NCBI GenBank assembly: GCA_029242765.1
Contig: JAQWTJ010000038.1
Coordinates: 91,467 to 155,466, forward strand
From: Flavobacteriales bacterium
GTDB lineage: Bacteria; Bacteroidota; Bacteroidia; Flavobacteriales_D; Sanyastnellaceae
Direction: 5' to 3'
Length of the DNA: 64,000 bases
How positions within the stretch are numbered: position 1 is the first letter of the stretch; every line of letters begins with the position of its first letter. The position numbers and the translations under genes were made by a program. Below, in pieces: positions 1-64,000 of the stretch. The notes below the pieces were generated by a model. That model searched no databases, was not told the origin of the DNA, and saw only the letters and a program-made list of their open reading frames with translations.

Positions 1-521
1 ACGCTTTGATAGGTGGATACAATTGCGCGACGCACGATGAAGCGGTCGTGCAACGGTTTGAGCGCCATGACCAGTTGAATGGTAGAACAATTTGGATTGG
101 CTACGATGAAATGTTCGGGCTGGATGTCCTCGAGGTTGATTTCTGGAACGACCAGCGGCACATTCGGGTCCATGCGGAAGTTGCTGCTGTTGTCGATGAC
201 CAAGGTGCCCACCTCTGCAAATTTGTGAGCGAAGTCCTTGCTCGTCTTGCCGCCAGCAGCGAACAAGGCAATTTCGGGTTTTTGTGCGATCGCATCCTCC
301 ATGCTGATCACCTTGATTGGCTCACCACAAAACGTGATGGTCTTGCCCACCGAATTCTTGCTGGCCACCGCCAATAGCTTTTTGACCGGAAATTTCCGGG
401 CTTCGAGGCGATCTAAAATGGTGCGACCCACGAGTCCCGTGGCGCCCACCACGGCAATCGATCGGCCTTGAATGCGTGCTTGCGTAGGGTTTTGTTTGCG
501 GGAAGTGGTTTGTGTAGCCAT
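1..521 (-). CDS. asd: Aspartate-semialdehyde dehydrogenase, 3'-truncated by the window edge
   Basis: Reverse-complement translation from ATG at 521 gives MATQTTSRKQNPTQARIQGRSIAVVGATGLVGRTILDRLEARKFPVKKLLAVASKNSVGKTITF..., with an N-terminal GxTGxVG Rossmann motif; further on it reads ..VIDNSSNFRMDPNVPLVVPEIN..NPNCSTIQLVMALKPL. Absent from the ORF track because it runs off the window. Confidence 0.93.
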   Translation of the reverse strand, partial: MATQTTSRKQNPTQARIQGRSIAVVGATGLVGRTILDRLEARKFPVKKLLAVASKNSVGKTITFCGEPIKVISMEDAIAQKPEIALFAAGGKTSKDFAHKFAEVGTLVIDNSSNFRMDPNVPLVVPEINLEDIQPEHFIVANPNCSTIQLVMALKPLHDRFIVRRAIVSTYQS

Positions 522-630
522 GGTGAAGGTGCGGGTCGAATGCGTTTGAAATGCGTTTGTATGCGTCCGTATTGCTTTGTGGGCGGTGCGGCTGAACCGA
601 GCCAAAGGTAGGAGTTTGGCCCCTGTGATG

Positions 631-3087
631 AGATGGAGGAATTTTGTTTTTTGGATGCTGTTTTTACAGGCCAATTCGCTCCTGTTTGCGATCAACAATA
701 GGCCGCCGTTAGCCGACTCCACCCTGGTGCTTACTGAAGCGATGGTGGACCCCACGCCGGCCTGGGGTTGTCCACCAGTGGAATATGTTGAGGTGTTCAA
801 CCCGGGACCTTCTGCAGTGGACTTGTCGTTATGGACATTGGAAATCGGCGGGTCGACGCGTGAGATGGGGCCGGAAATGCTCGACGCTGGTGAGGTGGCG
901 CTTCTTTTTGCAGCGGCCAATTCGGCCCTGTTTGATGCGTGGCCCGGTTCGAAAATAGCGCTCTACTCTTTGCCCGCCTTGAGCAACGCTGGCGGTGTCG
1001 TCCAGCTGCGCGGTCCGTGGGGGGTCGTCGACCGGCTCGAACACCAGGGCCAAGCTCTTGATGGTCAGGCATGGGAGCGTTTGCGTGCCGAAGATTGTGG
1101 GGCATTTGTGAATTGGCGGGTTTCCGGCTCGGGGTGCGGCTCGCCGGGAACTTTTGTGCCCGCTCCAGCGCCGGGCATTCCCTCTGGCCCCGTGGACTGG
1201 ACGTGGATCCCTCGGGGCAGCGATGCGGCCGAAGTTCAGTTCAACCGGCCCCTCCATCCGCTCGCTCGTGAGCACGTGACGGCCTTTCTTGGGGGCGTGC
1301 CCTGCGCATTGGATTGGCTTTCCGATGAGGCCGTTGTCTTGCGGTGGTCGGACCGCGTTCCTTTTGGTTCATCTCATTTGGTGATCGGCCCTTGGGTGGG
1401 GTGCCATGCAGGGGCGGTGTCACAGTGGACCAGCGGGACGGTTGATCGTTATCCCAGCCCCGGACCTGGCGATTTGGTGGTCACAGAAATCCTTGCCGAC
1501 CCCATTTTTTCCGACCCCTTCAACGGTTCGGAAGCCTTTGAGTTATGGAATGCATCGAGCCGGACCATGGACCTTGGTGGTCTGCAATGGCAGGCTGGCG
1601 GGAGCTCCGCCTTAGCCTCACCCTCCCGCCGTATTGTCTTAGCTCCTGGGGAAGCTGTTGTGTTCGCTGAGCATCCCGATCGCTTGCTCCCGGCATCGGG
1701 ATTCCATGTGGAAAGTTCTACGGCATGGCCCGAGCTTGCCAATATAGGTGGACTTCTAAATATAATGGTATTGGGCGGTCAGACCGTGTCAATTTCTGAA
1801 TACGGACCGGGCCTTCAGCCCTTGCCCGAGGCGGCCGCTCAAGGGCTCAGCCTCCAACGCGAGTTTGACGATAGCGGTCGCTGGGCCTGGCGCGCTTCCT
1901 CGGCGGCTGTACCAGAGAGCTGGGGGGCTGTTGATTTCACCTTCGAGCAGTACCAGCACCAGCGCCTCCCTTGCGGCTCTCCAAAGGGCTTCGGACTGGA
2001 GCAGAATGCACCCGGTGCCCCTGATTGCTTAACCGTTTACTTTGACGCCTTGCCTGCTCTGCCCGCACCCTCCGCCAGGCTTGATGACTCGCCACTGGAG
2101 GATGGCATATGGGATGGCCGCATGTGGCGTTCAAATCTGGCGGCCTCCGCCTTGAGAGGGTCGCCGCCAGAAACCTCTCTACAGGCCTTGAGTTGGCACG
2201 GAGCTAAGGGCGAACTTCTGGTCAGCCTCCCGGTGGTGCGACCGCCTGATGCGCCCCTCCTCTCACCGTCAACCATTGAAGTCACAGAGCTCCTCTTTGA
2301 AGCTTCGTCCCACGGCGAGGAGTTCATCGAAGTGCGAAACTCCGGCTCAGCACCCGTCGACTTAGCCGGCCTCCAAATTGCCACAGCCCTGGACCCGTCA
2401 CCGGCCGATTGGCGCATCCTTTTGGAGTCTTCCTGGATTCTTAAGCCAGGCGCCGTCCTCGCATTCTCCCCTTGCCCGCTCTGGGCGTCTGCACCATTCC
2501 CCCATTCTGGTCCGGCCTTGGCCACAGCTGAGGCATGGCACGCTCTATCCAATGATGGAGGCGAACTGGCGTTGCGGCTTGGCACGGAAATTATCGACCG
2601 CATCCGCTGGTCTCCAGAGGACCTTGGGCCGTGGCATTCCGATGCTGAAGGCTGGTCAATTGAACGTGTTGCTTCGGGCCTTTCCAACTGGCGCCCCTGT
2701 CCGCAAGGAGCAACGCCAGGAGCACCCACCCGGTGGGCCACAGATGTGGGGACGGGTACTGCGGAGGCTGTCGAGATAGAAATGACGAGCGAGTGGATCA
2801 GTCCCGGCGGCGACATGAATTCCCACACGAGCGGCGGACTCGAAATTGCGTGGGACGGTGGCGACGCGCCCTTCTTCTTGGAGGTGCTGGTCAGCAATCC
2901 AAAAACGGGCCAGTTGGTGGCTCGACCCTTCGCGGGCCAAGTTCAGGCACAAGGTCGTTTGCATTGGAACGGCTGCAATTATCAGGGCGCCCCCTTGCCG
3001 TATGGTGTTTATGTTGTGCGCTGCAATTGGTCCGGACCTCAGGGCCGTGGCCGTGTTCAAACGGCCGTGGGCCTAGCTCGTGATTAG
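631..3087 (+). CDS. Secreted protein with three lamin-tail domains and a FlgD-like C-terminal region
   Basis: ORF 577..3087; ATG at 631 is followed by a hydrophobic signal-like segment (MRWRNFVFWMLFLQANSLLFA). Three LTD-like segments: VLTEAMVDPTP..EYVEVFNPG, VVTEILADPIF..EAFELWNAS, EVTELLFEAS..EFIEVRNSG. C-term LHWNGCNYQGAPLPYGVYVVRC resembles FlgD Ig-like. Confidence 0.75.
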   Translation, partial: RWRNFVFWMLFLQANSLLFAINNRPPLADSTLVLTEAMVDPTPAWGCPPVEYVEVFNPGPSAVDLSLWTLEIGGSTREMGPEMLDAGEVALLFAAANSALFDAWPGSKIALYSLPALSNAGGVVQLRGPWGVVDRLEHQGQALDGQAWERLRAEDCGAFVNWRVSGSGCGSPGTFVPAPAPGIPSGPVDWTWIPRGSDAAEVQFNRPLHPLAREHVTAFLGGVPCALDWLSDEAVVLRWSDRVPFGSSHLVIGPWVGCHAGAVSQWTSGTVDRYPSPGPGDLVVTEILADPIFSDPFNGSEAFELWNASSRTMDLGGLQWQAGGSSALASPSRRIVLAPGEAVVFAEHPDRLLPASGFHVESSTAWPELANIGGLLNIMVLGGQTVSISEYGPGLQPLPEAAAQGLSLQREFDDSGRWAWRASSAAVPESWGAVDFTFEQYQHQRLPCGSPKGFGLEQNAPGAPDCLTVYFDALPALPAPSARLDDSPLEDGIWDGRMWRSNLAASALRGSPPETSLQALSWHGAKGELLVSLPVVRPPDAPLLSPSTIEVTELLFEASSHGEEFIEVRNSGSAPVDLAGLQIATALDPSPADWRILLESSWILKPGAVLAFSPCPLWASAPFPHSGPALATAEAWHALSNDGGELALRLGTEIIDRIRWSPEDLGPWHSDAEGWSIERVASGLSNWRPCPQGATPGAPTRWATDVGTGTAEAVEIEMTSEWISPGGDMNSHTSGGLEIAWDGGDAPFFLEVLVSNPKTGQLVARPFAGQVQAQGRLHWNGCNYQGAPLPYGVYVVRCNWSGPQGRGRVQTAVGLARD

Positions 3088-3766
3088 CGTGCAACTTCGC
3101 GTCGTGTTTGAGGGCTCACTCCATACCGCTGTGACGACGCTCCCCGAGTGGGCCATTTGGGCCGTTTGGGGTGGTTTGGCGATGCTAGCAGTGGTTCGCA
3201 CTTTGTATCCGCAGCGCTGGAAAACGATGAATTGGGCGGTGACGGATTACCGATTGGTTTCACAACTCCATCGGCAAGGCCAATTGGTTTTTGACATGGG
3301 CTGGGTGCTGCTGTTCCTTGCCGCCACCACCTTTGCTGTCTTGGGTCTAGGACAAGCTCTAGCACAACTTTCGGGCGTGAATTTCAGCATGGAGTTGGCG
3401 TGGCGGATGGTCTGCTTTTGGTGCTTGATCTGGGGCGTACGCGCTCTTTTTCTACGCGGCGTGAACGAAGTGTCTGAAGGCGGATTGCCGGCTCGAGAGT
3501 ACAGTGCCAGTCACTTTTTGACGGGCCAAGTGTTCGCTATTCTCGCGGCACCGCTTGGACTTATGGCTTGGTATATTTCCGGTTCAGCGGGTGAGATCCT
3601 GTCATGGGCTTGTCTCGCCGTTTGGACGGCGGGCTGGCTGCTTCGTATAGGGCGCCTGACTTTGCTCGTTCCAGGGGTTCGCGCTCGGCCTTTTTTGATG
3701 ATTGCGTACCTTTGCGGCCTTGAAATGCTTCCGGTGCTGGTCTTGATTAAGGCTTGGAATTGGTAA
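3080..3766 (+). CDS. DUF4271 domain-containing integral membrane protein
   Basis: Multi-TM protein directly upstream of hemD, the usual Bacteroidota neighbourhood for DUF4271; C-term RPFLMIAYLCGLEMLPVLVLIKAW. Confidence 0.8.
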   Translation: MISVQLRVVFEGSLHTAVTTLPEWAIWAVWGGLAMLAVVRTLYPQRWKTMNWAVTDYRLVSQLHRQGQLVFDMGWVLLFLAATTFAVLGLGQALAQLSGVNFSMELAWRMVCFWCLIWGVRALFLRGVNEVSEGGLPAREYSASHFLTGQVFAILAAPLGLMAWYISGSAGEILSWACLAVWTAGWLLRIGRLTLLVPGVRARPFLMIAYLCGLEMLPVLVLIKAWNW

Positions 3767-3788
3767 GCATCTAGAAAAAGACTGCAAC

Positions 3789-4535
3789 ATGGGGAACAAG
3801 ATTAAGACCATTCTGATTTCCCAACCGAGGCCCGCGACTGAAAAGTCTCCGTACTTCGACTTGGCTGACAAGCACAAGCTCAAGATTGATTTCCGCAGCT
3901 TTATCCATGTAGAAGGTGTAGAAGGTCAGGAGTTTCGTCAGGAACGCATCAGTTTAGCGGATTTCCGCAATGTGATTTTCACTTCGCGCGTGGCGGTGGA
4001 CCATTATTTCCGCATGGCCAGGGAATTGCGCTACGATGTGCCGGACGACACCAAATATTTTTGCATCAGCGAGTCCACAGCTTTCTACCTGCAGAAGTAC
4101 ATCGTGTATCGCAAGCGAAAGATATTCTATGGCAACCTCAGATTTCCGGAGCTTTTGCCCATCATCAAGAAGTACAAGAAGGACACTTTTCTTTTGCCAT
4201 GTGCCGACATCCTCAAGGATTCCATCCCTGTCGCATTGGACGAGGCCGGCATCAATTACTCGAAGGCTGTTATGTACAACACGGTGTGCAGCGACTTGAG
4301 TGACTTGGAGGACGTCAAGTATGACATGCTCGTGTTCTTTTCGCCAAGTGGGATCGAGAGTTTGTATAAGAACTTCCCCGGTTTCACCCAAAACGGGACC
4401 CTCATCTCGGTTTTCGGACCAACGACGCGCAAAGCAGCTGAAGAGAAGGGGCTCCGCATTGATGTTGCGGCCCCCAACCCGAAGGCTCCTTCGATGACGA
4501 TGGCCATTGAGAACCACATTCTCAACAAGTCCTGA
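3789..4535 (+). CDS. hemD: Uroporphyrinogen-III synthase
   Basis: ILISQPRP..SPYFDLADKHKLKIDFRSFIHVEGV...VIFTSRVAVDHYF...FFSPSGIESL...ISVFGPTTRKAAEEKGLRIDVAAPNPKAPSMTMAI. Confidence 0.9.
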   Translation: MGNKIKTILISQPRPATEKSPYFDLADKHKLKIDFRSFIHVEGVEGQEFRQERISLADFRNVIFTSRVAVDHYFRMARELRYDVPDDTKYFCISESTAFYLQKYIVYRKRKIFYGNLRFPELLPIIKKYKKDTFLLPCADILKDSIPVALDEAGINYSKAVMYNTVCSDLSDLEDVKYDMLVFFSPSGIESLYKNFPGFTQNGTLISVFGPTTRKAAEEKGLRIDVAAPNPKAPSMTMAIENHILNKS

Positions 4536-4930
4536 CGGCTCAGAGGCTCACCTTCGGCAAGACGCAGCGCCTCAAGCGCCGCAACTTGATTGACGAGGTC
4601 TTCTCGAAGGGGGCCAAACTGAAGGGCTACCCACTAATCGCTGTAGTGCATCGCTGCACCCTACCGAAGGCTGTGCCCGTTCAATTGGCAACCCAAGTCA
4701 GCAAGCGTAGATTTAAGCGGGCGGTGGATCGCAACCGGATTAAACGGTTGATGCGGGAGGCGTGGCGGCGCCACAAGGCCGACCTTGAAAACGAACTTTG
4801 CAGCCACGGTGCACAATATGCTGCTGTGTTCATCTTTGTAGGGAAGGAGATGCCCACACTGCAACAGCTCGACCGGTCGACGCTCGAGCTCATTAGTAAG
4901 TGGAAAGCCCTTCAAGTTGAAGCAAAATGA
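4532..4930 (+). CDS. rnpA: Ribonuclease P protein component; start probably CTG at 4532 (ORF track starts at TTG 4586)
   Basis: In-frame extension LTAQRLTFGKTQRLKRRNLIDEVFSKGAKLKGYPL matches the RnpA N-terminus; core KRRFKRAVDRNRIKRLMREAWR is the RnpA signature (RNxxKR). Confidence 0.88.
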   Translation: MTAQRLTFGKTQRLKRRNLIDEVFSKGAKLKGYPLIAVVHRCTLPKAVPVQLATQVSKRRFKRAVDRNRIKRLMREAWRRHKADLENELCSHGAQYAAVFIFVGKEMPTLQQLDRSTLELISKWKALQVEAK

Positions 4931-6600
4931 AACCGCATAAATCCAAGTTCTCAGCGGCCGTTGCTGCTTTTATTCTCGCTGCATTTGGCTTTGCAGCCAC
5001 GGCTTTCACTTCAATTGCACCCCAGGGCCTGTTCGAAGTCACCAAGCATCTCGAGATATTCATTTCCGTTTTTGAAGGGGTCCATACGTATTACGTGGAC
5101 GAGCCGGAGCCGGGGTCGCTCATGCGCGTGGGGATTGATGCAATGCTCGAGTCACTCGACCCGTACACAGTGTACTATCCGGAATCGCGCATTGAAGATT
5201 TGCGTTTCATGAATACGGGGGAATACGGTGGCATTGGCACCATGATCAGCCAAGTGGATGGGAAGACGACGATTATGGAGGTCTACGAAGACTATCCGGC
5301 GCACAAGGTGGGGTTGAGGGCCGGTGATGTGGTGGTGGAGGTGGATGGCCAAGGCATCGCCAATGGTTTAACCAATGAAGAGGTTTCGTCGTTTTTAAAA
5401 GGTCAAAGCGGCACCACTGCTCAGATTGTAATCGAACGTCCAGGCATAGACACGCCAATGCAATTCGCTGTCGAACGAGCCCAAGTCCGAGTCAAAGCCG
5501 TGCCTTTTGCAGGAACGCTCAATGACACGACGGGCTACATCTTTCTTTCGAAGTTCACCCGAGGCTCGGCTCAAGAAGTGCGCGATGCCCTGGTGACACT
5601 GAGGGACTCGTCGAAAATCAAACAATTGGTTCTGGATTTGAGAAACAACGGCGGAGGCCTACTTCGCGAGTCGATTAGCATTGTCAACTTGTTTGTGCCT
5701 AAGGGTGAAGACGTGGTGTACACGCGCGGGAAGGACCCCTCCAAAGACAAGACTTACAGCTGCCTCAATGAGCCAATTGCCAAGGATATGCCGTTGATCG
5801 TACTGATCAATGAAAACTCAGCGAGCGCTTCAGAAATTGTGGCAGGCTCACTTCAAGATCTTGACCGGGCCGTGGTCTTGGGGACTGAGAGCTTTGGTAA
5901 GGGTTTGGTGCAGCAGACCAAGGACATGGCCTTCAACACACGACTTAAGGTTACTATTTCAAAGTACTATACCCCCAGTGGACGGTGCATTCAACGCCTA
6001 GATTATGGTGGCAAGCGCGACGATACGGGCCATGCTGTGGCGCGGGCTGACTCGTTGGTGAGCGCCTTCACCACGCGCAGCGGTCGCCCCGTAACGGACG
6101 GACGCGGCATCCTTCCAGACAGCCCCACAGAACTGCCTTACATGAGTTCCTTCGTTGAGCATTTGTATGCAGACGAGCATATTTTCAAATACGCTGTGAG
6201 CTGGGGCGTGCATCACGACAGCATCGCCGACCCGCTTGAGTTTGCATTGTCACAAGAGGATTTGCAGGGCTTTTTGGCTCACCTTGAAGCGGAGAACTTT
6301 ACCTACGATTCGGAGATGAACGAAATTGTCGACGTGTTGTCGGATATCGCGGAATATGAGGGTGTTGGAACGGTGGTGAGCGAAGAGCTGCAGGCCTTGC
6401 GTTCGGCGCTGGCCTTGGATCATGCGGCCCAGCTCGAGCTTCACGGAGAGGAGATTCGCAGTGCGCTTGAAGAGGAAATTGTACTGCACTATCATTTTGC
6501 TGACGGTATGCTGGCGTACAGCCTGAAGCACGACCCTTTGGTGGATCGCGCTTTGGAGGTGTTCGGAGCTGAGGCCGACGCCTTGCTTGCTGCCCCGTGA
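4927..6600 (+). CDS. S41 family (C-terminal processing) peptidase with PDZ domain
   Basis: GGIGTMISQVDGKTTIMEVYEDYPAHKVGLRAGDVVVEVDG (PDZ); LDLRNNGGGLL; NENSASASEIVAGSLQDLDRAVVLGTESFGKGLVQ (Ser/Lys dyad). ATGA overlap with rnpA. Confidence 0.92.
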   Translation: MKPHKSKFSAAVAAFILAAFGFAATAFTSIAPQGLFEVTKHLEIFISVFEGVHTYYVDEPEPGSLMRVGIDAMLESLDPYTVYYPESRIEDLRFMNTGEYGGIGTMISQVDGKTTIMEVYEDYPAHKVGLRAGDVVVEVDGQGIANGLTNEEVSSFLKGQSGTTAQIVIERPGIDTPMQFAVERAQVRVKAVPFAGTLNDTTGYIFLSKFTRGSAQEVRDALVTLRDSSKIKQLVLDLRNNGGGLLRESISIVNLFVPKGEDVVYTRGKDPSKDKTYSCLNEPIAKDMPLIVLINENSASASEIVAGSLQDLDRAVVLGTESFGKGLVQQTKDMAFNTRLKVTISKYYTPSGRCIQRLDYGGKRDDTGHAVARADSLVSAFTTRSGRPVTDGRGILPDSPTELPYMSSFVEHLYADEHIFKYAVSWGVHHDSIADPLEFALSQEDLQGFLAHLEAENFTYDSEMNEIVDVLSDIAEYEGVGTVVSEELQALRSALALDHAAQLELHGEEIRSALEEEIVLHYHFADGMLAYSLKHDPLVDRALEVFGAEADALLAAP

Positions 6601-8138
6601 GTCGCGCCTACACCTTTTGTTTGATGGCCGTGGCCATCGCGTTGCCCCTGTCCAACCCCTTAATGAGCGTGGCCACCGGGTTGTTGGGGGCCGTGTGGAT
6701 CGGGGATATGGTTTTGAACAAGGGCGGGGCTAATCGCTGGGCGCATGCACGCGGACCAGGGGTTGTAGCGCTGGGCTTGGTGGGCTTGTATGCCTTGCAC
6801 GTGTTGGGCATGGCGTGGAGTTCTGATGTGAATTACGGCCTGCACGATTTGAATGCGAAGTTGCCCATGCTCGCTTTGGGGCTTGCCGGCGCTTTTTCGT
6901 TGGAGCACGCCATGCCTCGGAAAGTTCTTATTTCATTTCTTGTCGCCGTTCTGCTTGCCTTGGCCGGTTTGTTGGTCAATGCTGCATTGTTCATGCCCGA
7001 GTTCGGTTCTGGGCGGGGCGTCTCGGTCTACATCTCGCACGTACGATTTGGGATGATGCTCGCCTTTGCGGTGGTGGTGGCTCGCAGCCTCGCCGGTGAC
7101 AAACGCTGGTGGGCCGCAGTGCTGCTCGCAGTTGTGGCGGGCCTGTGGTGGATGCAAGCTGTGACGGGCTTCGTTCTTCTAGCAGCCCTGTTGCCATGGT
7201 GGGCCTTGCCTCGCGCGTGGTCTTCAAGGCGAAAACTATGGATTGGGGCGACTGGAGGTGTGACCATCGCCTTGGCGGCCGCGGTTTTTTTGGCAGTTGG
7301 ACCGTCCATGGCGAGCCCGCCCGCGGACGTTTCACAACTTCCGACGCATTCTGCAGCGGGCGAGCGCTATGTGCATGTCGATGGCACGCACACCCAGGAA
7401 AACGGGCATTGGGTTTGGGTGGAAGTGGCGTGGGGAGAATTGGCACACGCTTGGAATCAGCGGAGTACGCTGAATTTTAACGGTGAGAATTTGAAAGGGG
7501 CCCCTCTTTCCGGAACGCTCATCCGATTCCTCGCTTCCAAAGGTGCACCGAAGGATGCGCTCGGCGTGGCGGCATTGACGGATGAGGAGGTGGCGGCGAT
7601 TGAGGCCGGTGTTCCGTCGATCGTCGAGCTGCACGGCAGCGGCCTTGTGGTGCGATGGAATCGCTTTCAGTTCGCTATGGGGCGCTGGCAGGATGGCCAA
7701 GGCGTGGGGGGGAGTTCTGCCCTTCAGCGGCTCGAACATCTTCGCGCTGCATGGGCTGTGGTGCAAACTAGTCCGTGGGTTGGGGTGGGTTCAGGCGATG
7801 TGGCCCAGGCGACAGCACGCGGCTATGAGGCAATTGATTCGCAGCTCGCTCCGGCCTACCGTCACCGTGCGCACAACCAGTATTTGGCCCTGTGGGAAGC
7901 TTTTGGTGTGACGGGGCCTGTGTTGCTCATTGCGCTGCTTGTGCTTGCCGTCCGCTTGGGCTTGCGACGCGATGATGGCTCGGGCGATGCCGATGATTCT
8001 GGCAATCTATTGGTGGCTTTTACCGTGATGCTTGCCTTGGCATTTTTGACAGAAGACACCCTCGAGACGCAGTCCGGTGTGACACTGGTGGCATGGGGCT
8101 TGGTACTGCTCAGCGGTGGTGGGCGTGAAGCCGCATAA
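6597..8138 (+). CDS. O-antigen ligase (Wzy/WaaL) family membrane protein
   Basis: Polytopic protein; HLRAAWAVVQTSPWVGVGSGDV..AHNQYLALWEAFGVTGPVLLIALL is typical of the O-antigen ligase family. GTG start in a GTGA overlap with the preceding stop. Confidence 0.8.
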   Translation: MSRAYTFCLMAVAIALPLSNPLMSVATGLLGAVWIGDMVLNKGGANRWAHARGPGVVALGLVGLYALHVLGMAWSSDVNYGLHDLNAKLPMLALGLAGAFSLEHAMPRKVLISFLVAVLLALAGLLVNAALFMPEFGSGRGVSVYISHVRFGMMLAFAVVVARSLAGDKRWWAAVLLAVVAGLWWMQAVTGFVLLAALLPWWALPRAWSSRRKLWIGATGGVTIALAAAVFLAVGPSMASPPADVSQLPTHSAAGERYVHVDGTHTQENGHWVWVEVAWGELAHAWNQRSTLNFNGENLKGAPLSGTLIRFLASKGAPKDALGVAALTDEEVAAIEAGVPSIVELHGSGLVVRWNRFQFAMGRWQDGQGVGGSSALQRLEHLRAAWAVVQTSPWVGVGSGDVAQATARGYEAIDSQLAPAYRHRAHNQYLALWEAFGVTGPVLLIALLVLAVRLGLRRDDGSGDADDSGNLLVAFTVMLALAFLTEDTLETQSGVTLVAWGLVLLSGGGREAA

Positions 8139-8140
8139 CC

Positions 8141-9265
8141 TTAGCGCGGCATTTCGAGCGCGGCGTATATTTCTTCGGCGCTCAAGTCTAGCTGCCCTGC
8201 GTTGTTCAGCCTTGAGGCTGTGAGCCAATCAGCTTGAGGCCCGAGCGGCGCCCACCGTTTAGCCCACATGGGCGCTTCCCCTTGGTACAAGCCCAGACAG
8301 CGCGTGCCGCAACCCGCAGCAATGTGGAGTGGTCCGGTGCTCGAGGCGACGAAGCTATGGGCCCGGCTAATCAATGCAATCAATTGGGTGAGCGAAAGCT
8401 GGCCCGTTGAGTCGACCATATCTTCAGTCTGCCAATTGAAGGCGTCGCGAAAATTTCGGCCTTCGTCTTCTGTTCCGGTGATTACAACGCGGCGCCCACC
8501 GGCAACAATCATATCGGCAAGTTGAGCGTAAGATTCAATGGCCAAGTTGCCGGCACTGCCGTGCGACCCGGGGTGCAGCAGCACGGGCGGCTGCTCTCCA
8601 ATGAAGCGGTTGACCAATTTGCTTTCGGCGCTCGTAAGTGCAGCGCTCGCTTTCGACGCCTCAAGCCGGGTGGCGCCGGTGAGCTCGACGGGCATGATAC
8701 CCCAGCGATCGAGCAGTTCAATGCCGTGTTTTGCTTCGTGGCGGACCGACCGCTTTCGTCCTCCCCACGTCCGGTCGTTTGCACCAAAAAAGGTGTGCAA
8801 ACGCCGGCCGGTGGCAGCCACGCGTCCTATGCTCGCCTCGTTCACGGCGCGCAGCACGGCACGGTCCGGGAAGGCGAGCACCGCCGCGTCGAAACGCCCG
8901 GCGCCTAGATCGGTCGAGCTGTCCCAAAGGATGACCTCATCAACGAAGGGACTACAAGCGACGACGGGCGCCGCATAGGGGCGAACGCAGAAGGCCACAT
9001 GGGTGGAGGGCCGGGCGGCCTTGAGGGCTGCGGCAATGGGCAAACTGAGCACGACATCGCCGATGGCATCTGTGCGACATACGAGCACCCGTTTGAGGGG
9101 TCGCCCCCGCCACAAGGCGCGCAACATTTGCAGCTTGCGTCGCGTGGCGAAGGCACTCCGTCGGGCAATCACCCAGCCGGTTCGTCCATCGCGAAAACCG
9201 CCCTTCAGAAGGTACGTCTTGATCCACTGGGCAACGACTTTGACGCCACCCATCAACCGACTCAC
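8141..9265 (-). CDS. Glycosyltransferase family 9 (heptosyltransferase-like); its first ~50 aa look like the C-terminal part of a GT2 enzyme
   Basis: RPLKRVLVCRTDAIGDVVLSLPIAAALKAARP...PPVLLHPGSHGSAGNLAIESYAQLADMI...FVASSTGPLHIAAGCGTRCLGLYQGEAPMWAKRWAPLGP. Upstream part: GTGWVIARR..-type GT2 tail. Confidence 0.87.
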   Translation of the reverse strand: MSRLMGGVKVVAQWIKTYLLKGGFRDGRTGWVIARRSAFATRRKLQMLRALWRGRPLKRVLVCRTDAIGDVVLSLPIAAALKAARPSTHVAFCVRPYAAPVVACSPFVDEVILWDSSTDLGAGRFDAAVLAFPDRAVLRAVNEASIGRVAATGRRLHTFFGANDRTWGGRKRSVRHEAKHGIELLDRWGIMPVELTGATRLEASKASAALTSAESKLVNRFIGEQPPVLLHPGSHGSAGNLAIESYAQLADMIVAGGRRVVITGTEDEGRNFRDAFNWQTEDMVDSTGQLSLTQLIALISRAHSFVASSTGPLHIAAGCGTRCLGLYQGEAPMWAKRWAPLGPQADWLTASRLNNAGQLDLSAEEIYAALEMPR

Positions 9266-9313
9266 GCGCCGCCCTTTTGAAAAAGAAGACTCAGCCCAAA
9301 TACGCCCAAACTT

Positions 9314-9946
9314 CTAGATTTGATCGTAATGCGTTTGGGCGGAGGGGTAGCTGAAGTGCAGCAAGTTGCCGGCCAGATGAACGATTTCTCCATCCAATTC
9401 ATCAGAGAATATGAGTTGCTCGTGCAAATCACCTTCCCAATGTGCCAACCCTTTGCGCCACAAACGCACCTTCCGATCGGGGTACCAGCCGCTGTGCCAC
9501 ACCCACACGCCGCAATACTGCGTCAGCCTGTTCATTTTGGCACCGACCACTTCACGCTTTGTTGATAATCCATCTGTCGACTCCTGTTCGGGCAATCCAG
9601 ATAAAAAGCCGATGATAGAAGAAACAAGGGTGTCGGAGAGGACCTCGTCGGCGTCCACGCTCAGAATCCAATCCTCTTGAGCTTGCTCATTGGCCCAGTT
9701 CTTTGTGGCTGAGTAGCCTTCCCATTCCCGGAGGTACACACGAGCTCCCGCTTGTTCGGCAATTTTTCGCGTCCGGTCTGAGCTGTGGCTATCCACCACC
9801 ACAATGTCGCTGGATACGCGTCGCGCCGCCTCGATGCACGCCCCAATATTGTGAGCCTCGTTGCGGGTGATGATCACCACGGATAGCGGTGGCGCAGCAG
9901 AAAGCGCGTCGGCGACTGAAGAAATTTCGGGCACGGGAAGGGGCAA
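9314..9946 (-). CDS. Glycosyltransferase family 2 (WaaE/KdtX-like), ends at in-frame TAG 9314-9316; start uncertain (TTG 9946 or GTG 9934)
   Basis: PPLSVVIITRNEAHNIGACIEAARRVSSDIVVVDSHSSDRTRKIAEQAGARVYLREWEGYSATKNWANEQAQEDWILSVDADEVLS..YPDRKVRLWRKG. The ORF-track start at 10228 runs over purD and its promoter region, so it is too long. Confidence 0.8.
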   Translation of the reverse strand: MPLPVPEISSVADALSAAPPLSVVIITRNEAHNIGACIEAARRVSSDIVVVDSHSSDRTRKIAEQAGARVYLREWEGYSATKNWANEQAQEDWILSVDADEVLSDTLVSSIIGFLSGLPEQESTDGLSTKREVVGAKMNRLTQYCGVWVWHSGWYPDRKVRLWRKGLAHWEGDLHEQLIFSDELDGEIVHLAGNLLHFSYPSAQTHYDQI

Positions 9947-10006
9947 GCTGGGGCGAAAGTTAGTCGCTCGTTGAAAACACGCGCCCAACCGCACTGCAGA
10001 TGGGGT

Positions 10007-10014
10007 TAATTTTG
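10007..10014 (+). promoter_or_regulatory. Candidate Bacteroidota -7 element (TAATTTTG) upstream of purD
   Basis: Matches TAnnTTTG, 20 nt before the purD ATG; no well-spaced -33 TTG found. Confidence 0.4.
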
Positions 10015-10034
10015 ATCTAGAATTTGAACAAGGA

Positions 10035-11339
10035 ATGCGTGTTTTAGTACTTGGATCTGGGGGGCGTGAGCACGCGATGGCTTGGAAGCTGTCGCAGAGC
10101 TCGTTGTTGGACAAGATGTTTATTGCTCCGGGCAATGCCGGGACGGCGGCCTTTGGCGAGAATGTGGATTTGGACATCATGAACTTCCGCGCATTGGCGG
10201 ATTTCTGTGTAAAAGAACAGGTCGACATGCTGATCGTTGGCCCCGAGGCTCCGCTGGCAGCGGGGCTTGTGGACTATTTTAAGGCGGACGCTTCACTGGA
10301 AAAAATGGCCATCGTCGGCCCAAACAAGGAGGCGGCTCAACTTGAAAGCAGCAAGCGCTTTTCGAAAGAATTCATGGAGCGTCACCGCATTCCAACGGCC
10401 AAATACGTCAGTTTTTCTAAGGGTGAGATCCGCGCTGCTCAGGCCCACCTCGAGACATTGAGTGCACCCTATGTTATTAAAGCCAGCGGATTGGCTGCTG
10501 GGAAGGGGGTGATTATCACCGAGAGTTTGGCTGAGGCAAAAAAGGCCGTCAGCGATATGCTCAAGGGCGATTCTTTCGGTGGTGCAGGCAAAGAGGTGGT
10601 CATTGAGCAATTTTTGTCGGGGGTCGAAGTGAGTATGTTCATTTTGACCGACGGAAACTCATGGCGGATGCTGCCGTCCGCGATGGACTACAAGCGCATC
10701 GGCGACGATGACACCGGCTCCAACACGGGTGGTATGGGGGCGATCAGCCCGGTTCCTCATTTGACGGTGGAGTTTATGGAAAAGGTCAAGAATCAAGTGA
10801 TTATCCCAACCATTCGCGGTTTGGAACGCGACGGCATTGACTACTGCGGTTTTATTTTCTTCGGCCTGATGAAGGTGGCGGGCGACCCGTATGTAATCGA
10901 GTACAATGTTCGCATGGGCGACCCGGAAACCCAGGTGGTGTTGGCGCTGTTGGAGTCGGACTTGCTCCACTTGTTTGACGGGCTGACCTCAGGATTGCTG
11001 AGCGAGATGCATGTGGCCGTTAGTGATGAAGCAGCAGTGGGCGTGGTATTGGCTTCAGAGGGCTACCCTGGTGCATATGAAAAAGGGGTGACGTTTGATG
11101 CGCCATCACTTGAAGAGATTGGCGATGAAGCCATCCTGTTTCACGCAGGGACGAAGATGAAGGAGGGGGACTTGGACGGCTCTGTGGTCACCTCAGGCGG
11201 TCGCGTTGCCGCGTGTGTGGGGCTTGGAACCGATTTGGAAAAAGCGGTCGAACAGGCCTACGCGCTGGCGGACAAAGTTGAGTTTTCGGGCAAGACGCTC
11301 CGCTCGGACATTGGAAGGTTGGCCGTTCCGGTCAAATAA
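10035..11339 (+). CDS. purD: Phosphoribosylamine--glycine ligase
   Basis: MRVLVLGSGGREHAMAWKL..PGNAGTAAFGENVDL..SGLAAGKGVII..DYKRIGDDDTGSNTGGMGAISPVP..YNVRMGDPETQVVL. Confidence 0.97.
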   Translation: MRVLVLGSGGREHAMAWKLSQSSLLDKMFIAPGNAGTAAFGENVDLDIMNFRALADFCVKEQVDMLIVGPEAPLAAGLVDYFKADASLEKMAIVGPNKEAAQLESSKRFSKEFMERHRIPTAKYVSFSKGEIRAAQAHLETLSAPYVIKASGLAAGKGVIITESLAEAKKAVSDMLKGDSFGGAGKEVVIEQFLSGVEVSMFILTDGNSWRMLPSAMDYKRIGDDDTGSNTGGMGAISPVPHLTVEFMEKVKNQVIIPTIRGLERDGIDYCGFIFFGLMKVAGDPYVIEYNVRMGDPETQVVLALLESDLLHLFDGLTSGLLSEMHVAVSDEAAVGVVLASEGYPGAYEKGVTFDAPSLEEIGDEAILFHAGTKMKEGDLDGSVVTSGGRVAACVGLGTDLEKAVEQAYALADKVEFSGKTLRSDIGRLAVPVK

Positions 11340-11375
11340 TGCAGCCCAGAAAATTGAATTGGGGCGGGGGAGTGC

Positions 11376-11552
11376 TCAGGCGGTCTCCTTGTCGCGCTTC
11401 ATCGTGCGCAGCCAAACGACCAAACTAACCAGCGCAAGCACGACAACAGCAACATTGAACGGAGCGCTCATTGGCACCAAGATGAGTTCAAACGTCTCCT
11501 CCATAAACTTCCCAATGGGGTTGATAATTTCCTGCAGATTCATGACCTTCAT
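11376..11552 (-). CDS. Small single-TM protein, DUF6341-like (58 aa), not in the ORF track
   Basis: Reverse-strand ATG at 11552 to TGA at 11376: MKVMNLQEIINPIGKFMEETFELILVPMSAPFNVAVVVLALVSLVVWLRTMKRDKETA. Sits between purD and the DUF6427 gene, where a DUF6341 small membrane protein is commonly found in Flavobacteriales. Confidence 0.65.
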   Translation of the reverse strand: MKVMNLQEIINPIGKFMEETFELILVPMSAPFNVAVVVLALVSLVVWLRTMKRDKETA

Positions 11553-11587
11553 CGATTAATCGACTGCAAAAATAGGAAGAACAGCGG

Positions 11588-12493
11588 ATGTTAAGGACAC
11601 TTGAATCGAATCAACCTGTGGCGTGGTTGTTTGTGCCGCTGAGTTCAGCGCTTGCACTGGCTGTCTGGGCTGAAGTTGTAGGCAATTTTCCTTGGTCAAA
11701 AATTATCCCTTCGTGGCTGATTTTAATAGCTGCTGCGCGCGTGATTCACAGGACGCATTTTGCCTCGGGCATGACGGAACAACCGACCGCCTTGCCTTCG
11801 TTCACGGCGGCACTGGTCGGCACCGTCTTGCTGACTATGGAGGCGGATGTTGTTATGTTTTTAGGGCTTTTGTCGGCAGCATTTTCGATGCGCTTGGGGT
11901 TGATTGCCGGCGCGGCCACGCGCGGCCAAACGGGTTGGATGTTCGCCTCTGCATTTATGGCGGGCACTGCGGCCCTCTTTGACATCGGCTTCATATGGGG
12001 TTTGCCCGGATTGCTTTTAGGGATAGCGCTGATGGCGCGCCTTCGTCCGCCGGTGGTCATGGCGTGGATTGCTGGGGGGCTGGCCCCTTTCTGGGTTGCC
12101 GGAGCATTGTGGTGGCTTGAAAAGGGCGCAGGGGCAAGCCCCATGCTGGTGCATTCTTCCCAAAATCTTCCTGCTTATTATTTCAATGGACCCGTTTTTG
12201 TGGCCCTGGTATGGGCAGGATTTGGACTTCTTCTGCGTTTCAAAAACAGATTTCATTTGACGGCTGTTTCTCGGCGAGCGCAAATGCTTACGACGGTGTG
12301 GACGGTGGTCACATTTTCGGGCGCGGCCTTTGCTGAGCAGGGCGCGGCCGTGGCTTTTTGGTTCGTCTTGTTTGCAGCATGGAACATCCCGTCGGCGGTC
12401 CCTAGATCGCGGTTTTGGGGCCCGGCCATGGTTTACGCTCAAATTGTATTAACCATTCTTGCAACCTTGCTTCCCGTCCTTGCGTACGCGTGA
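11588..12493 (+). CDS. DUF6427 family polytopic membrane protein
   Basis: ~300-aa multi-TM protein downstream of purD and the small TM protein; MLRTLESNQPVAWLFVPLSSALALAVWAE. Confidence 0.7.
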   Translation: MLRTLESNQPVAWLFVPLSSALALAVWAEVVGNFPWSKIIPSWLILIAAARVIHRTHFASGMTEQPTALPSFTAALVGTVLLTMEADVVMFLGLLSAAFSMRLGLIAGAATRGQTGWMFASAFMAGTAALFDIGFIWGLPGLLLGIALMARLRPPVVMAWIAGGLAPFWVAGALWWLEKGAGASPMLVHSSQNLPAYYFNGPVFVALVWAGFGLLLRFKNRFHLTAVSRRAQMLTTVWTVVTFSGAAFAEQGAAVAFWFVLFAAWNIPSAVPRSRFWGPAMVYAQIVLTILATLLPVLAYA

Positions 12494-12495
12494 GC

Positions 12496-15045
12496 ATGTT
12501 TCATATCCGCCCTCGTTCTGCTTCCTTCTTAGCTCTCGCCCTTGCTTGGGGCTTGGCATTTTCTCCCGAATCAAGTTCTGCCCAAGACCTCGGCTCGTGG
12601 TATGCTTCAATCGACGGTGCGCTGATCTTTTCAAGCAATTCAGGATTGTGGAATGATGCAGCAACCTGGGACTGTGCTTGCATTCCCTTGGCTGAGGACT
12701 TGGTGGTGGTGTTGCCGGGCCACGCCGTGCAAATCGCCTCCGGCGCCTCTGCTGCTGCTGCCGGTCTATCTGTGGTGGAAGGCGGTGCAATTTCACTTGA
12801 GGGTCATCTGAGCGTCACAGGCGATGTGATCGTTGGTGGCGAGGCTGTTGCATCAGGCGAAGCCGTATTGACTTTTTCAGGGGATAGCCCCCACATGCTC
12901 AGCGGCGGTTCTTGGCAGAGTCTCAATCTCGAAGGCGAGGTGACCGTGGCTTCAGCGGTACAGGTCGCAGGTCACATCGAGCCGGGGACGGCAATTTTAC
13001 ACACGGGGGATTCACTCACATTATTGAACAATGCCGGCTTCGGTCCAATCCGAGGCCAAGTCAACGGTGCGGTCACGCGCTTATTTTCTGTTGTCAAGAC
13101 CTCGACTCATACCCAGCAAACGGGCCTCGGCCTCGCCTCAGTTGCAGGTGTAGAGCTCTTGAACCAGCTCCCAGACGTCTCGCTTCGCAATTGGGTGGAG
13201 GCGGCCACGGGCTACGTGCTCTTGCAGCCTGAGGACACGATTGCTGGACCTTTGGGCTTGATGTTCTCGGCCGACACCGGCACGTATGCGCTGGAAATCC
13301 AAGGCGATGTGCAGCCCAGTTTCTCGTACAGCGTCACCTACACGGAAGGCTTCTGGTCGGGCTTTCATCATGTGGCCAACCCCTTGACGGCCACCATCGA
13401 TTGGAACAGCCCAGCTGTCCAACGCGGCCCAGTCGCGGCGGCCACCTATGCTTGGTCTGACGAGCACAGCACCTACATGGCGCAAGTGGGCGGCTATGGT
13501 TTGTTTGGCCACAAAGGCCACTTCGCTCCGGGGGCTCCGTTTTGGGTGACAGCTTCTGAGCCGGGCACCATTGAATTCGGCGTGGAAGCCGCCATCACTC
13601 CAGGAACTAACCCTGCATCTGACCCAGCGACCGATGCTGCGGCCATCATGGGCCTGCAGATCGCCTCAGAGACGGCCACCGAACAAACCCTTGTGGTGAT
13701 GGGCGCCGGCAGTGACATCTTTGATAGCGAGGAGGACGCGGTGCTTAACGCGCTGTTTCGAGGCAAGAACTACTTGGATTTGTACACCCTGACCAGCGAC
13801 AGTGTCGAGACCATGGTGAACTTGATGGACGGCGCACCGGGAACGGTCGTACCCCTTTGGGTCAAGTCTTCCGAGGGCACCGCGCTCACGTTGACTTTGC
13901 CGGTCTTTGCTGCCGATCGCTGCATATTGATTGAGGACTTGGTCACCGGTCAAACTTTTGCTGCTGCGGATGATTTATCCTACGATTTTGTGTCGATGGC
14001 CTCAAGCGACACGCATCGTTTCAACTTGCATTTGGGTGCTGAAGTGTCGGCCACCATCCAGAGCACCTCCTGTTTAGCAGCTGCCGATGGCTCGCTCGTA
14101 GGCTCGCTCGTGGGCTCCAGCTCAGCAAGCTCTTGGGGTTTGATAGACGGCGTGGGCGAGAGTTTTGCGCCCGACAGCATCGCCGAAATTTCGGGCGAAG
14201 TGCTCGCCTACTACAGCGGCTTGTCAGCCAGCAATTACGCCTTGACGGTCGACCTAGCCGCAGGATGCCCTGTGTTGGCTTTAGAAGTTGACCTTGCATC
14301 GAGCGGCACACCGATTGCGGTCGAAACTGCGATTGACCACATCGGCTGCAACGACGCAACGGGCGGCGCCGAACTTTCCATTGAGGGCGCAGGGGTTCCT
14401 TTTGACGTATCGTGGTCCCACGGTGCAACCGGCACGTTGTTGAGCGTCGAACAAGGCGGTATATATAGCGCCATTGTCACGGACGCCGTCGGCTGCAGCG
14501 AGTTGGTAGAAATCGAAATATTTCAAGCGCCGCCAGTAGAAGCAGTCATTTACTTGGACACGGCCGTTGTCACGCTGTCTGGCGGAGAGGTTGACGTCCT
14601 CTTCGGCAACGCCACCTCGGGCGCGACAGATTACCATTGGGATTTCGGAGACGGAAACACGTCGACAGACCCGATCCCCTTGCACACCTATACAGCCGCC
14701 GACTATTACGTTGTGGCGCTCAACGCGTGGAATGACTTGTGTGCGGATACGTACCAAGCCGTGTTGACAGTGCAAGTGGGCAGTGCGGTTGATGATTTAT
14801 CCACGATAGAAAATGCCCACCGCATCGCTGAACTCACGCGTGGATCGGGCCTATGGATGGTGCACCACCCGGTTGCCGATATGGCTTTGGAGTTGTACGA
14901 TTTAACGGGTCGTTTGATGAACCGTTGGACGCTGCCTGCAGGTCAGGTGTTGAACCTTCGTGACAATCAAATGCCGCGAGTAGCCTTGTTGCGCGCGGTG
15001 GAAACCGGCTCGGGAAAAGCGCTCACGTGGAAATTGGCCCACTGA
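12496..15045 (+). CDS. Secreted protein with PKD domain and T9SS type A-like sorting domain
   Basis: Signal peptide MFHIRPRSASFLALALAWGLAFSPESSSAQ; SGLWNDAATWDCACIPLAEDLVVVLPGHAVQI; PKD: FGNATSGATDYHWDFGDGNTSTDPIPLHTYTAADYYVVALNAWN; C-term MALELYDLTGRLMNRWTLPAG. GTG at 12490 is an alternative start (GTGA overlap). Confidence 0.75.
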   Translation: MFHIRPRSASFLALALAWGLAFSPESSSAQDLGSWYASIDGALIFSSNSGLWNDAATWDCACIPLAEDLVVVLPGHAVQIASGASAAAAGLSVVEGGAISLEGHLSVTGDVIVGGEAVASGEAVLTFSGDSPHMLSGGSWQSLNLEGEVTVASAVQVAGHIEPGTAILHTGDSLTLLNNAGFGPIRGQVNGAVTRLFSVVKTSTHTQQTGLGLASVAGVELLNQLPDVSLRNWVEAATGYVLLQPEDTIAGPLGLMFSADTGTYALEIQGDVQPSFSYSVTYTEGFWSGFHHVANPLTATIDWNSPAVQRGPVAAATYAWSDEHSTYMAQVGGYGLFGHKGHFAPGAPFWVTASEPGTIEFGVEAAITPGTNPASDPATDAAAIMGLQIASETATEQTLVVMGAGSDIFDSEEDAVLNALFRGKNYLDLYTLTSDSVETMVNLMDGAPGTVVPLWVKSSEGTALTLTLPVFAADRCILIEDLVTGQTFAAADDLSYDFVSMASSDTHRFNLHLGAEVSATIQSTSCLAAADGSLVGSLVGSSSASSWGLIDGVGESFAPDSIAEISGEVLAYYSGLSASNYALTVDLAAGCPVLALEVDLASSGTPIAVETAIDHIGCNDATGGAELSIEGAGVPFDVSWSHGATGTLLSVEQGGIYSAIVTDAVGCSELVEIEIFQAPPVEAVIYLDTAVVTLSGGEVDVLFGNATSGATDYHWDFGDGNTSTDPIPLHTYTAADYYVVALNAWNDLCADTYQAVLTVQVGSAVDDLSTIENAHRIAELTRGSGLWMVHHPVADMALELYDLTGRLMNRWTLPAGQVLNLRDNQMPRVALLRAVETGSGKALTWKLAH

Positions 15046-15081
15046 CGAAATTCTGAAGGAATTGATGGCGACCTTTGCCGG

Positions 15082-15771
15082 GTGAAAGTAGGCGTCATCA
15101 CCTTCCCCGGGTCCAACTGTGACCACGACATGGAATACGCTCTCGGCACGGAACTCGGATTCCATGTTGAGCGGCTCTGGCATAAAGAACGAGACCTGAA
15201 AGGGGCCGATTTGGTCATCTTGCCGGGAGGATTCAGTTATGGAGATTATCTGCGAAGCGGTGCGATAGCGCGCTTTTCGCCCATTATGGAAGAGGTGGTT
15301 GCGCACGCGGGCCGCGGCGGTCTGGTGCTGGGTGTTTGCAACGGATTTCAAGTCTTGTGCGAGGCGGGTTTGCTGCCCGGAACGCTCGGACACAACGATC
15401 AGCGGCGCTTTGTTTGCCGCAACGTGCTGCTTCAGCCCGTGTCGCGCAAAGCGATTATGACGGCCGACCTCGACCCGGCGCGTCCTTTGTGCATCCCCGT
15501 CGCCCACGGCGAGGGCAATTATTTCATTGATGAAGACGGCCTTGACGAGCTGCACGACGGCGATCAAATCCTGTTCCGTTACTGTGGCCCTGAAGGTGAA
15601 CTCTCCGACGAATTCAACCCGAACGGCTCCCTTGAGGACATCGCCGGCGTGTGCAACAACGCGGGCAACGTCTTCGGTATGATGCCCCACCCGGAGCGCG
15701 CTGCCAGTGAGACACTAGGAAACACAGATGGTCGTTCTATGCTCACTGCATTGGCCGGAATTACGGCCTGA
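15082..15771 (+). CDS. purQ: Phosphoribosylformylglycinamidine synthase subunit PurQ (class I glutamine amidotransferase); GTG start
   Basis: KVGVITFPGSNCDHDMEYAL..LPGGFSYGDYLRSGAIARFSPIM..LGVCNGFQVLCEAGLLPG..MMPHPERA. Confidence 0.95.
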   Translation: MKVGVITFPGSNCDHDMEYALGTELGFHVERLWHKERDLKGADLVILPGGFSYGDYLRSGAIARFSPIMEEVVAHAGRGGLVLGVCNGFQVLCEAGLLPGTLGHNDQRRFVCRNVLLQPVSRKAIMTADLDPARPLCIPVAHGEGNYFIDEDGLDELHDGDQILFRYCGPEGELSDEFNPNGSLEDIAGVCNNAGNVFGMMPHPERAASETLGNTDGRSMLTALAGITA

Positions 15772-15790
15772 AGCGGGAGATGAACAGGCC

Positions 15791-17746
15791 ATGAGCGACG
15801 CAGAGCACACGAATCCCACCTCCTTCGAGGCTGGACCCAATCTTCGAAAGATCGAAGTGCCGGAAGATTTGCGTCAAGCTTTTAAGGTCGAGCAGCTGCC
15901 CACTGTTTGTGACGAACTCAGGCAATTCATCATCGATGTCGTCTCTGAAAAGGGCGGCCATTTCGGCGCGTCCTTAGGCGTTGTTGAGTTGACTGTGGCG
16001 CTGCACTATGTCTTCAATACGCCTGACGACCCCATCGTTTGGGATGTTGGACACCAAGCCTACGGCCATAAAATTTTGACGGGTCGCCGCGACAGGTTTC
16101 ATACCAACCGCATCCACGGCGGCATCAGCGGATTCCCCAACCGAAGTGAAAGCGAGCACGATGCTTTCGGCGTGGGGCACAGTTCCACGAGCATCTCTGC
16201 TGCCCTGGGGATGGCCGTTGCTTCGAAGCTAAAAGGGGAGAAGTCGCAGGCTATTGCGGTGATAGGTGACGGTGCAATGACGGGCGGATTGGCCTTTGAA
16301 GGGCTGAATCAAGGGGGTATTCTAGACACGAATTTGCTGGTTGTCCTCAACGACAACTGCATGTCCATTGACCCCAATGTCGGGGCACTCAAGGAATATT
16401 TAACGGACATCACCACTTCGCCGACCTACAATAAGGTGAAGGACGAGGTGTGGCATCTGCTGGGCAAGATTTCCAAGTTTGGCCCCAATGCGCAGGCGAT
16501 TGCCACCAAGGTGGCCGACGCTGTGAAGGGCTCGCTGCTGAGCCAGAGCAATCTGTTTGAGGCCTTGAATTTTCGCTATTTCGGGCCGGTGGACGGTCAT
16601 GATGTGGTTTTTCTTGAGCAGGTGTTGCGCGATTTGAAGGATATTCCCGGGCCTAAAATTCTGCATTGCGTCACGAAAAAGGGCAAGGGTTACGCTCCGG
16701 CCGAGGCGGGGTCACCAACCCAGTGGCACGCACCGGGGCTCTTCAACAAGGACACCGGCGAGCTCATCAAGGTCGGCCGTAAGGATGCGCACCCGCCCAA
16801 GTTCCAAGACGTATTCGGCGAGACGCTGGTGGAACTCGCCGAGGGGGACGATAGAATAGTCGGCGTCACGCCCGCTATGCCCACGGGCTGTTCGATGAAA
16901 ATTATGATGGAGGCGATGCCTGATCGCGCCTTCGATGTGGGCATCGCTGAGCAGCACGCGGTCACTTTTTCTGCGGGCATGGCGACTCGCGGTTTGGTTC
17001 CGTTTTGCAATATCTACAGCTCATTTATGCAACGGGCCTATGACCAATTGATCCACGATGTCGCCCTGCAAAACCTCCATGTGGTGTTTTGCTTGGACCG
17101 CGGTGGGCTTGTCGGGGCGGACGGGGCAACGCACCATGGTGCGTACGATTTGGCCTTTATGCGCTGCATTCCGAACATGACGGTGTGCTCGCCGATGGAT
17201 GAGGAGCAGTTGCGCAATTTGATGTTTACTGGTGTTTCAGGTCAATCGGGCCCCTTCACCATTCGTTATCCTCGTGGGCAAGGGGTGATGACCGATTGGC
17301 GTCGGCCCCTGAAGAAGATTAAGGTGGGCACAGGTCGCCGTGTATGTGCTGGAGACGACGTGGCCATCTTAACCATCGGACCCGTGGGCCACACGGCCGC
17401 CAAGGCGGTTGAACAACTGGCCGATGCGGGTGTTTCAGCAGCCTTGTACGATCTCCGCTTTGTCAAGCCCCTTGATGAGACGCTCTTGCACGAGGTGTTC
17501 GGTAAATTTGACAAGGTGGTTACTGTTGAGGACGGATGCATGCAAGGTGGAATGGGCAGCGCTGTGCTGGAATTTATGGCAGCCCAAGGCTATGCTGCGC
17601 AGGTGTGCATTTTAGGCATCCCTGACCAATTCATTGAGCACGGAACCCAAGCTGATCTCTATGCCGAGTGCGGCTTCGCCCTTGTCGACATTGTGGAGGC
17701 TGTACAGAAACTATGTGGGGGCCGCAAGGCTATTAAAGCGGGCTGA
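15791..17746 (+). CDS. dxs: 1-deoxy-D-xylulose-5-phosphate synthase
   Basis: VSEKGGHFGASLGVVELTVALHYVFNTPDDPIVWDVGHQAYGHKILTGRRD..GISGFPNRSESEHDAFGVGHSSTSISAALGMA..VIGDGAMTGGLAFEGLN..GIAEQHAVTFSAGMA. Confidence 0.96.
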   Translation: MSDAEHTNPTSFEAGPNLRKIEVPEDLRQAFKVEQLPTVCDELRQFIIDVVSEKGGHFGASLGVVELTVALHYVFNTPDDPIVWDVGHQAYGHKILTGRRDRFHTNRIHGGISGFPNRSESEHDAFGVGHSSTSISAALGMAVASKLKGEKSQAIAVIGDGAMTGGLAFEGLNQGGILDTNLLVVLNDNCMSIDPNVGALKEYLTDITTSPTYNKVKDEVWHLLGKISKFGPNAQAIATKVADAVKGSLLSQSNLFEALNFRYFGPVDGHDVVFLEQVLRDLKDIPGPKILHCVTKKGKGYAPAEAGSPTQWHAPGLFNKDTGELIKVGRKDAHPPKFQDVFGETLVELAEGDDRIVGVTPAMPTGCSMKIMMEAMPDRAFDVGIAEQHAVTFSAGMATRGLVPFCNIYSSFMQRAYDQLIHDVALQNLHVVFCLDRGGLVGADGATHHGAYDLAFMRCIPNMTVCSPMDEEQLRNLMFTGVSGQSGPFTIRYPRGQGVMTDWRRPLKKIKVGTGRRVCAGDDVAILTIGPVGHTAAKAVEQLADAGVSAALYDLRFVKPLDETLLHEVFGKFDKVVTVEDGCMQGGMGSAVLEFMAAQGYAAQVCILGIPDQFIEHGTQADLYAECGFALVDIVEAVQKLCGGRKAIKAG

Positions 17747-17760
17747 TTCCCGCAAATAAG

Positions 17761-18267
17761 ATGGACGAGCTGATCAATCGTGTGGAACAAAGTGGGCTGG
17801 TGCAGCTGGATTTGTCGCGCCTTGCTGCAGCCATCCCGCAGGCTGACTTGGACCTTGCGCCGGTGTTGTGGCAAGGGCTTGCACTTCGGGAAAAGGAATA
17901 CCGGGCCTGGCTCAAAGAACTGGACCTCGCGTCCTTTGATGGCTGCGCTGTCGCGCTGCACTGCTCGGCCGAGGCCACCATCCCCGCGTGGGCCTGGATG
18001 CTCGCTACCGCCGCGCTCTCACCGGTCGCCCACTCCGTGCACGGCTGTGCACCTCAAGATCTGGGTGGCCTGCTTCTGCTGAGCATCGTCGAAAAGCTCG
18101 ATCTCGAAATCTATCGCGATGCCCGGGTGGTCGTCAAGGGCTGCGGCCCTCACACCGGCCCCGCACCTCTGATGCGCCTGATTGAGCGCCTGCGCCCCGT
18201 TGTGAAGTCCTTGATGTTTGGGGAGCCTTGCAGCACCGTCCCGATTTACAAGCGCCCCCGCAGCTGA
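17761..18267 (+). CDS. DUF2480 family protein
   Basis: INRVEQSGLVQLDLSRL..GLALREKEYRAWLKELDLASFDGCAVALHCSAEATIPAWAWML..VVVKGCG..LRPVVKSLMFGEPCSTVPIYKR. Confidence 0.85.
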   Translation: MDELINRVEQSGLVQLDLSRLAAAIPQADLDLAPVLWQGLALREKEYRAWLKELDLASFDGCAVALHCSAEATIPAWAWMLATAALSPVAHSVHGCAPQDLGGLLLLSIVEKLDLEIYRDARVVVKGCGPHTGPAPLMRLIERLRPVVKSLMFGEPCSTVPIYKRPRS

Positions 18268-18282
18268 GAGCGTCAACCCTCG

Positions 18283-21171
18283 ATGTACCTTGGGACCATG
18301 ATCACGAAGCCCTCTGAAAAGAAGCTCTTTCTGCTCGATGCATTTGCCCTGATTTTCCGGGCGTACTACGCCTTCATTCGCAGCCCACGCATCAATTCCA
18401 AGGGCTGGAACACTTCAGCTTCGTTTGGTTTTACAAACGCCATGCTCGAAGTCATTCGCTCGGAGAAACCCACCCACTTGGCGGTGGTGTTTGACCCGCC
18501 TGGGCCGAACTTTCGTCACGACACCTTCCCTGAGTACAAGGCCAATCGTGAGGCCACGCCGGAGGATATCAAGGCTTCGGTTCCGCGAATCATTGAGTTG
18601 CTTGAGGCCATGCACATTCCGGTGATCCGAGAGCCGGGGTTTGAGGCGGATGATATGATCGGATACCTTGCGCGCCTGGCGGCCGAGCAGGACTTCGAGG
18701 TGTACATGATGACACCGGACAAAGATTTCGGCCAATTGGTCACCGAGAAGGTGAAAATGTACCGGCCAGGCCGCAGTGGCAACCCGCCTGAAATTTGGGG
18801 CCCGGCTGAAGTCTGCGAGCGTTTCGGACTCACTTCTCCCGAGCAGATGATCGACTACTTGGGGCTGATGGGCGACTCGGCCGACAATATCCCCGGCATC
18901 CCGGGCGTGGGCCCCAAGACGGCATCTAAATTACTCGCGGACTACGGCACGCTTGAGGGCGTGCTGGCCCATGGAGATGAGTTGAAGGGCAAGCTGCGCG
19001 AGCGCGTTGAAGGGGGGCACGAATCGGCATTGATGTCCAAGGAGCTCGCAACCATTGTGACGGATATTCCTTACGAACCGAGCTTTGAAGCGATGGCTAT
19101 GGTGCCGCCCAATGCTCAAGCCCTCGCCGAGGTGCTTGATCGCTTGGAATTTCGAACGCTCACCAAGCGAGTGGGCGATATTCTACCCTCTTCTGCAGTG
19201 CAAGCGGCTTCGGTTGCGGCTCAAACGACCTCTCCCGCTTCAGTTGCGGAAAACGCAGGCGGTCAAATAGATCTGTTCAGTGCACCCGTTGCGTCTGAGA
19301 CTGCAAATGCAGCGGCGGCGCCGAAGCTTGAAAAACCCGAGCATTCACGGGCCTTCCCCGCATCAGAGGTTAACTATGCATTGGCTGCCAATCCGACGGC
19401 CATTGCCCAGATGCTGCAGGCGGTGGGAGGGGCTGAGCGGGTGGCTTTCCATGCGATAACCACAGGCGAGCCGCCCATGGGCTTATGCCTGCTGGGAATG
19501 GCGGTGGCAAGTGAGCCCGGCAAGGGTTGGTACTTGCCGGTGGCGGGCGAGCATGCGAAGTCCGGCCGAGAGGCCTTGGCTGCCGTGTTGACATTGGCCT
19601 CTGAAAAGGGGGCAGTGCATGACAGCAAACCCCTGATGCACCTGCTCAAATCGATGGGAATGGAGGTGCCTAAAGAACTGTTTGATGTGCACTTGGCCCA
19701 TTATGTGCTCAAGCCTGATATGCGCCATGGCCAAGCCTATCTTGCTGATGTGCTGCTTAATTGCCGGGTGATGCCTGAGGTTGCGGTGCTGGGCGGTCAC
19801 GGAAAATCGCGGCGCCAACTCGAGGATGTTGCGCCCGAAGACATGGTGGATTACGCCATGGAAAGTGCGGATTTGACCTTTCGCTTGGCTGCACATATGC
19901 AGGCCGCATACGAGTCTCGAATTGATGGGAAGGACATCGAAATATTTGAAAAACTTGAGATGCCGCTGATCCCCGTACTCGTGGCGATGGAGCACGAGGG
20001 CATCCGATTGGATGTGGAGCACTTGCGTTCCATGGCGGGTGATTTGACGGGCGAAATCACACAGCGGACAGCGGCGATTGTCGAGGCGGCGGGCCAGCAG
20101 TTCAATGTTGACTCACCTTCCCAATTGGGTGAGATTCTATTCGACACCTTGGAGATTTCGACCGGGAAAAAGAAGCCTAAGAAGACGAAAACAGGCAAGT
20201 ATTCCACCAGTGAAGATGTGCTAAGCAAGTTGACCGACGCCCATCCAATCGTGGAGCAGGTGCTTGAATACCGCACTTTGAAGAAGCTCTTATCGACCTA
20301 CTTGGAGCCGCTTCCTGAGCTTGTGAATGCTCAGACGGGTCGGATTCACAGCCAATTCATGCAGGCGGTGGCAGCCACGGGTCGGCTTTCTTCTATAAAA
20401 CCGAACCTGCAGAACATTCCGATTCGCACGCCCCAAGGCCGGAAGGTCCGGGAGGCCTTTGTGCCTCGCGACAAGGACCACGTGTTGATGGCGGCGGACT
20501 ACAGTCAAGTGGAATTGCGCATTGTCGCCTCACTGAGCAAGGACCGCGGAATGGTCCAAGCCTTTAAAAGCGGCCAGGATATCCACGCGGCGACGGCCGC
20601 CAAGGTGTTTGGAGTTGAACTTGACGCGGTCAGCCGTGAGCAACGCTCGCAAGCCAAGGCGGTCAATTTCGGCATCTTGTATGGGCAGGGCGCTTTCGGA
20701 TTGGCAGAAAATCTTAATATCTCAAGGAAGGAGGCGAAGCAAATCATCGAAAGTTATTTCGCACAGTTTGCTGATTTGAAGGCCTACCAAGACGCCTCGC
20801 TGGAGGAGGCGCGTCAGCGAGGCTATGTGCAGACGTTGATGGGGCGCAAGCGCTGGGTTCCCGATTTGACATCGGCCAATCCGATGGTCCGATCCTTTGC
20901 CGAACGCAACGCCATCAATGCCCCGGTGCAAGGCTCAGCGGCTGACATCATCAAGGTGGCCATGATCCGCATCCAAGGCGAAATTGAAAGGCGTGGCTTG
21001 GCCTCACGGATGATTCTTCAAGTGCACGACGAGCTTGTTTTTGATGTGCCGCGCAGTGAGTTGGAAGAGCTCAAAAAATTGGTTCGCGGCGAGATGGAGG
21101 GTGCGGCTGAGCTTGACGTGCCGCTCGTGGTGGATGTACAGACTGGGGAGAATTGGCTCGAGGCGCATTGA
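18283..21171 (+). CDS. polA: DNA polymerase I (3'-5' exonuclease motifs degenerate)
   Basis: 5' nuclease: LLDAFALIFRAYYAF..DSADNIPGIPGVGPKTASKLL; polymerase: GRLSSIKPNLQNIPIRT..VLMAADYSQVELRIVA..QAKAVNFGILYGQGAFGLA..LQVHDELVFDVP. Confidence 0.97.
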   Translation: MYLGTMITKPSEKKLFLLDAFALIFRAYYAFIRSPRINSKGWNTSASFGFTNAMLEVIRSEKPTHLAVVFDPPGPNFRHDTFPEYKANREATPEDIKASVPRIIELLEAMHIPVIREPGFEADDMIGYLARLAAEQDFEVYMMTPDKDFGQLVTEKVKMYRPGRSGNPPEIWGPAEVCERFGLTSPEQMIDYLGLMGDSADNIPGIPGVGPKTASKLLADYGTLEGVLAHGDELKGKLRERVEGGHESALMSKELATIVTDIPYEPSFEAMAMVPPNAQALAEVLDRLEFRTLTKRVGDILPSSAVQAASVAAQTTSPASVAENAGGQIDLFSAPVASETANAAAAPKLEKPEHSRAFPASEVNYALAANPTAIAQMLQAVGGAERVAFHAITTGEPPMGLCLLGMAVASEPGKGWYLPVAGEHAKSGREALAAVLTLASEKGAVHDSKPLMHLLKSMGMEVPKELFDVHLAHYVLKPDMRHGQAYLADVLLNCRVMPEVAVLGGHGKSRRQLEDVAPEDMVDYAMESADLTFRLAAHMQAAYESRIDGKDIEIFEKLEMPLIPVLVAMEHEGIRLDVEHLRSMAGDLTGEITQRTAAIVEAAGQQFNVDSPSQLGEILFDTLEISTGKKKPKKTKTGKYSTSEDVLSKLTDAHPIVEQVLEYRTLKKLLSTYLEPLPELVNAQTGRIHSQFMQAVAATGRLSSIKPNLQNIPIRTPQGRKVREAFVPRDKDHVLMAADYSQVELRIVASLSKDRGMVQAFKSGQDIHAATAAKVFGVELDAVSREQRSQAKAVNFGILYGQGAFGLAENLNISRKEAKQIIESYFAQFADLKAYQDASLEEARQRGYVQTLMGRKRWVPDLTSANPMVRSFAERNAINAPVQGSAADIIKVAMIRIQGEIERRGLASRMILQVHDELVFDVPRSELEELKKLVRGEMEGAAELDVPLVVDVQTGENWLEAH

Positions 21172-21288
21172 TGTAAAGTGGGGCGTAGTAGCTGCCAACG
21201 CTTAGGGTTGGATAACTTCTGCAAGAGCCATAAAACGCGGGCACGCGCTTCGGAACTTGGGGACTTAGAAATCTTGAACTCCTAAGCC

Positions 21289-22212
21289 ATGCACACCCCC
21301 AGCACTCGCCGCCATTCAGGCGCTTGGTCTCTCGGCGCATTGACCCTCTTTTCACTGGCCTTGTTGGCCGGTTGCAGCGAATCTGCTCCGCCCGAAGACA
21401 CGTCACAAGAAGCCCCAGCACAGCAAGTTGAAGAAGGCGCCATGCCCACAACGCGCACCAATGCGTTGAAGAAAATTTTCCATGCCGTGCCCTCACCGAT
21501 TGAAACGGCTCTGCTACTCGAGGCCTCTGGAGTGAATTTTTCGACGGGTGATTTGCACGACCCTGCAAAGGCGTCTGGCTACGCCACAACGGGATCACAA
21601 GCTGTGAACCTAGGGGTGTATGCGGGCGATTTGAGCTACGCAACAATCTACAACCGAAATCAAGAGGCGATTGAATACTTGAATGTTGCGCGACGTCTTG
21701 CCGATGAACTGGGCGTGGGCGATTTGATAGACAGCGCATTGATTGCTCGGGCCGAGGACAACCGCCAGGTGCGCGATTCACTGATCCATATTGTCACCAG
21801 TACGTTTTACGCGCTCAACGCCCGTCTCAAAGAAAACGGCATGGAGGACGTCTCAGGCTTGATTGCCGCAGGAGGTTGGATTGAAGGCGTGTACTTAGGG
21901 ACGCGCAACCTCGACGGTGCAACCCAGGATTTGAAGGTTCGTATTGCCGAGCAAAAACTCACGCTCGACAACCTCATGTCATTGCTCGGGTCCTACCCCA
22001 GCACAGAAGACCTTGCGGCCATGATTGCGTCTTTAGAGCCTGTAGAAACAGCCTTTGCCGGTGTTGCCATTGTCGACCACGCGGCCACCACCACCACAGC
22101 AGACGATGGCATGATTGTCATATCAGGGGGCCCCGAGATTACCATTTCAGATGAAACACTCGCCGCGATTGCAACAGCGATTTCGGAAGTGCGTAACCAT
22201 TACGCAAATTGA
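21289..22212 (+). CDS. Conserved hypothetical lipoprotein
   Basis: Lipobox LALLAGCSES; remainder helical, PSPIETALLLEASGVNF..., no catalytic motif recognised. Confidence 0.65.
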   Translation: MHTPSTRRHSGAWSLGALTLFSLALLAGCSESAPPEDTSQEAPAQQVEEGAMPTTRTNALKKIFHAVPSPIETALLLEASGVNFSTGDLHDPAKASGYATTGSQAVNLGVYAGDLSYATIYNRNQEAIEYLNVARRLADELGVGDLIDSALIARAEDNRQVRDSLIHIVTSTFYALNARLKENGMEDVSGLIAAGGWIEGVYLGTRNLDGATQDLKVRIAEQKLTLDNLMSLLGSYPSTEDLAAMIASLEPVETAFAGVAIVDHAATTTTADDGMIVISGGPEITISDETLAAIATAISEVRNHYAN

Positions 22213-22229
22213 ACGTAAGCCATAACGCC

Positions 22230-22667
22230 ATGAAAGCGATTCAGCATATCACCCTTGCAGCCCTAGCAACCGTTTTTGCGTTGGGCCTATCCACCGACGC
22301 CACTGCCCAGTGCCGCTCGTTTACCAAAAAGCGTTGCCTTCCCAAGCTGGAGGAGTACGTTCAAAATGACAATTACAATACGGCCGTCCTCATCCCTGGT
22401 GATGAGGCCGAGTTGTCGCTGACCTTCTTTGGAGGTCGCGCCTACCGGTTGCTCGTTTGCGGTCACCCCGTGTTGGGCGACTTGAATTTCCAAGTGTTGG
22501 ACGCGCGTGGAAACGGCGTCTACGACAGCACCGACAAGGATATGAGTCACTTCGATTTCCGCGTGGCAAACACGCAGCAGATGACCGTTCGGGTGCAAGT
22601 GCCTGAAAGCAGTGCCGCGTTGCAGCACGAGGGCTGCGTCAGCATTATGGTTGGCTCAAAAAGCTGA
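22230..22667 (+). CDS. Conserved hypothetical secreted protein
   Basis: Signal peptide MKAIQHITLAALATVFALGLSTDATAQ then CRSFTKKRCLPKLEEYVQNDNYNTAVLIPGDEAELSLTFFGGRAYRLLVCG. Confidence 0.6.
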   Translation: MKAIQHITLAALATVFALGLSTDATAQCRSFTKKRCLPKLEEYVQNDNYNTAVLIPGDEAELSLTFFGGRAYRLLVCGHPVLGDLNFQVLDARGNGVYDSTDKDMSHFDFRVANTQQMTVRVQVPESSAALQHEGCVSIMVGSKS

Positions 22668-23442
22668 CCACCGCTTTGTAAAATCCATCGGGGTCTTCGG
22701 CGTGAAGCCAATGCCCCGCTCCTTTTAGGCAATGCGCGGAGAAATCCGTGCATTGTGCTTTAAAGGCGTCGAGTCCACGGGAGTTTACGTACCCGGAGCC
22801 CCCTCCATATATGGCCAATGTGGGTGCTTCAATACGCCTTTCATCGGCCAAATGTCCGGACACTTCGGTCAGATGTCGCCGCAATACGGGAAGGTTGAAC
22901 CGAAAGCTGAATCCCCCGCCTTCCTTGCGATACAACCCCTTGAGAAGGAACATCCGCACGATGGGGCTGTCAATCTTCAAGGCCAATTCTACATCGACTT
23001 CACCACGATTTTGTGCCCGATCTAAGTGGAGCCCACTCAAGGCATCGAATAAGGCGGTGTGATGCGGTTCATACGCCACTGGTGCAATGTCAGCCACGAC
23101 CAACTTGTTCACCCGCTCAGGGTGCCATTGTGCAAAGCGCATCACCGTTTTTCCACCCATGCTATGCCCCAGCAGGTCGACCTGTGCCAGCCCCAGCTCG
23201 TCAAGAAGCAAGAGCAAGTCGGCGGCCATGTCGACGTACGTGTGGCTGGGGTGGTGCGGACTGCGGCCGTGGTTGCGTTGGTCGACCAGCAAAACGGGCC
23301 GCCCTTGACCAAAGCGACGCCCGAGCGTCTGCCAATTGCCCGAGGCTCCCAGCAATCCATGCAGAATGACCAAAGGCTTTTCGCCTTGCCCTGCTGCTCC
23401 GCCTTGCTCGGCGGACTCGGCCCATCGATGAAAGAGCTTCAT
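22645..23442 (-). CDS. Alpha/beta-fold hydrolase (YbfF-like esterase)
   Basis: LVILHGLLGASGNWQTLGRRF..VLLVDQRNHGRSPHH..VDLLGHSMGGKTVMRFA (nucleophile elbow GHSMGG); GAGHWLHAEDP (His). ATG 23442 in an ATGA overlap with pdxJ. Confidence 0.88.
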   Translation of the reverse strand: MKLFHRWAESAEQGGAAGQGEKPLVILHGLLGASGNWQTLGRRFGQGRPVLLVDQRNHGRSPHHPSHTYVDMAADLLLLLDELGLAQVDLLGHSMGGKTVMRFAQWHPERVNKLVVADIAPVAYEPHHTALFDALSGLHLDRAQNRGEVDVELALKIDSPIVRMFLLKGLYRKEGGGFSFRFNLPVLRRHLTEVSGHLADERRIEAPTLAIYGGGSGYVNSRGLDAFKAQCTDFSAHCLKGAGHWLHAEDPDGFYKAVVSFLSQP

Positions 23443-24173
23443 GGTGTGGTCAAGCACGAAGTGTACTTCTGTAGCGCTTGATGCATCCCCAAGTACAGCG
23501 CGTCGCTGATGAAAGCGTGGCCGATCGATACTTCTAGAAGCTCGGGGATTAGATCGTCAAAAAAGGCGAGGTTTTCCAAGTTCAAGTCGTGGCCAGCATT
23601 TACGCCTAAACCCAATGTGTTCGCGTGCTTTGCCGCCGCCGCAAAAGGAGCTGCGGCCTGTTCCCGGTTGAGCGCGAATCCCGAAGCGTACGCTTCAGTG
23701 TACAGTTCCACGCGGCCGGCGCCCAGCGCCGCGGCCCCTTCGATCAGTTCGATCTCCGTGCCCACAAACAAGCTGCTGCGCATCCCCCACGCGTGAACCT
23801 GCGTAAGCACTTCACTGAGCAAGGCCGAACGCCCCAGCGTGTCCCAGCCCGCATTCGAAGTCAGCGCCTCGGGTGGATCGGGGACGAGCGTCACCTGCTC
23901 CGGCCGCACCGCTTCAATCAGTTGCATGAACGCAGTGCCCGGGTAGCCCTCCACATTGAACTCGACACCCGCCTCGGCCGTCACTTGACGGATCGCCCGC
24001 ACGTCTTCAAAGGTGATGTGCCGTTGATCGGGTCGCGGATGCACCGTTACCCCGTCCACGCCCCATCGGCAAAGCGCGCGTGCAGCCTCTACCGGACAAG
24101 GCAAAAGGCCACCCCGCGCATTGCGGATTGTGGCAATCTTATTTACGTTGATGCTCAGTCGGGTGCGTTGCAT
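23439..24173 (-). CDS. pdxJ: Pyridoxine 5'-phosphate synthase
   Basis: RLSINVNKIATIRNARGG..GVDGVTVHPRPDQRHITFEDV..EFNVEGYPGTAFMQL..EQVTLVPDPPEALTSNAGWD..NAGHDLNLENL. Confidence 0.95.
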   Translation of the reverse strand: MQRTRLSINVNKIATIRNARGGLLPCPVEAARALCRWGVDGVTVHPRPDQRHITFEDVRAIRQVTAEAGVEFNVEGYPGTAFMQLIEAVRPEQVTLVPDPPEALTSNAGWDTLGRSALLSEVLTQVHAWGMRSSLFVGTEIELIEGAAALGAGRVELYTEAYASGFALNREQAAAPFAAAAKHANTLGLGVNAGHDLNLENLAFFDDLIPELLEVSIGHAFISDALYLGMHQALQKYTSCLTTP

Positions 24174-24262
24174 TAAGAGCGCTTGGTTGATAGTTGTTGA
24201 CGACGATGGCGGCCTTTGCGCGCGCGGGTGCTAATTTCGTAACACAAAGCGTTTCCATACAC

Positions 24263-24913
24263 ATGCATGCAGCGAGTATTCTCGATCCCGAAATGATAGC
24301 CCTAGCTCCAGGCGACACCTTAGATAAGGCGCTTCGGGCTATGGCCGAGTTGAATATGGCCCATCTTCCGGTGGTTGCAGAAGGCCAATTTCTTGGTCTT
24401 GCGGCAGAGGAGGACTTGCTTGACCACGATGGAGACCATGTCTTTATTACCAATGCGCGGCTGATGCCTGTGGCAGTCGGTCCGAAGCAGCATTTCTTGG
24501 AAGTTATCGACGCGATGGTGCGCAACCACTTGACGATTATGCCTGTGGTGGATGAGGGGCACTACCTTGGAGCCATTAGTCACGCCAAGATTTTTGAGAC
24601 ATTGGCCTTGCAAATTTCCAACGAGGACAGGGGTAGTATTTTGACATTGGGCATGGCTTGGGCGGACTATTCCCTTGCACAACTCGCCCACCGGATAGAA
24701 AGCAATGATGCGAAGATTCTACAGGTCTTCATTGCGGATCGCGGAAGTGAAAGAGTGGAGATTACCCTCCGTTTGAATACGCGTGATGTGGAGCCGGTGG
24801 TTGAATCGTTGCGCCGCCACGGCTATGAGGTGGACACCTTTTTTAAAGCGGAACAGTACGAGCAGCAGGTTCAAAAGCGTTTTGACGCTTTCATGCGCTT
24901 TTTGAAAACATGA
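24263..24913 (+). CDS. CBS domain-containing protein
   Basis: Paired CBS-like repeats: LAPGDTLDKALRAMAELNMAHLPVVAEGQFLGLAAEEDLL and VGPKQHFLEVIDAMVRNHLTIMPVVDEGHYLGAISHAKIFE; upstream of nadK. Confidence 0.85.
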   Translation: MHAASILDPEMIALAPGDTLDKALRAMAELNMAHLPVVAEGQFLGLAAEEDLLDHDGDHVFITNARLMPVAVGPKQHFLEVIDAMVRNHLTIMPVVDEGHYLGAISHAKIFETLALQISNEDRGSILTLGMAWADYSLAQLAHRIESNDAKILQVFIADRGSERVEITLRLNTRDVEPVVESLRRHGYEVDTFFKAEQYEQQVQKRFDAFMRFLKT

Positions 24914-25824
24914 ACTCCTTGATGTCAGCTGTGGAAGCAATACCGGTGAAGGCGGTTGCCATGCACGGCAAGCCTTTCGGCGCGGAGCATCGCGCGGGTT
25001 TGACCGTGTTGATTGATGGATTTACAAGTGCGGGCACCCTGGTGCACTTGCACAGGAGTTTCGCTGTTGAGTTGGGCCGTGCGGGGTTTGACGTTTCAAG
25101 TTTTCCGGTTTTTGACAGCATTACAGAAGTTGATCGCCTCGACATGTTGTTGGCCGTGGGCGGCGACGGCACTGTTCTCGAGAGTGCGGCCTTATTGAAC
25201 GGGGAAGATGTGCCGGTATTGGGTGTGAATACGGGCCGGCTGGGGTTCTTGTCAAATGCGTCTACGGAGGACCTCAAGAGCGTGGTTCACGCCTTGCTCG
25301 CTGGCAAATACACGGTGGATCACCGGCGCATGTTGCAGACACAGTGCAACGCATTGGACGTCGGGCCCTTCGCATGCGCTTTGAACGAAATCACCCTGCA
25401 TCGGCGTGACACAGCCACGATGATTCACATTGAGGTGGAGAGCGATGGAACGTTCATCAACAAATATTGGGCGGATGGCCTGATTGTCTCGACTCCGACC
25501 GGATCGACGGCGTACTCATTGAGTTGCGGCGGGCCCATCGTCGATCCGAGCTGCGACGTGCTGCTCATCACACCAATTGCCCCACACAACCTCAACAACC
25601 GCCCCTTGGTCATTCCCGGCGGAGGCACATTGAAACTTCGGGCCTCCTGTCGCGACGGCCATTTAATGTTGACACTGGACTCGCGGTCTTTCAAAGCGGA
25701 ATCTCCGTTGGAATTGATTATTTCACAAAGCGAACGTCCCATGGGATTGGTCCAGATGATCGGGCAGGATTTTTATCAATCTGTCCGCCAAAAAATGCAT
25801 TGGGGCCTTGATACACGTGATTGA
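24910..25824 (+). CDS. nadK: NAD kinase
   Basis: LLAVGGDGTVLESAALL..PVLGVNTGRLGFLSNA..GLIVSTPTGSTAYSLSCGGPIVDP. ATGA overlap with the CBS gene. Confidence 0.95.
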   Translation: MNSLMSAVEAIPVKAVAMHGKPFGAEHRAGLTVLIDGFTSAGTLVHLHRSFAVELGRAGFDVSSFPVFDSITEVDRLDMLLAVGGDGTVLESAALLNGEDVPVLGVNTGRLGFLSNASTEDLKSVVHALLAGKYTVDHRRMLQTQCNALDVGPFACALNEITLHRRDTATMIHIEVESDGTFINKYWADGLIVSTPTGSTAYSLSCGGPIVDPSCDVLLITPIAPHNLNNRPLVIPGGGTLKLRASCRDGHLMLTLDSRSFKAESPLELIISQSERPMGLVQMIGQDFYQSVRQKMHWGLDTRD

Positions 25825-25877
25825 GTGCAGGGCGAATGATTGCGAAACAAATCGATATGAATTGCGTTGAATCCACT

Positions 25878-26741
25878 ATGAATCGGAAGAACTCTTTGAG
25901 CGTGCGAAGCCTGGGCCTCGGGTTGGTTTTATGCCTTGCGGGCGTGTCTTCGGTGCACGCTCAAGCCGTATTGGACCGCAGCCGCACCATTGGGCTAGCC
26001 GTGGGCACGGGGTATTACTTGGGCGAGCTGAACCCCACCGGGCATTTCAAGGGCACCATGAGCGTGGCCCGTGGGGCATTCATGCGCTTCAACCACGACC
26101 GCCGTTTGGGCTTGAAAGTGGGCGTGATGGGCGTGACGGTTGAGGCGCACGACGCTGACAGCAAGGACGCTTGGCGCCAGAATCGTAACCTGCACTTTCG
26201 CAACCGCATTGTCGAGGGTTCGGCCGTGGTTGAGTTCAATTACATGGACTACCAATTGGGCGACACTTACGACGCGTTTACACCGTATTTGTTTGCGGGC
26301 TTGACGGTTTACAGCCACATGCCCACAGCTGAGGTTGGTGGCCAATGGCTCGAGCTGCAACCGCTGGGGACAGAGGGCCAAGGAACCACGGGCGGCGGCC
26401 AGCGGTATGCCACTACAGGACTGGCCGTGCCTTTCGGAGCGGGCATCAAGTGGAACATTGCTCGATTTACAGCGGTCAACATCGAGTGGGGGATGCGTCG
26501 CACATTCACGGACTACCTCGACGATGTTTCGGGCCACTATCCCAGTTCGGCTGTGCTGGAGGACGAGCTCGGTGACTTGGCTTCGAGGCTTAGCGATCAG
26601 CGCTATTTCGTCGACGGTGACGTGCAGGACCCCATTGGCCAGCAGCGCGGCGAGGGCAAGTTTGATGACCGGTATGGAGTGCTCAGCATTTCACTGATTT
26701 TTCGTGTGGATCGAAAACCTAACAATTGTTGGAAAGGCTGA
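25878..26741 (+). CDS. DUF6089 family outer-membrane beta-barrel protein
   Basis: IGLAVGTGYYLGELNPTGHFKGTMSVARGAFMRFNHDRRLGLKVGVMG..TPYLFAGLTVYSHMP..FTDYLDDVSGHYP; between nadK and uppS. Confidence 0.8.
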   Translation: MNRKNSLSVRSLGLGLVLCLAGVSSVHAQAVLDRSRTIGLAVGTGYYLGELNPTGHFKGTMSVARGAFMRFNHDRRLGLKVGVMGVTVEAHDADSKDAWRQNRNLHFRNRIVEGSAVVEFNYMDYQLGDTYDAFTPYLFAGLTVYSHMPTAEVGGQWLELQPLGTEGQGTTGGGQRYATTGLAVPFGAGIKWNIARFTAVNIEWGMRRTFTDYLDDVSGHYPSSAVLEDELGDLASRLSDQRYFVDGDVQDPIGQQRGEGKFDDRYGVLSISLIFRVDRKPNNCWKG

Positions 26742-26800
26742 GCATTTAAAAGGGCGGATGGGCGGCTTAGGAAGCCTAACTTGCGCTGCCAATTCAGCCC

Positions 26801-27526
26801 ATGCCCTCCGCACAATCTCCCCCCGTTCACGTGGCCATCATAATGGATGGAAACGGCCGTTGGGCTGAAGATCGAGGGCTGGAGCGTATGGCCGGACACG
26901 CCTTCGGGGTGGACTCGGTGCGCTCGGCAGTGAAGGCCGCAATGGAGCTCGGCGTGCGGTATTTGACGCTGTATGCTTTTTCTACAGAGAACTGGAATCG
27001 ACCTTCTGACGAGGTCGATGCACTGATGGACTTGCTCGTCAAGAGTTTGGCTGGAGAGGCGCAGGAGCTTGCAAAGAAGGGCGTGCGTCTGCGTGCGATG
27101 GGCTCACTGGATCGCCTGCCCCAGGGTTGTCGAGCATCGCTTGCTGAAGCGGAGGCCCAGACTTCGAAATGTGATCGCCTCAACTTGACTTTGGCCTTGA
27201 GTTACAGTGGCCGCTGGGAATTGGTGGAGGCGGTCCGACAGGCCATTGCCTCTGGCGTTGATCCGAAAAATGTGGATGAGGACAGCATCCGCGCGCTCCT
27301 AGCCTTCCCTGAACTTCCAGACCCCGAACTGCTGATTCGCACAGGCGGCGAGCAGCGTGTGTCGAACTTTCTACTCTGGCAAATCGCCTACACGGAATTC
27401 CACTTTACCTCGGTCTTCTGGCCCGATTTCCGCGAGTCACATTTCAACGAGGCGATTGAAGAATACAACAACCGCCAGCGCCGATTCGGCAAGACAGGAG
27501 CACAGATTCAACGCACTTCATCGTGA
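26801..27526 (+). CDS. uppS: Isoprenyl (undecaprenyl diphosphate) transferase
   Basis: VAIIMDGNGRWAEDRGLERMAGHAFG..TLYAFSTENWNRP..LIRTGGEQRVSNFLLWQIAYTEFHFTSVFWPDF. Confidence 0.96.
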   Translation: MPSAQSPPVHVAIIMDGNGRWAEDRGLERMAGHAFGVDSVRSAVKAAMELGVRYLTLYAFSTENWNRPSDEVDALMDLLVKSLAGEAQELAKKGVRLRAMGSLDRLPQGCRASLAEAEAQTSKCDRLNLTLALSYSGRWELVEAVRQAIASGVDPKNVDEDSIRALLAFPELPDPELLIRTGGEQRVSNFLLWQIAYTEFHFTSVFWPDFRESHFNEAIEEYNNRQRRFGKTGAQIQRTSS

Positions 27527-30045
27527 AAGCGAACCTCACATTTTCCACAATCGCAGTGCTTTCGCTGCTGACCCTCGGGTCGATCCAGGCGCAGACCTTG
27601 GACCTTGCCATCCCTCAGGATTATCGAATTGCGGGCTTGACAGTGATGGGCGCAGAGTACACGGATGTCCAGGCCATCAAATTGTTCACCGGTTTGAAGG
27701 TGGGCGAAGAAATTCGTATTCCCGGCGACCGCATTGCGCGAGCCATTCACAACTTGTGGGACCAGCGTCTTTTTGACGACGTCTCAGTGGAGGTGGCTGA
27801 ACGCCGCGAACAAGACGTCTACCTGGTGGTCCGTGTCCTAGAGATTCCTCGTTTGAGTCATTACGGGTTTGACGGTGTCAAGCGGAGCGAGCAGGAGACC
27901 TTGCGCGACAAGCTCGACATCGTTCGGGGCCAGGTGGTGAACAATCATTTGCGCGCGACCACGCGCCGCATCTTGCTGGACCACTACTATGAGAAGGGTT
28001 ATTTCGATGCTGAAATTGCTATAAAAGTCATCCCGGATTCCATCCTAGATAATGCAGCCTCGGTGCATATCGATATCCACAAGGGAGAGAAGATCAAGAT
28101 TGGGGAACTGAGTATTATTGGAGCGGTGGAGCTGAAGGAGAAGGTGCTGCTTCGAAAGATGAAGAACACCAAGGAGCAGACGTTCTTGCGAATTTTCAAG
28201 CCTTCGAAATACCTCGCCAGTGACTTTCAGGACGACCTCGACGCGGTTATTGCGTACTACAATACTGAGGGTTTTCGCAACGCAAGAATTGCAGGCGACA
28301 GCTTGTATCGCACGCCTGAAGGTGAATTGGGCATTGCCGTCACCGTGAACGAGGGCCACCGCTTTTATTTCCGCGAGATCAGCTTCACAGGCAACACGAA
28401 ATATCGCACGACCCAACTCGATTCCATTTTAGGTATCAAGCGTGGCGACATCTATAATGTAGCAGAGCTTGAGCAACGCATTTTCATGAATCCCAAGGGG
28501 ATGGACCTGTCGGCCTTGTACAGCGACGACGGCTATCTCACGTTTCGCGCCATGCCCGTTGAGATTCGCGCCGAAGGCGATAGCATCGATCTGGAGATTC
28601 GCTTGATGGAAGGCAAGCAGTTTCGCATTGGTCAAGTCACCATCCGGGGCAACACCAAGACGAACGACAACGTGGCACTGCGAGAGGTCCGCACTCAGCC
28701 GGGCGAGCTGTTTTCGCGAACGGACGTTATCCGAACACAGCGCGAGCTTTCTCAGTTGAATTATTTCAATCCGGAGGCCTTTCAGATCAACCCCGTCCAG
28801 AACCCCGAAGAGGGAACGGTTGACATTGAGTACGTCGTAGAGGAGAAGCCGACGGATCAAATTGAGCTGCAAGGCGGTTGGGGCGGCGGACGCATCGTGG
28901 GCTCATTGGGGGTGACCTTCAACAACTTTGCGCTGAAAAAGGTCTTCGAGAGAGACACTTGGCGCCCAGTGCCCATGGGCGACGGCCAGCGAATTTCAAT
29001 ACGCGCCCAATCCAACGGCTTATATTTCCAGAGCTACAACCTGAGTTTCACTGAGCCGTGGTTGGGGGGCAAGAAGCCCAACGGACTGACTGTGGGGATG
29101 TGGCGCTCGATTCAGTCCAATGGATTGCCAAAGAAAATCGAGGGCGAGCCCAACCCCGACCGCCAGACTTTGATGATTTCAGGTGTCTCAGCTAGCCTTG
29201 GCCAGCGCTGGAAGCGTCCTGACGACTGGTTTGTTATGAGCTTGGGCTTGGCGTATCAGCGCTTTGACTTTGACGACTACAACAGTGGACTGTTCAGCTT
29301 CACAGACGGCCGTTCGAACAACATTGCCCTGACCTTCAACCTTTCGCGCAATTCGGTGAGCGATCCGATCTTCCCGGTTTGGGGTTCGGAAATTCGCTTC
29401 AGTGTGAAGGCCACGCCACCATACAGCGCATTCCAGCCGGACCGTGATTGGTCTGGTGCGACGGATCAGGAAAAATTTAGATTTGTGGAATACCACAAAT
29501 GGAAATTTGCTGCCAACTGGTATACACCTCTGACAACATCGGGAGGCGAAAACCCCCGTTCTCTTGTGCTGCACACCTACTTTGGTGCGGGCCTGATTGG
29601 CTTGTACAACGCGCAACTGGGTCTGTCTCCTTTTGAGCGCTTTTACCTGGGCGGCGTGTTCCTCAGCGGCTACGTGCTGGACGGCCGGGAGATTATTTCT
29701 CTGCGCGGATACGACAACCTTTCATTGACGGAACCCGACCAGAACACAGGTGCTCCAGCCATCACCAAGTACGGTTTCGAGCTGCGTTACCCGCTTTCGA
29801 CCAACCCCAGCGCGACCATTTACACGATGGCTTTCATGGAGGCGGGCCGGACCTGGGAGAACGCCGAGCGCTTCAACCCCTTTGATGCGTACCGCTCTGC
29901 CGGTGTGGGCATGCGCATCTTTTTACCCATGTTCGGACTGCTTGGTTTGGACTATGGTTGGCGCCTAGACGATGTGCCAGCGGCCCCCTCAATGTCTCAG
30001 GGGCAGTTCCACTTTTCAATGGGGATGAACATTGGCGACCTTTGA
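27523..30045 (+). CDS. bamA: Outer membrane assembly factor BamA (GTG start)
   Basis: POTRA repeats followed by a barrel; IEYVVEEKPTDQIELQGGWGGG..; GTGA overlap with uppS. Confidence 0.93.
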   Translation: MKANLTFSTIAVLSLLTLGSIQAQTLDLAIPQDYRIAGLTVMGAEYTDVQAIKLFTGLKVGEEIRIPGDRIARAIHNLWDQRLFDDVSVEVAERREQDVYLVVRVLEIPRLSHYGFDGVKRSEQETLRDKLDIVRGQVVNNHLRATTRRILLDHYYEKGYFDAEIAIKVIPDSILDNAASVHIDIHKGEKIKIGELSIIGAVELKEKVLLRKMKNTKEQTFLRIFKPSKYLASDFQDDLDAVIAYYNTEGFRNARIAGDSLYRTPEGELGIAVTVNEGHRFYFREISFTGNTKYRTTQLDSILGIKRGDIYNVAELEQRIFMNPKGMDLSALYSDDGYLTFRAMPVEIRAEGDSIDLEIRLMEGKQFRIGQVTIRGNTKTNDNVALREVRTQPGELFSRTDVIRTQRELSQLNYFNPEAFQINPVQNPEEGTVDIEYVVEEKPTDQIELQGGWGGGRIVGSLGVTFNNFALKKVFERDTWRPVPMGDGQRISIRAQSNGLYFQSYNLSFTEPWLGGKKPNGLTVGMWRSIQSNGLPKKIEGEPNPDRQTLMISGVSASLGQRWKRPDDWFVMSLGLAYQRFDFDDYNSGLFSFTDGRSNNIALTFNLSRNSVSDPIFPVWGSEIRFSVKATPPYSAFQPDRDWSGATDQEKFRFVEYHKWKFAANWYTPLTTSGGENPRSLVLHTYFGAGLIGLYNAQLGLSPFERFYLGGVFLSGYVLDGREIISLRGYDNLSLTEPDQNTGAPAITKYGFELRYPLSTNPSATIYTMAFMEAGRTWENAERFNPFDAYRSAGVGMRIFLPMFGLLGLDYGWRLDDVPAAPSMSQGQFHFSMGMNIGDL

Positions 30046-30081
30046 CGCACTTGCTTTACTAATTTCACGTTCGATAAACAC

Positions 30082-30801
30082 ATGATTTCTACGATGCAGA
30101 CCCCCATGCTGATTCTTCGCAAAGTTTCCCTCGCGCTGTGCCTATTGTGCGCAGGCGCAATTGTTTCTACGGTTTCAGCCCAGAAGTATGCCTATCTCGA
30201 TTCGGAATATGTCCTCTCGCACTTGCCACAATATGCCGATGCGCAGACCGAGCTGAATTCTCTAGCAAAAGATTGGCTGACAGAGATTGAGGAAAAGCTT
30301 GAAGCGGCGGCCCAGCTCGAAACGGCTTACCGTGCAGAGCGCGTGCTGCTCACCCCGGAAATGCGCCGCAAACGTGAGGACGCCATCGCTTCCAAGCGGT
30401 CGGAGGCCACGGATATGCAGAAGGCAAAATTCGGCGTCGAGGGCGAGCTGTTTCAAAAACGCCAAGAGCTGATTCAACCGGTGCAGGACGAGATCTTTGT
30501 CGTGCTCAAGGATTTGTCTGCGGCCCGTGGATACATGGTGATTTTTGACAAGAGCAAGCAATCCAACATGCTTTATACGAACCCCAAATACGACATCTCG
30601 GACCGGGTGATCAAGGAATTGGGATTCAAGCCAGGAGAGATTATTGAAGAGGAGACGGAGGAGCGCGGTGAGACGCTTCAAGATCGTGTTGACGGTGCCC
30701 TAGACAAGGGCAAGGAAAAGATCAACGACACGAAAAACGACATGCGCAACCGCGTAGGCAGTGCGGGCGGTGGAGCGACCGACCGACCCAGCAAGCACTA
30801 A
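30082..30801 (+). CDS. OmpH/Skp family periplasmic chaperone (1)
   Basis: QKYAYLDSEYVLSHLPQYADAQTELNSLAKDWLTEIEEKLEAA.., immediately after bamA. Confidence 0.88.
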   Translation: MISTMQTPMLILRKVSLALCLLCAGAIVSTVSAQKYAYLDSEYVLSHLPQYADAQTELNSLAKDWLTEIEEKLEAAAQLETAYRAERVLLTPEMRRKREDAIASKRSEATDMQKAKFGVEGELFQKRQELIQPVQDEIFVVLKDLSAARGYMVIFDKSKQSNMLYTNPKYDISDRVIKELGFKPGEIIEEETEERGETLQDRVDGALDKGKEKINDTKNDMRNRVGSAGGGATDRPSKH

Positions 30802-30847
30802 TGCAGCGCCATTTGCAGAAAAAAACCACTTTTACTATCAGAACATC

Positions 30848-31351
30848 ATGAAGCACACGCTACTCATCCTCGGCCTTTTGGTGGCCACTCTAGGGGCTCA
30901 GGCTCAACAAGCCGTTCCAAAATTTGGGCACATCGACACCCAAGCTTTACTGGCCTCCATGCCGGAGCGCCTGACGGTTCAATCTCAAATTGAGGAGCAA
31001 GCCGGCATGTACGAGCAGGAGATAATTCGCATGCAGGGCGATTTTGAGTCGAAGTATCGCGAGTACATTGACAAGGCTGAGACCTGGCCGGCGGCTATTC
31101 GTCAGCAGAAGGAAAGCGAGTTGCAACAAGACCAAGCGGGCCTCGAGCAGTTCTCACAAACGGTGCAGCAGGAAATGGCGACGCTTGAGGCGCAGCTGCT
31201 CTCTCCTATGATTGAGCGAGCGCGGCTTGCCATTGAGGAACTCGGCGCGGCCGAGGGCTTTACGTACATCTTCGATACCTCAACGGGTGGAACGGTGTGG
31301 AACGGCGGCACGGACGTGTTGCCGATGGTCAAAGCCAAGCTCGGAATTTGA
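30848..31351 (+). CDS. OmpH/Skp family periplasmic chaperone (2)
   Basis: Signal peptide MKHTLLILGLLVATLGAQAQ; PKFGHIDTQALLASMPERLTVQSQIEEQAGMYEQEI.., tandem with the first OmpH. Confidence 0.88.
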   Translation: MKHTLLILGLLVATLGAQAQQAVPKFGHIDTQALLASMPERLTVQSQIEEQAGMYEQEIIRMQGDFESKYREYIDKAETWPAAIRQQKESELQQDQAGLEQFSQTVQQEMATLEAQLLSPMIERARLAIEELGAAEGFTYIFDTSTGGTVWNGGTDVLPMVKAKLGI

Positions 31352-32208
31352 GTCAAGCCGATGCATCGGCGCCCGTGAAAGCATCGGCACCCGTCGGCGT
31401 TTTTGACTCGGGTATCGGTGGATTGACGGTGGCTCATGCCATTGGTGAGAGGCTGCCTTTGGAGCGCATTCACTATTTCGGCGACACTGCACACATGCCG
31501 TACGGAGAGCGATCTCCGGCATTGGTTCGTCGTTATGCAGTTCGCATTGCGCGCCATCTCGTTGATAAGGGCTGCAAGGCTTTGGTGATTGCGTGCAATA
31601 CAGCATCGGCCAATGCACTCGATGCGGTGCGTGAGGAAGTGGGCGATAGGGTGCCGGTTTTGGATGTGGTGGCCCCGGTTGTGGCCCGTGCTGTTGCTTC
31701 TGGTGCCGAGCGCATCGGCGTGGTGGGCACGCGGGCGACTATTACCTCAGGCCTGTACGGGCAGTTGTTGCGCCAAGCTTTCGCAGCGGGTGGAGGGAAC
31801 AGTGATACGCATGACGTGCGTGAATTTGCCACCCCTTTGCTCGCGCCTTTGATTGAAGAAGGCTGGCATACCAACGATATCATTGAGCCGATCATACGTG
31901 GCTACTTGGAGCGTGCGGGATTCGCTGCCGGCGACTTGGACGCTCTGATCTTAGGCTGCACCCACTACCCACTGGCTTCTGCCTCTTTTTCTAAGGTGCT
32001 TGGTGGCGGTACGCATATGCTCGACGCCCCTGAAGCGGTGGCCGAGGCCCTGGCCGAGGTGCTGAGAAATCACGGCTTGGCTTCAGAGGATCAGCGGGGT
32101 GAGCATCGTTTTGAAGTGAGCGATTTGACACCGTCATTCTCGGCTTCAGCTGAGCTGTTTTTTGGAACGGGCTTGAAGCTGCAACCCTTCGACCTTTGGG
32201 CCGACTGA
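31348..32208 (+). CDS. murI: Glutamate racemase (TTG start overlapping the ompH stop)
   Basis: PVGVFDSGIGGLTVAHAI..IHYFGDTAHMPYG..LVIACNTASANAL..LDVVAPV..LILGCTHYPL. Confidence 0.94.
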   Translation: MSQADASAPVKASAPVGVFDSGIGGLTVAHAIGERLPLERIHYFGDTAHMPYGERSPALVRRYAVRIARHLVDKGCKALVIACNTASANALDAVREEVGDRVPVLDVVAPVVARAVASGAERIGVVGTRATITSGLYGQLLRQAFAAGGGNSDTHDVREFATPLLAPLIEEGWHTNDIIEPIIRGYLERAGFAAGDLDALILGCTHYPLASASFSKVLGGGTHMLDAPEAVAEALAEVLRNHGLASEDQRGEHRFEVSDLTPSFSASAELFFGTGLKLQPFDLWAD

Positions 32209-32270
32209 TTCATAGATCGGACTGATCATTGGTTTCCCGCGTATAGCTGGGCACACTTGCATAGCAGGCG

Positions 32271-33770
32271 TTATTGGCCAGCGCGGCGGTATTGTAGGGC
32301 TTCAGCAAGGTCTCGTTTGCTCACATTCTTCCGCCCGTCGAGATCAGCGAGAGTTCGGGCCATCTTTAGCACGCGGTCGTGGCTGCGAGCGCTCAAATGG
32401 TAGGAATTCATGGTCTCAATCAGAAACAGCCGGAGGGCATTCGAGATCTTTACAATGCGCAGTACTTCAGCCGGATTGAGTCGGCTGTTGGTTCGTCCCC
32501 CTGGGTTGCGTTTGCTTTGAATAGCTCGCGCTCGCAGTACTCGCGCTTTGCGCACTCCGACGCTGTCCCCGGTGAACTTGCGGGGGTCGAGCGCTCGCAG
32601 ATTCACCGGGTGAATGTCGAGTTGAATGTCGATGCGGTCCAGCAGCGGCCCGCTGAATCGCCTGCGGTAGGCCGTGATGCGGTGTTCTGAGCAGTCGCAA
32701 CGGCGGCTCACATGTCCAAGGTAGCCGCAAGGGCAGGGATTGGTCGCGGCGATGAGTTGAAATTCACAAGGGAAGTCCACCGAGACTTGAGCTCGCGAAA
32801 TGGTGATGCGGCCCGATTCAAGGGGGGCTCGCAGGGCGTTAAGCACGTGCCGATCCCACTCTCCGAGCTCGTCGAGAAATAGCACCCCGCCGTGGGCCAA
32901 GCTGATTTCACCCGGACGCGGATCTGCGCCTCCGCCTAAGAGGGTGGTCTGCGTGGTGCTGTGGTGAACCGCTCGAAAGGGACGTCCGAATTTGTGCTGT
33001 CCCGAGGATTTCTTGCGGACCGAGTGGATGCGGCTGACTTGAATTTGCTCGGCGGCTGTCAAGGGAGGAATCAGCGCGGGTGCGCTCTTGGCAATCATTG
33101 TTTTACCGGCTCCCGGCGGACCGACAAGCAACATGTTGTGCCCCCCGGCCATGGCCAACTCTAACCCGCGCAGGGCAGCCTCTTGGCCTTGCACAGCCCC
33201 TAAAGTGGCTTCAGCTATTTCATTGGCTGCGCCCGCTAGAAGAGCGTCCATTCCGCACGGTGTGGGTTTGAGTTGGACGCTTCCGTTCAAATGCGCGATG
33301 ACGGCGCTCAGGCTGTCTGCGCCGTAGACCGTCACCCCTTGGGCCAGGGCGGCTTCTGCGGCCGACTCCGTGGGCAGCACCATGGTGCGCGCCCGGCTCG
33401 CCATCACCGCAGCGCCCCGGACCGGCCGCAACCCCCCATCAAGGGCTAGTTCCCCCACAAAGAGTATCCCCTCAAGCAGTTCTGCAGCCAATTGCCCGCT
33501 GGCCGCCAAGATGCCCAAGGCCAGGGGCAAGTCGTAGGCCGTGCCCTCTTTGCGCACATCGGCGGGCGCAAGATTCACTGTAATGCCCCGTCCGGGCCAG
33601 TGGTAGCCAGCCACCTCAATTGCCGAGCGCACACGCGTGTGACTTTCGCGCACGGCGCTATTGGGCAGTCCGCCCATTGTGAAATGTATGCCGCGCCCCA
33701 CGCGCACTTCGACGGACACCGCCAATGCGTCCACCCCATGCAGGGCAGCCGCGCTCAATTTAACCAACAT
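32271..33770 (-). CDS. yifB: YifB/ComM family Mg chelatase-like AAA+ ATPase
   Basis: LPNSAVRESHTRVRSAIEVAGYHWPGRGITVNLAPADVRKEGTAYDLPLALGIL; LLVGPPGAGKTMIAK; GVLFLDELGEWDR; AATNPCPCGYLG. Confidence 0.95.
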   Translation of the reverse strand: MLVKLSAAALHGVDALAVSVEVRVGRGIHFTMGGLPNSAVRESHTRVRSAIEVAGYHWPGRGITVNLAPADVRKEGTAYDLPLALGILAASGQLAAELLEGILFVGELALDGGLRPVRGAAVMASRARTMVLPTESAAEAALAQGVTVYGADSLSAVIAHLNGSVQLKPTPCGMDALLAGAANEIAEATLGAVQGQEAALRGLELAMAGGHNMLLVGPPGAGKTMIAKSAPALIPPLTAAEQIQVSRIHSVRKKSSGQHKFGRPFRAVHHSTTQTTLLGGGADPRPGEISLAHGGVLFLDELGEWDRHVLNALRAPLESGRITISRAQVSVDFPCEFQLIAATNPCPCGYLGHVSRRCDCSEHRITAYRRRFSGPLLDRIDIQLDIHPVNLRALDPRKFTGDSVGVRKARVLRARAIQSKRNPGGRTNSRLNPAEVLRIVKISNALRLFLIETMNSYHLSARSHDRVLKMARTLADLDGRKNVSKRDLAEALQYRRAGQ

Positions 33771-33782
33771 GGTTTCTGAAGA

Positions 33783-34364
33783 TCAGCCCGCTTCGATGCG
33801 GTCAATGAAGGCGTGGATGCACTTGATGTGCACTTCTTGGATGCGATCCGCCGCGCCGTTCCAAGGCACGCGCACTTCAAAGTCGCACAAGTCCGCCAAG
33901 GCTCCGCCGTCTTTTCCGGTGAGCCCCACGACGAGCATGCCGTTGCTACGGGCCTGCTCGGCAGCACGCAAGACATTGGCTGAAGCCCCAGAGGTTGAAA
34001 TGGCCAACAACGCGTCCTGTTCCGACCCCACCGCTTCAACAAAGCGGGCGAAGACCTGTTCAAAGCCATAGTCGTTGCTCACACACGTCAAATGCGAGGG
34101 GTCTGAAATGGCAATGGCCGGAAAGGGCTTGCGGTCGTTTCGATAGCGCCCTGTGAGTTCCTCAGCAAAGTGCATTGCATCGCACATCGAGCCCCCGTTG
34201 CCGCAACTGATGATCTTGCCGCCGTTTGCTATGACGCCGGCCAATGCATCGGCAGCGGCAGCCACCGCAGCTATCATCGCCTCATCGCCGAGCATGGTCT
34301 GCAGCACCCCTTGGGCCTGCTCGAAATGTGCGCGTATTTGATCTGTACTGTTCATGTTATTCAT
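33783..34364 (-). CDS. gmhA: D-sedoheptulose 7-phosphate isomerase (SIS domain)
   Basis: [87 protein letters not shown]. Confidence 0.92.
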
Positions 34365-34379
34365 GCGGCGAAGGTGTGC

Positions 34380-36368
34380 TCAGTCGAGCGTCTTCAAGGA
34401 AGGCTTGTTGTTGCGTTGTGTAGGCGTATGATTATTGTTTGTGAATGTTGCAAGCTCCTTTTTAAGGAATTTGACAAATGGATCCGGGTCGGGGTCGTAG
34501 CCGGCTGTTCCACCGATATGCTCACCGTTTAAATCAATCAATGCGTAGAAGGGCTGCGCGTTGGTTCCGAAGCGGTCCGCCTGCATATAGCTCCACTTTT
34601 TGCCTATGGTTCTGATTTTGAAGGATTTTCCACCGTAAGTCTCATCGCGATAGTCCGCCTCGTCAAGTTTCGTTCGCTCATCCACGTATAAGGAAACCAA
34701 AATCACGTCATTGTTCAGCATGTTGGCCACGCGCGGGTCAGTCCACACCTGCTCTTCCATTTTTCGACAATTCACGCAGGCCCAACCCGTGAAATCCAAT
34801 AGCATCGGCTTGTTCTGCTCTCGGGCAGCGGCAAGCCCTTCTTCGTAATCGTGGAATTGGGCTTCAACAACGCCGTGACCCATTGAAGAGGATGCACCGC
34901 TGCTGCCGTGACCGCTGCTCAATTCGGAGTAAAACATCGGCGGCGGGAAACCGGCAATCAACTTGACAGGCGCCCCCCACGTGCCGGGCAACATATAGAT
35001 GGCCAGCGTCATGAACACCGCACCGGTGGCCCAGCGTGGAACGCTCATCTTCTCAAGCTTACTGTCGTGTGGAAAGCGCAAAGCGCCGAACATGTACAGC
35101 GCGATGGTCAATGAAATCATCACCCAGATGGCGATGAAGAGCTCGCGTTTGAGCAGGCCCAATTGCAGGACCAAATCCGCATTGCTCAAGAATTTGAAGG
35201 CAAAGCCAATTTCGAGCAGTCCGAGGAACACCTTCACAGTGTTGAGCCAACCTCCGCTTTGGGGAAGTGAGTTCAATAAACCAGGGAAAGCAGCGAAAAA
35301 ACTGAAGGGGATGGCCAACGCCAAAGAGAAACCGAACATCACAGCAATCGGGCCTCCGTAATCTCCGGTGGCCGCTCCGGCGAGCGCGCTTCCGATTAGC
35401 GGGCCGGTGCATGAAAACGACACAATCGCCAAGGTGGCCGCCATGAAGAAAATGCCAATCAACCCGCCTTTGTCAGCTTTGGCGTCCATTTTCCCTGCCC
35501 AACTTTGGGGCAATTGGATTTCAAAAGCACCCAAGAAACTCGCACCGAAAATCACGAGAAGCAGGAAGAGAAAGATGTTGAAGAAGGGGTCTGTGGAGAT
35601 GGCGTTCATCACATCAACACCGAACAAGGCCGTAATCAGTAGCCCCAAGCCGGTGTAAATAACGATGATGCTCAGCCCATAAATTGTGGCATTGCGGATG
35701 CCTTCAGCCTTCGTTTTTGACTGCTTCGTGAAGAAGCTCACCGTCATAGGAATCAAGGGAAACACGCAAGGGGTCAACAGCGCTGCAAAGCCCAAGCCCA
35801 TCCCCAAGAAGAAGAGCATCAAGATGCCGCTGTCCTTATCAGAGGAGCCGTGACCGCCGGTCGTTTCCGGGCAGTATTCCGGCTTTTCACTCGCCGGTAG
35901 GGCATCGCTCAATGCGACTGCGTAGAAGGCGTCGTCCGGAGGCAGGCACTTGCTGTCGTCGCATACCATGAAGTAGGCAGAGCCTTTGATGCTGTCCGGT
36001 GCCGTGCCTTCAAATCGAACGGTCTGCACCCACCGCACATCGCCGGCAAAGAACTTCAAGTCCAACATGAAATTCGGGTCGTAGGCCTCAAGTGGGGTGC
36101 ACTCGGCGGCGATGGTATCGGTCTCAACCCCCTCGGTTTCAAAATAAAACGAGGTGGGGATGGGCCCGTACATCGGATCGACCAGCTGGGAGTAGATGTG
36201 CCAATGTTCTTCGAGCGCGGCGTGGTGCACCAAGTCAAAGGTGCCGTCACCGTTGTCAAATAGGGCACGATCCCATTGGATGGGGTCGTATATCTGAGCG
36301 TCAGCCGAGCCCGATGGAACAGCCCATACAGTGATCGCGAGCAGGGCTGAAAGAATGAACTTCTTCAT
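34380..36368 (-). CDS. dsbD: Thiol:disulfide interchange protein DsbD family with C-terminal thioredoxin domain
   Basis: LLTPCVFPLIPMTVSFFTKQSK..SFSCTGPLIGSALAG..LDFTGWACVNCRKMEEQVWTDP (Trx CxxC); N-term region MVCDDSKCLPP. Confidence 0.92.
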   Translation of the reverse strand: MKKFILSALLAITVWAVPSGSADAQIYDPIQWDRALFDNGDGTFDLVHHAALEEHWHIYSQLVDPMYGPIPTSFYFETEGVETDTIAAECTPLEAYDPNFMLDLKFFAGDVRWVQTVRFEGTAPDSIKGSAYFMVCDDSKCLPPDDAFYAVALSDALPASEKPEYCPETTGGHGSSDKDSGILMLFFLGMGLGFAALLTPCVFPLIPMTVSFFTKQSKTKAEGIRNATIYGLSIIVIYTGLGLLITALFGVDVMNAISTDPFFNIFLFLLLVIFGASFLGAFEIQLPQSWAGKMDAKADKGGLIGIFFMAATLAIVSFSCTGPLIGSALAGAATGDYGGPIAVMFGFSLALAIPFSFFAAFPGLLNSLPQSGGWLNTVKVFLGLLEIGFAFKFLSNADLVLQLGLLKRELFIAIWVMISLTIALYMFGALRFPHDSKLEKMSVPRWATGAVFMTLAIYMLPGTWGAPVKLIAGFPPPMFYSELSSGHGSSGASSSMGHGVVEAQFHDYEEGLAAAREQNKPMLLDFTGWACVNCRKMEEQVWTDPRVANMLNNDVILVSLYVDERTKLDEADYRDETYGGKSFKIRTIGKKWSYMQADRFGTNAQPFYALIDLNGEHIGGTAGYDPDPDPFVKFLKKELATFTNNNHTPTQRNNKPSLKTLD

Positions 36369-36417
36369 AAGGTTTCAAATGCGGGCAGAAGATACGCCGC
36401 CTAGCGCGTGCAGCAGG

Positions 36418-37782
36418 TCACTCGGCTGCTAAGTCTTGTGAAGTTTTGTGCGTAAAGGTGGTGACGCTTCTGGTTTGGGTCGTGATGGCAAATTCAGCAG
36501 AGATTCGCACGCCTACGACCCATGCAATTTTTCCTGCAGATTCCAACACGAGCGTTCCCGCTTTTTGCTCGGCGCTGCAGCCCCGTCGGTTGAGCAAGTC
36601 GCTGACTTTCTGGCTCCCTTCCATGCCGAGCGGGTGGAAGCGATCGCCAGCTTTCCAAGTCCGGAGTTGCAAAGGCCAATCCAACTGCTCACCATCGAGC
36701 TGGGCTGTGCTTGCCGCACAGTCGATGGTCCAATCCGATGCGGTGTTCCAGGTCAAGTGGGCGTTGGCCTCTGGTGCGTTCTTATTCAGCGTTTCAGCTT
36801 GAGGGGCCAACAACTTCATAATTTCTAAGTGATTGCCTTTCACGATCAGCCGATGTGTCGGGCTTTGCAAGGGGGTGTGGGCTTCACGGCGGACGAGTTT
36901 CAACAACAGCTCGTTGTTTTTTGCACCCAGTCCGGTGTGCCGTGCTACGGAATCGGCGGCCAGATGTGGGGTGGCGCTGTCGGTGAAGAGGCGCAACGGG
37001 ATATGCGCGCCTTTTTCGAGCAGTTCATGAAGCGGTGCAAGGGCTGGTAGGGCGGCGCCGTGCGCCTCGGCCGCCAGCACAGCGAGCCGCGCCAAGGGCG
37101 CTTCAAATCCAGGCCGGATATCGCGCATCAGTGGCAGCAACTCATGCCGGATGCGGCTGCGCAAATAGTGGGGGTCGTCGTTGGAGGCGTCTTCACGCCA
37201 GCTCAGGTTATGAGCCTTGAGCGCTGCGATGAGGTCGGCCCGTGTCAGTTCGAGTAGGGGCCTAACCAAGGGGTAGTCGCGCTCATCACTGCGCAAGGCC
37301 ATGCCAGAAAACCCGCGCAAGGATCCGCCCCGCATTAGATGCAACATCCGAGTTTCGAGTTGGTCGTCCGCGTGGTGGGCTGTGAGTACAGCCGCATACG
37401 AGTCGCCTTTGATGGGCGATCCGAGGGTTTGGGCCAACCGACCGAATGCGGCATAGCGCAAATGCCGCGCGGCCTCTTGCACGCCCCCGCCGCGTTGCTG
37501 TGCCTCCTCTGCTGCATCGACTTGGACAAGGTGAAAAGGGACGCTGTTCTCCTCACAGACGTCGCGGACAAATTCGGCGTCTTTGAGGCTGGCTTCACCT
37601 CGGAGCCCGTGCTCCACATGCACCACGGAAAAATCACGCGCCCGCAATGGGTCCTTGCGTAAGTTGCAACAGGCGTGCAGCAACGCCATGGAATCAGCGC
37701 CTCCAGAAACGCCCAACAGCAGGTGCTGATCTCGCGGAACTTCCGAGCGCTCCAAAGCCGATTCGATGGCGTTTTCAAGCAT
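36418..37782 (-). CDS. tilS: tRNA(Ile)-lysidine synthetase
   Basis: MLENAIESALERSEVPRDQHLLLGVSGGADSMALLHAC (PP-loop SGGxDS), LTAHHADDQLETRMLHLMRGGSLRGFSGM. Confidence 0.94.
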   Translation of the reverse strand: MLENAIESALERSEVPRDQHLLLGVSGGADSMALLHACCNLRKDPLRARDFSVVHVEHGLRGEASLKDAEFVRDVCEENSVPFHLVQVDAAEEAQQRGGGVQEAARHLRYAAFGRLAQTLGSPIKGDSYAAVLTAHHADDQLETRMLHLMRGGSLRGFSGMALRSDERDYPLVRPLLELTRADLIAALKAHNLSWREDASNDDPHYLRSRIRHELLPLMRDIRPGFEAPLARLAVLAAEAHGAALPALAPLHELLEKGAHIPLRLFTDSATPHLAADSVARHTGLGAKNNELLLKLVRREAHTPLQSPTHRLIVKGNHLEIMKLLAPQAETLNKNAPEANAHLTWNTASDWTIDCAASTAQLDGEQLDWPLQLRTWKAGDRFHPLGMEGSQKVSDLLNRRGCSAEQKAGTLVLESAGKIAWVVGVRISAEFAITTQTRSVTTFTHKTSQDLAAE

Positions 37783-39106
37783 TCCGATTCCTTTCCATTG
37801 TTGTGTTTTGGGCCAATCCCCCGAGCAAGGTACGGGCTTTGAGCAGGCACTCTTCCCATTCGCTTTCGCGCTGAGAATTGGTCGTGATAGCGCCGCCGGA
37901 TTGGACTGAAAAACGCCGGGAATTGTGGTCAATTAATGCGGTTCTAATCACCACAGCTAAATCGAAATCTCCCTTCGGATCGGCCCAACCCAAGGCCCCT
38001 GAATACAGCCCTCTCTGGGTTTTTTCATACGTGGAAATCAGCTCCATTGCCCGCTCCTTCGGGGCGCCGGTCATGCTCCCCATAGGAAATGTTGCGCGCA
38101 GGATTTGAGCCATTCCTGTGCCCTGTTCAACTTCGCACTCGACCGTTGAAATCATCTGGTGCACGTTCTTGAAACTGCGGATACCGCACAACTCGGTCAC
38201 CGCCACGGATTTTGCAAGGGCCACTCGGCTCATGTCATTGCGCACCAAATCGGTGATCATCACATTTTCTGCGCGCTCTTTCGGGTCGCTCTTTAGCCGC
38301 TCGATGGCCTCACAGTCCTGAGCTTCGTCGGCTCCTCGGGGAGCGGTCCCTTTGATGGGGCTGCTTAACAAGCGATTTGCGCTTCGGCTCAAGAATCGCT
38401 CAGGACTGGCGCACAATATGGCCTTGTTGTTATGGCTGCACCACGCAGCATGAGGCGGACGGGTGGCTTCTACAATAGCGGCAAAGGCGCCGCCTTCATC
38501 GATGTCAGCGGTCCCACTTTGCGACGTGCACAGGTTCAATTCGTACACATCGCCCCTTTGAATATGGGATTGAACCTCATCAAAGGCTTGGCCATAAAGC
38601 GGTTGATCGAGCGTTGCGTTGACGTGTAGCTTCTCAACGGTCTTTCCTGTGTCGGAGGCTTGGATCGGATGTCGAATGGCCGCCTCAGCTGAGGCGGCGA
38701 AGGGGTGGTCGCCTCCGGCCAGCACTTCAATTTCAGCTGTTGTGCCCACGCCGTCAAACTTCAGTAGCACCTTGGGTTCAAACCAGTGGATTGCCGGCAG
38801 CACGACGGCGGCCTTCGGCAACTCGCCCGTCTCCACAGCACCCCCTGGTTGACGACATCCCTCGGACCAACCTTGCTCGTAGCTAATCCAACCAAAAGTC
38901 CGGCCTTCACTTCGCGCAATGAACTTCTCGAGCGCATCGAACCCGCCTACAAGCGGTGCGCGCATCGTCAAGCTCCGCTTCACCCCGACGGCCAACCAAC
39001 CGTGGATACAATGCCCCCGGGCGTCCATCAGCAACCACGGCTGTCCATCACTCACGCCTGCGCGCAAGCTCGTTAGATTCGGAACCGCAATCGCTGCGTC
39101 TGTCAT
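37775..39106 (-). CDS. pabB: Anthranilate synthase component I family / aminodeoxychorismate synthase component I
   Basis: IQRGDVYELNLCTSQ..CASPERFLSRSANRLLSSPIKGTAPRG..ENVMITDLVRNDMSRVA..FPMGSMTGAPKERAMELI. Confidence 0.9.
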   Translation of the reverse strand: MTDAAIAVPNLTSLRAGVSDGQPWLLMDARGHCIHGWLAVGVKRSLTMRAPLVGGFDALEKFIARSEGRTFGWISYEQGWSEGCRQPGGAVETGELPKAAVVLPAIHWFEPKVLLKFDGVGTTAEIEVLAGGDHPFAASAEAAIRHPIQASDTGKTVEKLHVNATLDQPLYGQAFDEVQSHIQRGDVYELNLCTSQSGTADIDEGGAFAAIVEATRPPHAAWCSHNNKAILCASPERFLSRSANRLLSSPIKGTAPRGADEAQDCEAIERLKSDPKERAENVMITDLVRNDMSRVALAKSVAVTELCGIRSFKNVHQMISTVECEVEQGTGMAQILRATFPMGSMTGAPKERAMELISTYEKTQRGLYSGALGWADPKGDFDLAVVIRTALIDHNSRRFSVQSGGAITTNSQRESEWEECLLKARTLLGGLAQNTTMERNRNA

Positions 39107-39108
39107 CG

Positions 39109-40524
39109 CTAAACGTGCAAGGCGCGGTTGCCCGTCGCCGCCAAGGCCGCTTCTTTGATCGCTTCAGAGAACGTTGGGTGCGCGTGGCACATCCGAGAAA
39201 TATCTTCGGCTGTGGCTCGGTAAGTCATGGCGACCACCGCCTCGTGAATCATGTCCGCAGCGCGTGCGCCCACCATGTGAACGCCGAGTATTTCGTCCGT
39301 GGTGGCGTCCACCAACACCTTAATTAGTCCGTCGGTGTCCATGCTCGCCCGGGCTCGGCCGCTCGCTTTGAACGGAAAGCTGCCCACGCGGTACTCCACG
39401 CCAGCGGCCTTTAACTCCTCTTCACTGCGCCCCACGGCAGCAACTTCTGGCCAAGTGTACACCACGCCCGGAATCAAGTTGTGGTCGATTTGCGGCTTCT
39501 GTCCGGCCATATGTTCCACCGCATAGACGCCTTCCTCCTCGGCCTTGTGCGCAAGCATGGCTCCGGCCACCACATCACCGATAGCGTAAATCGTCGGCAC
39601 TGAAGTTTGCAAGTCTGCATTGACTTCGATGCGTCCGCGATCATCACAAGTAATTCCGACCGCACCCAAGCCCAGCCCACCGGTGTACGCTTTGCGCCCC
39701 ACGGCCACGAGGCAGTAGTCAGCTTTGAAGGTCTGTTCTACGCCTTTTTTGTCGTCGGCCAGCACCGTCACATTGCGCGCAGCACCTTTTACACTTTTCA
39801 CGGCGTGGCCCAGATGCAGTTTCATACCAAGCTTTTTCAGCGAACGTCCGAGTTCTTTCCCAAGCGTCCTGTCCATCGTGGGTAAAATAGCATCCTGATA
39901 CTCAATTACATGGACCTCCGTTCCAAGCCTCGCATAAACCGATCCCAATTCCAAACCGATCACCCCGCCGCCGATTACTACCAACTTTTTAGGCAAGCTT
40001 TTCAGTGATAGCGCTTCGGTTGAAGTGATGATGCGCTTCCCGTCGGGCTTGGCGAAGGGGAGGTCGGCCACCACAGAACCTGTGGCAATCAAAATCTTAC
40101 CGGCCTTTACGTCCACAGTTCCGCCCGACTTTTTCCCACCCGACTTCGCAACGCGCACCGTGCTCGCATCCAAGATCGAGCCCGCACCCTTCAAAACGTC
40201 GATACCGTTCTTGTCCATCAAAAAATCAATCCCGGCAACCGTTTGGTCGACCACCTCTTGCTTGCGCGCGATCATCTGAGAAAAATCGAGCTTCAATGCG
40301 TCCACTTTAATTCCGTGCTCAGCAAACTGGTGCTGGGCTTGGTGGTAGTGTTCAGAGCTGTCCAGCAGCGCTTTAGAGGGAATGCATCCCACATTCAAGC
40401 ACGTCCCACCGAGCGTTTCATTCTTCTCAACGAGGGCAGTTTTCATGCCAAGTTGAGCTGCGCGAATGGCGGCAACATAGCCTCCGGGGCCGGATCCGAT
40501 TACAACGAGGTCGTAGCTTTTCAT
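39109..40524 (-). CDS. lpdA: Dihydrolipoyl dehydrogenase (E3)
   Basis: MKSYDLVVIGSGPGGYVAAIRAAQLGMKTALVEKNETLGGTCLNVGCIPSKALLDSS; ..AHPTFSEAIKEAAL. ORF-track start (40728) is upstream-extended. Confidence 0.96.
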   Translation of the reverse strand: MKSYDLVVIGSGPGGYVAAIRAAQLGMKTALVEKNETLGGTCLNVGCIPSKALLDSSEHYHQAQHQFAEHGIKVDALKLDFSQMIARKQEVVDQTVAGIDFLMDKNGIDVLKGAGSILDASTVRVAKSGGKKSGGTVDVKAGKILIATGSVVADLPFAKPDGKRIITSTEALSLKSLPKKLVVIGGGVIGLELGSVYARLGTEVHVIEYQDAILPTMDRTLGKELGRSLKKLGMKLHLGHAVKSVKGAARNVTVLADDKKGVEQTFKADYCLVAVGRKAYTGGLGLGAVGITCDDRGRIEVNADLQTSVPTIYAIGDVVAGAMLAHKAEEEGVYAVEHMAGQKPQIDHNLIPGVVYTWPEVAAVGRSEEELKAAGVEYRVGSFPFKASGRARASMDTDGLIKVLVDATTDEILGVHMVGARAADMIHEAVVAMTYRATAEDISRMCHAHPTFSEAIKEAALAATGNRALHV

Positions 40525-40612
40525 GGTTCCCAAAGGTAGTGAGCGCGGGATGCCTTTCCTTTGCCGATTGCGCGGAAGATTCAAATCTGTCAATTCCGCC
40601 GCGACCTCGCAG

Positions 40613-43060
40613 ATGTGGACCCGATTGGCAACGTTTATTTTGCGCCGCAGAGCGCCTCTCCTCATTGCTTTAGCAATCATTACTGGGCTGATGGCGTGGA
40701 AGGGGCAGGATGCGCGGTTGATGTACAAGTTCGGCGGATTGCTGCCAGATGATGATCCGACGTTTGTTGATTATCAGGAGTTTCTATCCCAATTCGGAGA
40801 AGAAGACAACGTTGTCGCCTTGGGTGTTGATGGTGATAAAATTGGTCAACTGGATATTTTCCAAGCCTGGTGGACTCTCAACACGGAGATCGATGAGATG
40901 ACAGTCCGGGTGGACTCGGCGGGGTCTTCGGGGAAGGTGAGCCATCACATATCGGTGGCCGATAGTATTTTCGGATTGCGCAGCGCGGCATTATTGATCC
41001 GTGATGATGAGTTCAAGCGCTTTCGTTTCGAACGCTTGGTTCCGACTCTGCCTGTCGAGCAATCTGAACTGGACAGCATTTGGACCCGATTGAAATCCCA
41101 ACCTTTTTACGAGGGGCTCCTGTTCAAAGAAGGCGCTTCAAATGTTTCGCTGCAGTTGATTTATGTCAACCCTCTGTTATTCAATTCGGACAATCGCGGA
41201 GACTGCATTACCGAGTTGGTTGGGGCCGTCGAGCGTTTTGAGGCAGCCACAGGGGTCGACGTTCACATCAGCGGCCTGCCCTTCATCCGCACTGAAGTCA
41301 CCCAACGTATCAAGGGGGAAGGGATTTTGTTTGTGATACTCGCTGCAGCGGTGACCGCCTTCTTGCTGCTGCTGTTCTTCCGAAGTTTCCTGGTTATGGC
41401 TGTCAGCCTGCTCGTGGTGGGCACAGGTGTGGCGTTCTCGCTCGGGACAATCGCCTTGTTTGACTACCCCATTACAGCGTTGATGGGTTTGATTCCACCG
41501 TTGATGATTGTAATCGGGGTGCCCAATTGCATTTATTTACTCAACAAGTACCACGCCGAATACAAACGCCATGGCAACAAGGCGCGTTCCCTGACGCGCG
41601 TGGTGCAAAAGGTGGGCAATGCCACGTTCATGACGAACACGACCACGGCATTGGGGTTTGCCGCATTCATCTTCACAGATAGCGACATCCTCAAGCAGTT
41701 CGGGGTGGTGGCCTCGATCAATATCATGGCGGTTTTCGTCATCAGCATCCTCATCATTCCGGCCGTTTTTAGCTGGTTGCCCGCACCTCGCCCGCGTCAA
41801 ATTGGCCATCTCGACCGCCAGTGGGTGTTCCAGGTCGTGAGCCGTTTGGAACTGTTGGTGCTGAACCATCGCAGGGCTGTGTATTGGACGACGGTGCTCG
41901 TGTTGATTGTCGGCGGTTACGGCATTTCGCAGGTGCACATTACGGGAAATATTGCCGATGATTTGCCCCGCGAGGACACCATCATCCAAGACCTCCGCTG
42001 GTTCGAAACAGAGTTCGGTGGCGTGATGCCGTTCGAGGTCATCATCCACACAGATAAGCCTGGCGCGGTCACCCAATTGAGCTTTTTGAAAAAATTGGAG
42101 CGCCTCCAAAAGGTGCTTGCTCAAGAGCCGAATATTTCTAAATCAGTTTCCCTTGCCGATGGTTTGAAGCTTGCGCGTCAGGGGTTTTATCAGGGAAATC
42201 CAGCCAAATTTGGGCTTCCCAACCGCCGTGATCAGAGTTTCATGGCGCCTTACCTCAAGGGCGACATCGGACTCAGCGGACAAAGTCGATACGTAGATGT
42301 CGATCGCAGTCGAACGCGCATCTCGGCTCAAATTGCGGACATCGGGACCCACGAAATGACAGACTTGCTCAGTCGCTTGCGTCCGCAAATCGACGAAATT
42401 TTTCCTCCTGAGAAGTACCGCGTGGTTACTACCGGGACCAGTGTTGTCTTTGTGGAGGGCACCAATTATTTGGTGCACAACCTGTTCACTTCGTTGGCCC
42501 TTGCCATTTTCGTTATCGCTTTGGGTATGGCCATTTTGTTCGGCAGCACACGTATGGTGGCCATCTCTTTGTTGCCCAACTTGATTCCGCTGGTGTTTAC
42601 GGCTGCCGTCATGGGCTACTTCAGCATCGGGCTCAAGCCCAGCACACTGCTCGTCTTCTCAATCGCCTTTGGCATTTCCATCGACGACACCATTCACCTG
42701 CTGGCAAAATACCGCCAAGAGCTCGACCTCACAGGTTGGAACATGCGTGAGGCGGTGTTGGTCGCCGTGCGGGAGACGGGCGTATCGATGATGTACACTT
42801 CAATTGTGCTGTTCTTTGGCTTTTTGATGTTCGCTGCATCTGACTTTGAGGGCACCCGCGCCTTGGGCGTGCTGGTGAGCGCTACACTTCTTGTGGCGAT
42901 GTTGGCGAATTTGGTGCTGCTGCCGTCGTTGTTGTTGGGATTTGAGAGATATATCACCGCGAAGACCTTCCACGAACCGCTCTTGGAAATCCTCGATGAA
43001 GAGGAGGACGTGGATTTGGAGGAGTTGATGGTGGGTGAGCATCCGGGGCACCGTGAGTGA
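40613..43060 (+). CDS. RND superfamily (MMPL-type) transporter
   Basis: Two 6-TM blocks with large periplasmic loops; MGLIPPLMIVIGVPNCIYLLNKYHAEYKRHGNK and FGISIDDTIHLLAKYRQEL. Confidence 0.9.
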   Translation: MWTRLATFILRRRAPLLIALAIITGLMAWKGQDARLMYKFGGLLPDDDPTFVDYQEFLSQFGEEDNVVALGVDGDKIGQLDIFQAWWTLNTEIDEMTVRVDSAGSSGKVSHHISVADSIFGLRSAALLIRDDEFKRFRFERLVPTLPVEQSELDSIWTRLKSQPFYEGLLFKEGASNVSLQLIYVNPLLFNSDNRGDCITELVGAVERFEAATGVDVHISGLPFIRTEVTQRIKGEGILFVILAAAVTAFLLLLFFRSFLVMAVSLLVVGTGVAFSLGTIALFDYPITALMGLIPPLMIVIGVPNCIYLLNKYHAEYKRHGNKARSLTRVVQKVGNATFMTNTTTALGFAAFIFTDSDILKQFGVVASINIMAVFVISILIIPAVFSWLPAPRPRQIGHLDRQWVFQVVSRLELLVLNHRRAVYWTTVLVLIVGGYGISQVHITGNIADDLPREDTIIQDLRWFETEFGGVMPFEVIIHTDKPGAVTQLSFLKKLERLQKVLAQEPNISKSVSLADGLKLARQGFYQGNPAKFGLPNRRDQSFMAPYLKGDIGLSGQSRYVDVDRSRTRISAQIADIGTHEMTDLLSRLRPQIDEIFPPEKYRVVTTGTSVVFVEGTNYLVHNLFTSLALAIFVIALGMAILFGSTRMVAISLLPNLIPLVFTAAVMGYFSIGLKPSTLLVFSIAFGISIDDTIHLLAKYRQELDLTGWNMREAVLVAVRETGVSMMYTSIVLFFGFLMFAASDFEGTRALGVLVSATLLVAMLANLVLLPSLLLGFERYITAKTFHEPLLEILDEEEDVDLEELMVGEHPGHRE

Positions 43061-43096
43061 AGAGTGTAGAGCATGGAAAGACTGTAAATTGGAGGC

Positions 43097-43966
43097 ATGA
43101 AAGGAATCATACTCGCCGGCGGAAGCGGCACCCGACTCTGGCCCATCACCCAGGCGATCAGCAAGCAATTGATGCCTATCTACGACAAGCCGATGATTTA
43201 TTATCCGCTGTCAACGTTGATGGTCAGCGGGATTCGCGAGATTTTAATCATCTCCACTCCGCATGACTTGCCCGGTTTCCAGCGTCTTCTCGGCGATGGG
43301 TCACAGTGGGGCTGCTCTTTCAGTTACGTCGAACAAAAAGTTCCCAACGGGCTGGCCCAGGCTTTTGTGCTCGGGGCTGACTTCATCGGCGATGACAAGG
43401 TGGCCTTGGTGCTGGGCGACAACATTTTTTATGGCCAGGGCTTCGGCCGCATTTTGCGCAACAACACCGATGTGGAAGGCGCTATGGTCTACGCCTACCA
43501 CGTGGCTGACCCCGAACGATACGGCGTGGTGGAGTTCGGTGAAGATGACAAAGTGTTGAGTATTGAGGAGAAACCTGCTTCTCCCAAATCCAATTTTGCC
43601 GTTCCCGGACTTTATTTCTACGACAATCAAGTCGTGGAAATCGCACGAAATTTGAAGCCCTCGTCACGCGGCGAATATGAAATCACAGACATCAATCGCA
43701 CCTATTTGGAGCGCGACGCCCTTTACGTCAGCAAGATCGATCGCGGGACGGCTTGGCTCGATACGGGCACCTTCCCTTCTATGATGCAGGCCGCCCAATA
43801 TGTGCAGGTCATTGAGGAACGCCAAGGGCTCAAAATAGCCTGCCTCGAGGAGGTGGCCTGGCGCATGGGTTTCATCGACGCGGACCAGGCCCGAGCTCTG
43901 GCTCAGCCGCTGCTCAAAAGCGGATATGGCCAATACATTATGAGCCAACTCGACGCGCAATCCTAA
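43097..43966 (+). CDS. rfbA: Glucose-1-phosphate thymidylyltransferase
   Basis: [80 protein letters not shown]. Confidence 0.97.
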
Positions 43967-43971
43967 TTGCT

Positions 43972-44946
43972 ATGCACACATCGGTGGAACAGTCTCTGCA
44001 AGAAGCCCTGCGCGCGTTTCTACGGCAGCACCCCGCCGATGGGATATATGCCCCCATCCATGATTTGCTGCAAAGCGGAGGCAAACGCCTTCGCCCGCAG
44101 ATGGTGCTTGCATCTGCTCAGGCTTGTGGAGGTTCAGTCGATTCGGCTATGCCGGCGGCCCTTGCCGTGGAGCTCTTCCACAACTTCACGTTGATTCACG
44201 ACGACATCATGGACGAGGCCCCGCTGCGGCGCGGCCGCCCAACGGCATACGCCACGTGGGGACGTGATGTGGCCATCTTGTCGGGGGATGCCCTCCACGC
44301 TATGGCGTGCGAAGCGCTGCTCGGTGCGCCTTCTGAGAGTTTGCGACCCTTGTTGCAGCGCTTCCATCGCACGGCTATCGAAGTCTGCGAGGGCCAGCAG
44401 CTCGACATTGAATTTGAATCTCGTGAACACGTTTCGGTCGACGAATACCTCGAAATGATCCGCCTCAAGACGGCGGTGCTGCTGGCCGCCGCCCTCGCTA
44501 TGGGCGCCTTGTCGGCCGGAGCTCAAGCCAACGTTGTGGATGGCCTATACGCCTTCGGCCTTCACCTCGGAACCGCCTTTCAACTCCAGGACGACTTGCT
44601 CGACGCCTTCGGAGACCCCGCCCAATTCGGGAAGCAACTCGGCGGCGATATCTTGGCGGACAAGAAAACCTTCCTACTCATCCGCGCCTTGGAGCTCGAA
44701 CCTGAATTGGTCGACCTGGCCTTCGACTCGGCCCACCCGCAGGAGAAGGTCGAACACTTCACAGCGGCTTTCATACGGCTGGGTGTGGACGGAGAATTGG
44801 CCCGCCTGCTTCGCCAAGAAGTGGCCCTTGCCGAGGCCGCTCTCGAGCAAATCACACCGGATCTACAGGCCCATCATCAAGGCAATTCGGGCGGCTTGAC
44901 TTTTCTCAAGGCATTGGCTGAAAACATAGCGAATCGAACCGCTTGA
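43972..44946 (+). CDS. Polyprenyl synthetase family protein
   Basis: GGKRLRPQMVLASAQACGG..LIHDDIMDEAPLRRGRPTAYATWG..FQLQDDLLDAFGDPAQFGKQLGGDILADKKTFL (FARM/SARM-type Asp-rich motifs). Confidence 0.94.
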   Translation: MHTSVEQSLQEALRAFLRQHPADGIYAPIHDLLQSGGKRLRPQMVLASAQACGGSVDSAMPAALAVELFHNFTLIHDDIMDEAPLRRGRPTAYATWGRDVAILSGDALHAMACEALLGAPSESLRPLLQRFHRTAIEVCEGQQLDIEFESREHVSVDEYLEMIRLKTAVLLAAALAMGALSAGAQANVVDGLYAFGLHLGTAFQLQDDLLDAFGDPAQFGKQLGGDILADKKTFLLIRALELEPELVDLAFDSAHPQEKVEHFTAAFIRLGVDGELARLLRQEVALAEAALEQITPDLQAHHQGNSGGLTFLKALAENIANRTA

Positions 44947-44978
44947 ACGCTTGACGATTCGATACCTTTGCCACCGGC

Positions 44979-47717
44979 ATGGACATCCATTCTCATTTGA
45001 GCAACATCGAGCCGGTCGCACTGGAGGCGCTCTATCGTCAGTTTTTGGAGGACCCCACTTCAGTTGATGACAGTTGGCGGCATTTTTTCCTCGGTTTCGA
45101 CTTGGCTCGCAAGGAGTTCGGTGACGAGGAGGCTTTGAGCACGGGCGGGCAGAATTTGGCCCAAAAGGAATTTCAGGTTATCGAACTGATCTCAGCTTAT
45201 CGCACACGCGGCCACCTGTTCACTCAAACCAACCCCGTGCGCGAGCGCCGCGTCTACACCCCTGATCTTGCCATTGAACACTTCGGCTTGAAGCCTTCGG
45301 ATCTCGGACAGGTCTTTCAAGCAGGCAGTCAGGTGGGAATCGGGCCTGCCACCTTGCAGGAAATCATCAATCACTTGATTGAGACGTATTGCAATTCAAT
45401 AGGTATCGAGTTCATGTACATCCGGGCCCCCAAGCGCTGGGCGTGGATCAAGGACCAAATTGAGCTGAAGAATCGACCGAAGCTGACAGCTGAGGAGAAG
45501 CGCCAGGTGTTCCGAAAGCTGAATCAGGCCACGGTCTTTGAGGAATTCTTGCAGAAGAAATTTGTGGGCCAGAAGCGATTTTCTGTGGAGGGCGGCGAGA
45601 CGCTGTTGCCCGCATTGGACGCCATTGTAGAGTTGGGAACGGAACTCGGCGTGCGGGAGTTCGTTATTGGCATGGCTCACCGCGGCCGGCTCAATACGCT
45701 TGCTCACATTTTGAATAAACCGTACGCTGAGATTTTTAGTGAATTTGCTGGAAAGGCCTACGATCACGAGGCCGAGTTCGACGGGGATGTGAAATACCAC
45801 ATGGGCCACAGCACCGAGCAAGTGGCCGATAGCGGGCTTCCGGTAAAAATCACCTTGGTGCCCAACCCCTCGCATCTCGAGGCGGTGGATCCCGTGGTGA
45901 ATGGCGTGGTGCGCGCGCGCATCGATGCGGATTTGAAGAGCGAGGACGCTATCGTTCCCATCCTGGTTCACGGCGATGCGGCCATAGCAGGTCAAGGCAT
46001 CGTCTATGAAATCGCACAAATGGCGGAATTGGACGGCTACCGCTCCGGCGGTACGGTCCACATCGTGGTGAACAATCAGATAGGTTTTACGACCAATTAC
46101 CTCGACGCCCGATCCTCCACGTATTGTACGGATGTGGCCAAAGTGACACGCTCCCCCGTTTTTCACGTCAACGCCGACGACGCCGAGGCCGTGGTGCAAG
46201 CGGTTCGCATTGCATTGGCCTACCGTCAACGTTGGCATCGCGACGTGTACATCGACCTGCTGGGCTATCGAAAATACGGCCACAACGAAGGGGACGAACC
46301 CAAGTTCACCCAGCCCAAACTGTACAAGGCCATAGCGGCTCACCCCAATGCGCGTGAGGTTTATCGTGAGAAACTCATCGCTGAGAACCTGATCACGATG
46401 GCCGATGCCGAGAAGATGCGCTCGGACCTCGAACAAGAGCTTGACACCTCCATGGCCGAAGCCCGGACCACCGATAAGCTATATGTCACCAACTTTTTGG
46501 CCGACATCTGGGGGGCGTACCGGCACAAACAAAGCGACGATGACACCGCCCTTGTGGACACCACCTTTGACGCCGAACGTCTCGCTGAAATCGCCAGCCG
46601 CATGACCGCCCTGCCCGAGGGGAAGTTCTTCCGCAAGGTGAAAAAGCTCATGGGCGATCGCGTAAAGATGATTGATAAAGACGCATTGGACTGGGGCATG
46701 GGCGAATTGCTCGCTTACGGGACATTGCTGGCCGACGGTCACCCTGTGCGCATCTCAGGTCAAGACGTGGAGCGCGGCACCTTCTCACACCGTCACGCGG
46801 TGCTGAAAACGGAGGACACCGAGCAGGAGTATATCCCCCTGAACCACATCGAACAGGGCCAAGCTGAACTTTCAATTTTCAATTCCCTGCTCAGCGAGTA
46901 CGGCGTGCTCGGCTTTGATTTCGGCTACGCCTATGGCATGCCGGGCGGCTTGACGATTTGGGAGGCGCAGTTCGGCGACTTTAACAACGGTGCGCAGATC
47001 ATTATCGACCAGTTCATTTGTGCCGGTGAGGACAAGTGGAAGGCGATGAACGGCCTGGTGATGTTCCTCCCGCACGGATATGAGGGCATGGGCTCAGAGC
47101 ACTCTAGCGGGCGCATGGAGCGCTTCTTACAGATGTGTGCACAGGACAATATTGAGGTTGCAAACCCCAGCACGCCTGCCAACCACTTTCATTTGCTGCG
47201 CCGCCAAGTGAAGCGGAGTTTTCGCAAGCCTTTGGTGGTTTTCACGCCGAAAAAACTGCTTCGTTACCCCGGGGCGATTAGCACGATGAAGGACCTGTCA
47301 AACGGTGCGTTTGAACCCGTGATTGACGACGCCTCCCGTGCGACAAAAGCGGCGGCAAAGAAAGTAAAGCGCGTGGTGTTGTGCTCGGGCAAGTTCTATT
47401 ATGACCTGCTTGAAGAGCGTCAAGCCCGCAGTGAAAAAGGGAAGAAAGATGCAATTGCCTTTGTGCGCATTGAACAACTGTACCCCTTCCCAAAGCAGCA
47501 GCTTGATGACGTGTTGAATCGTTATCCCGTCGTTGAAATTGACTGGGCACAAGAGGAGCCGGATAACATGGGCGCTTGGACGCACATTCACCGCTTCGGT
47601 CCGGAGGATATGGTCTGCATTGCACGCCCCGCTTCGGCCAGTCCGGCCACAGGAAGCCCTGTCACCCATAAGATTCGCCATCAGCGCGTAATCGATGTTG
47701 TATTTTCGAACGACTGA
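44979..47717 (+). CDS. sucA: 2-oxoglutarate dehydrogenase E1 component
   Basis: LYRQFLEDPTSVDDSWRHFF..YRTRGHLFTQTNP..FVIGMAHRGRLNTLAHILNKPYAEIFSEF..VNNQIGFTTN..GYRKYGHNEGDEPKFTQP. Confidence 0.97.
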   Translation: MDIHSHLSNIEPVALEALYRQFLEDPTSVDDSWRHFFLGFDLARKEFGDEEALSTGGQNLAQKEFQVIELISAYRTRGHLFTQTNPVRERRVYTPDLAIEHFGLKPSDLGQVFQAGSQVGIGPATLQEIINHLIETYCNSIGIEFMYIRAPKRWAWIKDQIELKNRPKLTAEEKRQVFRKLNQATVFEEFLQKKFVGQKRFSVEGGETLLPALDAIVELGTELGVREFVIGMAHRGRLNTLAHILNKPYAEIFSEFAGKAYDHEAEFDGDVKYHMGHSTEQVADSGLPVKITLVPNPSHLEAVDPVVNGVVRARIDADLKSEDAIVPILVHGDAAIAGQGIVYEIAQMAELDGYRSGGTVHIVVNNQIGFTTNYLDARSSTYCTDVAKVTRSPVFHVNADDAEAVVQAVRIALAYRQRWHRDVYIDLLGYRKYGHNEGDEPKFTQPKLYKAIAAHPNAREVYREKLIAENLITMADAEKMRSDLEQELDTSMAEARTTDKLYVTNFLADIWGAYRHKQSDDDTALVDTTFDAERLAEIASRMTALPEGKFFRKVKKLMGDRVKMIDKDALDWGMGELLAYGTLLADGHPVRISGQDVERGTFSHRHAVLKTEDTEQEYIPLNHIEQGQAELSIFNSLLSEYGVLGFDFGYAYGMPGGLTIWEAQFGDFNNGAQIIIDQFICAGEDKWKAMNGLVMFLPHGYEGMGSEHSSGRMERFLQMCAQDNIEVANPSTPANHFHLLRRQVKRSFRKPLVVFTPKKLLRYPGAISTMKDLSNGAFEPVIDDASRATKAAAKKVKRVVLCSGKFYYDLLEERQARSEKGKKDAIAFVRIEQLYPFPKQQLDDVLNRYPVVEIDWAQEEPDNMGAWTHIHRFGPEDMVCIARPASASPATGSPVTHKIRHQRVIDVVFSND

Positions 47718-47741
47718 TTTATAAAGTCAATACCCACGACC

Positions 47742-49001
47742 ATGCCCATTCTTGAGATGAAAGTCCCCAGCCCTGGGGAGTCCATATTGGAAGTTGAAAT
47801 CGCCGCTTGGTTGGTTGAGGACGGTGACTATGTCTATAAGGACCAGTCCATTGCCGAAATTGACTCGGACAAAGCAACTTTGGAGTTGCCCGCAGAAATG
47901 AGCGGCATTATTACGTTCAAGGCTGACGAGGGCGACGCCGTGGATGTTGGCGCCGTGGTCTGCCTGATAGATACGTCGGCTGCCGCTCCTGCGGCGGTTG
48001 CCGCTCCTGCGGCGGTTGCCGCTCCTGCGACTCCTGCCGCTCCTGCGACTCCTGCCGCTCCTGCCGCTCCTGTGGCTGCGGCTCCTGCCGCGTCTCATGC
48101 GGCGGGCCACCCTTCGCCTGCTGCAGCTAAGTTGATGAGTGAAAAAGGCTTGGCCCCCGGCGCCGTCACCGGTTCTGGCCCTGGCGGGCGCGTGTTGAAG
48201 CTCGACGTCGTGCAGGCCTTGTCTAAAGGCATTGCGGCGCCAGAGTTGCCGGGCTCAAATTGGTCTGGATCAAGGGAAACACATCGCGAGAAAATGAGCA
48301 TGCTCCGGCGGAAAGTCGCCGAGCGTCTGGTGAGCGTGAAGAATGAAACGGCCATGTTGACCACCTTCAACGAGGTGGACATGAAGCCCATTATGGACTT
48401 GCGTAAGAAATACAAGGAGGCCTTCAAGGAGCACCACGGCGTGGGCTTGGGCTTCATGAGTTTCTTCACCAAGGCGGTCACAGCAGCCTTGGAGCTGTAC
48501 CCTGCGGTGAACGCCATGATCGATGGCAAGGAAGTTGAATTCCATGATTATGCGGATATCGGAATCGCCGTCAGCTCGCCAAAAGGCCTGATGGTGCCTG
48601 TTGTGCGCAACGCGGAATCCATGTCACTCGCCCAGATTGAAGCCGAGATTAAGCGTTTGGCCATCCGCGCCCGCGACGGAAAAATCACCGTGGACGAAAT
48701 GGTCGGCGGCACGTTCACCATCACCAACGGTGGCATTTTTGGAAGCATGCTCTCCACACCTATCATCAACCCGCCTCAGAGTGCCATTTTGGGGATGCAC
48801 AACATTGTTGAGCGCCCAGTGGCGATCGACGGCGCGGTGGAAATTCGCCCCATCATGTACATCGCGTTGAGTTACGATCACCGCATTATCGACGGCAAGG
48901 AAAGCGTCAGTTTCCTGATGGCTGTCAAGGAGATGTTAGAAAACCCTGAGCGCATGCTCTTCGGCTCGAAAGATCCGATGGAAGTGTTGCTCGGCCTCTG
49001 A
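47742..49001 (+). CDS. sucB: 2-oxoglutarate dehydrogenase E2 (dihydrolipoamide succinyltransferase)
   Basis: Lipoyl domain [19 protein letters not shown]; Ala/Pro linker; [36 protein letters not shown]; catalytic [18 protein letters not shown]. Confidence 0.96.
47985..48089 (+). repeat. In-frame GCTCCTGC-rich imperfect 18-bp tandem repeats encoding the E2 Ala/Pro linker
   Basis: gctcctgcggcggttgcc x2 (47985-48020), gctcctgcgactcctgcc x2 (48021-48056), then partial copies. Confidence 0.9.
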
Positions 49002-49029
49002 TTTTCATTTTGAATGCAGGCCTATTGGC

Positions 49030-50352
49030 CTAACGCAGTACGCTGAAACGCTCGGCATCAAGGCGAAGCAAGACGGCCATCATGATGGAGAAGGCCAGCA
49101 CGCTCGATCCGCCGTAACTCATCATAGGCAGAGGGATTCCAATGACCGGCGCCAAGCCTAACACCATCCCGACGTTGATCAACAGATGCATGAAAAAGAG
49201 GCCGCCCAGATTGTAGGCGTATATGCGCGTGAAGGCGCTGCGCTGCCGTTCTGCAATAAAGAAAATTCGGATGATTAGCGCCGCAAATAGAAGCACGAGC
49301 AGCGCAGAACCTACAAAGCCCCATTCTTCGGACCACTTGCAGAAAATGAAGTCGGTTTCTTGCTCTGGCACAAAGCCGAACCCTGTCATCGGCCCTTCGC
49401 ACCATCCACGCCCGGTGAGTCCGCCCGAGCCGATGGCTATCCGTGCGTGGCGTATGTTGTAGTTCGCGCCGGGGTTGTCCACTTCGATTCCGAATAGCAC
49501 GTGGATGCGGTCGCGTTGATGCGGCTTGAGCACTTCGGCCATGGTCGTATGCAGCACGGCGGAGAAGGTCAATGCCGCCACGGCCCACAAAACCAAATTG
49601 CGCGTGAGCTTGCGGCGATGACGAGGTCGGGTCATGCTGCGTCCCAAGAAGATACCGGCCGTGAAGACGGCTCCCGTGGCGAGCAAGAAACGCAGGATGC
49701 CGCTCCACGGTCCAATCCAAGGGTAGTTCACGGTCGTGGCGCCTGTGATAATGGTAAAGACGAGCATCACCAAGGCCGTAAATCCCGCCACCAGCACAAA
49801 GCCGCTCATGCCCTCGCGGTACAACGCGAAGATGAACCCCACGAAGACCAGGACTGTGCCGGCGTCGGGTTGCAGCAAAATGAGCCCGACCGGAAGCCCG
49901 ATGATGGCCAAAGAGCCGATGATGCTCCTGAGATCGTGCAGGCCTTTTGTGAACGCCAGCCACCAGGCCAGCCCCATGGCCGCCCCAAATTTGGCGAATT
50001 CACTGGGTTGTATTCCGAAGCCCCCGAAGCCAAACCACGACCGCGCGCCGCCCACCTTACGGCCCACCACCAAAACGGCAGCTAGCAAGGCGGTGGTCAG
50101 GGCATAGTTGATCCACGTCGTCCGTATGAAAAACTCACCCTCAATCTTGAGAATTAATAGTGTGATGACGGTGCTTAGGCCCAACCAGATGAGCTGGCGC
50201 CCGTGCATTGATTCGAGCGACCAGTTAACAGCCGTGTCCGGCCCAGTGGCGGCGGAAACCAAGTTCAACCAGCCGATGGCTGCTAGCAGTGCAAAGAGGC
50301 CCAGCAAGGTCCAGTCGATGTGAGCGGAGATGTTCTTTCTACGCGTGCTCAT
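49030..50352 (-). CDS. rodA: Rod shape-determining protein RodA (SEDS)
   Basis: Multi-TM; LLQPDAGTVLVFVGFIFALYREG..IAIGSGGLTGRGWCEGPMTGFGFVPEQETDFIFCKWSEEWGFVGS..MMSYGGSSVLAFSIMM. Confidence 0.96.
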   Translation of the reverse strand: MSTRRKNISAHIDWTLLGLFALLAAIGWLNLVSAATGPDTAVNWSLESMHGRQLIWLGLSTVITLLILKIEGEFFIRTTWINYALTTALLAAVLVVGRKVGGARSWFGFGGFGIQPSEFAKFGAAMGLAWWLAFTKGLHDLRSIIGSLAIIGLPVGLILLQPDAGTVLVFVGFIFALYREGMSGFVLVAGFTALVMLVFTIITGATTVNYPWIGPWSGILRFLLATGAVFTAGIFLGRSMTRPRHRRKLTRNLVLWAVAALTFSAVLHTTMAEVLKPHQRDRIHVLFGIEVDNPGANYNIRHARIAIGSGGLTGRGWCEGPMTGFGFVPEQETDFIFCKWSEEWGFVGSALLVLLFAALIIRIFFIAERQRSAFTRIYAYNLGGLFFMHLLINVGMVLGLAPVIGIPLPMMSYGGSSVLAFSIMMAVLLRLDAERFSVLR

Positions 50353-52220
50353 GGCTGCTGGGCTGTTTCAGTCGGCTGCTCAATGGCCAGCTGCGAATCG
50401 GGCATCGGCGGCACGGCGCCTAGGTAGCGGGCTTGCTTGAGTGAGTCGACCGCTCCAGTGAGGTGGCCCTGGATCAGCAGGCTGGCGATGGGTGCGGCCC
50501 ACTCTCCACCGGCGCCCGAACTCTCAACATAAACGCTCAGCGCGATTTGCGGATTGTCGCGTGGCGCAAAGGCGATGAAGACCGAGTGATCGAGGAGCGG
50601 GTCATTTTGCACGGTCCCCGTCTTTCCACACACTTGAACTCCTGGAATGCGGGCCCGCCAGCCGGTCCCGCCCTGCTGTTCAACAACGTTTTGCATTCCG
50701 TCGATAATCGGCACAAAATGACGCGGTGCGATGCCAGTTTCGAATCGCACTCCTGCCCCTGTGGGGGCACCCCGCCCGCCGATGTCTTTCACGAAGTGTG
50801 GCTCTCGGTACCAGCCGCGATTGGCAAGAGTGGCCGCCAAATTTGCCATTTGCAAAGGGGTCGCGAGCAATTCACCTTCGCCGATGGCGATTGAATAGAT
50901 TGTTCCAAAATCCCAATGTCTCTGGCCGTACACCTTGTCGTAGTAGCTCGCGTCAGGAATGTTTCCTGCAGCCGTACCTCGCAGTCTGTTTCCAAGCTTG
51001 GTACCGAACCCGAAGGCCTCGATGCGCTCTTTCCAGTGGTCCAACCCACGAGCGGCAGTGGTGAAGTGGTTGCCAGTGGAGCGCTTGTTGATGGTGCGCT
51101 GCATCACCTGGTAGAAGTACGGATTGCAGCTGTGGATTACCGCTCCCGAGAGGTCGTCCATCGTGTGCGGGCCGTGGCACCCGATGAGCGATCTATCACA
51201 GGCCAATTGTGTTCCCGGGGAAATCACACCTTCGTCCAAGGCGATCGCACCTTGCATCAATTTGAAGATGGACCCCGGCCGATATGTGGCTCGGATGGCC
51301 CGGTTAAATAGCGGTTTCTTCGAGTCGTGCAATAAACTGTCGTAGGCTGCTCCACGGCTCGCCCCGAGCATGAGGTTTGGATCGTAAAAGGGGGCTGAAA
51401 CGATGGCCAGCACTTCACCTGTGGCGGGCTCGATGGCCACCACGCTCCCCGCTTTGCCCGCTAGAAGTAATTCGGCGTGCTGCTGCAATTTCAAGTCCAG
51501 CGTCGTCGTCAAGTCCTGTCCGTCCTCGGCCGCCCGGTCTACACTGGCCGCCACGCCCACTTGCCGCACCCGGTTTCTAGCGTCCACCACGACAGAGCGC
51601 CGCCCCTTTACCCCGCGCAATTCCCGCTCGTAAATGGCTTCCAGACCGGTCTTTCCCAGGTAGTCGCCCATGCGGTAGTGGCGGTCGTATTCCCGGTCGC
51701 GCTTGAGGTCGTCTGCCGAAGCTTCGGCAAACTCACCGATGAGGTGGGTGGCGACCCGGTAGCGGTGCGACCGAATGGGCTTGCGCCACAATTCGAATCC
51801 GGAATACTTGTACAATACCGCTGCCATACGCGCGTGCTCTGCCGGCTCGATCCGCCGACGTACAGCCGAGGGTTTGTAGCGAGAAAATCGCCGCGCCTTC
51901 TTCAGCGCTGCTTCCAAATCTTCACGGGAAATCCCGGCCCAAATGGCGCAGGCTGTCGTGTCCAGATTGCGGAGGTGACGAGGAGTGACCACCAAGTCGT
52001 ATACGGCCTCACTTCCAACAAGCACTTCGTTGTGGCGGTCCAAAATCAGACCTCGACTCGGATTGATGATGGTGCGGCTCTCAGTCAAATCAGAGGCCTT
52101 CACTTTCAATTCTCCCTCGATCAGCTGCAGCTGCACGAGCCGCCCGATAAATATGCAGGTGATCGTCACCACAATGCCGACCACCATCCAAATCCGACGG
52201 TTGGAGGCGTGAGCATTCAA
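50349..52220 (-). CDS. mrdA: Penicillin-binding protein 2 (TTG start in a TTGA overlap with mreD)
   Basis: NPSRGLILDRHNEVLVGSEAVYDLVVTPR..RATYRPGSIFKLMQGAIAL (SxxK)..VCGKTGTVQND (KTG). Confidence 0.95.
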   Translation of the reverse strand: MNAHASNRRIWMVVGIVVTITCIFIGRLVQLQLIEGELKVKASDLTESRTIINPSRGLILDRHNEVLVGSEAVYDLVVTPRHLRNLDTTACAIWAGISREDLEAALKKARRFSRYKPSAVRRRIEPAEHARMAAVLYKYSGFELWRKPIRSHRYRVATHLIGEFAEASADDLKRDREYDRHYRMGDYLGKTGLEAIYERELRGVKGRRSVVVDARNRVRQVGVAASVDRAAEDGQDLTTTLDLKLQQHAELLLAGKAGSVVAIEPATGEVLAIVSAPFYDPNLMLGASRGAAYDSLLHDSKKPLFNRAIRATYRPGSIFKLMQGAIALDEGVISPGTQLACDRSLIGCHGPHTMDDLSGAVIHSCNPYFYQVMQRTINKRSTGNHFTTAARGLDHWKERIEAFGFGTKLGNRLRGTAAGNIPDASYYDKVYGQRHWDFGTIYSIAIGEGELLATPLQMANLAATLANRGWYREPHFVKDIGGRGAPTGAGVRFETGIAPRHFVPIIDGMQNVVEQQGGTGWRARIPGVQVCGKTGTVQNDPLLDHSVFIAFAPRDNPQIALSVYVESSGAGGEWAAPIASLLIQGHLTGAVDSLKQARYLGAVPPMPDSQLAIEQPTETAQQP

Positions 52221-52726
52221 TTTCTCGATTTTTTAGAGCTGCGCAATACGAGGTACTGCAAGAGCAGCACAAGGACCGTGGTCAGCACAGCGCACATGAG
52301 TCCGCGCCAAACGGCTGCGCTGAGTAAGTGAAATTGGAATGATGCAATTGACTCAACAGCAATGCAGTACACTACAGAACAAGTAAAGGTTTGAAGCAGA
52401 ACCCATCGAAATCCTAGGCCGTGAACCGTTGGGCGATCGCTGACTTCATAGCCATCACGAGGGGCAAATGCCCGATAAATCGTCGGGATGGCTGCGCCTA
52501 GCAGTACCCCGGCAAGCAGATGCAAGCCATAAGTTCCGGTGCAGATATCCAAGGCCAATCCAGCGGCTGCACATCCAAAGAGCCAAACGAAGCGGTCCAC
52601 TTGAATCGGAATCAGCAGCACGGCAAACAGGTGAAGTTGCGGCGTGATTTCACTCCCGAACACGTTGATCCCGTTGAATATTAGCGCTTGCAATACGACC
52701 CAAAAGAGAATCCGAAGCACGGTCAT
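52217..52726 (-). CDS. mreD: Rod shape-determining protein MreD
   Basis: ~169-aa multi-TM protein between mreC and mrdA; ATGA overlap with mreC. Confidence 0.85.
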   Translation of the reverse strand: MTVLRILFWVVLQALIFNGINVFGSEITPQLHLFAVLLIPIQVDRFVWLFGCAAAGLALDICTGTYGLHLLAGVLLGAAIPTIYRAFAPRDGYEVSDRPTVHGLGFRWVLLQTFTCSVVYCIAVESIASFQFHLLSAAVWRGLMCAVLTTVLVLLLQYLVLRSSKKSRN

Positions 52727-53538
52727 TGCACAGCGTTTTCAAGGTTCATCAATTGCCGCTGCTCATCTCGTTGCCCCACTTTTAAGAACTGCACGTGCTG
52801 CACCTTCGAAAAGTCTGAAAGTGGACGCACCCGCACGTCGACAAAATCGGGCACCTCTGCGTCAAACGATCCCTCGACAACGCCCATGGGCAGACCGGCC
52901 GGGAAAATCAAGTCGAAGCCGGTGCTGAACACCGTGTCACCCATCTGCAAATACACGTGGCGCGGAATGCCGCTGAGATGCATAATGCGTGCGTCGTGCC
53001 CATCCCAACTGAGCCCGCCGCTGGCCCCCGTGGCCCCCAGTCGCCCGCTCCAACCGCCATCGATATGGAGCAAGGGCATAACGCGCGAAAAGTTAGCACT
53101 TACCTCTTGGACTACCCCGAGTGCGTACCCGTTCCAAAGCACACCCATTCCCGGCTCAACGCCGGCTAAAGCGCCGGGTTTGGCGAGCCACAAGGTTCGG
53201 GCGCCGCCCACTGTGCCTGACACCACAGCTCCCGGCATGACCGTCCAATGCGAACTCGAGTCCAGGCGGCCACCCGTAGCACCCCGTAGCACCAACAACT
53301 CCTCTCGGAGTGTTCCCACTTCGGCAGCAAGACGTTCATTTTCAGCACCAAACTCCATATAGGAAGCCCAGTCGGCTCGCAAATCTTGCATGTTCCCTGC
53401 AATTTCTCCGGTCGTGTGAAACCACGCCGATCGCCCCGGCCCGTGATGCTGCATGTACAGGGCGCTCCCAAACCCCAGAAGCCCCAGTACAGCTAGAGCA
53501 TAGCCGTTGCGAATTGCCAGGAGCACGAGGTTGCGCAT
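52723..53538 (-). CDS. mreC: Rod shape-determining protein MreC
   Basis: N-terminal TM and coiled coil, GATGGRLDSSSHWTVMPGAVVSGTVGG..; directly downstream of mreB. Confidence 0.88.
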   Translation of the reverse strand: MRNLVLLAIRNGYALAVLGLLGFGSALYMQHHGPGRSAWFHTTGEIAGNMQDLRADWASYMEFGAENERLAAEVGTLREELLVLRGATGGRLDSSSHWTVMPGAVVSGTVGGARTLWLAKPGALAGVEPGMGVLWNGYALGVVQEVSANFSRVMPLLHIDGGWSGRLGATGASGGLSWDGHDARIMHLSGIPRHVYLQMGDTVFSTGFDLIFPAGLPMGVVEGSFDAEVPDFVDVRVRPLSDFSKVQHVQFLKVGQRDEQRQLMNLENAVQ

Positions 53539-53548
53539 ACTTGCTCAG

Positions 53549-54574
53549 TCAGGCTGTCATCAAGAATGTGAAGCGATCCACATTTTTTAAGGCGATGGCC
53601 GTCCCGCGGGCCACAGCGCGCAAAGGCTCGTCGGCTACGTGTACCGGCAATTGCGTCTTATCGGAGATGCGCTTGTCCAGCCCACGAAGCAGGGCCCCGC
53701 CACCGGCGAGGTAGATGCCCGACTTGAGAATGTCGGCCGATAGCTCGGGCGGCGTGTTCTCCAAGCATTTCAAGATGGCGGCCTCAATCTTCGTGATGCT
53801 CTTGTCTAAAGCCCGGGCAATTTCCGAGTAGTTCACCATAATCTCCTTCGGTATTCCCGAGACCAAGTCACGCCCCTGCACTGCATATTCCTCCGGCGGG
53901 TTTTCAAGTTCAGTCAGCGCACTGCCCACCTCAATCTTGATGGTCTCCGCCGTGCGTTCACCAATGAGAATGTTATGCTGGCGTTTCATGTACTCCTCAA
54001 TGTCATTGGTCAATTCGTCCCCGGCCACACGAATATTCGTGTCGGTCACGATGCCGCCCAAGGCGATGACCGCAATCTCAGAAGTGCCACCTCCGATATC
54101 GATGACCATGTTGCCCATTGGTTCGTCCACATCGATGCCAATTCCGATGGCAGCCGCCATCGGCTCGTGAATCAAGTACACCTCCTTGCCTCCAGCGTGC
54201 TCAGCCGAGTCCTTCACTGCGCGCTTCTCCACTTCGGTGATGCCCGATGGGATACAGATGACCATGCGAAGCGAGGGATTGAACCAATTGTGTTTCCTCT
54301 TGATCATGCGAATCATGCCCTTGATCATGTCTTCAGCACTTTGAAAATCAGCAATCACGCCGTCTTTCAAGGGCCGAATTGTCTCAATGTTCTTGTGCGT
54401 CTTTCCGTGCATTTTCTGCGCTTGCCGCCCAATTGCTACGGTTTTATCCGATCGTCTATCCTTGGCAACAATTGAAGGCTCGTCCACCATCGGCTCGCCT
54501 TCATAGTAGATCACCGTGTTTGCAGTGCCCAGATCAATTGCGATCTCCTGCATGAAAAAGTTGAATAGCCCCAT
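53549..54574 (-). CDS. mreB: Rod shape-determining protein MreB
   Basis: EIAIDLGTANTVIYYEGEPMVDEPSIVA..IEKRAVKDSAEHAGGKEVYLIHEPMAAAIGIGIDVDEPMGNMVIDIGGGTSEIAVIALGGIV. Confidence 0.97.
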   Translation of the reverse strand: MGLFNFFMQEIAIDLGTANTVIYYEGEPMVDEPSIVAKDRRSDKTVAIGRQAQKMHGKTHKNIETIRPLKDGVIADFQSAEDMIKGMIRMIKRKHNWFNPSLRMVICIPSGITEVEKRAVKDSAEHAGGKEVYLIHEPMAAAIGIGIDVDEPMGNMVIDIGGGTSEIAVIALGGIVTDTNIRVAGDELTNDIEEYMKRQHNILIGERTAETIKIEVGSALTELENPPEEYAVQGRDLVSGIPKEIMVNYSEIARALDKSITKIEAAILKCLENTPPELSADILKSGIYLAGGGALLRGLDKRISDKTQLPVHVADEPLRAVARGTAIALKNVDRFTFLMTA

Positions 54575-54633
54575 CCGCGAAATTTGGCCAATTCAGCGCA
54601 CAAGGCAAGCCCTTGAAACACGATTGACATCAA

Positions 54634-54664
54634 CAAAAAAAAATAATTATCCACCACTTTGGTG
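54634..54664 (-). terminator. Weak candidate rho-independent terminator downstream of purH
   Basis: Reverse strand: CACCA-AAG-TGGTG stem-loop (54664-54652) followed by a T-rich tract including nine T's. The stem is only 5 bp. Confidence 0.35.
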
Positions 54665-54686
54665 AATGCACCATCGGAACGCCAAT

Positions 54687-56213
54687 TCAGTGCTTAAAGT
54701 GTCGGATGCCCGTAAAATACATGGACACCCCGTGGGCGTTACAGAAATCGATGCTAAGACCGTCTTTCACAGACCCGCCCGGTTGAATCACCGCGTCAAT
54801 TCCTGCCGTATGCGCGATTTCCACGCAGTCAGGAAATGGGAAGAACGCATCGCTGGCCATAACCGCTCCACGGAGGTCGAACCCCATACGGCCGGCCTTG
54901 TCGATGGCTTGATTTAATGCATCCACGCGCGAAGTTTGGCCCGTGCCACTGGCCAAGAGTTGGCCGCCTTTGGCCAGGACCACGGTGTTTGACCGGGTGT
55001 GCTTGACGAGTTTGAGGGCGAAGCCGAGGTCGACCAACTGCTCGGCGCTGGCTTGTTGCTCGGTGCGGAGCTCGAACTCGCTGGTTTGCTCCGTTTTGTG
55101 GTCGGGCGCCTGTACGAGGTAGCCTCCCAAAGCGCTGCGAACAATGCGATCGCCTTCAGGGGTCGGCCAAGATTTTTGCACCAGCAACACCCGCTTGCTC
55201 TTCTGAGTCAACAGCGCTTGGGCGTCCGCGTCAAAGTCGGGCGCGATCAGCACTTCGTAAAACAACTTGTGAATGGCTTCAGCGGTTTTCAAGTCGATGG
55301 GGCGGTTGGCTATCAACACGCCGCCGAAGGCCGATACCGGATCACCGGCAAGCGCATCATCGAAGGCCTGTGCGATAGTCGAGCGCGTCGCAATGCCGCA
55401 CGCATTGTTGTGTTTGAGCACGGCAAAAGTGGGCTCCTCATTGCGGAACTCGGCCATCAACGAAACGGCCGAATCAACATCGAGCAGGTTGTTGTACGAC
55501 AAGGCCTTTCCGGCGCGTTGGTCAAAGATGGCGTCGAGGTCGCCAAAAAATTGACCCGGTTGATGCGGGTTCTCACCGTAGCGCAGTTCGCGCCCTATGC
55601 GGTGGTTCACGTGCAATTCGCTGTCTCCGCTGCTGCGCATCCATGTCCCGATGGCCGCATCGTAATGACTCGACACGCCGAATGCTTCGCCGGCCATGCG
55701 CTTGCGGAAGGCCAGATCTGTCGTCGCATTGTCCTGTATTTGCTCGAGTAAATCTCCGTACGAGCGCTGGGATGGAATGACCACCACGTCGTTGAAATTT
55801 TTTGCTGCTGCACGGATCAAGGCGATCCCACCGATGTCGATCTTCTCCACAATTTCTTCGTGCGACCCACCACCGGCAAGCGTCTCCTCGAAAGGGTACA
55901 GGTCCACGACAACAAGGTCCACGGGCCCGATTCCATGCTCGAGCACATCCACATCATCTGAGGCGTGGCCGCGGCGCGACAGAATGCCGCCGAACACAAG
56001 CGGGTGCAAGGTCTTGACTCGCCCTCCGAGCATCTCGGCCGCCCCGGTCACAGACTCCACGCTGGTTACGGGCAATCCCATGGCCTCAATGGCGCGCTGA
56101 GTGCCTCCAGTGGAGAGAATTTCAACGCCAAGCTTAAACAGCTGTTGGACAAGGGGTTCGAGGCCGTCTTTATGAAAAACGGAGATGAGAGCGCGGCTGA
56201 TTTTGCGATCCAT
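54687..56213 (-). CDS. purH: Bifunctional AICAR formyltransferase / IMP cyclohydrolase
   Basis: RALISVFHKDGLEPLVQQLFKLGVEILSTGGTQRAIEAMG..LRYGENPHQPGQFF..LKHNNACGIATRSTIAQAF..AVMASDAFFPFPDCVEIAHTAGIDAVIQPGGS. Confidence 0.96.
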   Translation of the reverse strand: MDRKISRALISVFHKDGLEPLVQQLFKLGVEILSTGGTQRAIEAMGLPVTSVESVTGAAEMLGGRVKTLHPLVFGGILSRRGHASDDVDVLEHGIGPVDLVVVDLYPFEETLAGGGSHEEIVEKIDIGGIALIRAAAKNFNDVVVIPSQRSYGDLLEQIQDNATTDLAFRKRMAGEAFGVSSHYDAAIGTWMRSSGDSELHVNHRIGRELRYGENPHQPGQFFGDLDAIFDQRAGKALSYNNLLDVDSAVSLMAEFRNEEPTFAVLKHNNACGIATRSTIAQAFDDALAGDPVSAFGGVLIANRPIDLKTAEAIHKLFYEVLIAPDFDADAQALLTQKSKRVLLVQKSWPTPEGDRIVRSALGGYLVQAPDHKTEQTSEFELRTEQQASAEQLVDLGFALKLVKHTRSNTVVLAKGGQLLASGTGQTSRVDALNQAIDKAGRMGFDLRGAVMASDAFFPFPDCVEIAHTAGIDAVIQPGGSVKDGLSIDFCNAHGVSMYFTGIRHFKH

Positions 56214-56255
56214 GGCGATGTGAAATGAGGCTGCAAAAGTACGTAGTTTCGTGCC

Positions 56256-57494
56256 ATGCGAAGGCGTCTTCTTATCGAGAGTTTTATACAAGCGTGGCAG
56301 TCTTTGGTGGCGCACCGCTTGCGCACTTCACTATCACTCCTAGGAGTGATGATTGGAATCTTCATGATATCGGCGGTCTTCTCGGTTGCCGATTCCTTGG
56401 AGACCAATCTCCGCAGTGCCTTTTCGATGGTTCGCAACGATGTTCTTTTTGTAGAGAAGATGCCATGGACCTTTGGCGAGGGCTACCCTTGGTGGAAATA
56501 CGTAACCCGCGCGGACCTCACGCTTGAAGAAGCAGAGCAGCTTGCTGACCGTTTGACGTTGGCGCGTAGCGTAGCCTTTCAATCCGGGGGTTATGCGGAG
56601 GCTTCACGCCTGAACAACAGTAAATCAGACGTCCAGCTTGCGGCCGTTACCCAGAACTACCCCGATGCGGTGGAGTTGGATTTGGCCAATGGTCGATTTT
56701 TCAGCGAGCGTGAAGTTCAAGCCGCCATGCCCGTGGCGGTCATTGGCCATGCGGTGGCCGAGCAGCTCTTTCCTGGCGGCAATGTCATCGGCGGCCAAAT
56801 GAAAGTCGAGGGCCGCCCGGTCCGCGTTGTTGGCCTCTTATCATTTGAGGGCAGTAGCATGATTTCGGGTGGAATGGACGATTTGGTCTTCATACCGGTC
56901 ACCTTCGGCAAGCGCCTGATCAACTTTCGCGCTTTCAAGACCTCCATCTTGGTCAGGGCGCGCCCAGGGGGGTCATTGGAAGCCCTGCGCGGTGAAATCA
57001 CAGCGGCCCTGCGCCCTATCCGTCGGCTCCACCCCCGCGATGAAATTGATTTCGCAATCAATGAAGTGCAGATGCTCACCTCCTTCATCGACAGCATATT
57101 TGCTCAACTTTCCTACGGCGTCTGGTTCATCGGCGCCTTTGCCATACTTGTCGGGTGTTTCTCAATTGCGAACATCATGTTCGTCACCGTCAAGGAACGC
57201 ATGGGCATCATTGGCGTCCAAAAGGCGCTGGGTGCCCGCCGCAGTTTCATCCTCACCCAATTCCTTCTCGAGGCCATCGCTCTTTGCATTTTCGGCGCTC
57301 TTTTGGCCATGTTCTTGCTTGGTGTTATGGTGTTTCTGGTCAACGCCTTCGCTGATGGTTTTACCTTGGAGTTGCGCCCCTCACGCTTTTTGATGGGCTT
57401 GGCCATCGCAGTGGTCAGTGGGGTGTTCGCGGGGCTGGCTCCTGCACTCAAAGCCGCTCGCTTGGATCCGGTCGAGGCGATGCGCTCAGTTTGA
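56256..57494 (+). CDS. ABC transporter permease (MacB/FtsX family)
   Basis: LIESFIQAWQSLVAHRLRTSLSLLGVMIGIFMISAVFSVADSLETNL.. (MacB-PCD), C-term NIMFVTVKERMGIIGVQKALGARRSFILTQFLLEAIALC..GLAPALKAARLDPVEAMR. Confidence 0.93.
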   Translation: MRRRLLIESFIQAWQSLVAHRLRTSLSLLGVMIGIFMISAVFSVADSLETNLRSAFSMVRNDVLFVEKMPWTFGEGYPWWKYVTRADLTLEEAEQLADRLTLARSVAFQSGGYAEASRLNNSKSDVQLAAVTQNYPDAVELDLANGRFFSEREVQAAMPVAVIGHAVAEQLFPGGNVIGGQMKVEGRPVRVVGLLSFEGSSMISGGMDDLVFIPVTFGKRLINFRAFKTSILVRARPGGSLEALRGEITAALRPIRRLHPRDEIDFAINEVQMLTSFIDSIFAQLSYGVWFIGAFAILVGCFSIANIMFVTVKERMGIIGVQKALGARRSFILTQFLLEAIALCIFGALLAMFLLGVMVFLVNAFADGFTLELRPSRFLMGLAIAVVSGVFAGLAPALKAARLDPVEAMRSV

Positions 57495-57547
57495 ATCGAG
57501 ATGTGCTCAGTTTTGAAGCTTTTCTTTGTGCGACGTAAAATCTAGCG

Positions 57548-60130
57548 ATGCGCATTTTTATCTCCGGAGGGCAAGGCCAATTGGCCAATCGGCTCACGCA
57601 AGCCTCTGCGCAAGCTGGCTTTGAGTGCCTGGCCCCCCCGCGTGCTGATCTCGATATTTGCGACGCCGATGCTGTGCGCTTGGCTTTGCGCGACTTTGCG
57701 CCGACGGTTGTCATCAACGCGGCCGCCTACACCGCAGTCGATGCCGCTGAGGCGGACGCCGATGCTTGTTTTTCCGTCAACCGTGATGGCGCCTCTGCCG
57801 TAGCCGCCGCCTGTGCGGCTTTGGACATTGCGCTGATCCACATTTCCACGGACTATGTTTTTTCGGGCGCCTCAACGGCCGGTTTGGCCAGCGAACATCA
57901 ACCCTATACGACTGCGGAATTGCCCGATCCAATCGGCGTGTACGCCCAATCCAAACGCGCGGGTGAGCTGGCCGTTCTCGAGCAGCTGCCCTCGGCCTCC
58001 ATCGTTCGCACCGGCTGGCTCTACGATTTTTCGGGCCGCAACTTTTTTACCTCCATGTGCCGGCTGGCTGAGAGCCGCACCGTCCTTCCCGTGGTGGCCG
58101 ATCAGGTCGGCTGTCCCACCTACGCCGGTGTGTTCGCAGAGGACTTGATCCAATGGGCGGCTCTGTTGTTGAGCGCTCCTTCTAATGCAGCGGGCATCCA
58201 TCACTACGGTCACAGCGGCCAGGCCAGTTGGTTCATCTTTGCTTCGCGCATTCTCGCTCGGGAGCGCCCAGCCGTTGAAGTGCGCCCCATCTCCACGGCC
58301 GAATTCCCCACGGCTGCCCTCCGCCCAGCGTGGTCCAAACTTGACGAGCGGCCCTTCTTCGCGGCTTTGGACCGCTCAGCCATCTCATGGGAGGCGGCCC
58401 TTTCTCGCTGCTTTTCCGATTCCGAAATGGCTGCAGTAAGGGCCATTGCAAGCCGTTGGACCCGCCCGCCCTTTGACGAGGCCACTTCGGCTGAAGTCCG
58501 GGCGTTGCTGGCCTCTGAGAACAACGACCCACTCATCGAGCAGTTTCACACGGATCTGAAGTTCGGCACGGGCGGTATGCGCGGCCGCATGGGTGTGGGC
58601 ACCAATCGAGTCAATCGTTACACCATTGCCATGGCGACCCAAGGCCTGGCGGCATACTTGAAGGCGGCCGGCGCTGCCGAACATGAGATGCATGTGGCCA
58701 TAGCCTTTGACTGCCGTAACAATTCCCCTGAGTTTGCCCAAGTGGCAGCGGAAGTCTTGGCGGCCAATGGCATTACGGCGCACGTGTTTGAGTCACTTCG
58801 CCCTACCCCAGAGCTTTCATTTGCGGTAAGGCAGTTGGGCTGTGCTGCAGGCATTGTGATAACGGCCAGTCACAACCCAAAGGAATACAACGGATACAAG
58901 GTGTACTGGAGCGATGGTGCCCAAGTGGTGTCCCCCCACGACGATGGCATTATTGCCCAGGTTCGGGCCGTCGCCGACATCGACCAAGTGAACTTTGCGC
59001 CCGGATCACCGCTGATTCTTGCTATCCCCGCCTCCCTCGACCTCACCTACCGCCAGTTGCTTGTCGACGCTCGGCTTAACCCCGCTCTGATAGCCGAGGG
59101 CTCAGATCTGCCCATCGTCTTCTCTGCGCTGCACGGCGCGGGGAGTGTGTCCGTTCCTCCAGCTCTTGCGTCTTGTGGGTTTCGTGCGGTTGCTGAAGTG
59201 GCCGAGCAAGCCGATCCCGATGGCAATTTCTCCACCGTGACCAGCCCCAACCCCGAGGAGCCGGCTGCATTGAAAATGGCTATTGATCAAGCGATGCTAT
59301 CGGGGGCTCAAATTGTGCTGGCCACCGATCCGGACAGTGACCGCGTGGGCGTTGCAGCACCGGACTCCACCGGCACTTTCAAGCTCTTCAATGGCAATCA
59401 AATCGGCGCCCTTCTTGTCCACTATGTGCTCGAGCAACGCGACGCCCAAGGCCAGCTTCAGCCGGGCGACTTTGTGGCTCGCACCGTCGTCACCACGCGG
59501 TTAATCGACGCGATTGCGGCCGAATTCAAGGTGGATGTTGCGGTGACCCTGACGGGCTTCAAGTGGATTGCGGCGGCAATCACCGAGCGTGAGAAGGCTG
59601 GCTCGGGGCGGTATTTAGTGGGCGGCGAAGAGAGCTACGGCTATCTCGTGGGTGACGCGGTGCGTGACAAGGATGCCGCAGCCTCAGCGGCTATGATTTG
59701 CGAAATGGCCGACGTTGAGTTCCGCCAAGGCCGCACACTTTGGGACCGCCTTGACGATCTGCACGCCCGGCACGGTCACTACAAGGAGGCGCTGGTTTCA
59801 GTGGTGAAAGAGGGCCGCCACGGCGCCTCCGAAATCACGGCCTTGATGGACGGGTTCCGCTCGGATCCGCCTTCAACACTTGGCGACTCCCCTGTGGTGA
59901 AGGTGATCGATTTGTTGGACGCTTCAAGCGGTTTGCCCTTGAGCAATGTCATGCAGTTCGAAACGGCTGCGGGCGCACTGGTTACGGCCCGGCCTTCGGG
60001 CACTGAGCCGAAAATCAAATACTACTTTTCCGTTCGAAGTGCGGGCGGTCCGGACCTGGCTGACGGCGACATTGGCGCAAGTCTTGACGCTCAAATCGAT
60101 GCACTTCGCAATGAACTCGAGCGGCGCTGA
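57548..60130 (+). CDS. Fusion: dTDP-4-dehydrorhamnose reductase (RmlD) - phosphoglucomutase/phospho-sugar mutase
   Basis: N-half MRIFISGGQGQLANRL..VINAAAYTAVDAAE..HISTDYVFSG..YAQSKRAGE..DQVGCPTYAG (RmlD); C-half FGTGGMRGRMGVGTNRVNRYTIAMATQGLAAYL..ITASHNPKEYNGYKVYW..ATDPDSDRVGVA..GGEESYGYLVGD..ARPSGTEPKIKYYFS (PGM). No stop between domains. Confidence 0.95.
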   Translation: MRIFISGGQGQLANRLTQASAQAGFECLAPPRADLDICDADAVRLALRDFAPTVVINAAAYTAVDAAEADADACFSVNRDGASAVAAACAALDIALIHISTDYVFSGASTAGLASEHQPYTTAELPDPIGVYAQSKRAGELAVLEQLPSASIVRTGWLYDFSGRNFFTSMCRLAESRTVLPVVADQVGCPTYAGVFAEDLIQWAALLLSAPSNAAGIHHYGHSGQASWFIFASRILARERPAVEVRPISTAEFPTAALRPAWSKLDERPFFAALDRSAISWEAALSRCFSDSEMAAVRAIASRWTRPPFDEATSAEVRALLASENNDPLIEQFHTDLKFGTGGMRGRMGVGTNRVNRYTIAMATQGLAAYLKAAGAAEHEMHVAIAFDCRNNSPEFAQVAAEVLAANGITAHVFESLRPTPELSFAVRQLGCAAGIVITASHNPKEYNGYKVYWSDGAQVVSPHDDGIIAQVRAVADIDQVNFAPGSPLILAIPASLDLTYRQLLVDARLNPALIAEGSDLPIVFSALHGAGSVSVPPALASCGFRAVAEVAEQADPDGNFSTVTSPNPEEPAALKMAIDQAMLSGAQIVLATDPDSDRVGVAAPDSTGTFKLFNGNQIGALLVHYVLEQRDAQGQLQPGDFVARTVVTTRLIDAIAAEFKVDVAVTLTGFKWIAAAITEREKAGSGRYLVGGEESYGYLVGDAVRDKDAAASAAMICEMADVEFRQGRTLWDRLDDLHARHGHYKEALVSVVKEGRHGASEITALMDGFRSDPPSTLGDSPVVKVIDLLDASSGLPLSNVMQFETAAGALVTARPSGTEPKIKYYFSVRSAGGPDLADGDIGASLDAQIDALRNELERR

Positions 60131-60144
60131 GAAGGCCCGACCCC

Positions 60145-60642
60145 TTAGAAAACCTTCCCCAGATTTAGACTTTCTATAATCGGCAACACCGCCCGGGCGG
60201 AGGTTTCGAGGAAGGGCCAGAGCACCGAGTCGCGAATTTGGTCTTTCGGAATCCAATCTGTACCAACGGTGCTGCGCACCAAAATTAAAATCACGCCCCA
60301 GTATAAGATTGCACGTGCGGCTGCAAACACCACCCCGGCCACCCGGTCCATCCCGCTGAGGGCGGTCATATCGACGAGTTTTTCGACAGTTTTACCTATC
60401 AAATGCACGATGATGACCACCGCGATGAATGTGACGATAAAGGCGGTGATGTCCAGAAATTCAGCGCTGACTTTAAACTCCTTATGAAGGCGTTCTGCGG
60501 CGTACCCAGACCCGTTCAAACCCGCGTAAAGTCCGAGAAACAGTGCGACAAGCGAGGTGGCCTCCATGACAAATCCCTTCCGCCCACCGCGGATTAAGGC
60601 GAGCACTATTGGAATGGCAATGATGATATCAATCCAGTTCAT
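60145..60642 (-). CDS. CvpA family protein
   Basis: MNWIDIIIAIPIVLALIRGGRKGFVMEATSLVALFLGLYAGL..SGMDRVAGVVFAAARAIL. Confidence 0.9.
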   Translation of the reverse strand: MNWIDIIIAIPIVLALIRGGRKGFVMEATSLVALFLGLYAGLNGSGYAAERLHKEFKVSAEFLDITAFIVTFIAVVIIVHLIGKTVEKLVDMTALSGMDRVAGVVFAAARAILYWGVILILVRSTVGTDWIPKDQIRDSVLWPFLETSARAVLPIIESLNLGKVF

Positions 60643-60681
60643 GGGACGGGTTCTTCAGGCTTTGAATTTAGTTTTGCGCCC

Positions 60682-61791
60682 ATGAATTCCCAAACGCTTT
60701 GGTCGGTCCATAAATTTGGGGGTGCATCCGTCAAGGATGCCGACGCGATTGTCAATCTGTACCGCGTTGCATCCACTACCCCTGCCGCCCAACGCGGTGA
60801 CCAGCTTGCCATCGTGGTGTCGGCCATGGGAAAAACGACCAACGCTTTGGAGACGGCCTTAGCCCAAGTGCAGGACGGGGTTTCTCGGCAGGAGGCCTTG
60901 GCTGAAATTTTTGCAGCACACCGGACGGCGGCTTCGGACTTGGGTTTGGGTGAAGACGTGTTGAATGATGCCTTTGAAGGCCTGCTTTCTGCTGAGTTGA
61001 ACTACAATGCATGGGTGAGCTGGGGCGAGCATTTCAGCACGCTTTTGGTGGCGGCATACTTGAACAAGTGTGGTCAGCCCACGCGTTGGCTTGATGCTTC
61101 TGAGCTGATTCGCACGGACGATCGGGCGCAGGCGGCGGTGGTGGACGAGACCGAAACGTCAAAGAACATTGCCTTGGCTGGCTTCGAGGCAACGATGGGG
61201 CAGTTTGGCCCGATGTGGATTGTAACACAAGGGTTTATCGGCGGCTATTTTGGTGCACAAGGGGTGGTGCGCACAACCCTTGGTCGCGAGGGCTCAGATT
61301 ACAGCGGTGCCCTGATTGCTCAAGGGCTAAGTGCTGAGGAACTTACAATTTGGAAGGACGTCCCGGGCATGATGAACTCCGATCCAGCGATGTGGCCGGG
61401 TGCGGTGCGATTGCCGGAAGTGGACTTTGACGACGCCTTGGCCATGAGTCAGGCCGGTGCAGGGGTGATTCACGAAAAGACGGTGCTGCCTTTGAAGAAG
61501 GAGCAGATTGCCTTGCACATCAAGTGTTTTTCGAAGCCCGATGCCCCTGGGACGGTGGTCGGGCGGTTTCCCGGCTTGTGCTACGCTGTGCCGTTGATGG
61601 CATTTATGCGGGTTGAGCCGGAGGGAGCGGGCGCTGAATGCTGGGAGGTGACCGTGCTAAGGGCCACTGCTGAGGAGGCGATAAATGCCGTGGGTGAAAA
61701 GTTCCCGGATTGGGAAATTTTAAAGGTGTCAGAAGGGGTTGACCGTGCGGTGGTCTCGTGCCGAGTCCTTGTTAGTACTCGTCTTCGTTGA
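60682..61791 (+). CDS. lysC: Aspartate kinase, monofunctional, with a short C-terminal region
   Basis: HKFGGASVKDADAIVNLYRV..IVVSAMGKTTNALE..TLGREGSDYSGALIAQGLSAEELTIWKDVPGMMNSDPAM..AGAGVIHEKTVLPLKKEQIALHIKCF. Confidence 0.92.
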   Translation: MNSQTLWSVHKFGGASVKDADAIVNLYRVASTTPAAQRGDQLAIVVSAMGKTTNALETALAQVQDGVSRQEALAEIFAAHRTAASDLGLGEDVLNDAFEGLLSAELNYNAWVSWGEHFSTLLVAAYLNKCGQPTRWLDASELIRTDDRAQAAVVDETETSKNIALAGFEATMGQFGPMWIVTQGFIGGYFGAQGVVRTTLGREGSDYSGALIAQGLSAEELTIWKDVPGMMNSDPAMWPGAVRLPEVDFDDALAMSQAGAGVIHEKTVLPLKKEQIALHIKCFSKPDAPGTVVGRFPGLCYAVPLMAFMRVEPEGAGAECWEVTVLRATAEEAINAVGEKFPDWEILKVSEGVDRAVVSCRVLVSTRLR

Positions 61792-61993
61792 AGAAAAAGT
61801 CCTCTTTCGTGGGGTAATCGGGCCAAATATCCTCGATGGTCTCGTAGGAATCATTGTCCCCCTCGAGCTGCTGTAAATTCTCTACAACCTCAAGGGGCGC
61901 GCCAGTTCGCATCGAAAAATCGATGAGCTCATCCTTGGTAGCAGGCCAAGGCGCATCTTCTAAATAGGAAGCAAGTTCCAATGTCCAATACAT
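61772..61993 (-). CDS. DUF2795 family small protein
   Basis: MYWTLELASYLEDAPWPATKDELIDFSMRTGAPLEVVENLQQLEGDNDSYETIEDIWPDYPTKEDFFFNEDEY. Confidence 0.85.
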   Translation of the reverse strand: MYWTLELASYLEDAPWPATKDELIDFSMRTGAPLEVVENLQQLEGDNDSYETIEDIWPDYPTKEDFFFNEDEY

Positions 61994-62018
61994 ATCTACT
62001 GTGTTCGATTCCGAGCGG

Positions 62019-62048
62019 CAAAAGTAATCGGGCCGCTGAATTATGCAA
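62019..62048 (-). promoter_or_regulatory. Bacteroidota-type promoter (TTG-N19-TACTTTTG) for the DUF2795 gene
   Basis: Reverse strand TTG (62048-62046), 19-nt spacer, TACTTTTG (62026-62019), matching TTG/TAnnTTTG; 26 nt separate it from the ATG at 61993. Confidence 0.55.
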
Positions 62049-62164
62049 CCTCAATTGTGAATTGGTTGAATTTTCTTGCTCAGAAGGTGCTCAGAGTCAA
62101 TTTTGCTGTCCATACGTAACGCGTTATCAAAGGGTTGCGTTTTAGGCCAATAAGGTCGGCCGAC

Positions 62165-62734
62165 TCAGTCCAATGGCCACGCAATTTCCTCCGCTCCGCT
62201 GCGCTGCATCCACGCCCGGCCCAGCACGAAGAAATAGTCACTCAGTCGGTTGAGGTAGGCGAGCAATTCAGTATTCGCGTTTTCGTTCGCATTTTCTAGT
62301 GCCACCACACGACGTTCGGCCCGCCGGCACACGGTTCGCGCCATATGGCAACGCGAAACGGCGGCCCCGCCCCCGGGCAATATGAAGGTCTTTAACGCGG
62401 GCAATTCCGCCTCCATCCGGTCAATCCACGCCTCGAGAAAGACAATTTCTTTGGAGCCGACCTGCGGCATATTTGCTGGAGCACCGTCCGGGCTGGCCAG
62501 TTCACCGCCGATGCGAAACAGGTGATCTTGGATCTTTCGAAGGCCTTCGGTATCGCTTTGGGCGCTTGGGATGCTTTGCGCAATCGGCTCGTCAGCAAGC
62601 CAGCCGACCCACGCGTTTAGCTCGTCGACCGTGCCGTACGCCTCGATTCGCGCGTCGTTTTTTTCAACGCGTCGCCCTCCCCACAATGAGGTCTTCCCTG
62701 CGTCTCCGCCTTTCGTGTAGATTTTGGTCGCCAT
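62165..62734 (-). CDS. Cob(I)yrinic acid a,c-diamide (PduO-type) adenosyltransferase
   Basis: MATKIYTKGGDAGKTSLWGGRRVEKNDARIEAYGTVDELNAWVGWL..FILPGGGAAVSRCHMARTVCRRAERRVVAL..LLAYLNRLSDYFFVLGR. Confidence 0.95.
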   Translation of the reverse strand: MATKIYTKGGDAGKTSLWGGRRVEKNDARIEAYGTVDELNAWVGWLADEPIAQSIPSAQSDTEGLRKIQDHLFRIGGELASPDGAPANMPQVGSKEIVFLEAWIDRMEAELPALKTFILPGGGAAVSRCHMARTVCRRAERRVVALENANENANTELLAYLNRLSDYFFVLGRAWMQRSGAEEIAWPLD

Positions 62735-62781
62735 GCCTTGGTGTGTTTCGCGCCGTCTGCGCATAAATTCGCGCGACCCCA

Positions 62782-63210
62782 ATGTCCGAAGAAAAACAAC
62801 GCCGTTACGACCAAGCCTATCTCCGTATGGCGGGTGAGTGGGCGAAATTGTCGCATTGCACACGCAAGCAAGTGGGCGCGTTGATTGTTCGCGACGGTAT
62901 GATTGTGGCGGACGGCTTCAACGGGACGCCCTCGGGATTTCCGAACGCGTGCGAAACCCCGGAAGGAGAAACGCATTGGTACGTGCTTCATGCTGAAGCA
63001 AATGCGATTACAAAACTCGCGCGCAGCAGCCACGGCTCTCAAGGCGCAACGCTCTACATCACCATGTCGCCGTGCCGCGATTGCTCGAAATTGATCCTCC
63101 AATCGGGCATCATTCGCGTGGTCTACCAGAGCGCGTATAAAGACCGGGAAGGCCTTGAGTTTCTTGAAAAGGCTGGTGTTGCGCTGCATTATTTGCCGCT
63201 GGATTTATGA
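62782..63210 (+). CDS. Deoxycytidylate (dCMP) deaminase family protein
   Basis: CTRKQVGALIVRDGMIVADGFNGTPSGFPNACE..HAEANAI (HAE)..MSPCRDCSKLI (PCxxC). Confidence 0.93.
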   Translation: MSEEKQRRYDQAYLRMAGEWAKLSHCTRKQVGALIVRDGMIVADGFNGTPSGFPNACETPEGETHWYVLHAEANAITKLARSSHGSQGATLYITMSPCRDCSKLILQSGIIRVVYQSAYKDREGLEFLEKAGVALHYLPLDL

Positions 63211-64000
63211 GCACCGACTCGCCCTCTTCATACCCTCGGCGCTCCTGGCAGCCTTTGGTAGCGGGCTTGTTGCTTGCTGTGGGTGCTTGGATGGGCGTGT
63301 ATTACAGCAATTCATCAGGCGCCGTGCCAGGGCATTACACAAACTCGACGCGCCCCATTTTGGGCCTGCTCGACCGCATCGATGCGATGTATGTGGATTC
63401 GGTGGACCGGAATGAACTGGAAACGCTCGCCGTCGAGGCCATTTTGGAGCATCTCGACCCGCATAGCACGTGGATTCCGCCTGAGTACTTCGCTGAAATG
63501 GCCGAGCAGATGGATTCGCAATTCGAGGGCATCGGCGTGGAATTTACCTTGCTCGATGACACCATTCGGGTCGTTCGAATTTTGCCCGGTGGGCCGAGTG
63601 AGGCTGCGGGCTTGCAGGCGGGCGACCGTATTGTTTGGGTGAACGATAGCCTTATTTCCGGTCCGGAATTGACCAACGACAAGGTGAAGGCGCTACTCAA
63701 AGGCCCCGGCGGCACAACGGTTCAACTCGGATTGGTTCGCGCAAACGGGGCCGGTCGAGCTGCTGTTGACAGTTTGACAATCGCTGTGACCCGTGGTGCT
63801 GTGACCATCCCGAGCATTGTCGCCTCCGAAATATTTGAGATAGAAGGTGATTCTTCCGGGGCGTTGAAGGTGGGTTACATCAAGGTCGAACGCTTCGCCC
63901 GCAACACCCACCGCGACTTCAGTTTTGCCATTCAAGATTTGATGGGCTTGGGCGCATCGCGCTTCATCATTGACCTTCAGGCCAATTCAGGCGATTACCT
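63207..64000 (+). CDS. S41 family peptidase with PDZ domain, truncated by the window edge
   Basis: ATGA overlap with the dCMP deaminase; MSTDSPSSYPRRSWQPLVAGLLLAVGAWMGVYYSNSS..HLDPHSTWIPPEYFAEMAEQMDSQFEGIGVEFTLLDDTIRVVRILPGGPSEAAGLQAGDRIVWVND.. Not in the ORF track because no stop falls in the window. Confidence 0.9.
   Translation, partial: MSTDSPSSYPRRSWQPLVAGLLLAVGAWMGVYYSNSSGAVPGHYTNSTRPILGLLDRIDAMYVDSVDRNELETLAVEAILEHLDPHSTWIPPEYFAEMAEQMDSQFEGIGVEFTLLDDTIRVVRILPGGPSEAAGLQAGDRIVWVNDSLISGPELTNDKVKALLKGPGGTTVQLGLVRANGAGRAAVDSLTIAVTRGAVTIPSIVASEIFEIEGDSSGALKVGYIKVERFARNTHRDFSFAIQDLMGLGASRFIIDLQANSGDY

Follow-up and report, generated by a model that had tools for sequence, protein, structure and literature searches.

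A probable bifunctional RmlD–phosphohexomutase protein originating from the fusion of adjacent genes in a Flavobacteriales genome

Within the window—the whole stretch of 64,000 nucleotides of contig that we analysed—positions 57548 to 60130 of the forward strand appear to encode a genuine bifunctional protein, an RmlD joined to a phosphohexomutase, that would have originated by deletion between two adjacent genes and whose main effect would most likely be the production of the two enzymes in a 1:1 ratio rather than channelling, a reading to which we assign a probability of roughly 0.8. According to the mechanism that we propose, the N-terminal RmlD would reduce dTDP-4-dehydro-L-rhamnose to dTDP-L-rhamnose, while the C-terminal mutase would interconvert hexose 6- and 1-phosphates. 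The ancestral genes were probably co-translated or carried on one transcript, as suggested by their tight and often overlapping spacing; a short deletion would then have taken out the stop codon of rmlD together with the spacer between the two, so that the terminal helix of RmlD is now predicted to run without a break into the one that opens the mutase. The fusion would most likely fix at 1:1 the output of the cell's only RmlD and its only general phosphohexomutase. The reading frame, its domains and motifs, their conservation, the two origins, and the deletion are documented by the sequences, whereas the helix and the fold are predictions; both enzyme activities, and any benefit derived from their union, we infer.

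The region constitutes a single ATG-to-stop reading frame of 860 codons without internal stops, the terminal stop being included in the coordinates, and is flanked upstream by a MacB/FtsX-type permease gene on the same strand and downstream by a CvpA-like gene on the opposite one. The RmlD domain (dTDP-4-dehydrorhamnose reductase) occupies residues 1–291 (57548–58420, forward strand), which span gives a match of full RmlD length to the Pfam model RmlD_sub_bind (PF04321; E 2e-82) and passes the NCBIfam rmlD equivalog TIGR01214, with 269.4 bits against a cut-off of 224.05 over positions 1–283 of 285. The motifs GGxGQL (residues 7–12), STDYVF (100–105), YxxxK (132–136), and DQVGCPT (185–191) are all present, and alignment to the structures 1kbz and 3sc6 places the Thr, Tyr, and Lys of the catalytic triad—T104, Y128, and K132 in the Salmonella enzyme (PMC4832382)—at T101, Y132, and K136, within STDYVF and YAQSK. 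The phosphohexomutase part, of some 567 amino acids (58427–60127, forward strand), contains the three alpha/beta/alpha domains PGM_PMM_I (PF02878; residues 337–474), PGM_PMM_II (PF02879; 516–606), and PGM_PMM_III (PF02880; 615–738), all above the Pfam cut-offs and thus placing it in the PGM/PMM superfamily, together with the motif FGTGGMRG and the phosphoserine, metal, sugar-binding, and phosphate-binding loops: TASHNP (439–444), DPDSDR (594–599), GGEESYG (692–698), and RPSGTEPK (815–822), respectively. The catalytic motifs of both halves are kept, with minor substitutions, in all 13 of the fused proteins aligned. A previous sequence-only reading of this DNA had proposed a complete RmlD followed by a complete phospho-sugar mutase in one 860-codon frame, and the reading frame, the Pfam and TIGR01214 matches, and the motifs bear out that description.

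That reading had also called the second half a phosphoglucomutase, which designation holds with respect to the domains and motifs of the superfamily, but not at the level of the NCBIfam pgm equivalog (TIGR01132), for which the half scores 75.8 bits against a cut-off of 778. The GlmM cut-offs are likewise missed (TIGR03990, 153.8 of 439 bits; TIGR01455, 77 of 448) and no other NCBIfam equivalog cut-off is reached, so that the family leaves the exact substrate unsettled. From family and motifs together we infer a phosphoglucomutase, whose substrates would probably be Glc-6-P and Glc-1-P and which, we presume, may belong to the PGM2/PgcA-like group.

A PGM produces Glc-1-P, the substrate of RmlA, at which enzyme the dTDP-L-rhamnose pathway proper begins, so that the PGM acts upstream of the pathway, whereas RmlD forms the final dTDP-L-rhamnose. 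The host genome is a 2.22-Mb draft in 110 contigs, 97% complete, and in that 97% neither a second rmlD above the cut-off nor a second phosphohexomutase other than GlmM was found; the fusion is hence the only RmlD detected, and the only other phosphohexomutase is GlmM itself, encoded by a separate gene on contig C2. The sole non-GlmM phosphohexomutase found would have to cover all the needs of the cell for such an activity, and the notion that the mutase might be reserved for rhamnose supply therefore finds no support. The separate rmlA that had been noted at 43097–43966 (forward strand; glucose-1-phosphate thymidylyltransferase) was confirmed by TIGR01207, with 471 bits against a cut-off of 361, while rmlB is located on contig C95 and rmlC on contig C61, all three being scattered and away from the fusion. 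Besides RmlA, three further nucleotidyltransferases were detected, one resembling mannose-1-phosphate guanylyltransferase, one RmlA-long/GlmU-like, and one fused to a GHMP kinase, for a total of four. At C17:58106-58618 (locus L190), a 617-aa frame unites a nucleotidyltransferase (PF00483) with a GHMP/galactokinase-like sugar kinase (PF00288, PF08544, PF10509), which makes a second case of enzyme fusion within the sugar-nucleotide metabolism of this host. Neither GalU nor GlgC was identified in the 97%-complete genome, leaving RmlA as the one enzyme found to which the consumption of Glc-1-P can be assigned with confidence, which observation, the genome being incomplete, is no more than suggestive; PF01704 (UDPGP) had zero matches here and zero as well in every control genome, so that its lack of a match carries no weight. 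In consequence, the proposal that the fusion bridges the first and last steps of dTDP-L-rhamnose supply is plausible as regards a pathway link, with rmlB and rmlC present and RmlA as that consumer, but needs amendment in that the first step is that of RmlA and the PGM lies upstream.

With respect to class, alignment to 8ctr reveals that the RmlD half has Arg15 and Gly194 in the places of E1 and E2 of the E1-PLG-E/D2-E3 motif that defines the dimeric, Mg-dependent RmlD class (PMC4832382). Since E1 and E2 of this Salmonella dimerisation motif are missing, we place the half in the predicted monomeric class, an assignment that fits a C-terminal helix running on into another domain. GacA, a stand-alone RmlD of the monomeric class (PMC4832382), has the same fold and the same catalytic residues and likewise lacks E1 and E2, but ends after its last helix, whereas in the fusion that helix continues into the mutase. 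The AlphaFold2 model of the host protein (mean pLDDT 93.7, pTM 0.89) predicts at the junction one continuous helix over residues 281–303 (58388–58456, forward strand; block pLDDT 95–98), in which the helix that ends RmlD merges with the one that begins the mutase. One protein was modelled per lineage, and that from g21, a second genus of the family, displays the same arrangement (helix 277–300, pTM 0.88), with the provisos that AlphaFold2 may favour a continuous helix and that the two models are not fully independent, the alignment for the host having included g21 fused proteins while the alignment for g21 contained no fusions from g1, the genus of the host. In Foldseek comparisons the RmlD half matched 1vl0 and 3sc6 (target TM 0.89–0.94) and the mutase half the PGM/PMM structures 1tuo and 9du5 (target TM 0.81–0.86); none of the best 50 hits matched both halves.

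We searched 115 genomes of the family, in 84 of which the rmlD–mutase pair could be read. The pair was fused in 16 and separate in 68, the separate genes being invariably adjacent and on the same strand (68/68), and mostly overlapping or only a few bases apart. Within g1, fusions occurred in 2 of 18 genomes—the host and an independently assembled congener, G095, a second species of the genus (69% identical)—and the other 16 pairs were separate; in g21 all 14 sampled species carried the fusion; and the remaining 52 separate adjacent pairs came from other genera. The public record DDJR01000059.1 (UBA2619; locus L061) is also fused. One genome (G031) that the length of its open frame had suggested to be fused was rejected upon inspection of the sequence, an in-frame TAA lying between the genes. 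In 25 of the 68 separate pairs (L094–L184), rmlD and the mutase gene are in frame with each other and kept apart by no more than one or two stops, and such pairs are thus pre-set for fusion. Beyond the family, separate adjacent pairs were found in other Bacteroidota, for example in the Marinilabiliales and the Bacteroidales, which distribution indicates that the neighbourhood is old. At E <= 1e-172, a limit lenient enough to admit a comparably distant fusion, no complete uninterrupted fusion appeared either in the 395 genomes searched from the class or in the 398 from the phylum; in one genome of that wider search (G467) the pair lay in one frame with a single TAA in between.

A tree built from both halves with the junction left out grouped the host protein and that of G095 inside g1 and placed the g21 proteins beside g19, a genus with separate genes. 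Holding all the fused proteins as one clade lowered the log-likelihood by 137.5, and a single origin was accordingly rejected by the AU test (p-AU 1.4e-7); the tree needs two fusions, arising independently in g1 and g21. Between the conserved RPxxS of RmlD and the FGTGG of the mutase, the junction spans 219–243 nt in the fused genes versus 269–312 nt in the separate genes of the same or a sister genus, the fused genes being 26–93 bases shorter than their separate relatives in both lineages. This shortening indicates that both fusions involved deletion of the rmlD tail, the stop codon, and the spacer, and not a point change in the stop alone. Among g21 pairs of moderate divergence, the dN/dS of the junction was 0.06–0.27, similar to that of both domains, although the shortest window held too few codons for stable values; the junction in that genus thus evolves under purifying selection, with a dN/dS of about 0.1–0.2. 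Between the linkers of the host fusion and of that in G095 (L093) there is a difference of 7 residues, or some two turns of helix, which would leave the phase of the helix from one domain to the other unaltered but, as a single case, is possibly due to chance.

Whether the fusion itself was selected is a separate matter, and for the view that the loss of a stop codon by deletion, between genes that overlapped and were co-translated, was simply tolerated, with no benefit, we would offer close to even odds. That view is compatible with a bifunctional protein and differs only on the question of selection. The separate pairs of the family, by overlapping or lying a few bases apart, would be easily fused by short deletions, and most relatives have no fusion; yet the fusion has persisted in all the sampled g21 species, where the frame has been preserved and the junction is under purifying selection. 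This persistence and selection show that the protein is used, not that the fusion was favoured, and a useful fusion cannot be told by sequence from a neutral one that later became locked in.

An in-frame ATG at codon 294 (58427–58429, forward strand) lies where the separate congeners start the mutase, and had raised the possibility that a free mutase is made alongside the 860-aa fusion. The codon does exist in frame, but two fused relatives (G095 and G104) have no counterpart and the g21 proteins mostly none, so that production of a free mutase does not generally accompany the fusion. No Shine–Dalgarno match precedes this ATG, a weak argument in that there is scarcely one at the rmlD start, a strong site being found at neither. 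Two products are therefore unlikely, and the ATG is more probably a vestige of the codon at which the ancestral mutase gene began.

A distinctly unlikely explanation in our estimation is that the fusion is adaptive in linking the supply of Glc-1-P with the final stage of dTDP-L-rhamnose synthesis, whether because the shared helix transmits an allosteric signal or because RmlA, RmlB, and RmlC are recruited into a complex. The fusion of the same pair twice independently and in the same order, the continuous helix with a high pTM in both models, suggestive of a fixed orientation of the domains, and the standing of RmlA as the only confidently assigned Glc-1-P consumer would all accord with such coupling. 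Against it, the RmlD and mutase reactions share no intermediate, which is why direct channelling is not expected and why the earlier suggestion that the fusion couples or regulates flux went unsupported; moreover, rmlA, rmlB, and rmlC are located elsewhere, the congeners manage without the fusion, and genes so closely packed are expected to fuse repeatedly anyway. The more specific idea that the ligand state of RmlD (NADPH, dTDP-L-rhamnose) might control the mutase through a rigid helix, and that this control was the reason for both fusions, we hold to be very improbable; if true, it would constitute an end-to-start feedback on Glc-1-P supply within a single polypeptide. Finally, a stop codon lost or a frame shifted at the junction by sequencing or assembly error, the kind of error that the previous reading had itself named as a ground for refutation and to which the 110-contig draft and the stops at that position in the 16 congener pairs might have pointed, has a negligible probability, since the same frame is open in G095, whose linker is different and shorter, the fused gene departs from its unfused relatives by the loss of tens of bases and not by a single-base change, and the second fusion that arose in g21 has the same architecture in 14 species.

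The reading that we prefer, that of a genuine bifunctional protein formed by deletion, has a close counterpart in the adjacent rmlD and mutase genes of the Bacteroidota, with the same two proteins in the same order and on the same strand, often overlapping, but as two genes and two products. The RmlC–RmlD fusion of Prymnesium parvum and other haptophytes, which was shown to be active (PMC6556577), likewise joins RmlD to a second enzyme supplying dTDP-L-rhamnose in one chain, though it unites consecutive steps in eukaryotic algae, whereas the bacterial fusion adds a phosphohexomutase from upstream of the pathway. Other bacterial metabolic gene fusions similarly join functionally related genes, and the main text of the survey that describes them mentions neither rhamnose nor phosphoglucomutase (PMC4921024). 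The literature that we searched yielded no description of an RmlD–phosphohexomutase fusion, and domain-architecture databases such as InterPro may list such proteins. The fusion is, then, a modest variation on known enzymes, a bacterial architecture that we did not find described in that literature and that offers a clear before-and-after among close relatives. In the manner of a Rosetta stone, it also connects dTDP-L-rhamnose synthesis with a Bacteroidota phosphohexomutase whose substrate is unsettled. With the same ancient gene pair fused twice by deletion, and with one shared helix in both models, the family provides a natural test of whether metabolic gene fusion is driven by coupling or is a by-product of close gene packing.
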